A stretch of DNA of 64,000 nt, from contig WHVD01000027.1 of the NCBI GenBank assembly GCA_015178975.1, positions 496,001 through 560,000 on the forward strand, given 5' to 3'. This document shows positions 1 to 64,000 of this stretch, piece after piece. Within the stretch, counting starts at the first letter, position 1; each line of letters starts with the position of its first letter. The notes beneath the pieces were generated by a model that was not told the DNA's origin, did not search any database, and was given only the letters and a program-made list of their open reading frames with translations. This DNA is from Hysterangium stoloniferum (taxonomy: Eukaryota; Basidiomycota; Agaricomycetes; Hysterangiales; Hysterangiaceae). The translations under genes and the position numbers were made by a program.

Positions 1-1
1 G

Positions 2-85
2 GAGGAGGACACTTGGTTAAACGGCAATGACCTTCGTAATGCTCCCGCTCTTCTTAGAGCTTACAAGACTATTTATCAAATTTAA
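2..85 (+). CDS. C-terminal tail of a Ty3/gypsy Pol (chromodomain end), partial
   Basis: The first complete frame reads EEDTWLNGNDLRNAPALL followed by RAYKTIYQI and a TAA at 83-85. The pattern E-E-x-T-W-x(5)-L-x-N-A-x-x-L-L-x-x-Y is the last strand and helix of the chromodomain found at the end of integrase in chromoviral gypsy elements. The rest of pol lies outside the window. No LTR follows directly; an open frame starts 195 bases downstream instead, so this tail probably belongs to the same element as that frame and the LTR at 7830-8421. Confidence 0.7.
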   Translation, partial: EEDTWLNGNDLRNAPALLRAYKTIYQI

Positions 86-279
86 TGATCATTTCACATC
101 CTTACGATGACAACACTGTTTATCTACTTCTAGCTCTACCCCCCACTTCCATCCCCCTCAGCCTTTCACTTCAATAACCGAGCGGAGCTTGAAATTAATA
201 TAAAATATGTAAATTCGCTAAAGAAAATTTTATTCCCTCTATCTCTTCCCTCCATGTCAACCTCTCTAATCAGTACACT
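86..279 (+). other. Spacer between pol tail and downstream ORF
   Basis: About 195 bases with a pyrimidine-rich stretch and an A/T-rich stretch (tataaaatatg around 200). I see no LTR-like TG...CA unit, no gene and no repeat copied elsewhere in the window. If the flanking parts are one element, this is the leader of its extra ORF. Confidence 0.4.
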
Positions 280-362
280 ATGTCGCAGGAGCAACAACCC
301 AAACCCAAGTTCCCCAACTTCAAAAGAATACCGCGACCTCAACCTATTAATACCTCTACCAC

Positions 363-367
363 GCCAT
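363..367. repeat. Left target-site duplication of the gypsy element (GCCAT)
   Basis: GCCAT directly precedes the TGTCAC start of the LTR; GCCGT follows the element at 5403-5407. They differ at one base, which is the CpG position of the right copy, as expected from CpG decay. The interrupted ORF is in phase across the pair. Confidence 0.65.
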
Positions 368-796
368 TGTCACAACCATCACATGTCATGTATTGTCACA
401 AACATTCAAAGGTAACTTTCGACAACTCTTCGACCTATCGAATTCAACTCGACAAACTGAACATTAATCGACACCATCGAATCTTTTTCGACATGTCTCA
501 TTTTGACGTCATATATGATTTCATAATTAGTTCATAACATAGTCATAACGATACGACGAAAAGCATAAAAGGGCTATGAAAGAAGCGAGGGAAGTCAGTC
601 GAAATATCTGTATATTAGTGATATTAGTAATCTACTTTGTCATAACCTCTTCGACAAATACTTCCGTGAGTTCTCGCGACTGGTAATAGCCTCTTACTTC
701 ATCGACAGGGCGAATATATACTTCATCGAATGAGGCTTTCGAGTTTGATTAGTAGAATATTATTCGACTTTATCGAAGAATAATCGATTCGTGACA
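368..796 (+). repeat. Left LTR of the gypsy element
   Basis: Begins TGTCACAACC and ends TTCGTGACA, giving TGTCAC/GTGACA terminal inverted repeats. Bases 704-796 match 5310-5402 closely with equal length (93 bases). A promoter-like stretch with ataaaagggc lies near 563-575, followed by a motif (gaagtcagtc) also found in the related LTRs at 10254-10290 and 16110-16150. Confidence 0.75.
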
Positions 797-820
797 GTAT
801 ATTTCGACTATCAACTGTTG

Positions 821-2146
821 ATGAAGCCCAGGATGCGATCTGAGACTACCAAAGCATCAAGTTCCACAGCACTTCAATCTGTGGCTCCCACTCCTTCACC
901 GAGAGTTATTCGGCCATCGCGAATTCCAGTTTCTCCTTTAACCAAAACTAGAAGAACTGCAATGTCTTCAATCCGAGAACCTGAAGAAGTTCGAGAAGAA
1001 CCGATCTTGCCAATTCAAGAATCTGAATCCCCTTTAACTCCTTTGCCCGAATCTCCACGACCTGAACCTGTTACGTCTGAGGATGAAACAATGTTTCGAC
1101 ATTTCGGAGATGCACTCGGAAAAGTATTGAAGGACCAGATAGTTTCGAAGGAGCACGAAATCACAGTGAATAAGCCCAAAGAGTTTACTGGAGAAGAACC
1201 TGCGATGTTGAAGAATTTTATCGCTCAATGCGAAATGGTCTTTCGATCTCGACCAAAATCGTTCGAATCCAATCAATCAAAAATTACAATGGTGACCTCG
1301 TATTTCTGGAAAATGGCTCAAGAGTGGTGGCAACCTTTTCTATTAAATCCCCCAATTCCTCTGCCATCTTTCCTTGTGGATTATCTCGACTTTCTAGATG
1401 AATTATATGCTCAGTTTGGAGAAATTGATGCAGAAGGAGAAGCTGAAGAAAAACTTGATAATCTTTGAATGAAAGCTCATCATCATGTTGTGAAGTATTC
1501 GATTCAATTTACGAGTCTTGCTGCTCAAACTCGATATGACGAATTCGCTTTATGACGACGATTTTATAAAGGACTTCCAAATCGAATTAAGGACGAAATA
1601 GTGAAGCTTCAAGTTCAACCCAAAAGTTTTGCCGAACTGCGAACGGCAGCCCTTCAACTCGATTCTTACTATTGGATGCGAGAGAATGAATGACAACGCG
1701 AAACAGAATCAAGTTCGACTCCGCGAAGATTTGAAAGAAGACAATCAACGACACCTACGACGTATCCTTCGACATCACGAACACCTTCGACTTCTAAACC
1801 GACAACTTCGACTTCAAGAACATTTAGGCCTTCGACTCAAGTGAAGCCATCTTTGACAATTTTAGGACCCGATGGACAATTACTTCCTGCCGAATGAGAC
1901 AGAAGATTTAAGGAAGGGTTATGTATATTATGTGGGGAGAAAGGTCATTTGGCAAGGGATTGTCCAAAAAGAAAAACTCGTCAAATTGCAAAAGGACGGA
2001 TCGTTGAAGTCCAAGATTCGACAACCCAATCTGACCATTCGAATCAAGCATCAAATGTTAAATCGGAAAATTGAAATGGGATACTCTTCAGGCATGTGAA
2101 GAGTATTGAAGAAAACTCAATCACGCCGAAAAAGATTCCTGTGTAA
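821..2146 (+). pseudogene. Gypsy gag pseudogene with CCHC zinc knuckle
   Basis: Frame 2 from ATG 821 to TAA 2144-2146. The retrotransposon gag core is clear (EFTGEEPAMLKNFIAQCEM, then MAQEWWQPF, LDELYAQFGE). The nucleocapsid knuckle CILCGEKGHLARDC is at 1922-1963. Five in-frame TGA codons interrupt it at 1466, 1553, 1691, 1895 and 2072, with no frameshift; around 1553 and 1895 the neighbouring residues suggest arginine was lost. The ATG lies only 24 bases from the LTR end, leaving little room for a primer-binding site. Confidence 0.8.
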
Positions 2147-5100
2147 TATTACAAGTGGTAACAATTTCTGATTCTTTAATTATTGAACTTAAATCGAAAA
2201 AAATTCCAAAAATGAAAGCATTAATTGATTCAGGATCTAGTCATCTTTTTATGGACAAAATGTTTGCATGACAAAATAATCTATCTTTCGACCAATTGAA
2301 AAATCCGTTATCATTAAAATTAATTGACAGATCGACTCCGACATCAGGACAAATCACGTATATGACTACATTACAAGTTTATTTTCCATCTGGACAAATT
2401 CAAGAATTACAATTCTTTCTAACCAATCTTGACTCGTCTTGTCAAGTGGTATTAGGACTCAACTGGCTGAAGCAATACAATCCTGTGATTGACTGGCGAT
2501 CTGGCCGTATATCGTTTGAATCTACTTCGACACCTTTGACAAATCCGAATCTGATTCAACCATCAATTGAAACGTTATTGGAAGAGAAGCATGCTTCGAC
2601 CTCGGTGAGTCATTCATCGACATCTGAGAAAATCCGTGAAGAATCGAAATCCAAGACTGTTAATCCGAATATCAATATAGTCAATCAAAAGACTTTCTTA
2701 CGAGCTGCAAAAGCAAAAGACTCTCAAACCTTTGTGGTCTTCATTCATGATGAATCTTTCAAGACTTGTAAGGCCTCTGGTGCAAAAACTACGACTTCGA
2801 CTTCATTCAACATACCGAACATTCTGACCGAATATTCCGACTTCTCGGATGTTTTCGACAAAAAAGAAGCTGAAGCTTTACCTCAACATCGAAGTTATGA
2901 TCACGCTATCCCATTAGAAGAAGGAACTATTCCACCTATGGGTCCGATCTATTCGTTATCCGAGACAGAACTTCAAGTGCTACGAGAATATCTCCAAGAG
3001 AACCTTTCGAAGAAGTTTATTCGATCGTCACAATCTCCTGCCGGTGCACTGATTTTGTTCGTTAAGAAGAAAGATGGAAGCTTATGACTTGGTGTCAACT
3101 ATCGAGGACTAAATAAAATCACACGGAAAAACCGATATCCACTTCCTTTAATTCCTGATCTTTTGGATTGACTTCGAACGGTGAAATATTTTACGAAAAT
3201 CGATCTCCGAGGCGCTTATAATTTAGTTAGGATTGCTCCAGGAGATGAGTGGAAAACAGCCTTTCGGACTCGATATGGATCTTTCGAATATTTGGTTATG
3301 CCTTTTGGACTATGCAATGCTCCGGCAACCTTTCAACAATTAATGAATGAAATATTTTCAGATTTACTTGATATTTGGGTAATTATCTATCTCAACGACA
3401 TACTAATATTTTCCGACAATCTCAAAGAACATTTACGACAAGTTCGAGAAGTTCTTCGACGGCTTCGACAAAATCGATTATTTGCAAAACCCGAAAAATG
3501 CGAATTTCACAAAACCAGTGTTGAATTTCTAGGATACATTATTTCTCCTCAAGGCATATATATGGACGAAGAAAAAATCAAAGTTATTCAAGACTGGCCT
3601 GAACCGCAAAAAGTCCATGACATTCAATCATTTTTAGGATTCGCAAATTTCTATCGAAGATTTATTCCAAGTTATTCTGAAATCGTTTTACCATTGACTC
3701 GACTTACTCGAAAAAAGGTTCAATGGCATTTCGATGAAAAATGTCGACATGCATTTAACTATTTGAAAAAAGAATTTACTACAGCTCTGATTTTAATTCA
3801 TTGGAATCCAGATTACAAACCTATACTCGAAACTGACGCTTCTGATCATGCCATAGCTTCAATATTTTCTATGCAAACTCCCGATAACGAAATTCATCCA
3901 GTCGCTTATCATTCAAGAACTCTTTCGACCTCCGAAATCAATTATGACACTTACGATAAAGAATTATTGGCAATATTCAAATCTTTCAAAATTTGGTGAC
4001 ATTATTTCAAAGGAACAAAAGAACAAATTGAAGTTTTAACGGATCACAAGAATCTCAAATATTTTGCGACAACTCGAATTTTGTCTTGATGACAAGCTTG
4101 ATGGGCAGAATATTCATCGACCTTTAATTTGATTATTCAATTTCGACCGGGAAAACTAAATTTGAAAACAGATGTTCTTTCAAGAAGAAATGACATTTAT
4201 CCGAATGAACCTGACTACTCGAAAAAGAATCCAACTAATCTTCAACCGGTATTTACGAATGAGCAAATTCAAGCTTCCTTACGTGCAACATATTATCTTC
4301 CAATAGCAAGAAAAGCTACACTTATTATGGATACGGATCAACTATTGAAAGATATATTCAAAGCTCAAAAAAAAGATCAATTTACTCTCGACAAGATTCA
4401 ACAGATTTCCGACAGTACCGAAGAAGATTGGCAAAAGAACGAACAAGACTTTTTATGTTTCCAAAACAGAATTTACGTTCCCGATTATCAAACTCTTCGA
4501 CTTCGAGTTCTTCAATCATGACACAATCATATTACTGCAGGCCATTTCAGTCAAACGAAAATGTATCAAACAATATATCGAGATTTCTTTTGGCCACAAC
4601 TCCGACAAGATATTCAAAATTTTATTCGATCATGCGTAACGTGTACAAAATCAAAAACTCCACGACATTGACCCGTTGGATTACTTAAGCAACTTCCGAT
4701 CCCTCTTCGACCATGGCATTCAATCTCGATGGACTTTATTGAACAATTACCAACCTCGAATGGTTATGACTCAATACTCGTAATCGTTGATCGACTTTCG
4801 AAACAAGCAATATTCATTCCAACTTATACAATGATTAACGCTCCCGAACTCGCTCGACTTTTCGTATTACATGTCTTTTCAAAACATGGAGTCCCCAGTC
4901 ATGTAACTTCTGATCGAGGATCCGAATTCGTGTTGCATTTCTTTCAATCTCTCGGAACAGCACTCGACATGAAATTACATTTCACTTCTGGTTATCATCC
5001 TGAAGGCAATGGACAAACCGAATAAGTTAATCAAACTCTCGAACAATATTTACGAATATATTCCAATTATCAACAAGACAATTGGGCCGAATTACTTCCT

Positions 5101-5319
5101 TTAGCTGAATTCACTTACAACAATGCACCTTCCGAAACAACTGGTGAAATGCCATTTTTTGCTAATAAAGGTTATCATCCATTGTTAGAAATTCACTCTG
5201 AAAAAGATCTAGCTTCTGCTCTAGCTTGCGATTATATGACAGATCTCGAAGCTCTACATAAACATCTCAAATCAAATATCCAGAAAGCACAAATACATTA
5301 TCAAACATTGACAGGGTGA
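2110..5319 (+). pseudogene. Gypsy pol pseudogene: protease, RT, RNase H, integrase
   Basis: One uninterrupted frame (frame 1) apart from stop codons. Protease has ALIDSGSSH near 2215-2245. RT starts with the EAEALPQHRSYDHAI region and contains KIDLRGAYN, FGLCNAPATFQ and YLNDILIFS, where the catalytic YxDD has become YLND. RNase H has ETDASDHAIA. Integrase has an HHCC-like zinc region (HNHITAGHF ... CVTCTKSK) and the D,D-35-E core (SMDFIEQLP, TSDRGSEF). Stops are TGA at 2269, 3085, 3169, 3997, 4087, 4090, 4099, 4519 and 4669, and TAA at 5023. Several fall at family-conserved arginines (LLD-R-LR, S-RR-QA-R-WAEY). It ends in the LTR fragment, so the C-terminal part is lost. Confidence 0.88.
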
Positions 5320-5402
5320 ATATATACTTCGTCGAACGAGGCTTTCGAGTTCGATTAGTAGAATATTATTCGACTTTATCGAAGAATAATCGGTTCGTGA
5401 CA
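5310..5402 (+). repeat. Right LTR remnant of the gypsy element
   Basis: 93 bases matching 704-796, from GACAGGG to GTGACA. The rest of this LTR was lost in the deletion that fused it to pol. GCCGT at 5403-5407 is the right target-site duplication. Confidence 0.8.
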
Positions 5403-7820
5403 GCCGTCTCGTACTGAACAAGTCGAGCACTCCACGAGTAATTCTGGAACGCCTTTGCCAATACCCTCCGCTGCACAGGGCGACATCGTGGGAACGTCCA
5501 CCAACTCGGGGAACAGAACCGCCTTTACTCCATACGCTCCTCTCCCCAGACCCCGATTTCCTAATTTTAAAAGAATACCTTGACCTCAAACTACAGTTCC
5601 TTCTTCCCCATCACCTCGAACAGAAACTGTCGAGCACGTGGAGGAGACCTCATCGTCCACAAATCCTATGTGGACGGACTCCGTATCAAAAGCTGCACCA
5701 TGGTCCTCTAATACTTGGGGGGCTCCCTCAGGAACATGGAGCAAAACCCCACCACCTTCTCATAGTCTTTTCCCTTCTACTGAAGAGGAGATCAAAAGGA
5801 AACAGCAGTCTGAGGCTTTCTCTGTGCAGGTCCAGGAGGAATTGAAAACACTTAAACGGAAGAGGAGAGAGGAGTACTTGGAAGGACAGCGGAGGATGGG
5901 GGCTAGGGATAATGTCCCTTCAAGGCGGACATGGCAGGAATGGAGGAGAATGGAAGGGCACAATAATCCTTCAATCATTGCTCCCCCTTCAGGTCATAAA
6001 TGGACGGATTTCGCTGAAATGGATTGCAGCGACGGGGGCACGCCATGTGTTCGGAGTGTAGGACAAAAAAGTAGGAAAGGAAAAGATGGGGTCACCTTCT
6101 ACGATTGGGACAAAATACAAAGGATCAAATTACAAAGCATTGCATTGCGACGTGGAGATGGAGTTGCACTACCTCCCAGACCCCCTTCACAATGTGGACC
6201 TCAGGAACGGACCTACCGGATGGGGGCCGGTGATCTTTCATCTGACTCGGAGGATGACCAATCTCGCTACCCTGCCTATGACAGCAAGTATGTCGGTGCT
6301 GACTGCCATGAAGGTTTCCTACTCCCTGACAACATTCACTTCTTCACAAGTGATCCTAACCAACGACCAAAGCTACCGACTTCCGTCAGAGTTTGGAGAG
6401 GGTATCGTCCAGCAGACTCTGCGACCCCATCCAGTTCCTCTCATCTCCCTCCACCTCCACCAGTCTCTTCCATACCCACATTACAGTGCTTTACACCCTT
6501 TTCAGAGTTACCGGGAAGTCTTGTACCATCCACCAAGCTGCCCTCTCTTCCCCCTATACCACTACCCCTCCCCTTCACAGGACATTCCCTTATATCACTG
6601 TCCTCATCCGTACCCAAGCCTTCTCCAGCACTGCAGCCAATCTCACCCCTCCGCACATCACCTGACCCTCTCGTCGCCTCCCACTCTACTCCGACGCCTT
6701 TGGTCCCTGTGGTGTCGAACACTCCCCTCATTTCCTTGACAACGTGGAGTCCACCGCCCACCTCTCCCTACTCCCCTTGTGTTTCTCTGGGAAGCCCCAT
6801 TCAGCATCCTAACGATACATTAATGGATATTGATCACTCTATCCTGGAAGTTCTTGCAACACCTATGGAGGAAGTCTCGAGGTGCCTCTCTCAGCCACAG
6901 ACATCTCCAAGGAACCCCCCCCCCCGGCAATGGAAGTCTTCGAGGTGCCTCCCCCCTTAAGTGAAAAAGCAAAAGGGAAACGAAGAACCGATATTCAGGC
7001 TGACGAGCCCCTTGTCATTGACCCCCCCCCCCAGCCCACCCCATTCGCAGCCCCCCGCCGCAGCCGTCCTCTCCCCTCCACTCTGAGGATACGGCTGGCC
7101 CCTCCCGTCCCTTCCAGTCAAGTTGGATGCACGTGTCCATTAATTACCCCTCCAACATCTTCACTGTGGGACACACATTAACGCGACTGGGACCAACCCT
7201 ACGGCACCCCCTTCTTAAAGGGCATATCCAGGGGTATAGCGGGTCTCTCACGTTGTCGGACCGCATGAGTGCATTTTATTTATGCGTCAACGACCCTAAG
7301 GAACAGCTGCGTTTAGCGGAGGATATCAAACGGGTGGAACTCTCCATGTTTCGGTCCTTACTTGTCAACTCTTCTTGTGTTCTTCCTGACCACACACCAA
7401 CCCACTCTGCAGTGGACCTTGTTGACTTGTTGGAGCAACTGTTGCCGGATTCGGACACCTCGAGAGGAATCCCCCCTGGGGGAGACATGAGCTCCACACC
7501 GCTCATCACTCCTACCCTGCCATCACTACACCCTCGACCCCCTCTCATTGCCCATATTACGGATGCTTCTGCTGATCGTGTTCGTGCCATAATTCGAACG
7601 CGCCAGAAGGCCTACGGTCGTTGGGTCTCATCGATCCAAAAACTGGATGGGTTGACATCCGCCAATGACGCTTTGAAGTGGGAGGACATCGCTCTTTCCT
7701 TTCGTGCCAAGCGTCTTGCCTGGGGCAACGCTATCCTACACCTTGGGGGTTCATCGCAGGATGCATGGGGAGGAGTTCCAAGCGTCCTTCGACATCTTCT
7801 TTGACATAGCTCTTCGACCT

Positions 7821-7829
7821 GGGGGGCAC
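7821..7829 (+). promoter_or_regulatory. Polypurine tract before LTR
   Basis: GGGGGGCAC directly precedes the TGTGAGAGG start of the LTR at 7830. A G-run at this position is the usual plus-strand primer of LTR elements and shows that this LTR is a 3' LTR rather than a solo LTR. Confidence 0.6.
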
Positions 7830-8421
7830 TGTGAGAGGTATGGCGAAATACACTCAGGAAATATAGTCGGATGAGCTCTTACTATATCTCCTTTATTATT
7901 TCTATTTTCTCTCTTTTATTATATCTATAATTAGTTCGACGACCTATGTATGCGGTACATCGACTCTTGTGGGCACACACACGCCAGACTTATGTATTCT
8001 AGCACCCGTAGTTTAGAACTCAGACACTTTTACACCGCAACCACGACTTACTCAGACACCTGTTAGTGTCCTGTAAGTTGTGATTGGTGTATTGTCTCGA
8101 CCATCACAGACGGGCTTTAGCTACTCAATCCTTATCTCAACCCGCATGGACTACATCCACGCTACTCTATTATTCGACTCTCTAACTACTCTACTTGCAC
8201 TCAAGCAGTCGTCCAGAATCGCACTTAACAGTCGATTCTACTTATTCATTCTAGCTATCTACCTTACTTTAGATAGCTACTTCTCTCTACCGTATTGAAC
8301 TAAGTAGTCAATACACGTTCGGTCTGTATTAGACTTAGACAGTCAATACATTGTGGTATCGTACCTAAACGGTCGATATTCTTCGTATATAGAACGGTTA
8401 GAACTTCTACCACTCTTCACA
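7830..8421 (+). repeat. 3' LTR of the element with the extra ORF
   Basis: 592 bases from TGTGAGAGGTATGG to CACTCTTCACA. A second copy of the same family, split by a later insertion, is at 13243-13736 plus 15387-15531. The flanks do not duplicate each other (GGCAC left, CTCCA right), as expected for one LTR of a longer element. Confidence 0.8.
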
Positions 8422-8478
8422 CTCCACTATGATTATAGAGTCAGACCTCCCAACTAGTATGATCTCTATCATTAGCCC

Positions 8479-8663
8479 TGTCATGAACCTACAAGCTCAA
8501 ATTCTAATAATATTCAATTTGACTTTCCTTCAACATTCCTTTGATTTTTCAACTCAATTTCCAACTCAACTATCTTTTGAGATTCTTCAACTTGTCTCAG
8601 TCTGACATCAATGATGATTTCATTCTGATATCATATTATCATCATAGGTAAATGATATACATA
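8479..8663 (+). repeat. Fragment of a TGTCAC-type LTR, interrupted by a DNA transposon
   Basis: Starts TGTCATGAACCTACAAGC and matches the first part of the LTR at 15830 (attcaattt, caacttgtctcag, tatcatattatcatcatagg). It continues after the mariner element at 10255 (ataaaagggcaatgatagg) and is cut again at 10350 by a solo LTR. Together 8479-8663, 10255-10349 and 11479-11514 are one old LTR. Confidence 0.7.
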
Positions 8664-8903
8664 TACAGTGACTCAAAAAACCCTTCACATGTTTCACCCT
8701 TCAGACTTATATCCCTGATAACTCAAAGAATAAAAATGCAAAAATATCAAAAATATTTGTGAATATGCTCTATCATATCTAGAATATAGAAGTATGATGC
8801 CATTACATAAACTCCAAATATGGAAATATTACAAATATTTATATACAAGAGACTCATGTGAAGGGTTTTTTTGCTGACCACTCTGACACAAAACTACTTA
8901 TAT

Positions 8904-9375
8904 TTAGTACTTAGTATAGCCACCCTTTGCCTTCAACACAGCTACAACCCTCCTAGGCATACTCTCAATCAAATTCTGACACACTTCTGCATCAATCTTG
9001 TTCCACTCCTCCTCCACCCTCTCCCACAACACCAGTATCCCTTAGCCTCCTCTTTTCATAGTCCCACAAGTGTTCAATGAGGTTGAGGTCTGGAGACTGT
9101 GCTGGCCATTGGAGAACATTGAAATCATTATCTTGAAACCAAGTCTGGGCCTTCTTGCAGGTATGTTCAAGGTCATGATCTTGCTAAAAGATGACATCAC
9201 CCACATATTTTCTATAATAGCTGAAGCTGGCTTGAAGGTCCTTCTCTATAATCTTAAGATAAAGGTCCCCATCCATCCTCTCATCTATCTTGAAAGAATA
9301 CCCAGGTCCTTCCCACAGCATGTAGCCCATAACATCACAAATCCATCTCCAAACCTCACAAAAAATCCCTTCCAA
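8904..9375 (-). pseudogene. C-terminal part of Tc1-type transposase
   Basis: The minus strand reads MGYMLWEGPGYSFKIDERMD, then DLYLKIIEKDLQASFSYY and, after disruptions, SPDLN- and EHLWDY-like text and a tail ending GGYTKY. This order (G-x-G region, then catalytic loop P-x-Q-S-P-D-L-N-x-x-E) is that of the DDE_3 half of Tc1 transposases. Frames are interrupted, so it cannot be active. Confidence 0.65.
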
Positions 9376-9376
9376 T

Positions 9377-9553
9377 AAGTCTCCTATATATAAATATTTG
9401 TATTATTTCCATATTTGGAGCTTATGTAATGGCACTGTATTTCCATAATATAGATATGATAGAGCATATTCACAAATATCTTTGATATTTTTGCATTTTT
9501 ATTCTCTGAGTTATCAGGGATGTAAATCTGAAGTACCAAACATTAGAAGGGTT
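9377..9553 (+). repeat. Internal third copy of the mariner terminal repeat
   Basis: The stretch from ctcctatatataaatattt to ttagaagggtt copies the right terminal repeat (10063-10235) with many small changes. It separates the two transposase halves, so the left part (8666 to about 9553) may be a shortened element of its own. Confidence 0.65.
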
Positions 9554-9949
9554 ATTGAAGCATTCCCAACCATATTAAGACTATTGTACACAGTTTGGGT
9601 GCAGATGAACTGGTTGGTACACTCCTAAGAGCTTTGGCCACATCAACAGCAGTGTCAGCCTTCCCAGAGCTGATGAGGTGCTGTGCATAGTGAATGTTGG
9701 TAGGGGAAAGCTTTGAGGGATGACCACCAATGGACTTAGAGAGAGATGAGAACAATGCTTAGAGTGAAGCTTAGAGACTGTGAAAATGCTATGACCAGTA
9801 AAAGCTGCAATGTGGCTAGCTGAATGGCCAACATCAAACAATGAGAGGATATGATTCTGGTTGGCAAGAGACAAAGTGTGCATTTTGGGAATTGGAGCAT
9901 TGCTGGTTGCTAAAGACCATATATTTATACTCCAGTACAACATGGTCAT
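9554..9949 (-). pseudogene. N-terminal part of Tc1-type transposase
   Basis: The minus strand gives KMHTLSLANQNHILSLFDVG, SASHIAAFTGHSIFTVSKLHSK and, in a second frame, GGHPSKLSPTNIHYAQHLIS. This is the two-part helix-turn-helix DNA-binding region usual at the start of Tc1 transposases. At least one frameshift near 9750 splits it. Confidence 0.6.
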
Positions 9950-10838
9950 GTGACATCACATGATTTTGTTAATATGACCCAATTGGAGGTAAACAATCAA
10001 CAAGGTCACATGACTGTAAGCATTATAGTCATCAAAGTTGCCAGCAAAAAAACCCTTCGCATGAGTCTCTTGTATATAAATATTTGTAATATTTCCATAT
10101 TTGGAGCTTATGAAATGGCATCATACCTCCATAATCTAGATATGATAGTGCATGTTCACAAATATTCTTGATATTTGTGGATTTTTATTCTTTGAGTTAT
10201 CAGGGATATAAGTCTGAAGTACAAAACATGCGAAGGGTTTTTTGAGTCACTGTAGTATAAAAGGGCAATGATAGGAGCAAGAGAAGTCAGTCAGAAAACC
10301 TGTACCATAATCTGTATCTTTAATATTGTAATATTATTTTGACTTCTATTGTTACGACCGGAATTCCCGCTGGACTCCGGGCACTAACTTATATGCACCC
10401 ATGCCCTATACGCACCAATTGTCAGTTTACCGGAATTCCCTCCAGACTTCGTATGTCAGACCTGTCCACATTTAACTTCGTTACATCATGTATCAGTCAC
10501 CGGAATACCCACCAGACTCCATCCCTGTCTATGTCCGACTCTGTCCCACACATCAGTCACTGGACCCCACACGGAAAACCTGTCATCCCTCTAACTGAGC
10601 CCCATTCCCATTTTAGTCAATGACCTGTCACGATTTGGACTCCACTCCTGCTCCATTTCCCATTATGGTTTATGACCTGTCATGATTTGGACTCCGCTCC
10701 GTTCCATTCCATTCCTAACACCAAGTTTGGTGTTTACTTATCTTGTTTTATGTTTGCTAGTTTATTTTCATTATTACTGGATTTGGTATGTTATTCATTC
10801 CACAGTCTATATAGTCTGGCAGATGTTGTACATACAAT

Positions 10839-11082
10839 TGTTAGATTATATAATACCAACCATTGTTCCAACTGGGTCCATATGGTGTACAGCTCTGAGT
10901 TCAGTGTGTATATGATCTAATAGGAATGGCACTTAGGGTTATATCCTTAAGTACAGTATAAGGCCAAACCTACCCAAGGTCAGATAGTGTAGTGGTTAAC
11001 ACCTTCGTTATGTAATTGAGAGATCCTGGGTTCAATCCCCAGTCTGGCTATTCATTTTCTACATTACTTGTGTTTTCTAACA
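10839..11082 (+). mobile_element. 244-bp TG...CA mini-element carrying a tRNA-like sequence
   Basis: Starts TGTTAGATTATATAATACC and ends GTGTTTTCTAACA, with TGTTAG/CTAACA terminal inverted repeats. ACAAT is duplicated on both sides (10834-10838 and 11083-11087). The other three LTR copies lack this block and read straight across the junction. The ends and the 5-bp duplication are those of a small LTR integrated by a retroviral-type integrase; inside is a tRNA-like unit with A and B boxes. I see no protein-coding capacity. Confidence 0.8.
10978..11049 (+). other. tRNA-like sequence (Asp-type body, broken anticodon arm)
   Basis: 72 bases that fold as a tRNA cloverleaf. The acceptor stem GGTCAGA pairs along its length with TCTGGCT (with G-U pairs), the D stem GTGT pairs with ACAC, and the T arm is CTGGG TTCAATC CCCAG. 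The A box (tagtgtagtgg) and B box (ggttcaatcc) of RNA polymerase III are intact. The anticodon stem TTCGT/TTGAG has a mismatch at the loop and the loop TATGTAA lacks U33, so decoding is unlikely. From memory of fungal tRNAs the D and T arms look like tRNA-Asp. Confidence 0.65.
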
Positions 11083-11514
11083 ACAATCTAGTTAGAAAAT
11101 CAGCTTAGATTCTCCCTAGTAATCTAGTACATTTTTTGCTCTAAACTCCTCTTTGAATTACACCACTCTCACTAGTCAGAGCCCATGGGCTCTGATGCAT
11201 CTATCTCTCAACCTCCAACTTATTTATCTCAACTCCCCAACCTCTCGACCCACAACCTCTCGACCCACAACCTCTTGACCCACAACCTCTTGACCCACAA
11301 CCTCTCGACCCACAACCCCTCAATCCACGAACTCCGCCCGGACTCCCTGGGATTCCCATCCACCTGTTTGAAATTGGACAACACGATCTCGTGAGGGCAC
11401 AGCCTATAAGCTGAAGCCAAGTCCTACTGGATCTCCTGCAGGTTTCTCCAGAAACCCTCTATGTATGCACCCTTAACATCTATTCATAATATCTTTGATA
11501 TAATTACTGGTGTG

Positions 11515-12383
11515 TGTTAAGAGTTGTGTGCAGAGCTTATCGGAGGGCTTCTGGAGAAACCCACAAGAAAGCCAGTAGGACTTGGCTTCAGCTTATAGGC
11601 TGCACCCTCACAAGATCGTCTTGTCCAATTTCAAATGGGTGGATGGGAATTCTGGGGAGTCTGGGAGGGGTTCGTGGGTTGAGAGGTCGGGAAGTTGACT
11701 GCGGGAATTCTGCAGAAGTTGAGGGGTTGGGCAGAGATGAGTCAGAGGTCAAGATAGATAGGTAGGTTAAGTGATAGATGGGTCAGAGCCTGTGGGCTCT
11801 GATGAGGTAAAGCAGTGTGTTTCAAAGAGGAGTTTAGAGGGGAAAATGTACTTGGATTACTGGGGAGAATCTAAGCTGATTTTCTGACTGGATTGTATGT
11901 ACAACATCTGCCAGACTATATAGACTGTAGAATGTATAACATACCAAATCCAGCAATAATGAAAACTAAACTAGCAAACATAAAATGAGATAAGTAAACA
12001 CCAAACTTGGTGTTAGGAATGGAACAGAGTGGAGCAGAGTCCAAATCATGACAGGTTGTAAAACCATAATGGGAATGGGGTGGGAGCGGAGTTCACATTG
12101 TGACAGGTCATTTGACCATAACAGGAATGGGGCTCAGTTAGAGAGCTGTTGGGTTTTCCAAGCAGGGTCTGGTGACTGGTGCATGGGACAGGGTTGGAGA
12201 TAGACAGGAGCAGGTTCTGGTAGGTATTCCAGTGACTGATACATGAAGTAATGAAGGTCGAGTGTGGACAGGTCTGACATACAGAGTCTGGCAGGTATTC
12301 TGGTAAACTGATAATTGGTGTGTGTAGGGTGCAGGTGCATATAAGTTAATGCCCAGAGTCTGGTGGGTTTTCTGGTCATAACA
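11515..12383 (+). repeat. LTR, family copy B
   Basis: 869 bases from TGTTAAGAGTTGTGTG to GGTCATAACA, homologous to copies A, C and D. The tandem section (about 11680-11760) is degenerate. Flanks GTGTG and CAGAG do not match, so this copy is not a clean solo insertion; it faces copy A 36 bases away. Confidence 0.75.
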
Positions 12384-12613
12384 CAGAGCCCCTGCCCAAG
12401 TTATTGCTGCTTGCAGCACCCGCACCCCCAACATTTGGTTTGTGATAGTAGTTGACCTTCTAGCATTCTATTCCATCTCCATCCTGTTCACTCTCCTGTT
12501 ACTGTTCCCCTTTATACATCTCACTTGCCACCTCAGACCCCTTTAATATTGTTTAGTATATTACATTTAGTCTCTCCACCTTGTCATCAACTTCTGATGA
12601 TCTATCTCACCCT
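12384..12613. other. Unassigned repeat-region sequence
   Basis: About 230 bases of pyrimidine-rich sequence between LTRs with no open frame and no copy elsewhere in the window that I can see. Confidence 0.3.
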
Positions 12614-12722
12614 TGTCACAACCATCACAAGTCACAATGTTGTCACAAATATTCAAAGGTAATATTTGACAACACTTCTGTGAGCCCTCACAACTGGTAA
12701 TAGCCTCTTACTTCATTGACAG
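12614..12722 (+). repeat. Internally deleted fragment of the gypsy-type LTR
   Basis: Starts TGTCACAACCATCACAAG like 368, then jumps from the part equal to about 455 to the part equal to about 662 (tgagccctcacaactgg), ending at GACAG. It is cut off by the inverted LTR at 12723. Confidence 0.65.
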
Positions 12723-13220
12723 TGTCACGAATTGAATTTTACTCAATAAAGTCGAATAAACAATTGAAGAATATTCAACAATATCGAATAAAGATGCCTC
12801 ATTCGATGAAGTATTAATTCATCCTGTTGATAAAGCATGAGGCAAAGATAGGACACAGAGGCTCACGAATAAATAAGTCAAAGGACTCGGAAAAGTTCAA
12901 TGATTATGTAATACAGTAATAATATAATATAATACAGGTTTTCTGACTGACTTCCTTCGTTCCTATCATTGCCCTTATATACTATATATCATTTACCTAT
13001 GATGATAATATGATATCAAAGTGAAATCATCAATGACATCAACCTGAGACAAGTTGAAGATATTCGAGATTGTCGAAGATATTGTCGAAGAATAGTTGAG
13101 TCGGAAGTCAAGTTGGAAGTCAAGTCAGAAAGTTGAAGGAATGTCAAAGAAATGTCGAAGAAATGTTAAAGAAATGTTAAATTGAATATTATTGAAATTT
13201 GAGTTTGTACGTTCGTGACA
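12723..13220 (-). repeat. Inverted copy of the TGTCAC-type LTR
   Basis: 498 bases from TGTCACGAATTG to CGTTCGTGACA. The reverse complement matches 15830-17248 without its nested insertion, including ggtaaatgatatatag and gcctcatgctttatcaac. The next bases, GTATTCCCCTTTTATGACC, read on the minus strand as aaaaggggaatac before the LTR, which may be a polypurine tract. Confidence 0.75.
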
Positions 13221-14394
13221 GTATTCCCCTTTTATGACCGAGTGTGAGAGGTATGGCGAAATATACTCAGGAAATATAGTCAGATGAGCTCATACTATAT
13301 TTCCTTTATTATTTCTACTTTCTCTCTATTTTATTATACACTTATAATTAGTTTGACGACCTATGTATGCAGTACATCGACTCTTGTGGGTGCATACACG
13401 CCAGACTTATGTATTCTAGTGCCTGTAGTTAAAACTCAGACACTTTTTACTCTGCAACCACGACTTACCCAAGACACCAATTGTGTCCTGTAAGTTGTGA
13501 TTGGGGTATCATCTCAACCGTCACAGACAGGCTTTAACTATCTATGCAATCAGAGTTTCGAACTGTACCAGTCAAAACTCCATCTTTATCTCAATCTGCG
13601 TGGACTACATCTGCGCTACTCTATCACTTGGCTCTCTCGTTACTCTATTTTACACTCGAGTAGTCATCTAGAATTGTACTTAACAGTTGATTCTCTTTAT
13701 TCGTTCTAGCTCTCTATTCTACTTTAGATAGCTACTTGTTACGACCGTGTCATAACCCTATCGGTCCCCGAGGTTATCGCCACTTATTGACGATTCAAGT
13801 TACTGTTCAAGTCACTACATCGGAAACCATCGGCCTCCCGATGCTAATGTATGCTTTTGTGGTGATCAAACCCCGTTTACGCCCACGTCAAAACATACTC
13901 GAACTATCTGGTTAAACTCTGATACATCCCCTTTATTATGATGATCCGCTCTATCCTATGTTTCACATATGTCTATCTATATTTGTAGTCCTCGAACTAT
14001 TTCCTTTTACCGTAGTTCCGCTTTCGGTTATCATTGGCCTCCAAACTAATCATAAACTTCCCGTTCCTAGTCGAGCTTATTGTTAATACCATTTTCCACC
14101 TTTCTCCCCGTTAGTATTTTCTAGATGCCTGTTACTTGTATATGAACCCACTGTAGTTGTAGTTACTAGGCAATCAGAATATCGACTCAGAATACCCTTT
14201 TATGCCTCCAGAAGTTTCATACTAAGAATTCCATCTTCCACCTTCGCGTGCACTCGCCCCCCTTCGGTCCCCGACCCCTTGGTCTGACACTTGACTCATC
14301 CCTCAGTTCCAATCAGTAGTTTCACCGAGAGGTGCTCATTGGGACAAGTCTTTGCCCGCCCGAAATTTAAGGACACCTGATGGATGTTAGGATA

Positions 14395-15288
14395 CACACA
14401 CAGGCCGGGTTTCCGGAGAAACCCGCGGGATATCCGGTAGGACTTGGCTTCAGCTTATAGGCTGCGCCATTGCTAGATTGTGTTGTCCAATTTCAAACGG
14501 ACGGACGGGGATCCCGGGGAGTCCGGGCGGGGTTCGTGGGTCGTAGGTCGTAAGTCGGAGGTCGTGGGTCGTAAGTCGGAGGTTGTGGGTCATAAGTCGG
14601 AGGTTGTGGGTCGTAAGTCGGAGGTCGTGGGTCATAAGTCGGAGGTCATGGGTCGTGAGTCGAGTTGGTTGAGAGAGATAGATGCGCCGGAGCCCGTGGG
14701 CTCCGACTAGTGCGAGCGATGTGAATCGAGTAAGGTTTTAGAGCGGAAAATATTATTAGATTACTGGGGGGAATCTAAGCTAATTTTCTGACTGGATTGT
14801 ATGTACAACATCTGCCAGTTTATATAGACCATGGAGTGAATGACATACCAAATCCAGTAATGGTGAAATGAAACTAACAAAACATGAAACGGGAATAGTA
14901 AACACCAAATTGGTGTTAGGAACGGAACGGAACGGAGCGGAGTACGAATTGTGACAAAGCATAACCCATAACGGGAAACGGAGTGGGAGCGGAGTCCTAA
15001 ATCGTGACAGGTCATTTGACTAAAACGGGAACGGGGCTCGATTAGAGTGGTGACGGGATTCTGAGCGGGTTCCGGTGACTGATGCGTGGGACAAAGACGG
15101 ACATAGACAGAGACGGGATCCGGGGGAAGTCCGGTGACTGATATGTGTCTTAATGAGGTCGAACATAACGAGTCTTGACGTAACGGAGTCCGGGCGGGAA
15201 ATCCTATAAACAGACGATTGGTGCTTGTAGCGCGTGGGGGCGTACGAGTTAGTGCCCGGAGTCCGGCGGGATTTGTCCGGTCGTAACA
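14395..15288 (+). repeat. Solo LTR, family copy C
   Basis: 894 bases from TGTTAGGATACACAC to GGTCGTAACA, with ATGGA on both sides (14390-14394 and 15289-15293). It contains the 21-bp tandem array near 14535-14660 and the hairpin GGAGCCCGTGGGCTCC near 14688. Confidence 0.88.
14535..14660 (+). repeat. 21-bp tandem array inside LTR copy C
   Basis: About six units close to gtcgtaagtcggaggtcgtg plus one base. Each unit is built of three related heptamers (gtcgtgg, gtcgtaa, gtcggag). In copy D (16400-16510) the unit is 28 bp, four heptamers. Confidence 0.75.
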
Positions 15289-15536
15289 ATGGACAACTGT
15301 GAGGGTGCAGCACATAAGCTGAAGCCAAGTCCTTCCAATCGGTCCCCGTCAGTCCACCGACATTAGTCAGTTTCCAGTTCTTAACACTACTTCATTCAAC
15401 CATATTGAACTAAGTAGTCAATACACGTTCGGCCTGTATTAGACTTAGACAGTCAATACATCTCGGTGTCGTACTTAAACGGTCAATATTCTTCGTATAT
15501 AGAATGGTTAGAACTTCCACCACTCTTCACACCAAG

Positions 15537-15829
15537 CCCACGAGGTCAAATTATAATTGAATTAATAGTCCCAGATTTCACTTGAATATTGATTTGATCA
15601 AGAAAATCAAAAAGTCAGAAATATTTGAAAGTTGAAAATCTTCGATAGTCGGAAATATTTCAAAGTCAGAAATATTTGAAAATCAGAAATCTTGACAAAT
15701 TTAAAATCTTCGAAAGGTCAAAAGTCAAAAAGTTGAAATTTTTGGAATAGTCAAAATCTTCAAAAAAGTTGAAAGCTTTAAAAATCGAAATATTTAAAAG
15801 TCAGAAATCTTCTAAAATCAGTAACCTTC
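15537..15829. other. AT-rich low-complexity segment
   Basis: About 290 bases made of variants of agtcagaaatatttgaaa. No gene. It lies between the solo LTR and the next LTR and looks like decayed internal sequence of an element on the minus strand. Confidence 0.45.
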
Positions 15830-17248
15830 TGTCACAAATGTACAAACTCAAATTTTAATAATATTCAATTTAACATTTCTTTAACATTTCTTCGACATTT
15901 CTTTGACATTTCTTTGACATTCCTTTGACATTTCTTCGACATTCCTTTGACTTTCTGACTTGACTTCCAACTCAACTTCCGACTCAACTTCTGACTCGAC
16001 TATTCTTCAACAATATCTTTGACAATCTCGAATATCTTCAACTTGTCTCAGGTTGATGTCATTGACAATTTCACTTTGATATCATATTATCATCATAGGT
16101 AAATGATATATAGTATATAAGGGCAATGATAGGAATGAAGGAAGTCAGTCAGAAAACCTGTATTATATTATATTATTACTGTATTACATAATCGTCGAAC
16201 TTTTCCGAGTCCTTCTTTGACTTATTTATTCGTGAGCCTCTGTGTCCTATCTTTGCCTCTGTTAGGATATGTACAGGGCGGGTCTCCGGAGAAACCCGCG
16301 GGATATCCGGTAGGACTTGGCTTCAGCTTATAGGCTGCACCCTCGCTAGATCGTGTTGTCCAATTTCAGACAGGCAGATGGGAATCCCAGGGAGTCCGGG
16401 TGGGGGTCGTGGGTTGTGAGTTGTAAGTCGGAGGTCATGGGTCGTGAGTTGTAAGTTGGAGGTCATGGGTCGTGAGTTGTAAGTTGGAGGTCATGGGTCA
16501 TGAGTCGAGACTGGTGAGAGAGATAGATACCCCGGAGCCTGTGGGCTCCGACTAGTGCGTACAGTGTGAATCAAGCAAGGGTTTAGAGCGGAAAATGGAT
16601 TAGATTACTGGGGAATCTAAGCTAATTTTCTGACTGGATTGTATGTACAACATCTGCCAGTTTAAATAGACCGTGGAGTAAATGTCATACCGAATCCAGT
16701 AATAATGAAATGAAGTGAGCAAAACATAAAACGGGAATAATAAACACCAAATTGGTGTTAGGAACGGGACGGAGCAGAGCGGAGTCCGAATCGTGACAAA
16801 ACATAACCCATAATGGGAAATGGAGCAGGAGCGGAGTCCAAATCGTGACAGGTCATTTGACTAAAACGGGAACAGGGCTCAATTAGAGCAGTGACGGGAT
16901 TCTGAGCGGGGTCCAGTGACTGATGCGTGGGACGAAGATAGACATAGACAGAGACGGAGTCCGGGGGAAGTTCAGTGACTGATATGTATTGTAATGAGGT
17001 TGAACGTAACAAGTCTTGATGTACGGAGTCCGGGTGGGAAATCCTATAAACAGACATTTGGTGCGTGTAGGGCATGGTGGCATACAGGTTAGTGCCTGGA
17101 GTCCAGCGGGATTGTTCGGTCGTAACAGCCTCATGCTTTATCAACAGGATGAATTAATACTTCATCGAATGAGGCATCTTTATTTGATATTGTTGAATAT
17201 TCTTCAATTGTTTATTCAACTTTATTGAGTAAAATTTGATTCGTGACA
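15830..17248 (+). repeat. TGTCAC-type LTR split by LTR copy D
   Basis: Starts TGTCACAAATGTAC and ends GATTCGTGACA. Without the insertion it is about 546 bases. It carries tatataagggc near 16110 and is the forward partner of 12723-13220. A copia-type gag starts only five bases after its end. Confidence 0.8.
16260..17127 (+). repeat. Solo LTR, family copy D
   Basis: 868 bases from TGTTAGGATATG to GGTCGTAACA with GCCTC on both sides (16255-16259 and 17128-17132). The unfilled site is visible in reverse at 12836-12848, where the host LTR reads straight through, so both the duplication and the insertion are certain. It has a 28-bp tandem array near 16400-16510. Confidence 0.92.
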
Positions 17249-17252
17249 GTCT

Positions 17253-18049
17253 AATATCAATGCCTTACTTGCAAGTATCCCAAAACTCTCAGGTGATAAC
17301 TACCACGAATGGAGGTTTTCACTGTCAATGGTTTTGTGGTGTGCTGGATCATGGAGTGTTGTTAATGGTGGAGCAAAGGCACCTAAGGATGAGAATAGCA
17401 AGGAGTATTTGGATTGGGCAAAGCATTCAGAGGATGGTTACACAGCAATTGGATTGACAATTGCATCAAGCCAACAATCATATATTCGGGATTGCACCAC
17501 TGGACCAGAGGCATGGCAAGCACTTGCGAAAATCTATCAGGCAAATAATCAGGCCAATCGGATTTCATTGAAATGCCAGCCTCTATATGTACCAGCATGA
17601 TGTCAAAAAGCCAGTGATGGAATATATCCATGGCATTTTGACTCTCACTTTGCAGCTTCGAGCGATTGGAGTCAAGTTACGTGATGAGGATGTGCCAGAT
17701 GTCCTCACCTATTGTTTGACTCTGGAATTTGGTGTGGTAGCAACTGCTCTTATGCAGCACATGGGATCACTTACTGTTGAAGAAATTTCCACAGCACTGG
17801 TAGAAGAAGAAAGCCATCTAAAAGGGCAGAAAAAAAATAAGAATCAGATTGCCATGAAAATGAAAATCGACTCACCAAATGTGTGACAGCCGAAGAACTG
17901 CTATAGGTGCAATGGTGAAGGTCACATTGCACATTTTTGTCCTGCGCCAAGGCTGGTTGGTTTGTCTTCAAGTGGATTACCTACTGAAAACCCGGAGATC
18001 CCCACTGAAAGCACAGAGAAGAGTGCTTATGTTTTGAGCCTTTGAAATC
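17253..18049 (+). pseudogene. Copia-type gag (UBN2) pseudogene with zinc knuckle
   Basis: Reads NINALLASIPKLSGDNYHEW, YLDWAKHSEDGYTAIGL and GPEAWQALAKIYQANNQANR, then shifts frame by +1 near 17580 and continues as MYQHDVKKPVMEYIHGI and GSLTVEEISTALVEEESHL. After a TGA at 17884 the knuckle CYRCNGEGHIAHFC follows. This is the gag of Ty1/copia elements (UBN2 family). There is no start codon in frame after the LTR, and no protease, integrase or RT follows, so only a gag remnant is left. Confidence 0.75.
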
Positions 18050-18589
18050 ATCACACGGACTAGGAGTTGCGAGCAGGGCTCCAAGGTCCAGCATTTTTTG
18101 TATTCTGGGAGGTTGGGGGAATGTGTTCTAGGAGCAAGGATGCTCTGAGATTCAGTTCGACACCAAATGTACCAGACAGATATTGCATCTAGTGGGCACA
18201 CCGGGTTTTGAAAAATTTTTGAGTGGATTCTGCATCTAGTGGGTGCAGCAGGTTTTTCATGTCAATTTTTGGATGGATTTTATGTTGAGTGGGTGCAATA
18301 TTTTTTGTGTGTTAAAATTGTTTATTTCCCGTTTTTTGTGTATATGGACTTACTGCACACCTCAATGACTTGCAAAGTGGGCGTGTTAGAGTACATTGTA
18401 TTACAAGCTGTTGATGCATTTTATCTCAACGCTCAGCTATTTTGTACTTTACAGTAGCTTAGTCATCAAAAATAAACTTTGTCCATTTTTCGCTATAACA
18501 TCAACTTCGAACAAATACTTAGGCATTTTCACTGGCTTCTGACTCTTTAAAAAGATCCCACATGTGGATATTAAGATTGGAAATCATAG
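18050..18589. other. Repeat-derived spacer with a short imperfect repeat
   Basis: No gene found. A unit close to gcatctagtgggtgcagcagg recurs at about 18193, 18231 and, more degenerate, 18283, each followed by a T-rich stretch and tggatt(t/c). This could be the decayed end of the copia element. Confidence 0.4.
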
Positions 18590-19035
18590 TCATAAGTGGA
18601 TCAAACTAATGCTGCTCACTGAGTTCATGATACCAGCCCAAAAGTGGTGTGCAGACACAGCTGCCTTGCGAGCACATTGTTCAGTATAATCAACAGTTTC
18701 TTCAACCATAAATTCATCAAGATCTCCCTCATGCCAATGATTTCTCTTCTTGCCTGTACAAATAACATCATCATCTGACTCCCCTTTGTTGTCACCAGAT
18801 TTATCACCATCCACAGACTCCTCTTCCACATCAATCATCCATTGAGCTGAATGACATTCCTCCAATGTGAGTCTCAAAGTGGACTTCATCTTCAGAATCT
18901 GAACTATCATTTGGTTCATAGTCTGGATCAAGAACAACATCCAAGAGGTCCTCAATGAAGCCATTATTGAAGCACTTGGCTCCATGAGTCTGTTAGGAGT
19001 TTGCCTGCTTCTGTCTTCTCGTTGGAGGGGCCATG
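18590..19035 (-). pseudogene. Decayed ORF with acidic segment, unknown family
   Basis: The minus strand gives two overlapping frames: MAPPTRRQKQANS and DPDYEPNDSSDSEDEVHF in one, and VEEESVDGDKSGDNKGESDD followed by CARKAAVSAHHFWAGIMN in the other. A basic start followed by acidic stretches suggests a nuclear protein broken by at least one frameshift or a missed intron. I do not recognise it; a transposon-borne protein is likely given the location. Confidence 0.35.
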
Positions 19036-19135
19036 TACAACCAATGAGTCAGACATGCTTTCACAAAAAGTGAATGATTACATAATCAGGGGTAATTTTC
19101 AAAATTGCAGATTTACACATATTTCACCCATGTTT

Positions 19136-19608
19136 TGTTGGAATATGAGGTATCATCTATTAGTATGACCTCATACCTTGTATTGTGACTGCTTAGGTTA
19201 TCGCCGGTTCATGGACTTCCATGATAGTATTATTAGTTTAGTGACGGAGTTCCGAGTTCCTTGTGAGCACAGACCCATGCACTAACCATGTAATATAGTA
19301 TATAGTTAGCCCCAGTTGAGGAGTAGAAACCTCAACTGGAAGCCTAGTTATAGCATCGGTTTATCTCTACACCGCTCTATCTAAGTCGCATTCTCTGCCC
19401 TACATAGAGAGTCATTCAACTTGCTCCCCAGGCTTGCAGTTTACTCTAATATGTTTCCTATCAAAAAAAATTTTTGGAGGCTCACAGAGGCCATAGAGGG
19501 CTGTGGCAGAGGTGCCGCTTCTTAGTGATAGACACTGTATTATATCGTCGGCGCCTATTTTCGCAGGGCAGAGGTCGAAGGCAGGTCCCCAAGAGTTCAC
19601 AATCGATT
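19136..19608 (+). repeat. Probable LTR start and flanking element sequence
   Basis: Begins TGTTGGAATATGAGGTATC, a typical LTR opening, and contains ggttatcgccggttcatgg, also present in variant form in the insertion at 13737 (ggttatcgcc). I cannot place its end or a target-site duplication. Confidence 0.4.
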
Positions 19609-20505
19609 GTTACGACTCGGCATCCCGGCCCCAGATCTCATCCCATTACCGTCAACTTAAGCTTACTTGCTCTTATGCGCCGTACCGTCCCCCAGACACG
19701 CACTCAGACTTTTAAAAATGTGTAATCATCAATTTCTAATAAAGAAATTATTCTCCTGCCATAATGAGACAAATTTCTGTTGTTGTATTTACATAATAGC
19801 ATCTAAAATTAAGTTTTTATAAAAAAAGTCTTATTATGGATAGTAACTTGCAGGATTCCCGGTGTTGATGGCAGCGAGTTGAGGGGGTCGACCGGTGCTG
19901 ATGGCGACAAGTTGAGGGGTCGATTAAGCGTGTGGTGACTGGACCATTTAACACTGGGTAAAGGGGGGGCTATAGGATATGTTTGTGAATTTTGTGTTAA
20001 AATTTCGGGCCCTACACGAGGAAAGGAAATGGCGAGTAGTGGATTCGTGCAGGCACTTGTATTGCGATGATTGCGAAGCAGCATAACCCTGACGATGGGA
20101 TCCACTATTGTCACCATCAGCGCCAACGGGAATTTAGCAAATAATTCCTCATTCTCTCGCAAATCATTTCTTTGCTATATTAATTAGATACATACTTTTA
20201 TTTTAATGCTTGAGGGCTAATTTTCATATTGATGGCAGTTTTCGACATTGCCAGGAGGTTTTCCTTCTAATTTTCATAATGCTTGTGTTCCGGCTAGACT
20301 ACACTGCTTTTAATATGTTTATCAATTTATTTATAATAAATAAAAGTAGCTGGGGCTCAATGAGGCGATATGACACCGGTACGACGTAGCGAATATTGAT
20401 GTGATCAGATCTGTGGCCGGGATGCCGAGTCGTAACAATCGACTGAGTCCTGGGTCCCCAAAGGTGCGAGGCGCCGTGTAATAGCGGGTGATCGGAGAAA
20501 TTATA
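19545..20505. repeat. Inverted repeat pair around TGTTACGACTCGG
   Basis: Sequence 19545-19660 (ggtccccaagagttcacaat, cgattgttacgactcggcat, cccggcc) is matched in reverse at about 20390-20505 (ggccgggatgccgagtcgta, then acaatcgactgagtcctggg). The left and right arms face each other and enclose about 730 bases without a recognised gene. These look like two LTR ends (TGTTACGACTC) of the same family in opposite directions. Confidence 0.6.
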
Positions 20506-20635
20506 CGGGTACCGACAGCGCGGCGCCACCAGGCGCGGGGGGACTCACCCGGTCTACATGCTTATAAATTCAGGTAACAGGTGAACCTGAATCGGACGTG
20601 GGAAACCGCAGGTTTTTCACCGTTCGATACCTGTA

Positions 20636-21445
20636 ATGTTGGGTTCGTACATACACTCTGATAGCCTCTGTTGCAATTAATCAAGGCATGTGTAGTCATT
20701 GGTCTCACTGGGGGAATCGCAACAGGGAAATCAACCGTCTCATCATTACTTAAGTCTTACGGCATCCCCGTCATCGACGCTGATGTGCTTGCCCGAGAGG
20801 TTGTAACCCCGGGCACCAATGGTCTTAAAAAAATCATCGCTGAATTTGGCCGCGAGGTCCTACTGACAGACGGCTCACTTAACAGAGCTAGACTGGGGGA
20901 GGTGATATTCAATGACGAAGCAAAACGAAAGAAGTTGAATCGTATCATCCACCCTGCGGTTCAGCGGGCAATGTTGTGGAATGTGTTTAAGCTTTGGCTC
21001 CGTGGAGAGAGATTATGCGTTTTGGATGTCCCTTTGTTAATAGAAGCAGGGTTGTGGAAATGGATGGGTTGGATAGTTGTAGTGTATTGGTATGCCTTTT
21101 CATGCACATTTTGTTGTTGTAATGTATGATGGATGTTGACCGGAACGACACAGTTCAAGTCAAGTACAGCTGACTCGGTTGATGGAACGCGATGGCTCGA
21201 CAGAATCGGCAGCCTCTTCCCGTTTAAACGCGCAAATGCCTATATCCCAGAAATTAGCGTACGCCGATTATGTGCTAGACAATTCCGGGACGATCAAGGA
21301 TTCTGAGATCCAGGTTGGTTCTCTGGTAAAACGGCTGCGAAGGCAGGCAGGATGGTACTGGATAGCGAGTTGGCTTATTCCACCACTGGGTTTATTATCT
21401 GCTACATCGACACTCATGTTCCGAGCGATTCGTAGGCGGGTATAA
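20636..21445 (+). CDS. CAB5: Dephospho-CoA kinase
   Basis: Phosphorylates the 3'-hydroxyl of dephospho-CoA, the last step of coenzyme A synthesis. Three exons: 20636-20642, 20696-21089 and 21154-21445, 230 residues. The first exon is only ATGTTGG; splicing out 20643-20695 gives MLVIGLTGGIATGKST, the family start with its P-loop. The second intron (21090-21153) restores VVVYCSSQVQLTRLMERD. DVPLLIE and YADYVLDNSGT are also typical. A hydrophobic stretch (WIASWLIPPLGLLS) follows at the C-terminus, as in eukaryotic single-domain enzymes. It is the first ordinary gene after the transposon block. The start rests on the splice model; no in-frame ATG exists in the larger exon before the P-loop. Confidence 0.92.
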
Positions 21446-21786
21446 ATGTTTGATATCAGCTTCGTAAATGTATGTTCATTCGGTAATAAACAAACCGCCT
21501 TGGGAGCATGACTCGATCCCTGGCACTGAATCCTAAATATCTGTTTTTTCGTTGGTCCTCGCACGTCTTATGCCTTTCCTAATGGTTAATTATTAAACAA
21601 TATATCTCACAGGGAGAAACGACCCAAAGCCTTGCCCGCATCAGCTTGCTTCAATACTCAATTTTTTTTGTCTGGCATCAATCATTCGCATGTTGGGATT
21701 TTAGTCTCCGCCCAAGCGCCAAGCGACCGGCAGCTTGGAAGCTAGCTCCCATCATCCTCTTGGGACGACTCCTTGTCCTTGGTTTG

Positions 21787-23634
21787 ATGAGTCCAAACTC
21801 TACAAACCATACTACAGAGAGCCGCATGTTTTCTAGGAGGACTCGATTAATTCTAACATGTATATCCATCGCAATGAATGCGTGAGTCATGATCAAAGTT
21901 AATGATGTTAGTGTTGTCGTTTATGGAGAGCCAGTTCTACGGCAGGAGGCCTATTTACATTTCCCTTAATATCTGAGTCTTCGGATATAGGTCGCTTTCG
22001 GTTAACCCAGCCACAGGTTTCTTCTATTGTTCTTGCGTGAGCTGAGCTGTGTTCTCCATGCTTACTGTCTAAATAACAACGTCGGATGTATCTTACTATA
22101 TAATGCAGCGGCATGATCGGACAGTATCCTGTTGCACCCTTAGTTGGAATGGCAATTGATCGAGTTGGTCCCTGGGCATGTTCATTAACATCTGCGTTCC
22201 TGTTTGCCACTGGTTTCGGTTTGTTCTCCCTGGAGTTTCGCAACGCACAAAACATCCCCACACAGGCACCATCTTCATGGGCATTTTATCGCCTTTTTCT
22301 GTTTTATTTCTTAGTAGGACTGGGCACCGTCACATCGCAAGTGCCATAATTCCGGTAGCCACGGTTGCTTTATAACCTTTTTGCAGATATTTTTCGTCGT
22401 TATTTTCAGCTTCGAAGAATTTTCCTAGAAACTCTGGTTTGGCTGCAGGTACCACCATGGCATTGTTCGGGCTTTCCCCATTAATACTATCTATATTTGC
22501 ATCTGCCTGGTTTACTCGTCCACAGGGAGGTCTTAATGTGGGCAGCTACACCGCATTTCTTGCAATCTTAACTGGCGTGATACATATCATCGGTGCAATA
22601 AATTTACGGGTAGAGCCTCCCTTAGAGGATACGTTCACGGATTCGACTTTCAATGCCCACACGCATAATCAAGACGATTCAGAGGACCCTCCTGAAACAA
22701 TGCCTCTGTTAAGCAGACCTGTGGCCGTGAAGACTTATGGCCGAATATGGGATGTTCTTCGTGATTACGACTTTTGGATATTAGCGGCCACCACACTACT
22801 TGCCATAGGATCGGTGAGAACACAAGTTGCCACTTCACTTTTTACTCACAAAGTTGTAGTGTGAGATGGTGATTGCTAATATTGGAACCATTGCCATGAC
22901 ATTACCTGCCCAAAAAAGCGTTAGCAGAATCCCTACAGCGTTCAATACACTATCAGGCACATCTGCCGTGACCACGCAAGTTCAGTTGCTCTCTTTATTT
23001 AATACACTATCTAGAATTATTACGGGTCCAATGGCCGATTTCATTTCACCTGTAGCATCATACCTTCCCTCAGGTTTATTAATGCTGCCTCCCCAACACA
23101 AGATTAGTCGTGTGGTCTTCCTCTTCGGAGCGATCGCATTGATGGTACTTTCATTTCTTTGGATGATCTTCGGTGTCACGAACCAACAACAAATTTGGAT
23201 TTTCAGGTATGTTTCTCGTAACACAATATCATGGTATGTAAACCTAAATAACGATGCTTTCCAGTGTTGGCATCGGAATTGCGTATGGGTCAATTTTCAC
23301 GGTACTGTAAGTCGTCCAAGATCTTCCTTAAGATGTATAGGTATTAATACTGCACAGACCAAGCCTAGTCGCTAGCATATGGGGTACTGCAACGCTTGCA
23401 CGGAACTTTGGGCTTATCACATACTCTCCTTTTATCGGTACCTCTATATTTTCTTACCTGTACGCTTTCGTTGCCAGTGCAGCAGTGGAGACACAGGATA
23501 AGGACGGCTATTCGGCAGGGGCCTGTGTGGGCAAGCGTTGCTGGAGACTGACATTTATTATTTGCGCCGCCAGCGGTCTTGTGGCAACAAGCTTATCAGG
23601 TGCACTTTGGAAAAGGTGGCGCGGCCGTCTTTAG
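21787..23634 (+). CDS. Major facilitator transporter (Mch1/nodulin-like type)
   Basis: A twelve-helix-type MFS protein. Recognisable parts are RRTRLILTCISIAMNA (exon 1), MIGQYPVAPLVGMAIDRVGP, GLAAGTTMALFGLSPLILSI, FWILAATTLLAIGSCEMVIA, NTLSRIITGPMADF and ARNFGLITYSPFIGTSIFSY, the last typical of the Mch1/YMR155W-like group. I place introns at 22037-22108, 22337-22386, 22814-22859, 23207-23264 and 23307-23357. The intron at 22337 starts with GCAAGT, a GC-AG intron. Between 21882 and about 21990 I could not find a clean join, so one N-terminal exon is unresolved or damaged. A stretch rich in D/E (QDDSEDPPETMPLL) is the central cytosolic loop. The substrate is unknown. Confidence 0.8.
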
Positions 23635-24139
23635 GCACTCTTTTTAGGGAAGCCGCAAGAACCTCCTATCCTAAGAACATGATAAAGCTTAAGTCGCTGT
23701 TTGAAAGTGTTTTTGCACCAGTCTACTTGGGGTCGGTTCGGTGAGCTAGACACCCCACTTATTGAACCTCATTGTTGATTGAGCTCATCCGTGCCAATTA
23801 TCTCAGGGTATAAAGTAGGGACCTTATACCAAGCGCCTTCACATCTGTTTTTGGTGGTCTCACATTGTGTCAGAGCAGAGGATAAGGCATAGCAAAAAAT
23901 AAATCTACGATGTCCCGCCAGTCTTGTTCTGTTTGTTTTCCCGTCTCGTGCCTTTCCATTCCATTATGTTACTCCTTGTCTTACGATGTATGTGGGGTAT
24001 ATGCGTCAGTATACGACACGGCTGGCGCCTGAGTCTGGGACGCCAGTCATTTTTTTGTATGTTATCACAATCCGAACCCGCTGATTAGAACAGCGGGTAG
24101 CATATGTGCATAAAATTGCCTAAATAATACATGCCAATG
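23635..24139. other. Intergenic between convergent genes
   Basis: About 500 bases separating the stops of the transporter and NOP2. No open frame of note; it holds the two 3' ends. Confidence 0.5.
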
Positions 24140-26566
24140 CTAGCTGGGAACGGATGTAATTGCAGGGCGAGGCACACGGTAGCCTTTCGCTTTGAGCTGT
24201 TTCCGTTTAGCCGCTGAGAGAGAAGTGCGTTAGAACTTTCATTCCTACCAGAAAGGTGGCGGGCCGTACCATCAATAATCGCTTTATCTTCCTCTGAATC
24301 AAAGGCAACTTCCTCAGCCTTTTCACCTTCCTCTGCACCAAGTGAAGTTGGGGACTCTTTATCAAGGAGATCTCTGATGATCTTTTTCCGCTTTTCGACT
24401 TTAAACTTCGCAACGTAAAATCCGTCCATGTTGTGCACATGAGGGTAAAAACGTCGCGTCAAGCTAAGCTTTGGATTAAAATTCTTCCCTCTGTAACTGA
24501 CGTAGCCTTCCTTGCCAAATTCAAGGCCTGTGTCGACAAGCTTCACATTGGGGCGTTTCCGTAGAGCATAGTCGACTACAGCTTCGTTTTCGTCCACCGT
24601 CACGGAGCAAGTAGAGTACACGACATAACCGCCAGTGGCAGATGCTGGGTCTACACTGTCGATGGCGCAGAGGATTAGTTGTTTTTGTAGATGGGATAAG
24701 AGCGTGAAATCGCGCTCGGACTGAGGCATACGATTTAGCTGGCAACATCTTAAACGTAATATCCTCAGCGAAAACGGTGTACCTTATTTATTTTCACACT
24801 TGTGTCCTTGCTGATGACACCCGTACCACTGCATGGGGCATCAAGTAACACCCTGTCAAATCCGCCCATTACTTTAGGGAACTCCCGTCCGTCATATGAG
24901 CAAACAGTGACATTCTTGCAGCCTAATCGATGAACATTGGCAGTAAGACTTTTTGTTCGTGCCTTGTTGGAATCGTTTGCAAAAATGATCCCAGTATTTT
25001 GCATGAGGGCTGACATATAAGTTGTCTTTCCTCCCGGTGCTGAAGCCATGTCGAGAACCCTCTCATTTGGCGCTGGAGCGAGGGCGATGACAGGTAAAAA
25101 AGAAGAAGCCGCTTGTAGCATGTAATGACCAGCCAGATATTCTGGTGTTGCACCTTGTGTCCGTTCATCAAATTAATACAACATTAGGCAACGGGCAAAC
25201 GGGCACAGTACCTATCGGTACAGGACTCTCAAACACCTGCAAACCGACATTAGTCCATTTACCGATGGGTTCAAGGTTGACGCCGCGATTGATCAGTGCC
25301 TGGGCCAGATCTCTTCGCCGTGTCCGAAGAGTATTTGTGCGAATAGTTACTGGTCGCGGTACTTCGTTCGCTTCAAAGAATGCAATGGCCTGTATGTTGA
25401 CTTTGAGCGAATGCCAGAAGAAAATGGGTAAATAAAGTTTACCTCTTCAACTGGGAAAAGCTGGAATAGTTTTTCCGCGAGGAAGTCGTTATAACCATAA
25501 TAGCTGGCAATGTCAGCGAGTATTTGTTCAACATACTCCGTACGTGACCTATCGAAGACCAGAGCTTCGTGTCAATATACTTATGGACTATTGTTGCACT
25601 CACCGGCCTTTACCACCATACCGCTTAAAATCTCCCAACACCCTCGCGCACTCCTGTATGCGACGCTGTACCTCTTGTACATCCGGCCCGCCATTTTTCT
25701 TTTCCGCCTCTCTTTCTTCAGCGGTTGGAAGGTCGAACATTTCAAGATCTGGCTCTTCGTCATCACCTGGGATGACATTTTGCTGCATTTCCTCCTCATC
25801 AAGAGCTGCATCAAGAGCAGCGGTTTTGTCCAGTGCACGCGATCGCGCTTCGATATTTTTCCCTGTGATGCGTTCCTCGTCTCCATCTGCGTCAGACTCA
25901 GAACTGGCACTGTCTTTATCTTCGTCTTCCGAGTCGCCTAAGTCCAACACCTGAGGTGGTCCTTGTGCCTAATGATCTCCGTCTAAGCAGAGGGTCTATG
26001 TTACCCAGACTTCATGAAAAGATCTCACATCTAAATCATCATCGCTGAGTTATAGAAAGAAAAGAAAAGAAACATGGTTAGAAAGTGTGGTTAAGCAGAG
26101 ATATAGAAATATAGAAAAAGACTGACAAATCATCTTTCAAATTTTTAATCTCGTCTCCAAACACGACCATGTCATCATCAGCGGGATCATCGAATAGCGA
26201 GCTGACATGAAATAGTTACAAGAGACCGGAGGAGGAGTCTATGAAAAGGACATACGCAGCATGGGCTTCCAAATCCCCGTCGTCGACATCTTCCCAACCC
26301 AAACTGCCTTCTCTGTCGCCGTCTTTCGCCTTCTTCCTCTCCTTCGCACTTAAATTTTTGGGTTTAACTGCCCTGACCGATGCATCCTTGTTGTTTTTAA
26401 AGCTACCCTTAGCTGGTGTGGACGCAGGCGTACTCTTGACTTTCTTCGGCGATCTTTTCGGCCCTTCATCTTCGGCCTTCCGTTTAGTGGGCTTACGGGC
26501 ATCTGTGTTGCTGAAATCACGAATTGGAGCGGGGTCGCCTTGCTTGTTCTTTGCTCTTCGACCCAT
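24140..26566 (-). CDS. NOP2: 25S rRNA (cytosine-C5)-methyltransferase, nucleolar
   Basis: Nop2/p120 family enzyme that methylates cytosine in large-subunit rRNA and is needed for 60S assembly in the nucleolus. The N-terminus ([14 protein letters not shown]) is basic, then acidic ([20 protein letters not shown]). The catalytic domain has [63 protein letters not shown] (SAM loop), [13 protein letters not shown] and [12 protein letters not shown], with the two catalytic cysteines. It ends [19 protein letters not shown]. Clear introns are 24214-24269, 24721-24782, 25154-25211, 25390-25442, 25549-25603 and 26202-26255; one or two more lie between 25950 and 26170 with a micro-exon near 26040. The ATG at 26566 is the first of the basic N-terminus. 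Confidence 0.95.
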
Positions 26567-26781
26567 TTGACAAATAGGTAGGATTTAGCAAAAGAAGAAA
26601 AAAAAGCGGACTTATAAAGTGAAAGGTTAGATTGGTCACACTTGCAGCATAAAACGTAGGTCACAGATTCACTTAAAACACACACATAGCTGCATAATGG
26701 ATGGTTACGTCTAAAATTCTACTAACATTCTATCATGGTATACGACGATATAACAAGAAAATTTGATATAATCAGCATGGA

Positions 26782-28411
<1,630 letters not shown>

Positions 28412-28990
28412 GGTGGCAGAGAGGTTGTTGGTGGCGCTACTGCAGACGATGGTCTTAAGGGGTGGGATTGTGAGTCACGCGGGGTGCCGTACATACCTGC
28501 TCGTGTCTGCTCTATTGCTGCCACGTACATGAGCATATATTTGCCTCGCCCTATACGTTGCCATTACACTAATTACGGAACGGAGGAAGCGGGATAATTT
28601 CCTCAAATTTTTTGCGCCAATTTTAAGTATCCCGCACATTTTTCACGTGAAATATATGAAAGATCTCAAAACTACCGGAAGTGATATAGTAAAGAACCAA
28701 GACCGAGAATAATACATTAGGACTCTGGGAAAACTATTAGTTGTCTACAAATAGGAGCGGTCCATCCGAAAGTGCACCCCTCGTGGGTCTGCCAATAACC
28801 ATTAAAAATGAGATGGATGGAGATTGTAGACAGTAATGGAATGGATGTGTAGTGTCATGGAGAAGGGGTCTTGGAACAATGTGTATGGAAACAGAAGGTA
28901 GGAAGAGTACAGTCAATGCGAGAGTGCGGGTACCATGATAGATGTATGCGCCCAGAAGGTGTAGAATAAGATGGGGGAAGGGAGACAGGC
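28412..28990. other. Intergenic, upstream of the aminotransferase
   Basis: About 580 bases between the start of the aminotransferase and the stop of the AN1 gene, both on the minus strand. No gene seen; it should hold the aminotransferase promoter. Confidence 0.4.
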
Positions 28991-29270
28991 TCAACCGGCA
29001 ATCTTCGCTGCTACGGTTCGTTCGCTTTCTAGTCTCTCCTTGTTCCTATCGAAAGCCTCCTGCCGGCATTCAGCCATCTTAAGGCATGCGTGGTGTTCGG
29101 GCAATCGATGCTACAAAACGTGTCAATAACAAACATTCACGACGCAGAGTAAAAGTACCCACTGTTCCACAAAAAGAAGATCTGCAATGTGAGCAATCCC
29201 CGACGATCCGTAATGCTGCATTATTGCATTTGGGTTCGCCGGGAAGTTGACAGCGTTTCTTAGCAGGCAT
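28991..29270 (-). CDS. Small AN1-type zinc-finger protein
   Basis: 75 residues from two exons (29163-29270 and 28991-29110; intron 29111-29162). The start is MPAKKRCQLPGEPKCNNAAL; the exon join gives SSFCGTHRLPEHHAC, completing an AN1 finger (C-x-C, C-x(1-2)-C, H-x(5)-H-x-C). The tail is charged and helical (CRQEAFDRNKERLESERTVA). AN1 fingers are often found in stress-response and ubiquitin-linked proteins; here it is the only domain. An in-frame ATG exists upstream at 29372, but the adjacent sequence looks like 5' UTR. Confidence 0.85.
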
Positions 29271-30339
29271 GTTTATGTGATCTGGGAAAAACTGAAGACA
29301 CGATAAGCTATCAAAACGATTGCTGGTCAAAGGCACATACCGAAAGGGAATCAAGGTCAAGTCGGAGGTCAAGAGGGGCTCGTGAGGAATGGATGGTCAA
29401 ACGTGAGATGACGCGGCCTGTGTTTATAAAGTGTCTTTGACGCTCGTAACCCGGGCAGTGTCGTTTGGCGCCGGACTATTGGTGGCACATCGTTGGCCAC
29501 AGCCTCAATATCTTGCCTTTCCAAGGTGACAACATGGCGAGAGCATGGCCGCGGCCATTTTTTAGCGGATCACTCGATTAACCCTCAAACTAATAGGGCG
29601 TCGTTCATTCGTTTTTACTCAAGTATAGATCACCCTGCAGGCTTCGTTGCATCACCAGTAATCTTGATAATACCTGATTTCCCAGTCATCAGAACGTCTC
29701 AACCTGACATCTCATATCTTTCAGCCAAGTACAAACCCAGCCACCCGCATATACAAACCCAGCCATCGCCTAGTATGCTATTCTAGGCGATCGATTGCGA
29801 CCTCGTTCATTCCTGCCATCTGAGTGACGGAATCCCACGGTATACGAATCAACGATGGGCTCCTCCAATCTAAATAGCAGGCAGTTCGGAAGCTTTCTCC
29901 GGAAGTAAGACCTTTCCATAAGGGGAAGCCAGCCCCCAGATAGGCTGCAGCAACGTGAGTACTGCCAGATGTCATTATACTTACTAGCAATTGTAGATCA
30001 CAAGGCATGCATGTTCAATTCCCGTTTCGCCGTATGTCACTCCGATACACGCGTCCGAACTCGGGAGGCACAGATGAATAGTTCTCATACTGGCAGGAAC
30101 CTGGACTAGACAGCATGGTTTAAACACCCCTCGGGGATTTATATCTCCATTGTAACAACCAACAGGCGTGTTTAAACAGATTAAAAAAGGATAGGCAGCG
30201 AGTGTGAAATGAAGTCCATTATGCACAATAAATAGACAATGGTGGATAACCGTGTGGGGAACCTGATATGTAGTAATTAGAAGGATAAAGCGCTTGTAAC
30301 TGAGATCCAGCGTTTTAATCATAAGCGGGCGCAACGGGA
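29271..30339. other. Gene-free interval
   Basis: About 1.07 kb between the AN1 gene start and the first syntaxin stop. The frames here have no codon pattern or family match I know. The only structure is an inverted pair GTTTAAACAC (about 30118) and GTGTTTAAAC (about 30168). Confidence 0.45.
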
Positions 30340-31774
30340 TTAATTGCCGGTCTTCTTGTTGTTGTTTTGAACAACTTCCACAGCAACAACCACCCCAATA
30401 ATTACCAAGATAATGATGATAATGATAAAGCAGATCCATCTTTTCTTTCGAGCAGCGCGTGCAGATGAAACTGCCTTGTCTGTGTATTTTAAGCTACAAC
30501 TATGTTACTTTGTGTACTGGACAAGGTAACACAAGGTCACTCACCCAACTTCAGTGTCCTTTTCCACGCTCAGAGCTGCTGTTTGAATGACGTCGATGGT
30601 CTCGTCCTGCTGTTCCACCAGAATACTCATCTGAAATTTGGATCAGAATCGACAAAAATTCAAGAATTCATGACTATGCACATCGTTGAATAGCTGAGCC
30701 AGCTCCCCGAGGGTTCGCTCAATCTTCTTGATATCTTCGTGGCGCTCTTGGACCTCGCGATAGGCGGCACGAGACTCGCCGTACCGATTAGAAGATTGCA
30801 ACTAAGCTGAAGATAAGCGTCTTCCAAAGACGTCAAAAGATATCCTTACAGCTTGCGCAAAAACTTGACCACCCTGATCATTATCAACCACAGCCTTGAC
30901 TTCCTCTGCGGTAGCATCAGGTTTGACTAGGAACCAAATGTTAGCCTTAAATTCTTCACAACTATGTCCATGACATACCTATTTTGAATTGCCGTTCCAT
31001 GCGCTGCTTATATTTCGTACGATATTGCTGCTCCACTTGCTGGTAATTCTGAATGGCCTCAACAAATTTCTGCTTGACCAGACCTGTCTACATAAAAAGC
31101 CTGTGTCGGTATACCAATGATGTACTAACGGACAGAACATACCTGTTGCTTGCGAATCTGGCCATCCCGTCCACTACCACCCTTCTTCTGTAGGGTCTTG
31201 ATGCGGTTCTTGAGTTGAGTGCTCAATGTACTCGTCTCTTCCACAAGCCCTTCAAGCTGTTGCGCATTGCGCTCCGCAGCAGCCTCATCCATATTGTTTA
31301 ATGAGCGCGAGTGAAGATCGGATATACGAGAAACATTGTCGTTGAATGTCCTCAAACTATCCTGAATAGAGCTGATCTTTTATGCGAAAACATAAATGAC
31401 TGACTGGGCACGCGGATATGGGAATAATACTACCTCTGAGTAAAAGGCTGACATATCATCGCCCCCAGCACTAGTAAGAGGAACAGTACTGTCTTGGACA
31501 TCGGTCATCTCATATCGATCATCTTGCTGGGCGTATGGGTTGGCGCGGCGACCTCCTCCGTATCCTGAGTTATCTTGGGACGGGTAAGATGGGGTGTCGC
31601 TAGTTAGGACAATCAATATCGGTGGAGTTAGGAGCAATAGTTATGTCTTATGTTGACGTACTTGTACCCGCCACCTTGCTGAGCCTATCGCGCCCAACGA
31701 ATGTGAGTAAAGGTTATCAACTGCGCTACAAGTTCAACTCTCACCCGCATAGCTGCCAATCTGTCTCTTGCCAT
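30340..31774 (-). CDS. Plasma-membrane syntaxin (Sso/syntaxin-1 type), copy A
   Basis: Qa-SNARE that docks secretory vesicles at the plasma membrane. Exons give MARDRLAAMRAQQGGGYN, a disordered start, then MSAFYSEISSIQDSLRTFND and RISDLHSRSLNNMDE (Habc), the linker, and the SNARE motif QSSNRYGESRAAYREVQERH ... IKKIERTLGELAQLFNDMSI. The zero-layer glutamine is present (LVEQQDETID, codon 30607-30609). A single C-terminal membrane segment (RWICFIIIIILVIIGVVVA) ends the protein with QNNKKTGN. About nine exons. This is the canonical-looking copy of three adjacent ones. Confidence 0.93.
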
Positions 31775-32227
31775 ATTGACTCGACTTGGGTGTTCTTGAG
31801 AACGATGTGACTAAAGGTATAGGAAATGGACCAGTAACAATCAATGTCTACTGGGGGGGATACTTATTCTCTTAGGGAATGAAAAGAGGGGAGGGTTATG
31901 GGGCTCTGATGTGGGTCTGGAAGCGCCAATTCCAACGCGGAAGTTTAAATCTTCCATCACGTTACCTATATTGATGGCAAGTGCTACTGCTTTTTATTGT
32001 GTACCTAGATGTTATAGACATTCTTCCGGTTCTAAAAAAAAAGTCCTTGAGTCTACCATATGCTCGACCGTAATTATACACTGCTCTGAGCTATGCGCAT
32101 GTAAGATTTCTCAAAATCACATGACCATTTCACCTACATTCACAGACATTTATGCGACAAGGCTACTCTTAGCTTGGTTTGCGTCCTTTACTTCACGATT
32201 GTTCATTTTGCCTCTGATTGACTGACT

Positions 32228-33629
32228 ATGGCAAGAGATAGACTCGCGGCTTTCCGTGTTCGTCTCTCTTATTTAAATTCTCATTCCCCTAATATATTAC
32301 GTCCAGGCTCAACAACAGAGCGGTAGGGGGTAAGAATGAAGAATTTGCACAGCTATCATAGTTGTCGTGTCGATACTAATACAGTTATTAAATAGCACGG
32401 TTCCTTCGGGTACAGGCGGTGAAGGGCCATCTGTACTGACGCAGCAGGGAGATGCCTATGAAATGAGTAATTATGATCAGAATACTCCAGACAATGCGGA
32501 AGGCATGACAGCCTTCTATGCTGAGGTGCATTATATTCTTGGTTGCTTGCATATCCGTCTAGGGTTTGACTCACATGGTTGCAGATCCGCTCTATCCATG
32601 ATAGCATACAGGCCCTAAATGACAACGTCTCTCGAATCTCAGATTTGCACACACAGTCATTGAGTAGCATGGACGAAGCGACTGTGCAGCAGAGTTCAAG
32701 GCAATTGGACGAGCTTACCTCGAATACTCGTTCGCACATAGACGAATTAAAGGCTAGGATCAAGACCCTCCTTCAGACCAGCGGCACTGGCAGAGACGGT
32801 CAAATCCGCAAACAACAGGTGATTCACCATGTCTTTCATTTGTATTTTGACATGACCATTCCGTTCCAGACATTTGTAGCCAATCAAAAGTTTACAGAAG
32901 CTATTCAGAATTACCAACGAGTCGAACAAGACTATCGGGCTAAGTACAAGCAAAGGATGGAGCGACAGATCAAGATCGGTTTGTTAACAAATACATATGA
33001 CATGATAATTACATCATTCAACCCTCGCAGTCAAACCCGATGCGACCCCCGAAGAAATTAAAGCCGTAGTGGATGAGGACGAGGGCCAGCAAGTATTTGC
33101 TCAAGCAGTATGGGCCCAATTTGAGGGGTTTTCCCACCCATTAATCCCCCGGTTTGGTCTTCTAGTTACAGACGTCAACGCGCTACGGAGAAACGCGCGC
33201 AGCATATCGAGAAGTTCAAGAACGCCACGAAGACATCAGAAGGATAGAACGAACCATGACTGAGCTAGCCCAGCTTTTGAATGACGTTGAAAAATTCTAC
33301 CCAAAACATTTCCTTCTTCTCATATTTGTTCAATTATAGATGGGCATCCTTGTTGAACAACAGGATCGGGTGGTTGGGGATATCGAGGCAGCTGCTGAGC
33401 ATACAGAGAAAAATGCTGGAATAGGGTAGAACTTTTTCTCTGTCTTTACTTTACGTGTTGACGTGTTATCCGAACCAGATTGAGACATACGGATGCTGCT
33501 GTCAAATCAGCTCGAAGGGCGAGAAGAGCACGTTGGATATGCTTTATTATCATTGTCATTATTATTGCAGCTCTTGCCCTCGGACTGGGTTTACATTTTG
33601 GCCTACAAAATAACAAGAACAATTCTTAG
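32228..33629 (+). CDS. Syntaxin (Sso/syntaxin-1 type), copy B
   Basis: Same design as copy A, on the opposite strand, 453 bases from its start. First exons 32228-32257 and 32307-32329 give MARDRLAAFRAQQQSGRG; later exons give MTAFYAEIRSIHDSIQALND, SDLHTQSLSSMDEATVQQSS and RIEKTMTE-like SNARE text (RRIERTMTELAQLLNDMG). The zero-layer glutamine is kept (LVEQQD, codon 33361-33363), but the following core (RVVGDIEAAAEHTEKNAG) departs from the usual GExIDxIE. It ends with a membrane segment (WICFIIIVIIIAALALGLGL) and QNNKNNS. All exon joins keep the frame, so it is probably intact. Confidence 0.88.
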
Positions 33630-33923
33630 GCTTTATGTATAGTAATCATAGTCACCTATTACGTGTATCATTAACTTTTCCTCCATTTTTTGGCAATTAC
33701 ATTTTGTATCATTTGACTCGGACAATTGAAATAGTAACAAGCAAGCTAGTGCGTTTCCTTTTGCACTGGCGACGGTTCACGAATCCTCATGATCACCGCA
33801 GTGATTAAGAAAACGTGAGAATTAGAAACAATTATACAATAATGTTACAATTACAAAAAAAGACCATAAAGCTGGCCATGGAGATCAAGTCCATTGGATA
33901 TTTCGATAAGAATGGTCAACAAG

Positions 33924-35502
33924 TTAGATATTGCCATTACTCAACATTATCGCGAGGATGGTCACAGCAATAATAAAGCAGATCAAAATAACCATCAGAA
34001 TGCCGATACATATCCATTGTTTTTTACGAGCTGCTCGAGCCAAACTGACGGCCTTTTCTGTTTGGCGTAAGCTAAAATAACCAAAAGTGTCAGCTGTAAA
34101 ATATATCAAAAATAGTGATGAAACTTGCCCAACTTCGGCATGCTTTTCTACGTCAACGGCCATGGCTTGAACAGCATCAATTGTTTCACCGCTTCTCATG
34201 ACAAGAGTATCCATCTGGAATAAATGACTTAAAATGCAGGTTAAATAACAAATAAGAACATAACTTACATCGTTGAATAGCCGTGCTAGGTCGCCCAAGG
34301 TCCTCTCAATCTTCTTTATATCATCGTGGCGATCGTTGACTTCGCGGAATACAGCTCTAGATTCTCCATAGCGATTTGAAGTCTGCAACTATGGATGATG
34401 TCAGTTTCAAGCTATAACTATACTTGTCAAATCCAAACCATTTGGGTGAAAAGTTGGCCATCATGATCGCCTTCAACAACGGCTTTGATCTCCTCTGTTG
34501 TAGCATCAGGATTGACTAGCATGCGGTGGTTAGTCAGATAAGACCAAGTAATTGATAATGCATATTAGCTCACCAACTCTTAGTTGCCGTTCCAGACGTT
34601 GTTTATATTTGACGCGATAAGCCTGCTCAACTTGTTGGTAGCTCTGGATCGCCTGTACGAACTTGTGTTTAACCATGCCTGTCTATGAATAAAAAGGTAA
34701 GATCAACCTTGGTAAGATTAGCTCTACGTTAAGGGCTGAATACACGTACTTGCTGCATCCTAATTTGACCATCACGGCCACTAAAGTCCATTTGATGCAA
34801 ATCTCTGATGCGACATTTGACTTGGTCGCCCAGTTGACTCGTTTCTTTCATTAAACCTTCAAGTTGATGTGTACTTCGCCTTGCAGTCGCCCAGTCCGTA
34901 CTATTCAAAGACCGAGCGTGCAGATCAGAGATACGAGAAACATTATCATTGAACGTCTTCATCGAATCTTGGATAGAGCTGATCTACGCCGAGGGATCGA
35001 CAGGTTAATTTTTATGAGCGAAAGCTGAAATGTTGCATACCTCGCCGTAGAACCTGGCCATTTGATCGCCAGAATCGATATAACCTAGCTCAAAGCCCGC
35101 TTTATCCGAGCTGTAGTCCGAAACAGCCGTTGAGCTGCATGCATGGGAGTCTCCGAATGGGTCAGAATGGCGTTTGTGCTCTTTCTGGTGGGGAGCACCG
35201 TTGAACTCAGGGCGTGCCGCATATGACCAACGGACGTCGTGGACGTCGGAAATTTCGGAATGCCTCTCAAGCTGAACATAGGCAGCAGGAGGACGATTTG
35301 GCTCCCTGGCTCCGGGGTGAGTTGGGTAAGACCAGCGATCACTAGGAAGTCAAGGTTAGTATAGTATCTGAATACGGGTAGGGTATATTTCACTTGTAGT
35401 TGACCTGTTGTTGAGCCTGGATTAAGACGGTAAGCTCTAGGGCAAAGGCGATAATGTTCTCCAACAACGTACTCTCAATGCAGACAACCTGTCCCGTGCC
35501 AT
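33924..35502 (-). CDS. Divergent syntaxin, copy C, lacking the zero-layer Gln
   Basis: Starts MARDRLSALRAQQQVNYN. The disordered N-terminal part is longer and more diverse than in copies A and B, containing WSYPTHPGAREPNRPP and HQKEHKRHSDPFGDSHACSS. Habc (ISSIQDSMKTFNDNVSRISD) and SNARE motif (RYGESRAVFREVNDRHDDIK, then RTLGDLARLFND) are clear. In the core the sequence is MDTLVMRSGETIDAVQ; aligned to LVESQGEMID of animal syntaxin-1, the zero-layer glutamine is serine (AGC, codon 34191-34193). A membrane segment (WICIGILMVILICFIIAVTI) ends the protein. Exon structure matches copy A, so this is a duplicate that has changed. Confidence 0.88.
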
Positions 35503-36311
35503 GTTGGATGCAAATTACTCCTCAATACCTACAAGGAATATAAGTACCTCGGGACCCATAGGTATGTAGCCTCCGAAATCACTACGTGGCGGGGAAGACC
35601 TATACAATTTCGCTTGAATAGCGAAAGAGACGGGATGTGGTATTCCGTGCAGCCCTCCGGCACCAATTCCGATCCTGATTATTACTAGTTCAAATGTTAA
35701 TTGTCATCGCCAGAAATATGAATGATTCATATGCGAGGATGGGAGGGGTCTTGAACAAGTTACATGGTGACGTCATATAGGTGTGACAAGCGCACCCTTT
35801 GGAATATATGTGCCTATTTATATACAAAATCCACAAGTTCACAAGAAGAAAAGAGTGAAGAATAGGTGTAGAGGTCTTTTGAAGCGGAACTCCATGGCTT
35901 ATGGTCTACATTATTATTATTATTATTTATAAGTTAGAGAAATAACTTATAACATAAACAAGAGTTTGTGATCGGCCGAAAGTTGACTCCCGTACAAGGA
36001 TCCTACGCTGAGCTTATCTTCGATGCATGGAAGACTGAATTAAGTATTAGCATTCTTTCTCTTCGAATTTTCTTCTAATTGGCTTTCACTAAAGCGTTCT
36101 GGTGCTGGAAGAGGAACGATGGGAGCTCCGAATTGAATAGCACGGAATGCTAAAGCGGATCTCCGCCATGGAGGAGCCACCCGCTCCGATGGGTAAACGG
36201 ACACGTATACTAGTAACTTTGATCCGTACCATTGTATATTGGATGTAAAGTTATGATTTTTTGGGAGAACAAGATATTCGGAAACAATTCACCAAAAGGC
36301 GTGGCTCTGCT
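35503..36311. other. Intergenic, with an ATT microsatellite
   Basis: About 810 bases between copy C and ARG4. No gene seen. A short (ATT)n run lies near 35910-35927. Confidence 0.4.
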
Positions 36312-38084
36312 TCAGGAGCTCAGAGCCTCCCTTAGGACTCTGATTTGTCGCTCCACCATCTGAACGCTAGTCCCTCCAATAGCGTTTCGCTTTTCTACAC
36401 TAGATTCAAAGTCGAAGACTTCCTTTACGTCGCCCTGAAACAAATCGCTTAAGCCACGCAGGTCCGACAAAGACAAGTCGGATATTTGAATCTTCTTGGA
36501 TTCCGCCAGCGCAACAGCCCTCCCCGAAACGTGATGGGTATCTCGGAATGGCATCTATCATCACAGATGAGCATGATAAATGAGTTAATATTTCACTCTT
36601 TACTTACGCCCTTGCGAACGAGATAATCGGCCAGATCTGTGGCTAGCATATCCATGGTTAATGCTTCACGCATTTTTTCAGGGTGAATCTTTTTCAACAG
36701 AATTAAAATGAGCCGCCTGGTAGCCAAATGATATGAGATACGTACAGAAAGTGTGGCCACTACACCCTCAGCGATCTTGAAGCTGGCAGAAACCGTATCT
36801 ACGGAGTCGAAGAGAGCCTCTTTGTCTTCCTGCAGATCTTTGTTATACGTGGAAGGTAAACCCTTCAGGGACATGAGAAATCCGGCCATCTATGGAATAA
36901 AATAAAATAAGGGACGAGGTATTACAAAAAGGATTCTAACATTGCCGAAAACTCGACCGGCTTTTCCTCGAAGTAATTCGAGGGAGTCGGCATTCTTTTT
37001 CTGGGGCATCATGCTAGAGCCCGTACTGAAAAAGAAAGTGAATATCCATGGGAAAATGCAGTTAGAAACGTAGTACCTGTAAGCATCGCTTAATGTGACA
37101 AAACCGAATTCGGCGGTCGAGTAGATAACAAGATCTTCCGCCATCCTACTTATGTGCGTCATGGCCAAGCTGGCCCATGTCATGAATTCGACAACGAAAT
37201 CACGATCAGATACACCCCACAAACTGTTTTCAGCTACAGAGTGGAAGTCCAACTCTTTCGCCAAAAACTCCCGGTCGACTAAGAAAGGGTTCCCGGCAAG
37301 TGCGCCGCATCCAAGCGGCAGCACGGAAATCCGAGGAACAAGTTGCTGGAGTCTTTGCAGATCGGCGTGGAAGGAAAAAGCGTGAGATAGCAGGAAATGA
37401 GACCACCTCACAGGGAGGGCACGCTTATGGCATCATGTCAATCTGGCTGTATGCAGCAGTCGAAATACGACGGCTTACTTGCAAGTGCGTGTAGCCAGGA
37501 AGGAGATGCGACTTCTCCGCGGCTGCACGTTCAACAATGACAGAGAGCAGCGCTTTTAAAGAAGATTCGATTTCTTTTACTTCTTTCAAGAGCCAAAGTC
37601 GCATATCAGTTGCAACTTGGTCATTGCGAGAGCGCCCAGTGTGTAATTTGCCACCAACAGGTCCCACAAGTTCCTTCAATCGACGCTCATTGGCTGTGTG
37701 GATGTCTTCATCCTCAGGCTTGACTTCGAACTTGAAGTACAAAGGTTTGTGTTATGATGAGACCGTGAAGCAGATTCAACGCGTACTTTTTCTGCTTTCC
37801 ATTCCTCCCCAACTTGTCTCAGCCCTTGTACCAGTTTATCTTCTTCATCCTTCGTCAGTACGCCAGCCAATCTCAAAGCTTTAGCATAGGCAATGGATCC
37901 GCGAATGTCTTCCGCGTGCATTCGTTGATCATAACGAAGGGATTGATTGTACTCCCACATTCTTAAAAATATCATCATCACATCAGATAACGTGCCCTTG
38001 TAACAATCGGTGTGCTCACAGAGGATCGATGTTGCCGGTGAATCGCCCTCCCCATAGCTTTTGCTTTGACTGGTTGCTCGCCAT
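36312..38084 (-). CDS. ARG4: Argininosuccinate lyase
   Basis: Splits argininosuccinate into arginine and fumarate, the last step of arginine synthesis. It starts [20 protein letters not shown], the family start. Further family text: [51 protein letters not shown] and the fumarase/aspartase signature [10 protein letters not shown]. It ends [18 protein letters not shown]. Seven or so short introns. The signature loop and the TGRSRNDQ substrate loop are intact, so an active enzyme is expected. Its upstream region begins with a duplicated segment 16 bases before the ATG. Confidence 0.95.
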
Positions 38085-38099
38085 GTTGGAGTTTTTGAA

Positions 38100-38465
38100 C
38101 GGAAGTAAAATTCCTAGACGCGTTGCCTTATTTAATTTTTATATGGGTCGGGACTGGAGTTGACTAATATTTATGTAAAGCCATACATTGGCTCATATAC
38201 CATTTACATTAATTACTATCTCGGAAGACTGAACAGGCACCTTTATATCAGCAGGTGACGAGGAGCTTGATAGTTACCACAACACATTTTGAGCGGAAGT
38301 AAAATTCCTAGACGCGTTGCCTTATTTAATTTCTATATTGGTCGGGACTAGACTTGACCAATATTTATGTAAAGCCATACATGGCTCATATACCAATTAC
38401 TATCTCGTAAGACTGAGGAACAGGCACCTTTATATCAGCAGGTGACGAGGAGCTTAATAGTTACC
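38100..38465. repeat. Imperfect tandem duplication upstream of ARG4
   Basis: Copy 1 is 38100-38278 and copy 2 is 38294-38465, both from cggaagtaaaattcctagac to gaggagctt(g/a)atagttacc. They differ by small changes and short indels. Copy 1 begins 16 bases upstream of the ARG4 start codon, so the duplicated block is the ARG4 leader and proximal promoter. Between the end of copy 2 and 38602 nothing else is seen apart from a short ATT run. Confidence 0.85.
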
Positions 38466-38602
38466 GTCCAGCAACATAAATTAATGGGAGGCTGGTGGCT
38501 GGAAACAAGCATATGTAAGTTATTTGGATTGTGAAGATATTGAGTTTTATTACCCGAATTTATTATTATTATTTCTAACATTTTGCGACTCAGTTGTGAT
38601 GC

Positions 38603-39053
38603 TTAAGTAGGTGGATCCACATCAAGCTCGTGCTTAGCCTGATCTTCGGCATGCAATGGCACCACTGTTGTTTCTCCATGTCTGAACACCCGCAATCCTG
38701 TTCTGACAATGCGAAGCTTTGTTGGACAGTTTGGATCAGGACAGGCAATGAATTCATCGGTCCACATCCAGTCATTTTTGTCGTGACATCGCTGTTTTGC
38801 TGCTAATAAAGGCAGGACGGCACCTGGCAACGCATCAATCCATTGACTTTGAGGGTGAAGTAACAAGGAACTAGGCACTTAATGAGTAGATTGAGAACCC
38901 TTGATCTTCTGGCAGGTGTAACATTTCTCCTTTGAGCTCAAAATAATCGCCTATTTTTGCACCGCACAGGATACGGCGGGGGTCATTTTCACGGACGACA
39001 ACTTCGACACGTAGATCATACAGCTGAAAAGAATCGTCTCCTTCTTGCGGCAT
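38603..39053 (-). CDS. TIGR04076-like protein of unknown function
   Basis: Two exons (38879-39053 and 38603-38823; intron 38824-38878). Family features are LRVEVVVRENDPRRILCGAK, GDYFELKGEMLHLPEDQGFS, the join IYSLSAVLPLLAAKQR and IACPDPNCPTKLRIVR. TIGR04076 proteins are small, mostly uncharacterised and occur in bacteria and fungi. The CPDPNC pair could bind a metal, but this is inference. Start at 39053 is the only ATG before the conserved region; an upstream exon cannot be excluded because ttgcag precedes it. Confidence 0.7.
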
Positions 39054-39222
39054 CTGCAATCGCGGTACATGTCATGATAACTTGTTCAATAAATATTGGA
39101 ATCACTTTTATACTTGTATCAAAGCTCTGTGCAGTTCAGTCGGAAAGTAAATCGACGAGACACGTGACGTCAGACGCGACTTCCAGGCTCTGTTACATAA
39201 ACGTCCACAACTCGGGGCTCAA

Positions 39223-40006
39223 ATGTCTCTGTTTCTCAGGAACTTCCCTATCAAATCATTCAAAGGAGGCTCATGTGCCTCCCGTCAGATATTATATACG
39301 TCCTTGTCTCGATCAAGTCGCCAATATGCCAATAATTCAATGACCTTTCGAAAAGATCCTCCACTTACGCTTCATCCGACGAGGTCAACAATTAACTGGC
39401 CATACATTGCTGGAGGAATTGGTTTAGGCCTTGCCGTATCGTCTTTGGGAACTAACATATACTATGATCGTTAGTCCAACATCTGTGTCTGAAATGTCAG
39501 GTTTGAGAATTCCTTCCCACAGCAACATCGTCTGCGTCTCCTGTCGGTGTCTCAATAGAGCCTTCTCAGAAGTTTCCTGGAGACCCTAGATTCTCTTCCC
39601 CGCCGCCTGAATCATCAGTTAAATTATATGAACTCTCGTTTGGAACGGTCATGGGTCTATGCACAGGCGTTTTTGTCAAAAAGGGTGCGAAGGCAGCCGC
39701 ATTTTTCGTAGGGGGCGTTTTCGTTCTTCTACAGGTCAGCTAGCGCAAGTTCTCACGATTCAGACCGTTTTTTGACTGCCACGTATGATATTGTAGTATT
39801 TTTATTCGCTGTCTCTGGTTCGCGTAGACTGGAGCCGCGCTGCTAGTAAATTCGAGAATTTGCTTTATACGACACAGGCCGATGGAGTCAGGCGACCACC
39901 AACTGTCCTTTCACTGTGGAAATGGCTAACTGACTTTATCACAGCTGATTTTCAGCCAAGAGCATCTTTCCTCGCAGGTTTTATTTTGGGTATCAGAATC
40001 GGTTGA
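39223..40006 (+). CDS. FUN14 family protein, probably mitochondrial
   Basis: Three exons: 39223-39479, 39523-39734 and 39797-40006. The N-terminus (MSLFLRNFPIKSF, rich in R/K/S and without acidic residues for about 40 positions) looks like a mitochondrial presequence. Then come a glycine-rich membrane segment (WPYIAGGIGLGLAVSS), the FUN14 core (YELSFGTVMGLCTGVFVKKG, AKAAAFFVGGVFVLLQYF) and a last segment ADFQPRASFLAGFILGIRIG. FUN14 proteins sit in the outer mitochondrial membrane; the animal member FUNDC1 is a mitophagy receptor. I see no obvious LIR motif. The start could be further upstream, but 39223 fits the presequence. Confidence 0.8.
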
Positions 40007-40393
40007 AGTATTTGTCATGTACGCCGAACAGAGCTGTAAATTATCTTCCAAACTTTCAACATGTGATGTGACTTAACAAAATTCCTTCTTCGGCGCAAAT
40101 CTAGTAAGAAGCATATGGACCTGTCCCAAGTCTTTTTTGGGCTGCAATCCAGTGCCAACCCCTGGGCACTTCCTCGGAAGTCCTCCGACATCCCTTCTCT
40201 CTCTACTTAAAGCAGTCTTCGTTATTGTAGATCTTCCAGAGCGATCCGATCAAGCTCTAGGAATTTGGAGCAGGTGAATGAAGGGTACGCCTGGAGCCAA
40301 TGGTCGTACAGCCAAATCGATATTTACGAGAGACGATAATGCAAAAAAAAAAAGGAAGGTACAAATACAGTCTACTATAAAGACATGATATTG

Positions 40394-41605
40394 TTACATT
40401 GCAGTGCGGATAGAAAAGCCCCCATTTGAACTTCCTTCTCCATAATAGATGGGGGAAACTGGTGCATCTAAGCGAGGAGCATTGATAAATCTCATTGGAG
40501 GCACAGCTTGTGTAGGAGATGTTGTGACCGGAAAAGGAAGCTCCAAACCACGTCTGATCGGTCCTATCTCTTTGGCCCATGCAGGCATGCCAAATGACTT
40601 TCTCGAGCCATTTGAACTATGAATACGACGAGGAAACGATGGTAGGTGGAATGGTGAATGTAATGAAACGGGGATCCATGAAGAACGCTTCCGTCTACGT
40701 TCGGCAGTAGAGGATTCTGTATGAGTGGATGGGAAAGGAGACTTGAATCTACGGGAATCCACACCCTCCTTCGGTGGAGGGATGGGGGAGTTTGAGAACC
40801 AGGGGTATTGTAACGGAGAGGCATCCCATATATTTATGTCAACGCTGCCATGTTGCAAAGTCACCGCAAGCACGACGAGATAGTATATGACGACTGGTAA
40901 GATATTACGTTTAAAGGGCCTTGATTAGAATGAATATACAGGACGTACGAGTAAATGCTGCCATCCAAGAGAAAATGAGCAGTGCCACACAAGAAGCTTT
41001 GGGTAGAAATTGAGATTTCCAACGAAAAGGATATAAAAAAGTACCTACTTGAGTCTCGACATACGGATTTCGCAACGTTGGAAGTCACGATGGCAGCGGC
41101 AACTAGAAAATTCGAATAAATATATATGGGGGAGTCCTAGAATGTATGCCCTCACTGATTTGGAACGTGGCTAGCATGGGAATAAGGGCTGCCTCAGTGC
41201 GGATTCGAGACAGTCGAGTGCCAGGGATGCACGCTTCAGCCCAGGTTCTGGTCGCCCAGAACACATCAGTTACGACCAAAAAAGACTAAGAAACCCAAAC
41301 GAACCCAACAAACAGCAATCCGTATGAAATGCTGCTCAATATGACCAGCACTGCTCCAGGAGAAGCTTTTATGGGAAGTTGTGGAATAATGAGTTGATGC
41401 TGCACTCGTGAAACGCGGTGAATACGAATACCCAACTAACCTCGAATGTGGTTTTCGTGTCCAGACGAAACGCTCCATGCTGCCGCCGTCAAGGCGAGAA
41501 AATTATCCACAAAAAGTAAAACTGTCAATAGGGTAAGTACGATATTAATACTTCACGAAACACCTCACAATGCAAAAGAATACGGATGGATATGTAGATG
41601 TTCAT
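40394..41605 (-). CDS. MARVEL-like tetraspan protein with long cytosolic tail, member 1
   Basis: Reconstructed from about seven exons. Four membrane segments: ILLHFLLFVDNFLALTAAAW (across the first intron), ASPGAVLVILSSISYGLLFV, AALIPMLATFQIIAAAIVTS and VALLIFSWMAAFTLVIYYLV. A cytosolic tail of about 160 residues follows (HGSVDINIWDASPLQ, RRRKRSSWIPVSLHSP, APVSPIYYGEGSSN). The four-helix layout with a short N-terminus matches fungal MARVEL-type proteins; the amino-acid match is weaker than in the next gene. Start 41605 gives MNIYISIRILLH. Adjacent to a related gene on the same strand, 365 bases apart. Confidence 0.65.
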
Positions 41606-41970
41606 CCGAAGGAAAGAGCTTGGCTAGTATCGAGGCTTAACGGAGTGCGATGGTCATTCAATGACTTCAAGGATTCAACGGCTTGCGTGAGAGGGAAGGA
41701 AATGTTTACATATCGAAGCAGGACAACCGCGAGTACCAAGAACAATAAACAATGGCGAAGTCGCTCAATTAATGACATGGGAGAATGCCGCCGGCTTACA
41801 TAACGCTTATGAAGAGGTCACAATTGGTCACAATGGGACAACAACAATACACGTGGCGGACTTGTACGGAACATACATGGCGTGAGCAAACGAGCGTAAA
41901 CAGCGGCCCGCGCTTGTGCGAAGGCATCAAGCATTCACACCTACAAGACCATCCCCTTCAAGGTTCAGGA

Positions 41971-43463
41971 CTATCGAGAACTTAATCGGGAGAGATCAAG
42001 CGGGGGAGGTCGCGGTCGTGGTCGTTGAGTGGACAACGTCCGTGGACCTGAGGGTCGTGGGCGTGCCATTTCGGGAGGAACCTGCGGTGCCATTTCGGGA
42101 GCTTTTGTGGCAGGGGCTGGCGCCTGAGGCAGGCCGAGAGAAGGTGTGAACGAATCGCCAGTGTTAGTCCGCGGTTTACTACGCCTGATCGGTTCTTGGG
42201 GATTTGAACGGGGCCAAGAACCAGCTGGAGGAGGAGTCGATCCTCCAGTTCGGGTAGGTAAGACCTGAGGGACAACTGTTGATTGCAGATGCTTTGGATA
42301 TAGCGAATGCGAGTGCGACGAATGCGAGTGCGACGAATGAACAGGAGCTGGCGCAGATGGACCTTGACTGATGTTATGGTTAAATTCGGTCCTTTGCGGA
42401 AAATTCAGGGGTTCCGCTGAGGTAACTGGACCGGCTGGTGTAGCGAATTCAACCCAGTGTGCAGGTCTGGAGGCCGCAAGGTTGGTCTCAATCCTGAGGG
42501 GTTCCACGGTATACCCCTTCGTTAATCCCATTTGTCGAGCGTATATCGGAGGCACAGTGGATACTTCCTTTGGTTCCACCATCTTCCCGTAGGAAAATGA
42601 ATCGGATAAGTCCTGATGTGACTTCGACGGAGCGAACCACCGATAATCACGAACACCACTGTACCACACGCTACCATCTTCATGGCTATGGTAGACGGCG
42701 CAAATAACGAGTCCCATAAAGTATGAAAGGACTACAGGGCCATGAAATGTATCTTGAGGAATGAATTTTTATACGGAGAAAGAAACATACGTGTAATGGT
42801 GTTTAACCAAGTAAATGCAAGGAGCAGTTTTGTTGAAGTGCAACTGATCGCAAGCTGTTTGCCTAGGGACGCTACAATTAGACCAATCCTCAAGAATAAA
42901 GGGATCAAAGTGAGGTACCTTTTGGGAGACACACTATCTGTGAGGAGATAGCTGTCGTGGCGGCAGCGGCCGCTGCACAGTCCACCTCTTAGAATCATTT
43001 CCAATAAAAAAATAATAGTGAAAACATACATAAGTTCATGACCCAAAGAAGTCCCACCCATATGATCTCAACAAAGACACGCGCGATAAACGCATTTTTT
43101 CGTATGAGTTCCACAAAGATCCTGGAATAAGGTATCCTAGGTGTCCCCTTCAAACAGAATTCTGGATCACATACACTGGGAAGACAAATACGAGTCCTAT
43201 AGCACCGGTAAAGATGACATAACTGTCAACTTCCGCTAGAGAAGCCTTTCAACACCAAAATGCACGGCACAATAACCAGACTTACGAAATTTCTGAGTGT
43301 GGGGTATTAAGGAACCTAGATTGAGTGCTGCCATGATGCATATGACCGAGTTGAAGGTGATAAAGAGAGCTATAGCGAGATCAGTCCGTGAGAATGGCAG
43401 TTTTTGGTGGCAAGGGAGCGTACCGAATGCAAGGTAACGGAACACTAGGAATATATTCGACAT
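41971..43463 (-). CDS. MARVEL-like tetraspan protein with long cytosolic tail, member 2
   Basis: Starts MSNIFLVFRYLAFG. Membrane segments: ALFITFNSVICIMAALNL; YVIFTGAIGLVFVFP; FVEIIWVGLLWVMNL plus an alanine-rich stretch (AAAATTAISSQ); and LLLAFTWLNTITLLSYFMGL. The text RIFVELIRKNAFIARVF before segment 3 and the W-V-G-L-x-W-V-M pattern are typical of basidiomycete MARVEL proteins. The tail of about 240 residues is Pro/Ser/His-rich (HSSHSHSSHSHSLYP, LPQAPAPATKAPEMAP) and ends in an arginine/proline run. MARVEL proteins organise membrane microdomains; the tail may bind cytosolic partners (inference). Small exons between 43460 and 42700 follow my splice model. Confidence 0.75.
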
Positions 43464-43816
43464 TGTGCTGTCGATAAGTGACGAACTGTAAAGCGGACCT
43501 GGAGGAACGGCGGGTTGAGGCCTGCTCGTGAGTTGGACGTAAATACAACCGTTGAGTAGCCTTTCGGGAGAACCAGGAAGTAGGCTGAGGTTTGACATCC
43601 TCCTGTCATAATAGGGTCACAACTGAGTCGCTGTCTCTTTTGCCGCCGGTGCCTTGACAAGAACTCTCAATAGAAGCAGCAAAATAATAAAAATATTGGC
43701 GTGCGTGTAGATAGCATGGGAGGAAAGTAAATCAAATGTAGCTATAAGATGATTGACCTTTGGAATTTAGAACATCAATTCATCTAATGCGAACTCCAAT
43801 CATCAAACTGGGGGCT

Positions 43817-46800
43817 TTAATACTGGTTTGGATGAAGACCGATTTCTCCGAGGAAAGAATCGCGAAGACCGTCTCCACTACTCTGCGTGAGTACGGAGGG
43901 TCTTCCCGCCGATCTTACATGTTCAGAATCCGAACTATCCGAAGTATCCGGCGGTACTATCCGTCCAGTTACTGTGACATCTTCGGCGTCTAATGGCACC
44001 ACGGTAGTCTCCGTAACTGCATTGTTCCTGTTGGGAACGATTGATGGTGGTCGTGAAAACGTTGCGAACGAGAGTGGAGGAGTGTTGGGCTGTGGAGTAC
44101 GAAGTACATCGGTGGTCAGGGAGAACGCGATGAAATCTCGAACATCGCGTGAAGGATCCTCCACCAACCGCTGTATGACTTCTAGAATATGTGGGGGACG
44201 AGAGAGTATGTCGGGGTAAAATTTGTCTACAGGTGTTCATTTAGACTAGACAAAGAGGAATAAAGTATCAGTGTCAGTTACCGCATATTACGCCCACAAG
44301 TCTTGAGACACCAATTCGCACATCCAACATATGATCTTGGCTCAGTTGTGATATATGTGTCCAAAAATCATCCCCGAGGGACTTCAACTTGCCATTGGGC
44401 CCAGCTATCACTGCCCCACAGCAAGCAACATAACTAGGGATGCGAATCACTACCCGATGTAATAGGATGCGGGTTATTCACTTACGTTGTTCGCCTTCGA
44501 CATAGATCTGCGTGAGCTAGGCTAGACAGATCATCTAGCAATCCTTCAACAATATTTGGCCGACGTTCAAATGCCTGAAGCACATCGGAGAACTACGGAA
44601 AGAAAGGCTTCAGTCCCTCTTATATCTGACTATGAAAGAAGTGGCTTACTGTAGCAATAGCGGCTTCCCTTACGGCAGCTACTGTATCCACTAAAGATTT
44701 GAGCATCAAAGTCCGTATTACCGCGCCTTGGCCTTCCGCTAGCCGTCCCAGTTGTGGTAAAGCCCTAGTAAGACATTCTCTCTCCCTCCATCCCGTCAAC
44801 CACCGTTCCCAGAGTTCCACCAACTCCCCAACAACATCGTCTCGTGCCTGGCCTTCTAGAGCTTCTATAAATTGACTCACCCCCCCCAGCGCCTTGAGTC
44901 TCGTAACCCCGTCATCTCCATCATGAACCATATCATCCCATACCTCCAAAAGATCACGCTGCGCAAGATTTTTTCCTAATATCCGTGCCATCTCACCTAG
45001 TCCTGCTGCTACAGTCCGACGAACACGTACATTTGGATCTCGTGACAGTACGAGATAATAATCTCGGATCTCGTTCCATCGCTGAGGACCTAATGAGAGC
45101 GCCACTGCCGGATAATTAAAGGACGTGATGAGTGTACGTGCAGGGTCACGGAAGAAGCCACTCGTTGTACTCTTTTTTACCGCTGGAAAAGAGCTTCGAT
45201 CTGGATTTTGGGGTTCTGATTCTGCTGACAGACCCTCCTTGAGCCGATCCGCCTCTTCTGGGGATGTGAGTAGCAGAGAATCTGGTGGTTTCTTTGCTTT
45301 CGAGTTTATTAAATCGCTCTGCCAATGTCCTGGACGGATAGTATGTTCTGATTCTTCCGCAAGGTTCTCGCGACCCACAAACAAGTCAACGAGTTCGGTT
45401 GGGACACCTTCGCCATCCTCGTGGAATGTATATATTACCTCACCCAGCACTTCGAGTACGCCAGACCTGACTTCAAGAGCTGAATCAGTGGCGAGGGTAG
45501 TGACTGTTTTTAAGGCTAGAGAGCGTCGATGCTGTGGAGTGAGGCGGCCAAGAACGCCAGGTAAGGCAAAAATTGCGGAGTGACGAACCCGCCAAACTTC
45601 ATCTTGTACGAGCGTTTCAAAAAGTGGCAGAAGAGAAAATGAGAGCACTTCGGTAGGAACAACTTTGGCGAGAGCCCCTACCGCAAATGAAGCTTCTCGC
45701 CGAACCCAAAATAGAGGGTCGGAGCCGATATATGCCACTTCGTCGGCAAAGGCCCGTATTATGTCCTCGGGAAGTTTCGCTATGAGCGATCCACTAGATT
45801 ATCATCTTATTGTCTCGATTACACTATTTAACATACCATTAGCCGTTACGGTGGCGATCAGACTCATACTGGACAGACGACCAATCGCAGCTTGTTCATT
45901 ATCGTGAACATCCTGGCCACTTTTTCCTTCCACAGTTAACCAGGCTTCATTGTCAACTTCGTCGTCAAGGACAGAGTCATCAAATGTGGCGGTTGGCACT
46001 TTAGATTGAGGAGTCTGAGGTGACCATTGCATGGTATTTTCCTGAGGGGCCGGGGTGGCAATATATAGTGAAGGGATGGCCGAATCATGGCCGTTGGTGC
46101 GATCTGCAGAATCTGAACCTAGCGGCAGTTCTTGAATGGGGGGTGACGGAGACGCATCTGGGATTGGTCTCGCAGTGATTGATAATGTCTGTTGCTGGTA
46201 TACCTCAGAAGACTCGTGCGGGTAATCGGAGGAAGCCGGCAAATCGAGAATAACATTGGGTGTCATAGGAAGTGAATTAGTGGGTGATGATGGTGATTGA
46301 GGTGTTGAAGTCCCTCCCGCCCTAAAGACAGGAGATGGGCAAGTCTCATCAGATATATCTAGCCGACCCATGCCGATTATGACTTGGTGGATGATTTCTT
46401 GCTCAAGTATCTGCCTCTCTCTTATACCGAACAGTTGATCGTCTTCACCTGTATCGTTCGCAGCATGGAGACGATTTAAAATCTCTACCACCGCAAACCG
46501 AGCTGGCCCCCCGATCAGTGAATTGTGATCTATGAGTAAGGAGCCCAGTATTGGTGTAAAGCTCTGCACTGGTAAAAGAGGGGGATTCCCTTGTGCCTCC
46601 AGTGAGTCATCCTCCACTATTCGACAATTCTGAAGAAACAAAATTAGCTTGGTTGCGATACTTCGGGGACTATTGAGTAACCTGAAAAAACCACCACATG
46701 ATAGATACTAGTTCGGCAGCGAGGGCTTCCTTGACAATATCCTCTATATACGGGTTAAAGTTCATTAAATGCGGATAAAGCACTATGAACCCTGACCTTC

Positions 46801-47319
46801 ATCGACAGCAAGCATGTTAAGCAGGGGTAACACATATTCTACGGCTTCCAAAGGGGAGACGCCTGGGAGAAAAGCATGTAACGAACGGGAGATAAAGACT
46901 CTGCAGCAGAATGGGTATGAAACTAGATGGCAAGGGGCGGCAAAGTAAACGAACCTATGTAGTGGGTTCTTGCTTCGGCTGAGCAAGTATATCCTTTCTA
47001 CTGAGCTGAGATTCTCATCTTCCACATAGACCTCAACAGAAGGTTCTGTTATAGGCAGGGAGTCAGGGAAATACTCGGGATTTGGGTGACTTGGATCTTG
47101 GAGTGGCGGGGATGAGAGAGACGACGATGCAGGCAATTGGCTGGTGGGCTGTAAAATAGCGTCGGGGAAGGATGGGGAGTGGGATGGGGAAAGTTGGGAA
47201 TCGCGAACCGGGGAGTCTATTGGAGGGGGGGAGGCGGACAAGGGATCAGATACTGCGGGAGTGAAGTAAAATAAAATAAAATAAGTGTAAACGGGGAAAT
47301 TGGGAGACAACATACTCAT
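43817..47319 (-). CDS. PPP4R1-like HEAT-repeat phosphatase regulatory subunit
   Basis: A large HEAT-repeat protein. After a tiny first exon (ATGA, 47316-47319) comes a disordered Pro/Ser start (ISDPLSASPPPIDSP), then SSVERIYLLSRSKNPLHR, VSPLEAVEYVLPLLNMLAVD, EALAAELVSIMWWFFQ and VIIGMGRLDISDETC. The HEAT array includes FWVRREASFAVGALAKVV, VWRVRHSAIFALPGVLGRL, NVRVRRTVAAGLGEMARILG and AVREAAIATVSHF. An acidic/Ser-rich tail (DTSDSSDSEHVRS) ends at 43817. The order fits regulatory subunit 1 of protein phosphatase 4 / PP2A-A-like proteins. Introns lie mainly in the N-terminal third and between 44167 and 44650. Confidence 0.8.
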
Positions 47320-48189
47320 ACTAAAGGGGTATCGACCACTTTAAGAAGAAGAAATGAATATTCATACGACCAACATGCGAGGAAAAAGAATATAGGATTA
47401 CAACTGCGCCTGTGAATGTCACTGGTACAGTCTCAGAGTTCAAAGTTCTGACAACAAACAAACACCAACGGCCAACGCCAACAGACCCTCAACCGTGAGA
47501 CAGACTCCGCCACTGTGGCTCGCCGTATTTGTGACGTCATCTTTACTTCCAATTACTTCCAACTATTTTCCAGCAAGTTCTTTCTTCTTAACTACCATCT
47601 CAAACATTTTTCTTGCGATGTACTGTTTTGACTTGGTAGGCACCTGCCATTTTTCCTCATCCTCCACGTCTCATCTCTCTCCTCGTTATTTATCGCTGTG
47701 CTTCTCGCCATGCCGTCATTGATCACGCGACTTAGTGACGTCAGGCCCTGACGGCGCCCATCTCCCCGACCTAGACCTTGCGAGCCCACCGCAACCCACA
47801 AAGACCCTAGTTGTTCAGTACTAAACAAACAGTAAACCTCGAGTAAAGCACACGCCACAGTCATTACTCAAGGACCCGTGGCAAACTTTACGTATTCGCG
47901 ACTTTTTATTATTAGCAGTACTGGTTGTTGTCAGCTCATGGGACATTAGTCGGCAAATTCCGACAAGGAAATCGCGTGTCATCTTTGCGCTATAAAGGAT
48001 TGAAAATCATCAAGATGGTCGTGTGATGTATCACAATGCGCCGAATAGACCTAATATACATCCCAGCAAAGTTGGGCTGTGCACAAGAAATAACGGATGA
48101 AGAGTATTCCATCCAACAAAAACGATATCCGCCAAGTCTAAATTAGTGAGAAATTCCCCGATTGGTAGTCTTTCCCGGGTATAATATCA
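47320..48189. other. Intergenic interval
   Basis: About 870 bases between the start of the PPP4R1-like gene and the stop of the channel gene. No gene recognised; it should hold the PPP4R1-like promoter. Confidence 0.4.
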
Positions 48190-48935
48190 TTAGGAGCCTG
48201 TATTTTGCTGTGGTACCTTCGGTTTAAGTGTCCGGATTTCATGCTGAGCTTCTTCCAAAGCTCGAGTCCTCTCCTCGAGCAACTTCTTAACAGTTTCCAG
48301 CTCCTTTGCGGTCTCTTCTTCCAGTTCGCCAACCCCGACGGCAGCTACAAAAGCGATCAAAACTCGGCGTTATTTTACTCTGAAAATGATCACACCTTCC
48401 GCCGCGAAGCGTATCAATCGGAACAATACGAGAAGAGAGGCGAGTTCCCTCTGTCGGCCTCGCAAGGCCACCTCTAAGACGAAGGTTGTGATAATCACCG
48501 AACCATCGCAGAAGTGTAATATACTCCGGAACGGGCTGTAATAGCTCAGACCAAATGCCCAAGTGCAGACTAAAAACTCTGCGAGGAAGAGACACGTTAT
48601 GACGAGTGAAATATGTGATAATATTTCTACCCATTCTGGCGATTCGGTGACTTCGGGCGTACATTTACTACTCAAAAACGTGTAGGACAAGTCGATCAAT
48701 ACGAGGATGCTATCAAGCATGATCTAAGCTCAACAGCAGCCTCAAATCAAATGGGAGCATTCAACAAGCGCGGATTACCACGCACCAATGCCATAACACC
48801 CCTATGGAAAGTCTTTGTTTCAATCTTCTCAGCGGCATTCGCTCGCCATCGTTGGATGCGGGGGAGGCGTGACATACTATTGCCCTCGACATCATTCGGG
48901 GGAGTAAGGAGAGGCTGCTGCTCCGACTGAGACAT
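48190..48935 (-). CDS. Voltage-gated proton channel-like protein (Hv1 type)
   Basis: A voltage-sensor domain without a pore domain. Starts MSQSEQQPLLTPPNDVEG. S1 is IMLDSILVLIDLSYTFL with the conserved Asp; S2 ISLVITCLFLAEFLVCTW with Glu; S3 FCDGSVIITTFVLEVAL with Asp; S4 LLVLFRLIRFAAEAAVGV. A C-terminal coiled coil follows (ELEEETAKELETVKKLLEER, TRALEEAQHEIRTLK), as in Hv1 dimers. The S4-coiled coil join uses a GTGTGA donor and restores AAVGVGE. In S4 only two arginines are spaced by three; the third (R211 of the human protein) is alanine. Family assignment is from the overall pattern; whether it conducts protons cannot be told. Confidence 0.78.
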
Positions 48936-49346
48936 TCTTGGCAATTAAGCGCTAGGAGGTCAAGTTTAAATGTCCGGCGCCCATGGCCATCCAAGTTCAT
49001 ATTTCCCTTTTGGGTATATTATACATTTGACGATACGGCACTCCGCTTTGAGGGCTGAAATGTCGAACTCTATCTATTAATTGTACTTGCTTTCGCGTCG
49101 GGAACCTTATTCATCATCTTAATTCTTGTGAGGAAGCTCAATGACAGTTTTGGGATCCCTATTGTTCTTTTGTCCTAGCCGACAATAGCAGCAGGTGAAG
49201 ATGGAGTACTACTCGATCCAGGAGGGTAAACAGAACGGGATCCCGTCTTCTTCTGCTCCACTTTCTTCATTTACGACGTTCTGTGCTGGCTGGCTCGGCT
49301 GCTTTGCAAAATTCTCTCTCTAAGTACTTTCCAACTCCCTTGAATC
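48936..49346. promoter_or_regulatory. Shared upstream region of two divergent genes
   Basis: 411 bases between the starts of the channel gene (minus) and the third MARVEL-like gene (plus). It must contain both promoters; I see no clear conserved site. Confidence 0.4.
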
Positions 49347-50793
49347 ATGATGACCTCTACTGCACTGCGAAGGCGTGCAATTATTTTACGAATTAGAGCA
49401 TATGTTTTTGGTGCGTAGGTCGTTCCGCGCTGCTAAGAACGAATCAAGCTGAACCCCTGTGTACAGTAATTCTCGTTCTCCTTGGTATTTTGTGGACGGC
49501 AATACTTTGTGTCGATTCTTTTAGCAAGGGAGGTTTTCGTTCTCGTGCTGAAGGTGGAAGATATGTATTATGCTGGCTAGCTTATACTGATGGAATTATG
49601 ATGATATAGCTGTATCCATCATTTTTTTCCTTACGTCTCAAGCGTTTACCCCACTCTGTATCCCTATATTGTTCGTTGACACTTGTTTTATTCGTTTTGA
49701 TGTAATGATTGAAACTGGACAGAATTCTCTTGGACCACTCTGATACGGCGGAGAAGAGTCGATGGCACGGTCATGCATGGTTTGAAATCGTATGGTTAAC
49801 TGGTCTGTTTGTCTGTCAATTCAGTGAGTACTGCTCTGGCGTCAAAACAAAAATAACAACGTGTTTGCGTTTACAGCCGCGGCTCTTCTATTCACGCTGC
49901 TGAGCCCCTCTTTTGATTGTAATAATGCCAGTAAGCAATCACTCATGTCTTCCAAAACAAGCCACCAACGTTCGTGTAGATGCTGATATTCAGGGGGAAT
50001 GTCAGCTAGTAAATGTGTACATCTCTATCGCCGCCTGGTTGACACCAGGCATATGTTAGTGCTTATTTTATTCACTACTTTGCCACGTGCTCATTGTCCA
50101 TCAGTGTCATCTTTTTTGGGATACTTGATAGTTGTATGCTATCGAGTTTCAAGGCGATGTCCTAACGTCTGGCGTACCCCAATTCGACTGGGTCCTTGGG
50201 ATCATGACGTATCTACAGAGGAGACAAACTTAAACTCAGGCCCCTATCGACCCTCCACCTTGAGCAAACCTCGAAGTCTTGCGGAAGGCTCGAATGAATC
50301 TCTATCACAGTTCGAGTCGTTGGAGCCCCCGTCACGAGGGAACACTCAGTCATTTGAGCATCCTGTATACGATAACGTCGCCACCTCCCACCGTCCAAAC
50401 ATTTCCCTACCCCAGCCCTTGTCTCGCAATGCGGCACTGGGGGTAACTCTGACGCCATACTCACTTCCACCATTGAGGATTGTATCACAGTCGGCACCGT
50501 TCAAGACCTTTGGACAAGCTACAATGCCACAGTCCAGGACGGTATCACAGCTCCCTCCACAACGGCTTACCTCCAACGGTTTTGCCCGAACTGATTCATC
50601 CCCCATCACTTCTCGTGGTCCAGTTCTACTGATAGTCGCGATTCAAGAAGAAGCGTCCAGCCGGTTTAAAAAAAATACAACCACAATTTCCGGACTGAAT
50701 ATACATGCTCTGTATACAACTTATTTCGATACATTTCCATTGAATGACACTTGCGGGCCAATACCACTGTGGTGCCCGTCATCCTCTGTGTGA
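49347..50793 (+). CDS. MARVEL-like tetraspan protein with long cytosolic tail, member 3
   Basis: Starts MMTSTALRRRAIILRIRAYV and joins to FVILVLLGILWTAILCVDSF (segment 1). Segment 2 lies near 49620-49700 (FTPLCIPILFVDTCF region). Segment 3 is AWFEIVWLTGLFVCQF joined to TAAALFTLLSPSFDCNNA, the W-F-E-x-x-W-x-x-G-L-F pattern of fungal MARVEL proteins. Segment 4 is VNVYISIAAWLTPGILSSFL then GYLIVVCYRV. The tail of about 215 residues is Ser/Pro-rich (YRPSTLSKPRSLAEGSNESL, LPPLRIVSQSAPFKTFG). Introns after 49410, 49585, near 49830, 49931 and 50050 are my model; exon 3 borders are uncertain. Confidence 0.72.
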
Positions 50794-51992
50794 GGTAGCG
50801 TGTCGTAAATGGCGATACCACATGGATTGTAGGGATCGAGGACGGGCAATGTTAACTTTAAGTATTTATAGCGCGGAACTTACTGTTAATATTTTGCTGG
50901 AAACATGCATGTAACATGGCACTACCCTATATATTGAAAACAAGTGGTGTTGAGGCTCAATCTGTTTAAGAGGCTCGATTGACGTGCTTCACCACTAGAG
51001 TACTAATAACCTCTCGCCATCCTGTTGGTGGTACGATTCTTGCAGCATGCGCGCGAACGGGCACAACATTCCTCCAAGTTGCACTCTATGTTCCTGAGAA
51101 GATTTTCGCTTTTGTAAATTAATGATTCTCAGGGACATGAGAAGCCATCCTCACTGCCTTGTAAAAAAAATCATATCAAAGTCTAAAATGTTTCATACGC
51201 AGTCGGCCGGGAGCTCATTATTATAGGCACAGATTGGCCTTCTTGTAGTGTACTGCGAAAGAAGTTAGTGGTTACTTCAAGACGGCCGACGCCGACGGCT
51301 CTGCGATAATTCTGCCTGCTGTTGACTGAGAATATTATTTAGATGATCCTGGATTACCACGGAAGTCGAGCAGTGAGTGGCACTTTAACATAAAATGTGC
51401 ATGTCTTTTTTTAGACGCGGATATTTCCAACGCCCCTTTTGTTTTTTTTCAACTTGCGTTTCCGCGGATCCGGCTATACTCCTATGTACACACGTACCAT
51501 CACTAATTGCGCCCCAAGTGCTGAGCCCTTATATAGGATTTATGTGCATGTTCCGCTTGGTTATTAGCTACTTCACGTTTCCCGGGTTCTTATATGCGAG
51601 GTTTTCACCGGCATTCGGCCTAGAAGGACGTTGGGAAATAGACCGTCCTGCTATCGGTCCTGCGAGAACCGCCCTGCATGCTTGTCAAGCCTGTGGCACG
51701 TTCAGCTTGGACAAGCCCGAGAGGATATCAGACGACCTTATCTCGGTAGAAGGGTAGACCAATGTTCGTTAGCCCCCACATCTCTTGTATCAGTAAGAAT
51801 CACCTAGAATTATTTAATTTATCCTGGTGGCTAATCACTGATCGCGCCGTTCTTGTGGTTCCATCAGCCTTTGTTGCCGTCAGCGCTATAAAGGTACATT
51901 ACTTAATTGACAATAGAGGCTTGAGGAGCGGTTTAAACAGTTACCTGAAGCTATCATTCGTGCCTGCTCAAGCTCACGTTTGACGCGATACA
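50794..51992. other. Gene-free interval with one unassigned ORF
   Basis: About 1.2 kb. The longest frame (51395-51757, plus) begins MCMSFFRRGYFQRPF and ends CGTFSLDKPERISDDLISVE. It has cysteines but no motif I recognise, and no splice partner is obvious. It could be chance or part of the promoter of the next gene. Confidence 0.35.
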
Positions 51993-52885
51993 ATGGCGAC
52001 ATGGGATAGTACTAGGCTTCAAGTGAGTGGAGAAGCTGTATGCAACGTTGTTGAATTGGCTGAATGGTTCCTGTTAGTCACAACTGCGACTCACTTCGTA
52101 CAAACTTGCGCAGTTGCAAGAACGACATGATCAAGCATCAAATGTGTGTATAGCCTGTAATTAATCTGAGGCTGAGATGCTAGCCTTTTGATGTTTAGAT
52201 TACGAAACGCGACATTGCGACGCTTATTGAACAAAATGAGATCAAGACAGCGAGAATTAAGGTTGAAAAACTTATCCAAGATGACAGATTGAGTACTCTA
52301 ATAGAGATGCTCGAATCATTTTGCAACTTGCTTCTAGAAAGGTTCGGGGAATTAAGAAAGTCAGTATCAATGTGTATTTATTATTTGTGGTCATAATACT
52401 CACAGAGTAATTCCCGAAAAGTGATTTGGAATCCAATAGAACATTGACGGATGCTGTATACGGACTTATAACAATCGGTCCACGATCGGAACTGAAAGGT
52501 AAGGTATCGACTATTTTCACTTCCTGCCAGTCGACTTGACCTCCAAAAAGACGTCGTTGTTCTACGCGAGATGTTGATTCAGATGTGTGGACCTGAGGCG
52601 ACGCGAACAATTTTAAATCATGATTGCCATATCCCGCCGCAGGTGAGAAACAGCGTTTTTGGAAACTACTACCGTCTCAATACCGAACAGGTCGTTGATG
52701 CACTCGATAGACGTCCTCCATCGATAGAACATATTGATGTATTTATGACATCTATTGCCAAAGAATTTAACCTCTCATGGACCCCACCTCTTCTATCCCA
52801 TCAAAAGTATGATGAATTATATGGAACCACTCACACCCTCATTTATGTATTTCTACTAGAGCTCGTGCATTGGCCGAAATTTTAG
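51993..52885 (+). CDS. IST1: IST1-type ESCRT-III regulator (may be fused to next gene)
   Basis: Ist1 family proteins bind Did2 and Vps4 and tune ESCRT-III disassembly in multivesicular-body sorting. Exon joins give MATWDSTRLQSQLRLTSYKL, AQLQERHDQASNITKRDIAT, EIKTARIKVEKLIQDDRLST and LLLERFGELRNDLESNRTLT. Then DAVYGLITIGPRSELKDVVV, REMLIQMCGPEATRTILN and the end of the Ist1 fold, VFMTSIAKEFNLSWTPP. Introns include 52023-52077 and 52499-52550. Read without further splicing, the frame stops at 52885. With a GTATGA...CTAG intron at about 52809-52860 it runs on in phase into the TBC protein. Which is correct needs transcripts. Confidence 0.8.
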
Positions 52886-55800
52886 ACCAGAATGCTCTTT
52901 CTCGGACAATCGACCTTCAAGAGCTGCGAGAAATCGCTGTCCGAGGTTATTATCATTGCGATCCTCCGAAATGATACCACTGATAGATGTTTGCTTAGGT
53001 ATCCCCTCACAACCAGCGTGGCTTCGCCCTAGACTTTGGAAGTGAGTCAAACTAGCGATCACGAGAGGTAGTTGTAATGACACTGTCTGAAGGATACTCT
53101 TAGGCACTTTGTCTTACCAGAAGGACTTCTGGGAAGTCGAGGCACACATGAAAAGACAATCATACTATGTTCGCCAGGTTTTCCTTTTTGATAACGCTGA
53201 AGATCAACTGTAATCAATTGTTAGGATCTAGCACGACCCCTTCTTGGACGTTTGCGTTCGACTTCGCCTCCCACCACACCACTTTCATCTATGGATGCCC
53301 TTTTGCTTGCTATGGCAAAGTCTTTGTCAACATTACCATCAGAGCTAGATGTAGACATTGAAGCATCCCCACTTTGTCCCTTTGATGACAATGCACCCGA
53401 GGGACTCAAAATACATGATGCGGATGCTGTGGATGACCGATTGAGATTAATACAAGCTAACATGCACGGTCTTCCAAGTCCCGTCGGACCGCCCGAGATC
53501 CATGTAGAAGATATTCAAACGCCCCATATCTTGATCTCTTTGCCTAACGATTCGTCACCTGTTTTGGAAACCTCGACATCTAATAGCCCTTTAATATTAA
53601 TACGTGGCCACGCAAGCTCGCTTTTACGTCTGATGTACATTCATGTGTCCCTTCATTCTGCTGCATCTGCAACATATCTAACATCTGTTCTTGTCCCACT
53701 GTACATGGCTATGGTTCAAGAAATAGATCCCGCGGAATTGGCACATGTCGAAGCCGATACCTTTTGGTTATTAAATGAACTATGGGGTGAAGTGAGTGAT
53801 CTTACTGATACCGAAAGAAGTCAACATTGGGTATCAAAGTTTGGGCAACGGTTGGCTTGGGCCGACCCTAATTTACATGGGGACTTGGTGCGCTTGGCGA
53901 ATACGGTCCTTGTACACAGCTCTCATCCTTATTGCAGGTTCGTAAAGGGTTGGACCCAGCATCACCGAATTATTCATAGTGCGTTCTCCCTCTTTTACAA
54001 TACCATTGACGCACAGCTCAAGCGTTCACTCTTAAGTCGTTGGTTAGCACCGTTGTTGACACGGACCTTAGCGCCTCCTGCATTGCTTCCGATTTGGGAT
54101 GCCTTATTTACACAACCTCCCCGAACAAATACCGTTAACGCCAAATTAGAATTCCTCCTGGACATTTGTACGGCTATGTTAATCAATGCTCGCCCAAAAC
54201 TATTTCGGTTCGTTCACTCCATTCTCCATTCTCCAGATAATTGAACCTGTCCTCGTTGCATTAGAATGGGAAAACCACCCGCAAGCTTGCCTGGGCTATG
54301 GTCTGATGTTGATGCGACCGTACAGTCACGGTCAACTACACCCATTGAATTTGAGGAAGGATTTATTCAAGGGATGTCTTTCCTTCAAAAATATCCTGTT
54401 GAAGAGCTCGGCGGGTCCGAGCGAATAATCGAGATAGCAAGAGAAATTCAGAGCCGCCGCAGCACGGAAGCATCATCCATCACGCGCGGCGGTCTCGGTG
54501 ACCGAATCAGGGGAACTGTTTGGTCCGGCTTACTCAACAGAGGAGGTCTGGTCCAGTCTCAAGTGCCCGAATCACCTGGGCATTCAGATGGCACGCCTTC
54601 CCCCGAATGGCCCGATTCTGGAGAGGAGGACGAGGGCGACCACACTGAAAGACCTAACGCATTGACATTAAGTAAATTGGGAACGACTGTATGGCGAGGT
54701 ATTACCAACCAAAGTTCAATGGATGTTCCCCCTTCACCTCTACCTCCAAGTACCCCTATTAAAGAAGAATATCCTGTTGCCACGTCTGCTACTTCTACTT
54801 TAAATCACCCGTTGGCAGCTGAAGCGGCGAGGCTTGGAGGTAAACTAGGTAACACCATATGGAGAGGCCTCGTCAATCAGAGCGCAATGGATGATCCACC
54901 ATCTCCTAGCGGTTCCCCCCCTCCTACTTACCCGGAAACACCGATTTCGCCGACATCATCGACGTCGTCAGGGATCTGGGGATATGCCGGAAAATTCAAG
55001 GATTCTGATGCCGTCGCCTCACTGTCAAAGACTGGAACGAATATTACTGCGAAGGCATCTGCATTTTGGAGAAGAAGTAATCCCTCCAACCCAACAACTC
55101 TTTCAGATACTTTGTCGCACAACAGAGCAAGTTCTGTGGCTGCGTCCAGTACTTCTTTACCCGATTTGCTTCAGAAGCGAGGCTCGGTCTCTTCGAGTAA
55201 TCACGACGAGGGATACTCTCCCCCTCCACGACCTCATTTCCGTGAAAGTAGATATTTTTCTCCGGACGAACAGCATCCCCCTGGTAGCCCCTCTATATCA
55301 TTTGCAAATTTATCGTCTCCTCCTGCGCTTTTAGTGAAAGGAAGGGCAGCCCTTGCATCGTTGGCTGGAAGCACACCTACGCCACCGCCACCGCCACCGC
55401 AAAGATCTGGTCCTCGCCCCCTACTCTTGAATTCATCCTCACTAATCACCTCCTCCAATTCACGTCGTTCCAGCCGTTCGCCTGCGCCTCGACCTCGAGA
55501 TTCGTTGTCTTCTACCTCTTCGGTGTCCACTCCACTATCGCAAAGGAAAAATACTGCGTATTCAGACCGGGACTCTGACGTTGGTTCTGGCAAACTTGTC
55601 TCACTGCGGAGGAATTTTCCCCCACGCCGTACAGACACAAAAGCCCATTCGGATACAGGGGATATGCCACAATTTGAATCATTCGCCGAAAAAGGTGGAT
55701 CTATTTTGGCTAGTCCGAATTTGAACGGTCGCGAGAGTGCACAAAAAGGTTGGACTCAGGTCAACCCCCCCGATTTACCATCTACATTACTCTCTAGTCC

Positions 55801-56383
55801 ACCCCCAGTAACTTCAATCACAATGAAATCTGAGGCACAAGTTCAGCAGCAGCCTGTGATAGCGACCGATGTGGTACAAAGAGACGCCTCTCTGTCAGAG
55901 GGGACAATGAGACGCAAAAAGTCATGGAACTCGGCTACATCTCCTGTGGCACCCAGAGCAGAGGCTTCTGACTCCTCTACATCCCAAGACCCTATACCGT
56001 GGACTCGTGGTAAGCGCCACCATGGCGCACGGCCAGCTCATCTGAGGCTGAAAAAGTCGAACTCAGAATTCGAACAGTCTGTCTCTCGGGAGACGACTGA
56101 ATTTCAACATACAGCCAATGGAGATCCCGAAAGCCTTCTGCCAGAGGTCCTAGGAGAAGTGCTGGCAGTTACACCTAAAGCAGCTGATTTCTCTAGTCCT
56201 GACGTTCCTCGCACCCGCAAAAACTCGCGTTCACCAGGGAGAGTGTATGACGGCGAATCACCAGTGAGAGGCAGTGGTGGGGAAGAGGGGGACGATGAGG
56301 GCTATGACGATTTCCTTTCTGCATACGAGAGTGAGGATGGTGTACATCCTACTTCCAGCATTGGTACCGTCGTTTCCCTTTGA
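52861..56383 (+). CDS. TBC-domain protein (TBC1D13-like), apparently without catalytic fingers
   Basis: TBC domains are normally Rab GTPase activators. N-terminal text ARALAEILDQNALSRTIDLQ, ELREIAVRGIPSQPAWLRPR, LWKILLGTLSYQKDFWEVEA and YYDLARPLLGRLRS is that of TBC1D13-type proteins. The domain continues with LILIRGHASSLLRLMYIHVS, TYLTSVLVPLYMAMVQEIDP and APPALLPIWDALFTQP, and ends RPKLFRMGKPPASLPGLW. I find neither the IxxDxxR arginine finger nor the YxQ glutamine finger. A disordered Ser/Pro-rich tail of about 650 residues follows, with three copies of a G-x-T-(V/I)-W-(S/R)-G-(L/I)-x-N motif near 54512, 54680 and 54849. No initiator ATG is found in the first exon, which fits a fusion to the upstream IST1 exons. 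Confidence 0.8.
54500..54900 (+). repeat. Three protein-level repeats in the TBC tail
   Basis: IRGTVWSGLLNR, LGTTVWRGITNQSSMD and LGNTIWRGLVNQSAMD, spaced about 56 residues apart, with QSSMD/QSAMD followed by a Pro/Ser stretch in two of them. A possible weaker relative (SAFWRRSN) follows near 55060. Confidence 0.7.
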
Positions 56384-56523
56384 TACTCCATATAATTTTA
56401 TGATATTTAACCCTTATTCTAATGTTAATTTCAATCTTTATGGACCATGACTCGAACAGTTTACTACAGCTAGAGTGCCCGCTTCATTACTTTATATAAT
56501 TACGTAAGAAGGAAGTGACCTCG
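56384..56523 (+). promoter_or_regulatory. Short intergenic region before MSS51
   Basis: About 140 bases between two genes on the same strand; it holds the 3' end of the TBC gene and the MSS51 promoter. Contains tatataattacg near 56490. Confidence 0.35.
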
Positions 56524-58134
56524 ATGCAATGTTCGCGACGGTCTTTGTTTGCGTCCCAATCCCCCATCAAGGTACATCATTTAAACTCTCATAGTCGCAA
56601 CATCTTTCGTTGGATTCGAAAGTCTGTGAAACAATCACCGAATTCATCTCAAAACTCGTCTGTCTTAGAGGACGATGAGTTGTTCCGCCCTCTTTCATCG
56701 TCATCTTTCCCAGATCTACGCTCCCGAGCCAACACCATCAAAAAAATCTGTCGATGCCCATTCTGCGTCTCTGGTAGTCGTTTGTCTCCTAAAAATGGGC
56801 AGGTCAAGCTAGTGGCGTTTGATTGCCCCAATTGTGGATATCCCACACATTGTTCAGAGCAACATTGGAAAGAGGATAGAGAGCATGATAAGTATTGCGG
56901 AAAGCTGCGGGAAGTTAATGAAGATGATAATGACTTGCGAAGTCGTAGAGAAAAGGTTGAATATGAATTGCCTGGTGAGTTGGACATCACTTCCTTTGCT
57001 GGGACACGCGCTGACTTCACAAAGCCGCACAACCATATGAGGAGGCGATATCGTTTTCGAATTGGGATATGTTCTGGTACACCAGAGGTTTCCGTTCTAT
57101 GGATTCCGAGCGAATGCGCCGCCATGCGAGCAAGTTGCTCACCTATCCTCTCACCATAGGCTCCATTCTCCACAGGCATAGCTATCTTACAACGCGTAAT
57201 CAACGTCTTACTCCCGAAGGCGCACGATCTTTAGCTGGTATGCGCGACGGTTGCCGGTTACAGCTGTCAACTTACTTATATCCTTAAAGCACTACGTACA
57301 ACAGTACACGTTCCCGTTGGTGGTCCTGAAACACCACACGGCGCAATAGGCCGGCCTCCTACTCGTATATTTGTACTAGGTGCAAGAGCTGAGTCGGCGT
57401 TACCGCCTCACGTCTGGAGTCAGTTATGCTATCTGTTCCCGTCGGCGATTTTCCAGATATATTTCATTGGCCCACAAGTAGCGTTGCCAAAAGAAGCAAC
57501 TCGCAGCACAGAATCGGCCGATACTGAGGAAGATAAAGAAGTATCATATCAAACATCTGACAGCAAGGCCGCACAAATATATGAACCACCAACACCTACC
57601 TATATTGGCAGCCAATCATCTAGAAGACGCCTGCGTGCCCTTACCGTGTCCAGCGGGATCCCTTCCTATACACTACCCCACACACCTTTCATGAACTTAA
57701 CTGCCCTTCGTTCCTCGTATACTGAAGCCATCCATGAGGAGCTTGGGCCATTCGACCCATATACCGACCTTTTTGTGCTGTATTCACCAGGTCTTGGCTT
57801 TCCTTCACCCACTACACCTAACACGTTGCAAATATCTGCCCCTAAGGAGTGGGGTGGAGTGATTCCAATGCTATTATCGACACGCTGCCCGATATTTCTC
57901 ACCGCTTTCTCACCTGCTGATATAGAACGTGATGTGCGGGCTATGGAGGAAACTGAAGGGATAGCAGGTGAATTTGAGTGGATCATCACACCCGGAAAGA
58001 ACGAATTTGGCAGTGAGAAATGGGAGGTAGCCGATTTTGACTTGCGAGTTATGGTGAAGTTGAATTGGGCTGTTTGGGCTGTACGGGGCAAGACGAGGGA
58101 GGTTCGGGATACTGCTCGTTCTTGGTGGTATTAG
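56524..58134 (+). CDS. MSS51: Mss51-type mitochondrial translation regulator with MYND finger
   Basis: Mss51 in yeast activates translation of COX1 mRNA and helps assemble cytochrome oxidase. The zinc region has CRCPFCVSGSRLSPKNG, CPNCGYPTHCSEQHWKED and REHDKYCGKL. The first intron (gtgagttgg...cacaaag) gives ELPAAQPYEEAISFSNWDMF; then WYTRGFRSMDSERMRRHASK and LLTYPLTIGSILH, and a second intron near 57236-57287 gives LAALRTTVHVPVGG. The C-terminal part has HVWSQLCYLFPSAIFQIYFI and FLTAFSPADIERDVRAMEET. The N-terminus (MQCSRRSLFASQSPIKVHHL) is a plausible mitochondrial presequence. ATG 56524 is the first in frame. Confidence 0.92.
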
Positions 58135-58281
58135 ATCAGTAGACTCCACCAAATCATTCACGGGAAATGGAACAAACTTAGATATTTTTAAAAACCTTAT
58201 GAACTATCGCGACGCAACATTAGTGATGTGTGACCTACGTGACTACGCGTCTGTCACAGTGCTTTCTCCTCCTTGTCGGGG

Positions 58282-60775
58282 ATGTTTCTACCCCCTCCTC
58301 AATTTGCCGGTCCTTCGCAACGCTCCTATGCTGAAGCATATGCAGAAATTGTTGCGACATACCGTCGATCACCAACGACATCGGCCTCATCCGTCATCGT
58401 CCTTGTCGCGCCTGACGTCGACGCCCTTTGTGCTGCCCGAATGCTAGCAGATTTGTTCAAACAAGATGATATAATGCATCGAATTATCCCTGTTTCAGGC
58501 ATGGCAGCCTTGGAATCCCAGAGAAATGAATTGCTTAACTACCCTGAGGTAGGGGTTCCTGTTCGCACTGCTATCTGGTTCCCAACACTTTGCTCCAGTT
58601 ACATACATTAGTGTTATTGAATATGGGCGCGATCCTCGAGTTACCTTCGCCTGAATGGTTTGGAGACTTCAATGCTAGCCTGGTGGTGCACGTCATTGAT
58701 TCTGCACGCCCACAAAACCTTTCAAGTCTCTTCGGAGGCGAATCTGAAGTCGATCGAGTGTATATTTGGGACGATGGAGGGGCGAACGATCTCGAAGAAG
58801 AAAGACAGGCCTGGGAGGCTCTTTTGGTGAGTATGCGACGCGTGAAAACCGCATAACTCTGACCCCCTCCACCCCAGTATGAGCCTGAACCCGATTCAGA
58901 CACGGATTCAGACCTGGATTCGCAGTTAGAGGATGAAGATGACTTCCACGACGAAGAAGATGAAAGAGCAAGTGGTTCCTCTGGCAAACGACGACACGGC
59001 GTAGATATATTTGATACAAATCTCGAAATGTCTTCGTTTTAATCATGTTTACAGCGCTCAGACGAAGACACCATGAACAAACGGCGTAGATTAGAGAATT
59101 CGGAGGTGTCTACAACGTTATACCCCCTCTCGTAATGATTTTGATGACAGTTTTAGCAACCTAAAAGGATGTCTCGGGATATCCGAGATCGTCATTCCGC
59201 CTGTATTGAAAAGCACTACGGTGCAGGCACTTGGCATGGGCAGAGTGCTTCTGGGACGATATATATATTGGCGACTGTCCTTGAGCGAGTGGACAATGAC
59301 TTGTTATGGTGAGGTGGGATGTATTACTTAAACTTTCTTGTTTAAACTGTCTCCTACTAGGCTTGCCATTTTGGGTTTAACCTTCCAATACACTAGCTCT
59401 CGAATATCGCGAGACAAGTATGATCAATATCACCAAGCGTATTACGATGAAGTCGCGCGGCTCAATCCACCGTTAACGACCTCTACGAGCGGCAATGTTC
59501 CAACAGGTAATCCAGATGATTCAACAATCCGTGCCGCTGACGAGCTAAGATTTACTCTCTTTCGACATTGGACACTCTATGACGCAATGTACCATTCAAG
59601 TTACGTTGCGAACAAGTTGGGAATCTGGAGGGAACGAGGGCGCAAAAAGCTTACTGGCCTTTTAGCTAAAATGGGGTAGGGAGCTTTACTACTTTGTTGA
59701 ATAACAGATTGATTCGCATTAATGAATACATCAGATTTTCGATACCACAGACACAGCAGCCCTATTCACATATGGATATGGATCTAAAGCGCCAGCTGCG
59801 TACTAAATTAGAAGCTATCGCCCCAGAATATGGCCTGATTGAACTAGCCTATCCGTCGTTTACACGATCATATGGGTTCCGAACACAACCTCTGAGTGCG
59901 GCTGATATGGTAGAGGGATTGGGGGCCTTATTAGAGGTATCAAGTGGTGTTAAGATGGAGATTGAGATTGAAGGTGCTAGGAACGGCGGGGAATGGTTTG
60001 GTGGGGGTAAGGTCTGGGATGCCCGGTGGCGAGAAGAAGACGGGGAAAATATACCTCCAGCTGGTGTCAGCAATTTAACGATGGACCGACATGACCCCGA
60101 GAAGCAAGAAGATAATGGACTCAAAAAATCCTTGGAGTGGTGGGTTCGAAATTTTTGGACTGCGTATGATTCTCTGGACGAGTAAGTTGTGGAAACAATT
60201 GTGGAGCCTCTCTTACATTTAATGCTAGTATCTCCCGTGTCCGTGAAGCTCTTTCACTCGCGATGTCACTTCATCGAGCAATCATTCGTCAAGGCTCGTC
60301 TATTATTGATAAACAAGAAATCAAGACAATGAATCGACACCGAGTCGTTATCCTAACCCAGGGGCCTGACTTAGCTCTTTTTGCCCATCCTGGTGTCCTT
60401 TCGCGCCTTGCTCTTTGGCTCGTCGAGGCATTACGAGACAAAGTTGGAAGGGCGACGTTTGGCAGAAGCAAGAAAAAATGCTTGCCTTTCGTAGTGGCGT
60501 GTCTTGATGAGAAGGAAGGTACATTTATTGTTGTCGGTGTTACTGCTGCACTTGAATTTGGTGATATTCGAAAGAAGTGGGTGGTCGTATTTTGTTGTGA
60601 TTGCTCTTTTTACTTAAATGTGTTTTATAGTCAGTTTGGCCTAGCATTCTTGGATGCTAAAACGCGATGCAATGCTCGTACACGGCATAGTTCATTCGAC
60701 ACAAGTGTCCTAGAAATTAATCAAGCCGATTTATCTGTTTTCCTAGAAACCTTATGTCATGAAACGTTAGTTTAA
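58282..60775 (+). CDS. CDC45: DNA replication initiation protein Cdc45
   Basis: Cdc45 is part of the CMG helicase (Cdc45-Mcm2-7-GINS) at replication forks. Begins MFLPPPQFAGPSQRSYAEAY, the usual start; an inactive RecJ-like fold follows (VIVLVAPDVDALCAARMLAD, VVHVIDSARPQNLSSLFG). The acidic insertion (EPEPDSDTDSDLDSQLEDED) and KRRHG tract come next, then CIEKHYGAGTWHGQSASGTI, WLAILGLTFQYTSSRISRDK, HMDMDLKRQLRTKLEAIAPE, SYGFRTQPLSAADMVEGL, RHRVVILTQGPDLALF and CLPFVVACLDEKEGTFIVVG. It ends ADLSVFLETLCHETLV at 60775. About eight introns; all joins I tested keep the frame. Convergent with the next gene, 88 bases apart. Confidence 0.94.
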
Positions 60776-60863
60776 TTAGCACCCTTGTGTTTGTTTGTTG
60801 TTCCGCAATGATGTATTAACCATGTATCTCTGCTTGCTTGTTTCTAATGAATACCTTATATAC

Positions 60864-62584
60864 TTATGATGATTGTACTGCTGGTGACGGCTCTCGATCA
60901 CCCATGAATGGCCCACGACCCTCGGACTCGCAGTCCATTACCTTCACAAAACCACACCCTTTGCCATCATTCTGGGCACCTGCGTAACACATCCAAAAAT
61001 AATGCATATCCTCGACTTCGACGCGTTGTTTCATATTCGCTCGAAGGACACACGGGATGTCACATCGACATTTTGGTATGCTTTTAGGACGAAAGTCTGG
61101 CTTAAGCGTAATTGTTAAACCAACAATCTGATAGTGGACAAAAAAAAAATTACGCGATAAAAGCGAAATGTGATGTTAATTCTGGAGGTGCCTAATTCCC
61201 TTTCCATCTGCATCTCGGGAGGCGGTGGATAACTAGATCGAAACACGTCTATAGCTCGCTGCGGTGGGATAGAGTGCTTGAAGCGCTCTTGAGTAGATGC
61301 ATGCATAATAACAAGCTACACGACTTCGATGAATTTCCAGGAATACCGAATATTACGGATTACCTACGGAATTGTGTACAACCGGGATATTGAATGTTTG
61401 AGCTTGTCGTGTGTCAGCTTCGTTGTTTGGGATAACTTCTCGCAGTCGGAATGTCCGAGATGTACCTAATTACAAATCACGAAAATGAGGTGAGAGAATA
61501 AAGTTAGTATCAAACCTACCTAAACTCAACGATGCAATGGTAGGAAAAGGTCCGAGATAAGTCAGTTGGTCAGAGTGAAAACCAACACCTTCTTTGCCCC
61601 CTTCTTAGACATGAGAATTTCGTGTCACAAAGATACCTGAAGTAAGTATACCTGTGTAACAATTGCTGGCAGCTACATTTGCTTTCCAAGTCTGGCGATC
61701 AAAACCATTGGAACATCCACCCCACTCTAAAGGATACCTACGTCGGCTTTGTAGAGTATGGTTGACGATATTTTCAATTATTTGGCAGGCTTCTTCCATC
61801 TCTGAAGGAAAAACCGAGGGCGTAGCTGTAGGACGACCATTATACCTACTATTAGTCAGTATTAAATCCCAGTCATTCAAAAGAATATTTGCAACCAGTA
61901 TTGAGCAGCTTCATGCCAAGTTCCATCATCAGTCACTCCATCGAACTTCCTGATATAAAAGGCGGTTTTATGTGGACTCTCGACGACTCGATCAAATAGC
62001 CACCACTTGTTGGGTGTCCATTCTACGACAAGCCCATTAGATATACTCGATATTTTTGCCAGAGAGACCGTACCTTTTGACGCATTTACCATAACATAAA
62101 ACAAACGAGAGGCAAGTTCGGGAGGAAGAACACTTAAGTGTAGTGTACATGGCGTATGTTTTTCTACCAACATTGGATTACTCAGTGTTAATGGTGCCAG
62201 ACGTGGTACAGCAGGGACAGACAGTGGTGGAGGCCGAAGGATATCTTTAAGAGGAACAACTGAAATTGTATTTGATGATTCGTCATTGTGTGCTTGAGAA
62301 GAGACTATCTTAGTTGTTATGGAAGTCTTAGATTTTTTGTGCAGTTGACTGCTTTCTGATGGAGACGCAGTGAGCCAGCTATCTAGAACACCCGAAGCAA
62401 TTCGTTTTCTAGTTTGGGCAGGTTGTCGGGCACGTAAACTGCTTGCTGCTGCCTCCACATCGCCCTTTGCACTAATAAGGGCGTCGAGCAGGGCTGCTTG
62501 TTGCGGAATGGGGGGTTCCAAGAGGCTAGCTAGAATAGCAAGCATGGTTTCCGTGTCTGTGGCATCAGACATGCTTTCAGCCAT
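60864..62584 (-). CDS. AlkB-type 2OG-Fe(II) dioxygenase with CUE and GRF zinc finger
   Basis: N-terminal CUE-like helix bundle (TETMLAILASLLEPPIPQQA, LLDALISAKGDVEAAASSLR) could bind ubiquitin. The AlkB core has WWLFDRVVESPHKTAFYIRK, EAAQYWYNGRPTATPSVFPS, GCSNGFDRQTWKANVAASNC, then EGVGFHSDQLTYLGPFPTIA with the HxD iron ligands, RTFRLREV, MHASTQERFKHSIPP with the distal His, and INITFRFYR with the arginine that binds 2-oxoglutarate. A C-terminal GRF-type zinc finger follows (KCRCDIPCVLRANMK, YFWMCYAGAQNDGKGCGFVK). The domain set suggests repair or demethylation of nucleic acid, with ubiquitin and single-strand DNA binding (inference). At least four introns. ATG 62584 chosen (MAESMSDATD). Confidence 0.87.
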
Positions 62585-62753
62585 GCCAAAGTGACACTTA
62601 TTATATAATAAAGGTAACTCGTCGCGAACTGTCACAGCGCTTTAGCCTATTAGAACTGCTTCTGGCGGGATCAATAGTGTCGGTCTTGTACTTCTACTTT
62701 GTGCTAATCTCTGTATCAGCCGCCTCCACAGGCGTACTAGGGCAGTCGAATCT

Positions 62754-64000
62754 ATGGCATCTGACTTCGAGAAGAAGTATAATGGACGGCTGCCTTCGCC
62801 TCATTTACTTCATAACGAAAAGGATAGGGACTACGGGCCTATAGGCCCATCAATATCCCTCACACATGCTGACATTGCTCAGGCTATGCTAAAGTCGCCG
62901 GACGAAGGCAATACTCTTAACTTTAGTCACAAAAATTTGTGTGAAGTGGGTGAAATTGGAGCAGAGGAGTTGGCGACCATAGGGATCGATGACATCAAGG
63001 ACGAATGCACCGTTCTAAGGTGTGTTGGCCTCCCATGGGTTACATTACAATATGTTCATTTTATTAAGAGTGGCATTGGGCTATAATCGCCTTACGGCGC
63101 TTCCGATGGCATTTGCTCTTCTTACACGGCTACGATACCTTAATCTACGTGCCAATTCTTTCACAGTCTTTCCTGACGTTGTCAGTGTTATTCCTTATTC
63201 TAAACTTAATATTTACTTAATATTTACAGATTACTGTTATGCCTTCTTTAGAAATCTTAGATATCAGTCGCAATAAACTCAAACGCCTTCCTGCACAGCC
63301 TGGTACTTTGTTGAAACTTCGTGTTTGTACTTCCGGTCTTTATTTATTTTAATAATTGATGTTTCTTTCCCAACCGTGTTGTTATAGGTATTTTCCCTTT
63401 CAAAAAATAGGATTACGAGATTGCCCCCATATTTTGCGAAGATGTCGAACTTGACTGTCCTCCAGGTGGATCATAACCCTATCGAATGGCCTCCAAAGCA
63501 CATACTAGAACCCCTTGAGCACCCCGAGGATACCGAAGCTGCGACGGCTTATATTGAGGATGTGAAAACATGGATGAGTGATTATCTACAACAAACTCCC
63601 GATGAGGCTCTGCGTAAGACAAGATACAATGATCACGCAGATCAGGACTTGATCAGGTGTGTTGTATTACTGCTATGAGGTTACACATGACATCATGTAT
63701 ACATGTAGTGATGATTTGGACAAGTATATTGATCGTTCAGACGCATGTATCCCTTCCCCCCAACATTCTCGCTCATTGTCTATGGAATCAGATGTTTCTA
63801 GTTATTCCATCACCTCGCAAGAATCGAGTAGCTCTGATACATCTTTTGGTCGCGATGGGTATCACGAAATTTTAAAAATACACGAGATGCTTGCAACAGT
63901 ACCTAATTCCTCTACTCCCTCCAACATACCATCACCCTCTACTGGTGTCAGTCCTTTTACATCGGACACCGCGGGTCCTTTTCCTGACGCTTCGTCGCAA
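62754..64000 (+). CDS. Leucine-rich-repeat RAM-pathway protein, Sog2-like, partial
   Basis: The gene runs off the right edge. N-terminus MASDFEKKYNGRLPSPHLLH; leucine-rich repeats LGYNRLTALPMAFALLTRLR, YLNLRANSFTVFPDV, LEILDISRNKLKRLPAQPG, FSLSKNRITRLPPYFAKMSN and LTVLQVDHNPIEWPPK; then YIEDVKTWMSDYLQQTPDEA and a Ser-rich segment (SSYSITSQESSSSDTSFGRD). N-terminal LRRs followed by this linker match Sog2 of the RAM signalling network (cell polarity, cell separation). Introns lie near 63019-63062, 63180-63231, 63320-63389 and 63657. The large C-terminal Sog2 region is not in the window. Confidence 0.8.

Follow-up and report, generated by a model that had tools for sequence, protein, structure and literature searches.

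The block at 10839-11082 of the window (the whole 64,000-nucleotide stretch of Hysterangium stoloniferum DNA analysed here) raises the question of what kind of element joins LTR-type ends to a tRNA-like interior. The first-pass annotation called this combination odd and gave Cassandra of plants as the nearest parallel. That it lacks a named parallel did not hold, because TRIMs with tRNA-derived sequence in the LTR were named Helenus in 2024 (Kojima, 2024; PMC10886601, cited here and below for its text without figures or supplement). According to that text, Helenus occurs in fungi, animals and one plant, with the 5S-bearing Cassandra as its sister type, and its agaricomycete hosts include Agaricus bisporus, Coprinopsis cinerea and Amylostereum areolatum (PMC10886601). 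The family to which the block belongs, family A, fits Helenus (TRIMp3), a class known since 2024, as judged by its sequence features, and the ‘odd combination’ is thus an already named class. The best explanation as a whole, and a highly probable one, is that 10839-11082 is the solo LTR of a Helenus-type, gene-less TRIM, with a putative pol III promoter and a cycle that would depend on a Copia helper.

The block and its genomic copies

The block comprises 244 bases, begins with TGTTAG, ends with CTAACA and has ACAAT on either side; direct reading bore out both the ends and the perfect duplication that had been claimed for it. The claim that three sister copies of the host repeat lack the block was likewise confirmed, as the joined flanks, free of the insert, align to the minus strand at three positions in the window, and ACAAT occurs once at each of them. 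The features of the insertion site are:

10834-10838, no strand: target site duplication, left copy; ACAAT, read directly, identical to the right copy
10839-11082, plus strand: solo LTR of a family-A TRIM (Helenus type), TGTTAG...CTAACA; 40 scored genome copies, and two-LTR copies with the same LTR
11083-11087, no strand: target site duplication, right copy; ACAAT, read directly
11831-11951, minus strand: empty site 1, a sister copy of the host repeat across the insertion point; 92% over 121 columns against the joined flanks
14737-14855, minus strand: empty site 2; 87% over 119 columns against the joined flanks
16581-16697, minus strand: empty site 3; 84% over 119 columns against the joined flanks

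The window copy is a solo LTR without an internal part, and it is the only copy of the block in the window. A long imperfect inverted repeat at 10350-12383, with six arm pairs that are 79-96% complementary, holds the element, and parts of this repeat also lie at 14737-14855 and 16581-16697. Elsewhere in the window, at 791-3999, open frames resemble, by eye, pieces of a Gypsy-type polyprotein (gag, protease, RT).

A search of the source genome (111 Mb, 554 contigs) gave at least 40 copies of family A at 96-100% identity, these being the best 40 of 418 first-look candidates scored, with the match confined essentially to the block. The copies fetched, which are the best-scoring ones and not a random sample, yielded 51 distinct LTRs, of which 28 form 14 pairs and 18 are solo; the other 5 stand singly at loci that contain internal sequence and are excluded from the duplication counts. 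Complete elements consist of a 244-bp LTR, an internal part of 166-169 bp and a second 244-bp LTR; the 14 two-LTR copies span 647-657 bp, with room for at most 56 codons in the internal part. Perfect 5-bp duplications flank 13 of the 14 two-LTR copies and 14 of the 18 solo LTRs, three further solo LTRs agree at four of five bases, and no matching duplication flanks the two-LTR copy L039 or the solo LTR L024. Two solo LTRs (L021 and L023) have the same duplication, GGTAT, and may represent one event. Seven of the 14 LTR pairs show no substitution, which means that some insertions are recent; the maximum is six, and three of the other pairs contain gaps. Directly 5' of the 3' LTR, in the place of a polypurine tract, the G-rich sequence AAGGGGGTG stands in all 14 two-LTR copies and is, by eye, a candidate for that tract. 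One locus (L111) holds a nested or tandem family-A copy.

These copies decide two alternatives. The presence of one copy alone in the window would suit a single chance capture, that is, a tRNA pseudogene inside one solo LTR of an ordinary retrotransposon, and the annotation had allowed for this if other copies did not exist or lacked the tRNA-like part. All 51 LTRs carry the region, in 13 versions, including both LTRs of the 14 two-LTR elements, which refutes the capture and leaves it a negligible probability. The multi-copy family with differing 5-bp duplications and a shared tRNA-like core that the annotation had envisaged is thus present, as are full elements with two such ends and a primer-binding site (PBS). 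tRNA-derived SINEs lack LTRs, are mobilised by LINEs and have duplications of variable length. Family A resembles them in its pol III boxes, small size and noncoding nature, but its two direct LTRs, TG...CA ends, PBS, G-rich tract and fixed 5-bp duplications refute this assignment, to which we give practically no credence.

The tRNA-like part of the LTR

Rfam gives a single match at the gathering threshold in the window, the tRNA at 10978-11050 (47 bits against a cut-off of 29). Within it, TAGTGTAGTGGT and GGGTTCAATCC are taken as boxes A and B by the general consensus:

10978-11050, plus strand: tRNA-like region; Rfam RF00005 at 47 bits, ARAGORN and fold; paired acceptor, D and T stems and a weak anticodon stem
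10985-10996, plus strand: presumed box A of a type-2 pol III promoter, TAGTGTAGTGGT; mean variability 0.0036 per site in 46 LTRs
11028-11038, plus strand: presumed box B, GGGTTCAATCC; 0 changes in 46 LTRs
11055-11058, plus strand: TTTT, proposed weak pol III terminator adjoining the 3' side of the tRNA-like region; the longest T-run is 4 in 20 of 21 elements of families A, C and D

The first-pass annotation had described a tRNA-like gene with paired acceptor, D and T stems, intact boxes A and B and a broken anticodon arm. The stems (from the cmscan alignment and fold) and the boxes stood up to inspection; the anticodon arm is indeed weak, but as a trait of family A and not through decay of the window copy, since all 51 LTRs give one of 13 tRNA-like versions and the weakness is seen by eye across the family. 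The window copy differs at six positions from the majority of the 46 LTRs of exactly 244 bases, the set on which variability was measured after the 5 of 51 LTRs with other lengths were dropped. Boxes A and B are less variable than the anticodon arm in this set. That arm, however, contains both CpG sites of the majority LTR sequence, and the low variability of the boxes is therefore not evidence of selection; the invariance of box B is weak evidence as well, because the LTR copies are so alike. The fold of the tRNA-like part as a whole is no better than that of shuffled sequences (z -0.14).

ARAGORN finds a tRNA in both LTRs at three loci. Its call of tRNA-Thr (tgt) on the block would agree with a functional tRNA gene that is spread by the LTR element and raises tRNA dosage. 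We consider this very unlikely, given that an anticodon stem judged weak by eye is common to the 13 family-A versions and that the identity assigned by ARAGORN is inconsistent between copies, one LTR of L031 being called tRNA-Tyr (gta). A role of the LTR tRNA as the element's own primer was not supported either, as the PBS matches the initiator tRNA and the tRNA-like part ends in TCTGGCT against the AGTTGCTA that the PBS requires (compared without a separate alignment).

Sister families, primer sites and shared modules

By following the internal part of family A we reached three more families, so that at least four related families (A to D) are present in one genome. Family B, whose LTRs carry a tRNA-like part, has nine loci, of which eight were examined: an end was found at six, giving LTRs of 223-274 bp, and none was found at L051 and L056. 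Its duplications are perfect over 5 bp at L055, L057 and L058, agree at four of five bases at L053 and are absent at L050 and L054; its copies, mostly 77-86% alike to the query copy, are old. Family C has an LTR of 128 bp, which is approximately a tRNA-like gene plus LTR ends and has, by eye, an intact anticodon stem, and an internal part of 155-159 bp; duplications are perfect in all four of the nine loci measured. Family D has an LTR of 206 bp and an internal part of 109 bp at L107, and perfect duplications in all three of the six loci measured.

Two C-type loci (L098 and L100) are arrays in which the LTR alternates with the internal part. In L098 (C520:240900-242100), about three 220-bp units of a family-C derivative are flanked on both sides by TTTAT, although their LTR, reduced to 66 bp, no longer contains the greater part of the tRNA-like sequence, boxes A and B included. 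Numerous tRNA genes (L064-L088) that resemble one another, measure 94-95 nt and apparently contain an intron occur on C112 (about 0.99-1.22 Mb), C68, C526, C98 and other contigs, in both orientations and several of them about 420 bp apart; they have CTCTTA in the anticodon region and are, by eye, presumably Lys-CTT-like. These clustered matches (C112, C68 and others) were considered as a further TRIM family and rejected, as five units have no evident TG...CA ends.

The families differ in how they match their presumed primer. The family-A PBS, TGGTAGCAACTCCA, adjoins the 5' LTR and is the 14-nt antisense of the 3' end, CCA included, of initiator tRNA-Met as encoded by this genome's genes. The T-loop pattern TTCRANYC combined with the PBS complement had no match in the genome; the initiator tRNA carries ATCGAAA and was found by a pattern adjusted accordingly. 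Families A and D match the 3' end of this tRNA, whereas the internal part of family C opens with GGTTATGGGCCCCGC, 15 nt antisense to the anticodon arm of the same tRNA. For Copia, anticodon-loop tRNA priming is described with Ty5 and Drosophila Copia as named examples, a primer site in common with Copia is reported for fungal Helenus, and a primer at the initiator tRNA 3' end has been recorded in some fungal Helenus elements and in one Copia element (PMC10886601, in its text).

The sequence CANGTTATGGGCCCC has 716 exact sites in the genome, against 0 for its reversed control. Among the matches listed (100 of these sites and 33 Copia RT matches on contigs C1 to C35), 13 RT matches lie 2.6-4.5 kb downstream on the same strand, compared with four in control placements (upstream or on the opposite strand). 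Eight sites were read, and the three of these tested against Pfam all gave copia gag-type models with E below 0.01, one of them above the curated cut-off. From the placement of the RT matches and these gag-type matches, family C shares its primer site with autonomous Copia-type elements of this genome, and families A and D differ from those elements in matching the 3' end of the same tRNA. Copia RT domains are abundant (the best 150 of 1270 first-look candidates were scored), with many identical scores and open frames of 1373-1416 aa, which suggests recent Copia activity. Exact sites of CATGGTAGCAAC number 33, against six for the reversed control; they include 20 in family A, six in family D and one (L110) in neither, and among the 27 of 33 examined no autonomous element with the exact family-A 3'-end PBS was recognised. 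Earlier site sets, limited to sites of exact length and exact match, likewise gave no recognised autonomous partner with a 3'-end PBS (28 sites; 27 of 30 sites).

Two further modules are shared between families. Families A and D have in common CCAAGATCGAACCTGGAGTGTAG, a 23-nt block that is similar, in sense orientation, to the initiator tRNA's T-arm, with AACCTGGAGT (10 nt) as the longest exact stretch; it has 26 sites at up to three mismatches (all but C179:856053 inspected) against 0 for the control, is lacking in the D copy L109 and has no site in the family-C loci read. Covering of the PBS by this block was considered as a structure common to A and D and rejected on this test: in the single family-A internal part folded, pairing is predicted with a probability of 0.99 and the fold has a z of -4.6 (300 mononucleotide shuffles), whereas the single family-D internal part gives 0.01 and a z of 0.04. 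The second module, of about 90 nt, contains a proposed hairpin and belongs to the internal part in families A and C and to the LTR in family B. In 30 chosen copies (9 A, 9 B and 12 C; 28 distinct), from whose alignment the hairpin was itself derived, the consensus hairpin accounts for pairing in 97.1% of cells, a share that falls to 26-48% when it is slid, and none of 500 shuffles reaches the covariation score of 0.217 (shuffled mean 0.178). Only two pairs changed on both sides; 76 of 500 shuffles reach that figure, and 330 of 500 reach the observed count of pair types. Conservation of the hairpin thus has moderate support, because related sequences can exceed shuffles without any structure and the hairpin comes from its own alignment.

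Families A and C share both the tRNA-like part and the hairpin module, and A looks like a mosaic of a C-type element (tRNA-like part, module and 3' internal end) and a primer cassette of D. A broader and rather doubtful reading, offered tentatively, is that pol III TRIMs may be built from exchangeable cis-acting cassettes that move between families: a primer cassette (the 3'-end PBS with a sense T-arm mimic able to cover it) and the hairpin module, perhaps for packaging. Through such exchange, family A would have given up the anticodon primer used by its Copia helpers, taken the intact 3' end of the tRNA instead and nevertheless continued to be copied.

Promoter use, life cycle and class

In the proposed cycle, the tRNA-like part of the 5' LTR would serve as a pol III promoter, with a start near 10978 (about LTR position 135-140) and read-through of weak TTTT stops into the 3' LTR. 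The transcript, about 0.5 kb long, would carry the tRNA-like part at both ends as its R region. The 3' end of the host initiator tRNA-Met would anneal at the site adjoining the 5' LTR, an autonomous element, most likely among the many Copia elements of the genome, would supply reverse transcriptase and integrase, and insertion would produce the 5-bp duplication. The anticodon arm would be dispensable under this proposal, because the sequence would act as a promoter and not as a tRNA.

The T-runs bear on the read-through step. The longest run is four in 13 of 14 family-A, all four family-C and all three family-D elements measured, one family-A copy (L035) having T6 in its 3' LTR, while 27 of 30 sampled tRNA genes, many of them near-identical array copies, have T5 or more within 25 nt and three have T4 only. 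This shortage would be consistent with a weak stop that pol III passes on its way through the 5' LTR, although, with copies related within each family, it amounts to three independent observations at best. Among the three initiator tRNA genes, one (L089) has T4 only and the others T6 and T7; given that T4-only tRNA genes exist, T4 could also be a full terminator here, in which case short RNAs alone would be made.

Alternatively, family A could be a TRIM transcribed by pol II, with a tRNA-like stretch that has no role in transcription and is carried along as a passenger or offers processing enzymes a landing site. A TATA-like TTATATAATA at LTR positions 8-17, the weak anticodon arm and a tRNA-like fold that does not exceed shuffles would agree with this. 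The LTRs of A and C, however, align over only one long stretch, formed by the tRNA-like part and the adjoining LTR tail; T-runs of five or more are nearly absent, box B is unchanged in 46 LTRs (a weak point among copies so alike), and other Helenus families have conserved boxes according to the text of PMC10886601. On balance we regard pol II transcription as unlikely, and the preferred reading remains that of a Helenus-type TRIM with a putative pol III promoter.

As far as the text of PMC10886601 describes them, Helenus elements are short and noncoding, with two LTRs, boxes A and B in each LTR, a PBS and a polypurine tract; family A has this layout, with a tRNA-derived LTR bearing both boxes, a tRNA-complementary PBS, a polypurine tract recognised by eye and 5-bp duplications. 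The likeness extends to the 5-bp duplications of fungal members, several families per genome, solo LTRs, initiator tRNA-Met primers at the anticodon loop and 3' end, and Copia as the likely partner. In comparison with Helenus as described there, families A and D add the sense T-arm-like block beside the 3'-end PBS, and the hairpin module is internal in A and C and inside the LTR of B; we found no mention of either in the literature searched, which included that paper's text without figures or supplement. The plant TRIM Cassandra likewise has a pol III promoter from a small RNA gene in its LTR, that of 5S rRNA instead of a tRNA (PMC10886601, text), and the window has no 5S match at the gathering threshold. 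Ajax, a nemertean TRIM with a 5S rRNA promoter, shares the TRIMp3 layout and 5-bp duplications and differs in its 5S origin and its hosts (PMC10886601, text).

What is new here is a genome with four such families beside likely Copia helpers, and a recently mobile element of a class named in 2024 was picked out from raw sequence alone. Such solo LTRs also disseminate tRNA-like sequences, which tRNA gene finders then annotate as genes; ARAGORN did so here. Because the primer sites of the sister families correspond to two different regions of one tRNA, a single organism could serve to test primer switching and dependence on a helper and, if the cassette reading is true, the primer choice of the parasite would be uncoupled from that of its helper.
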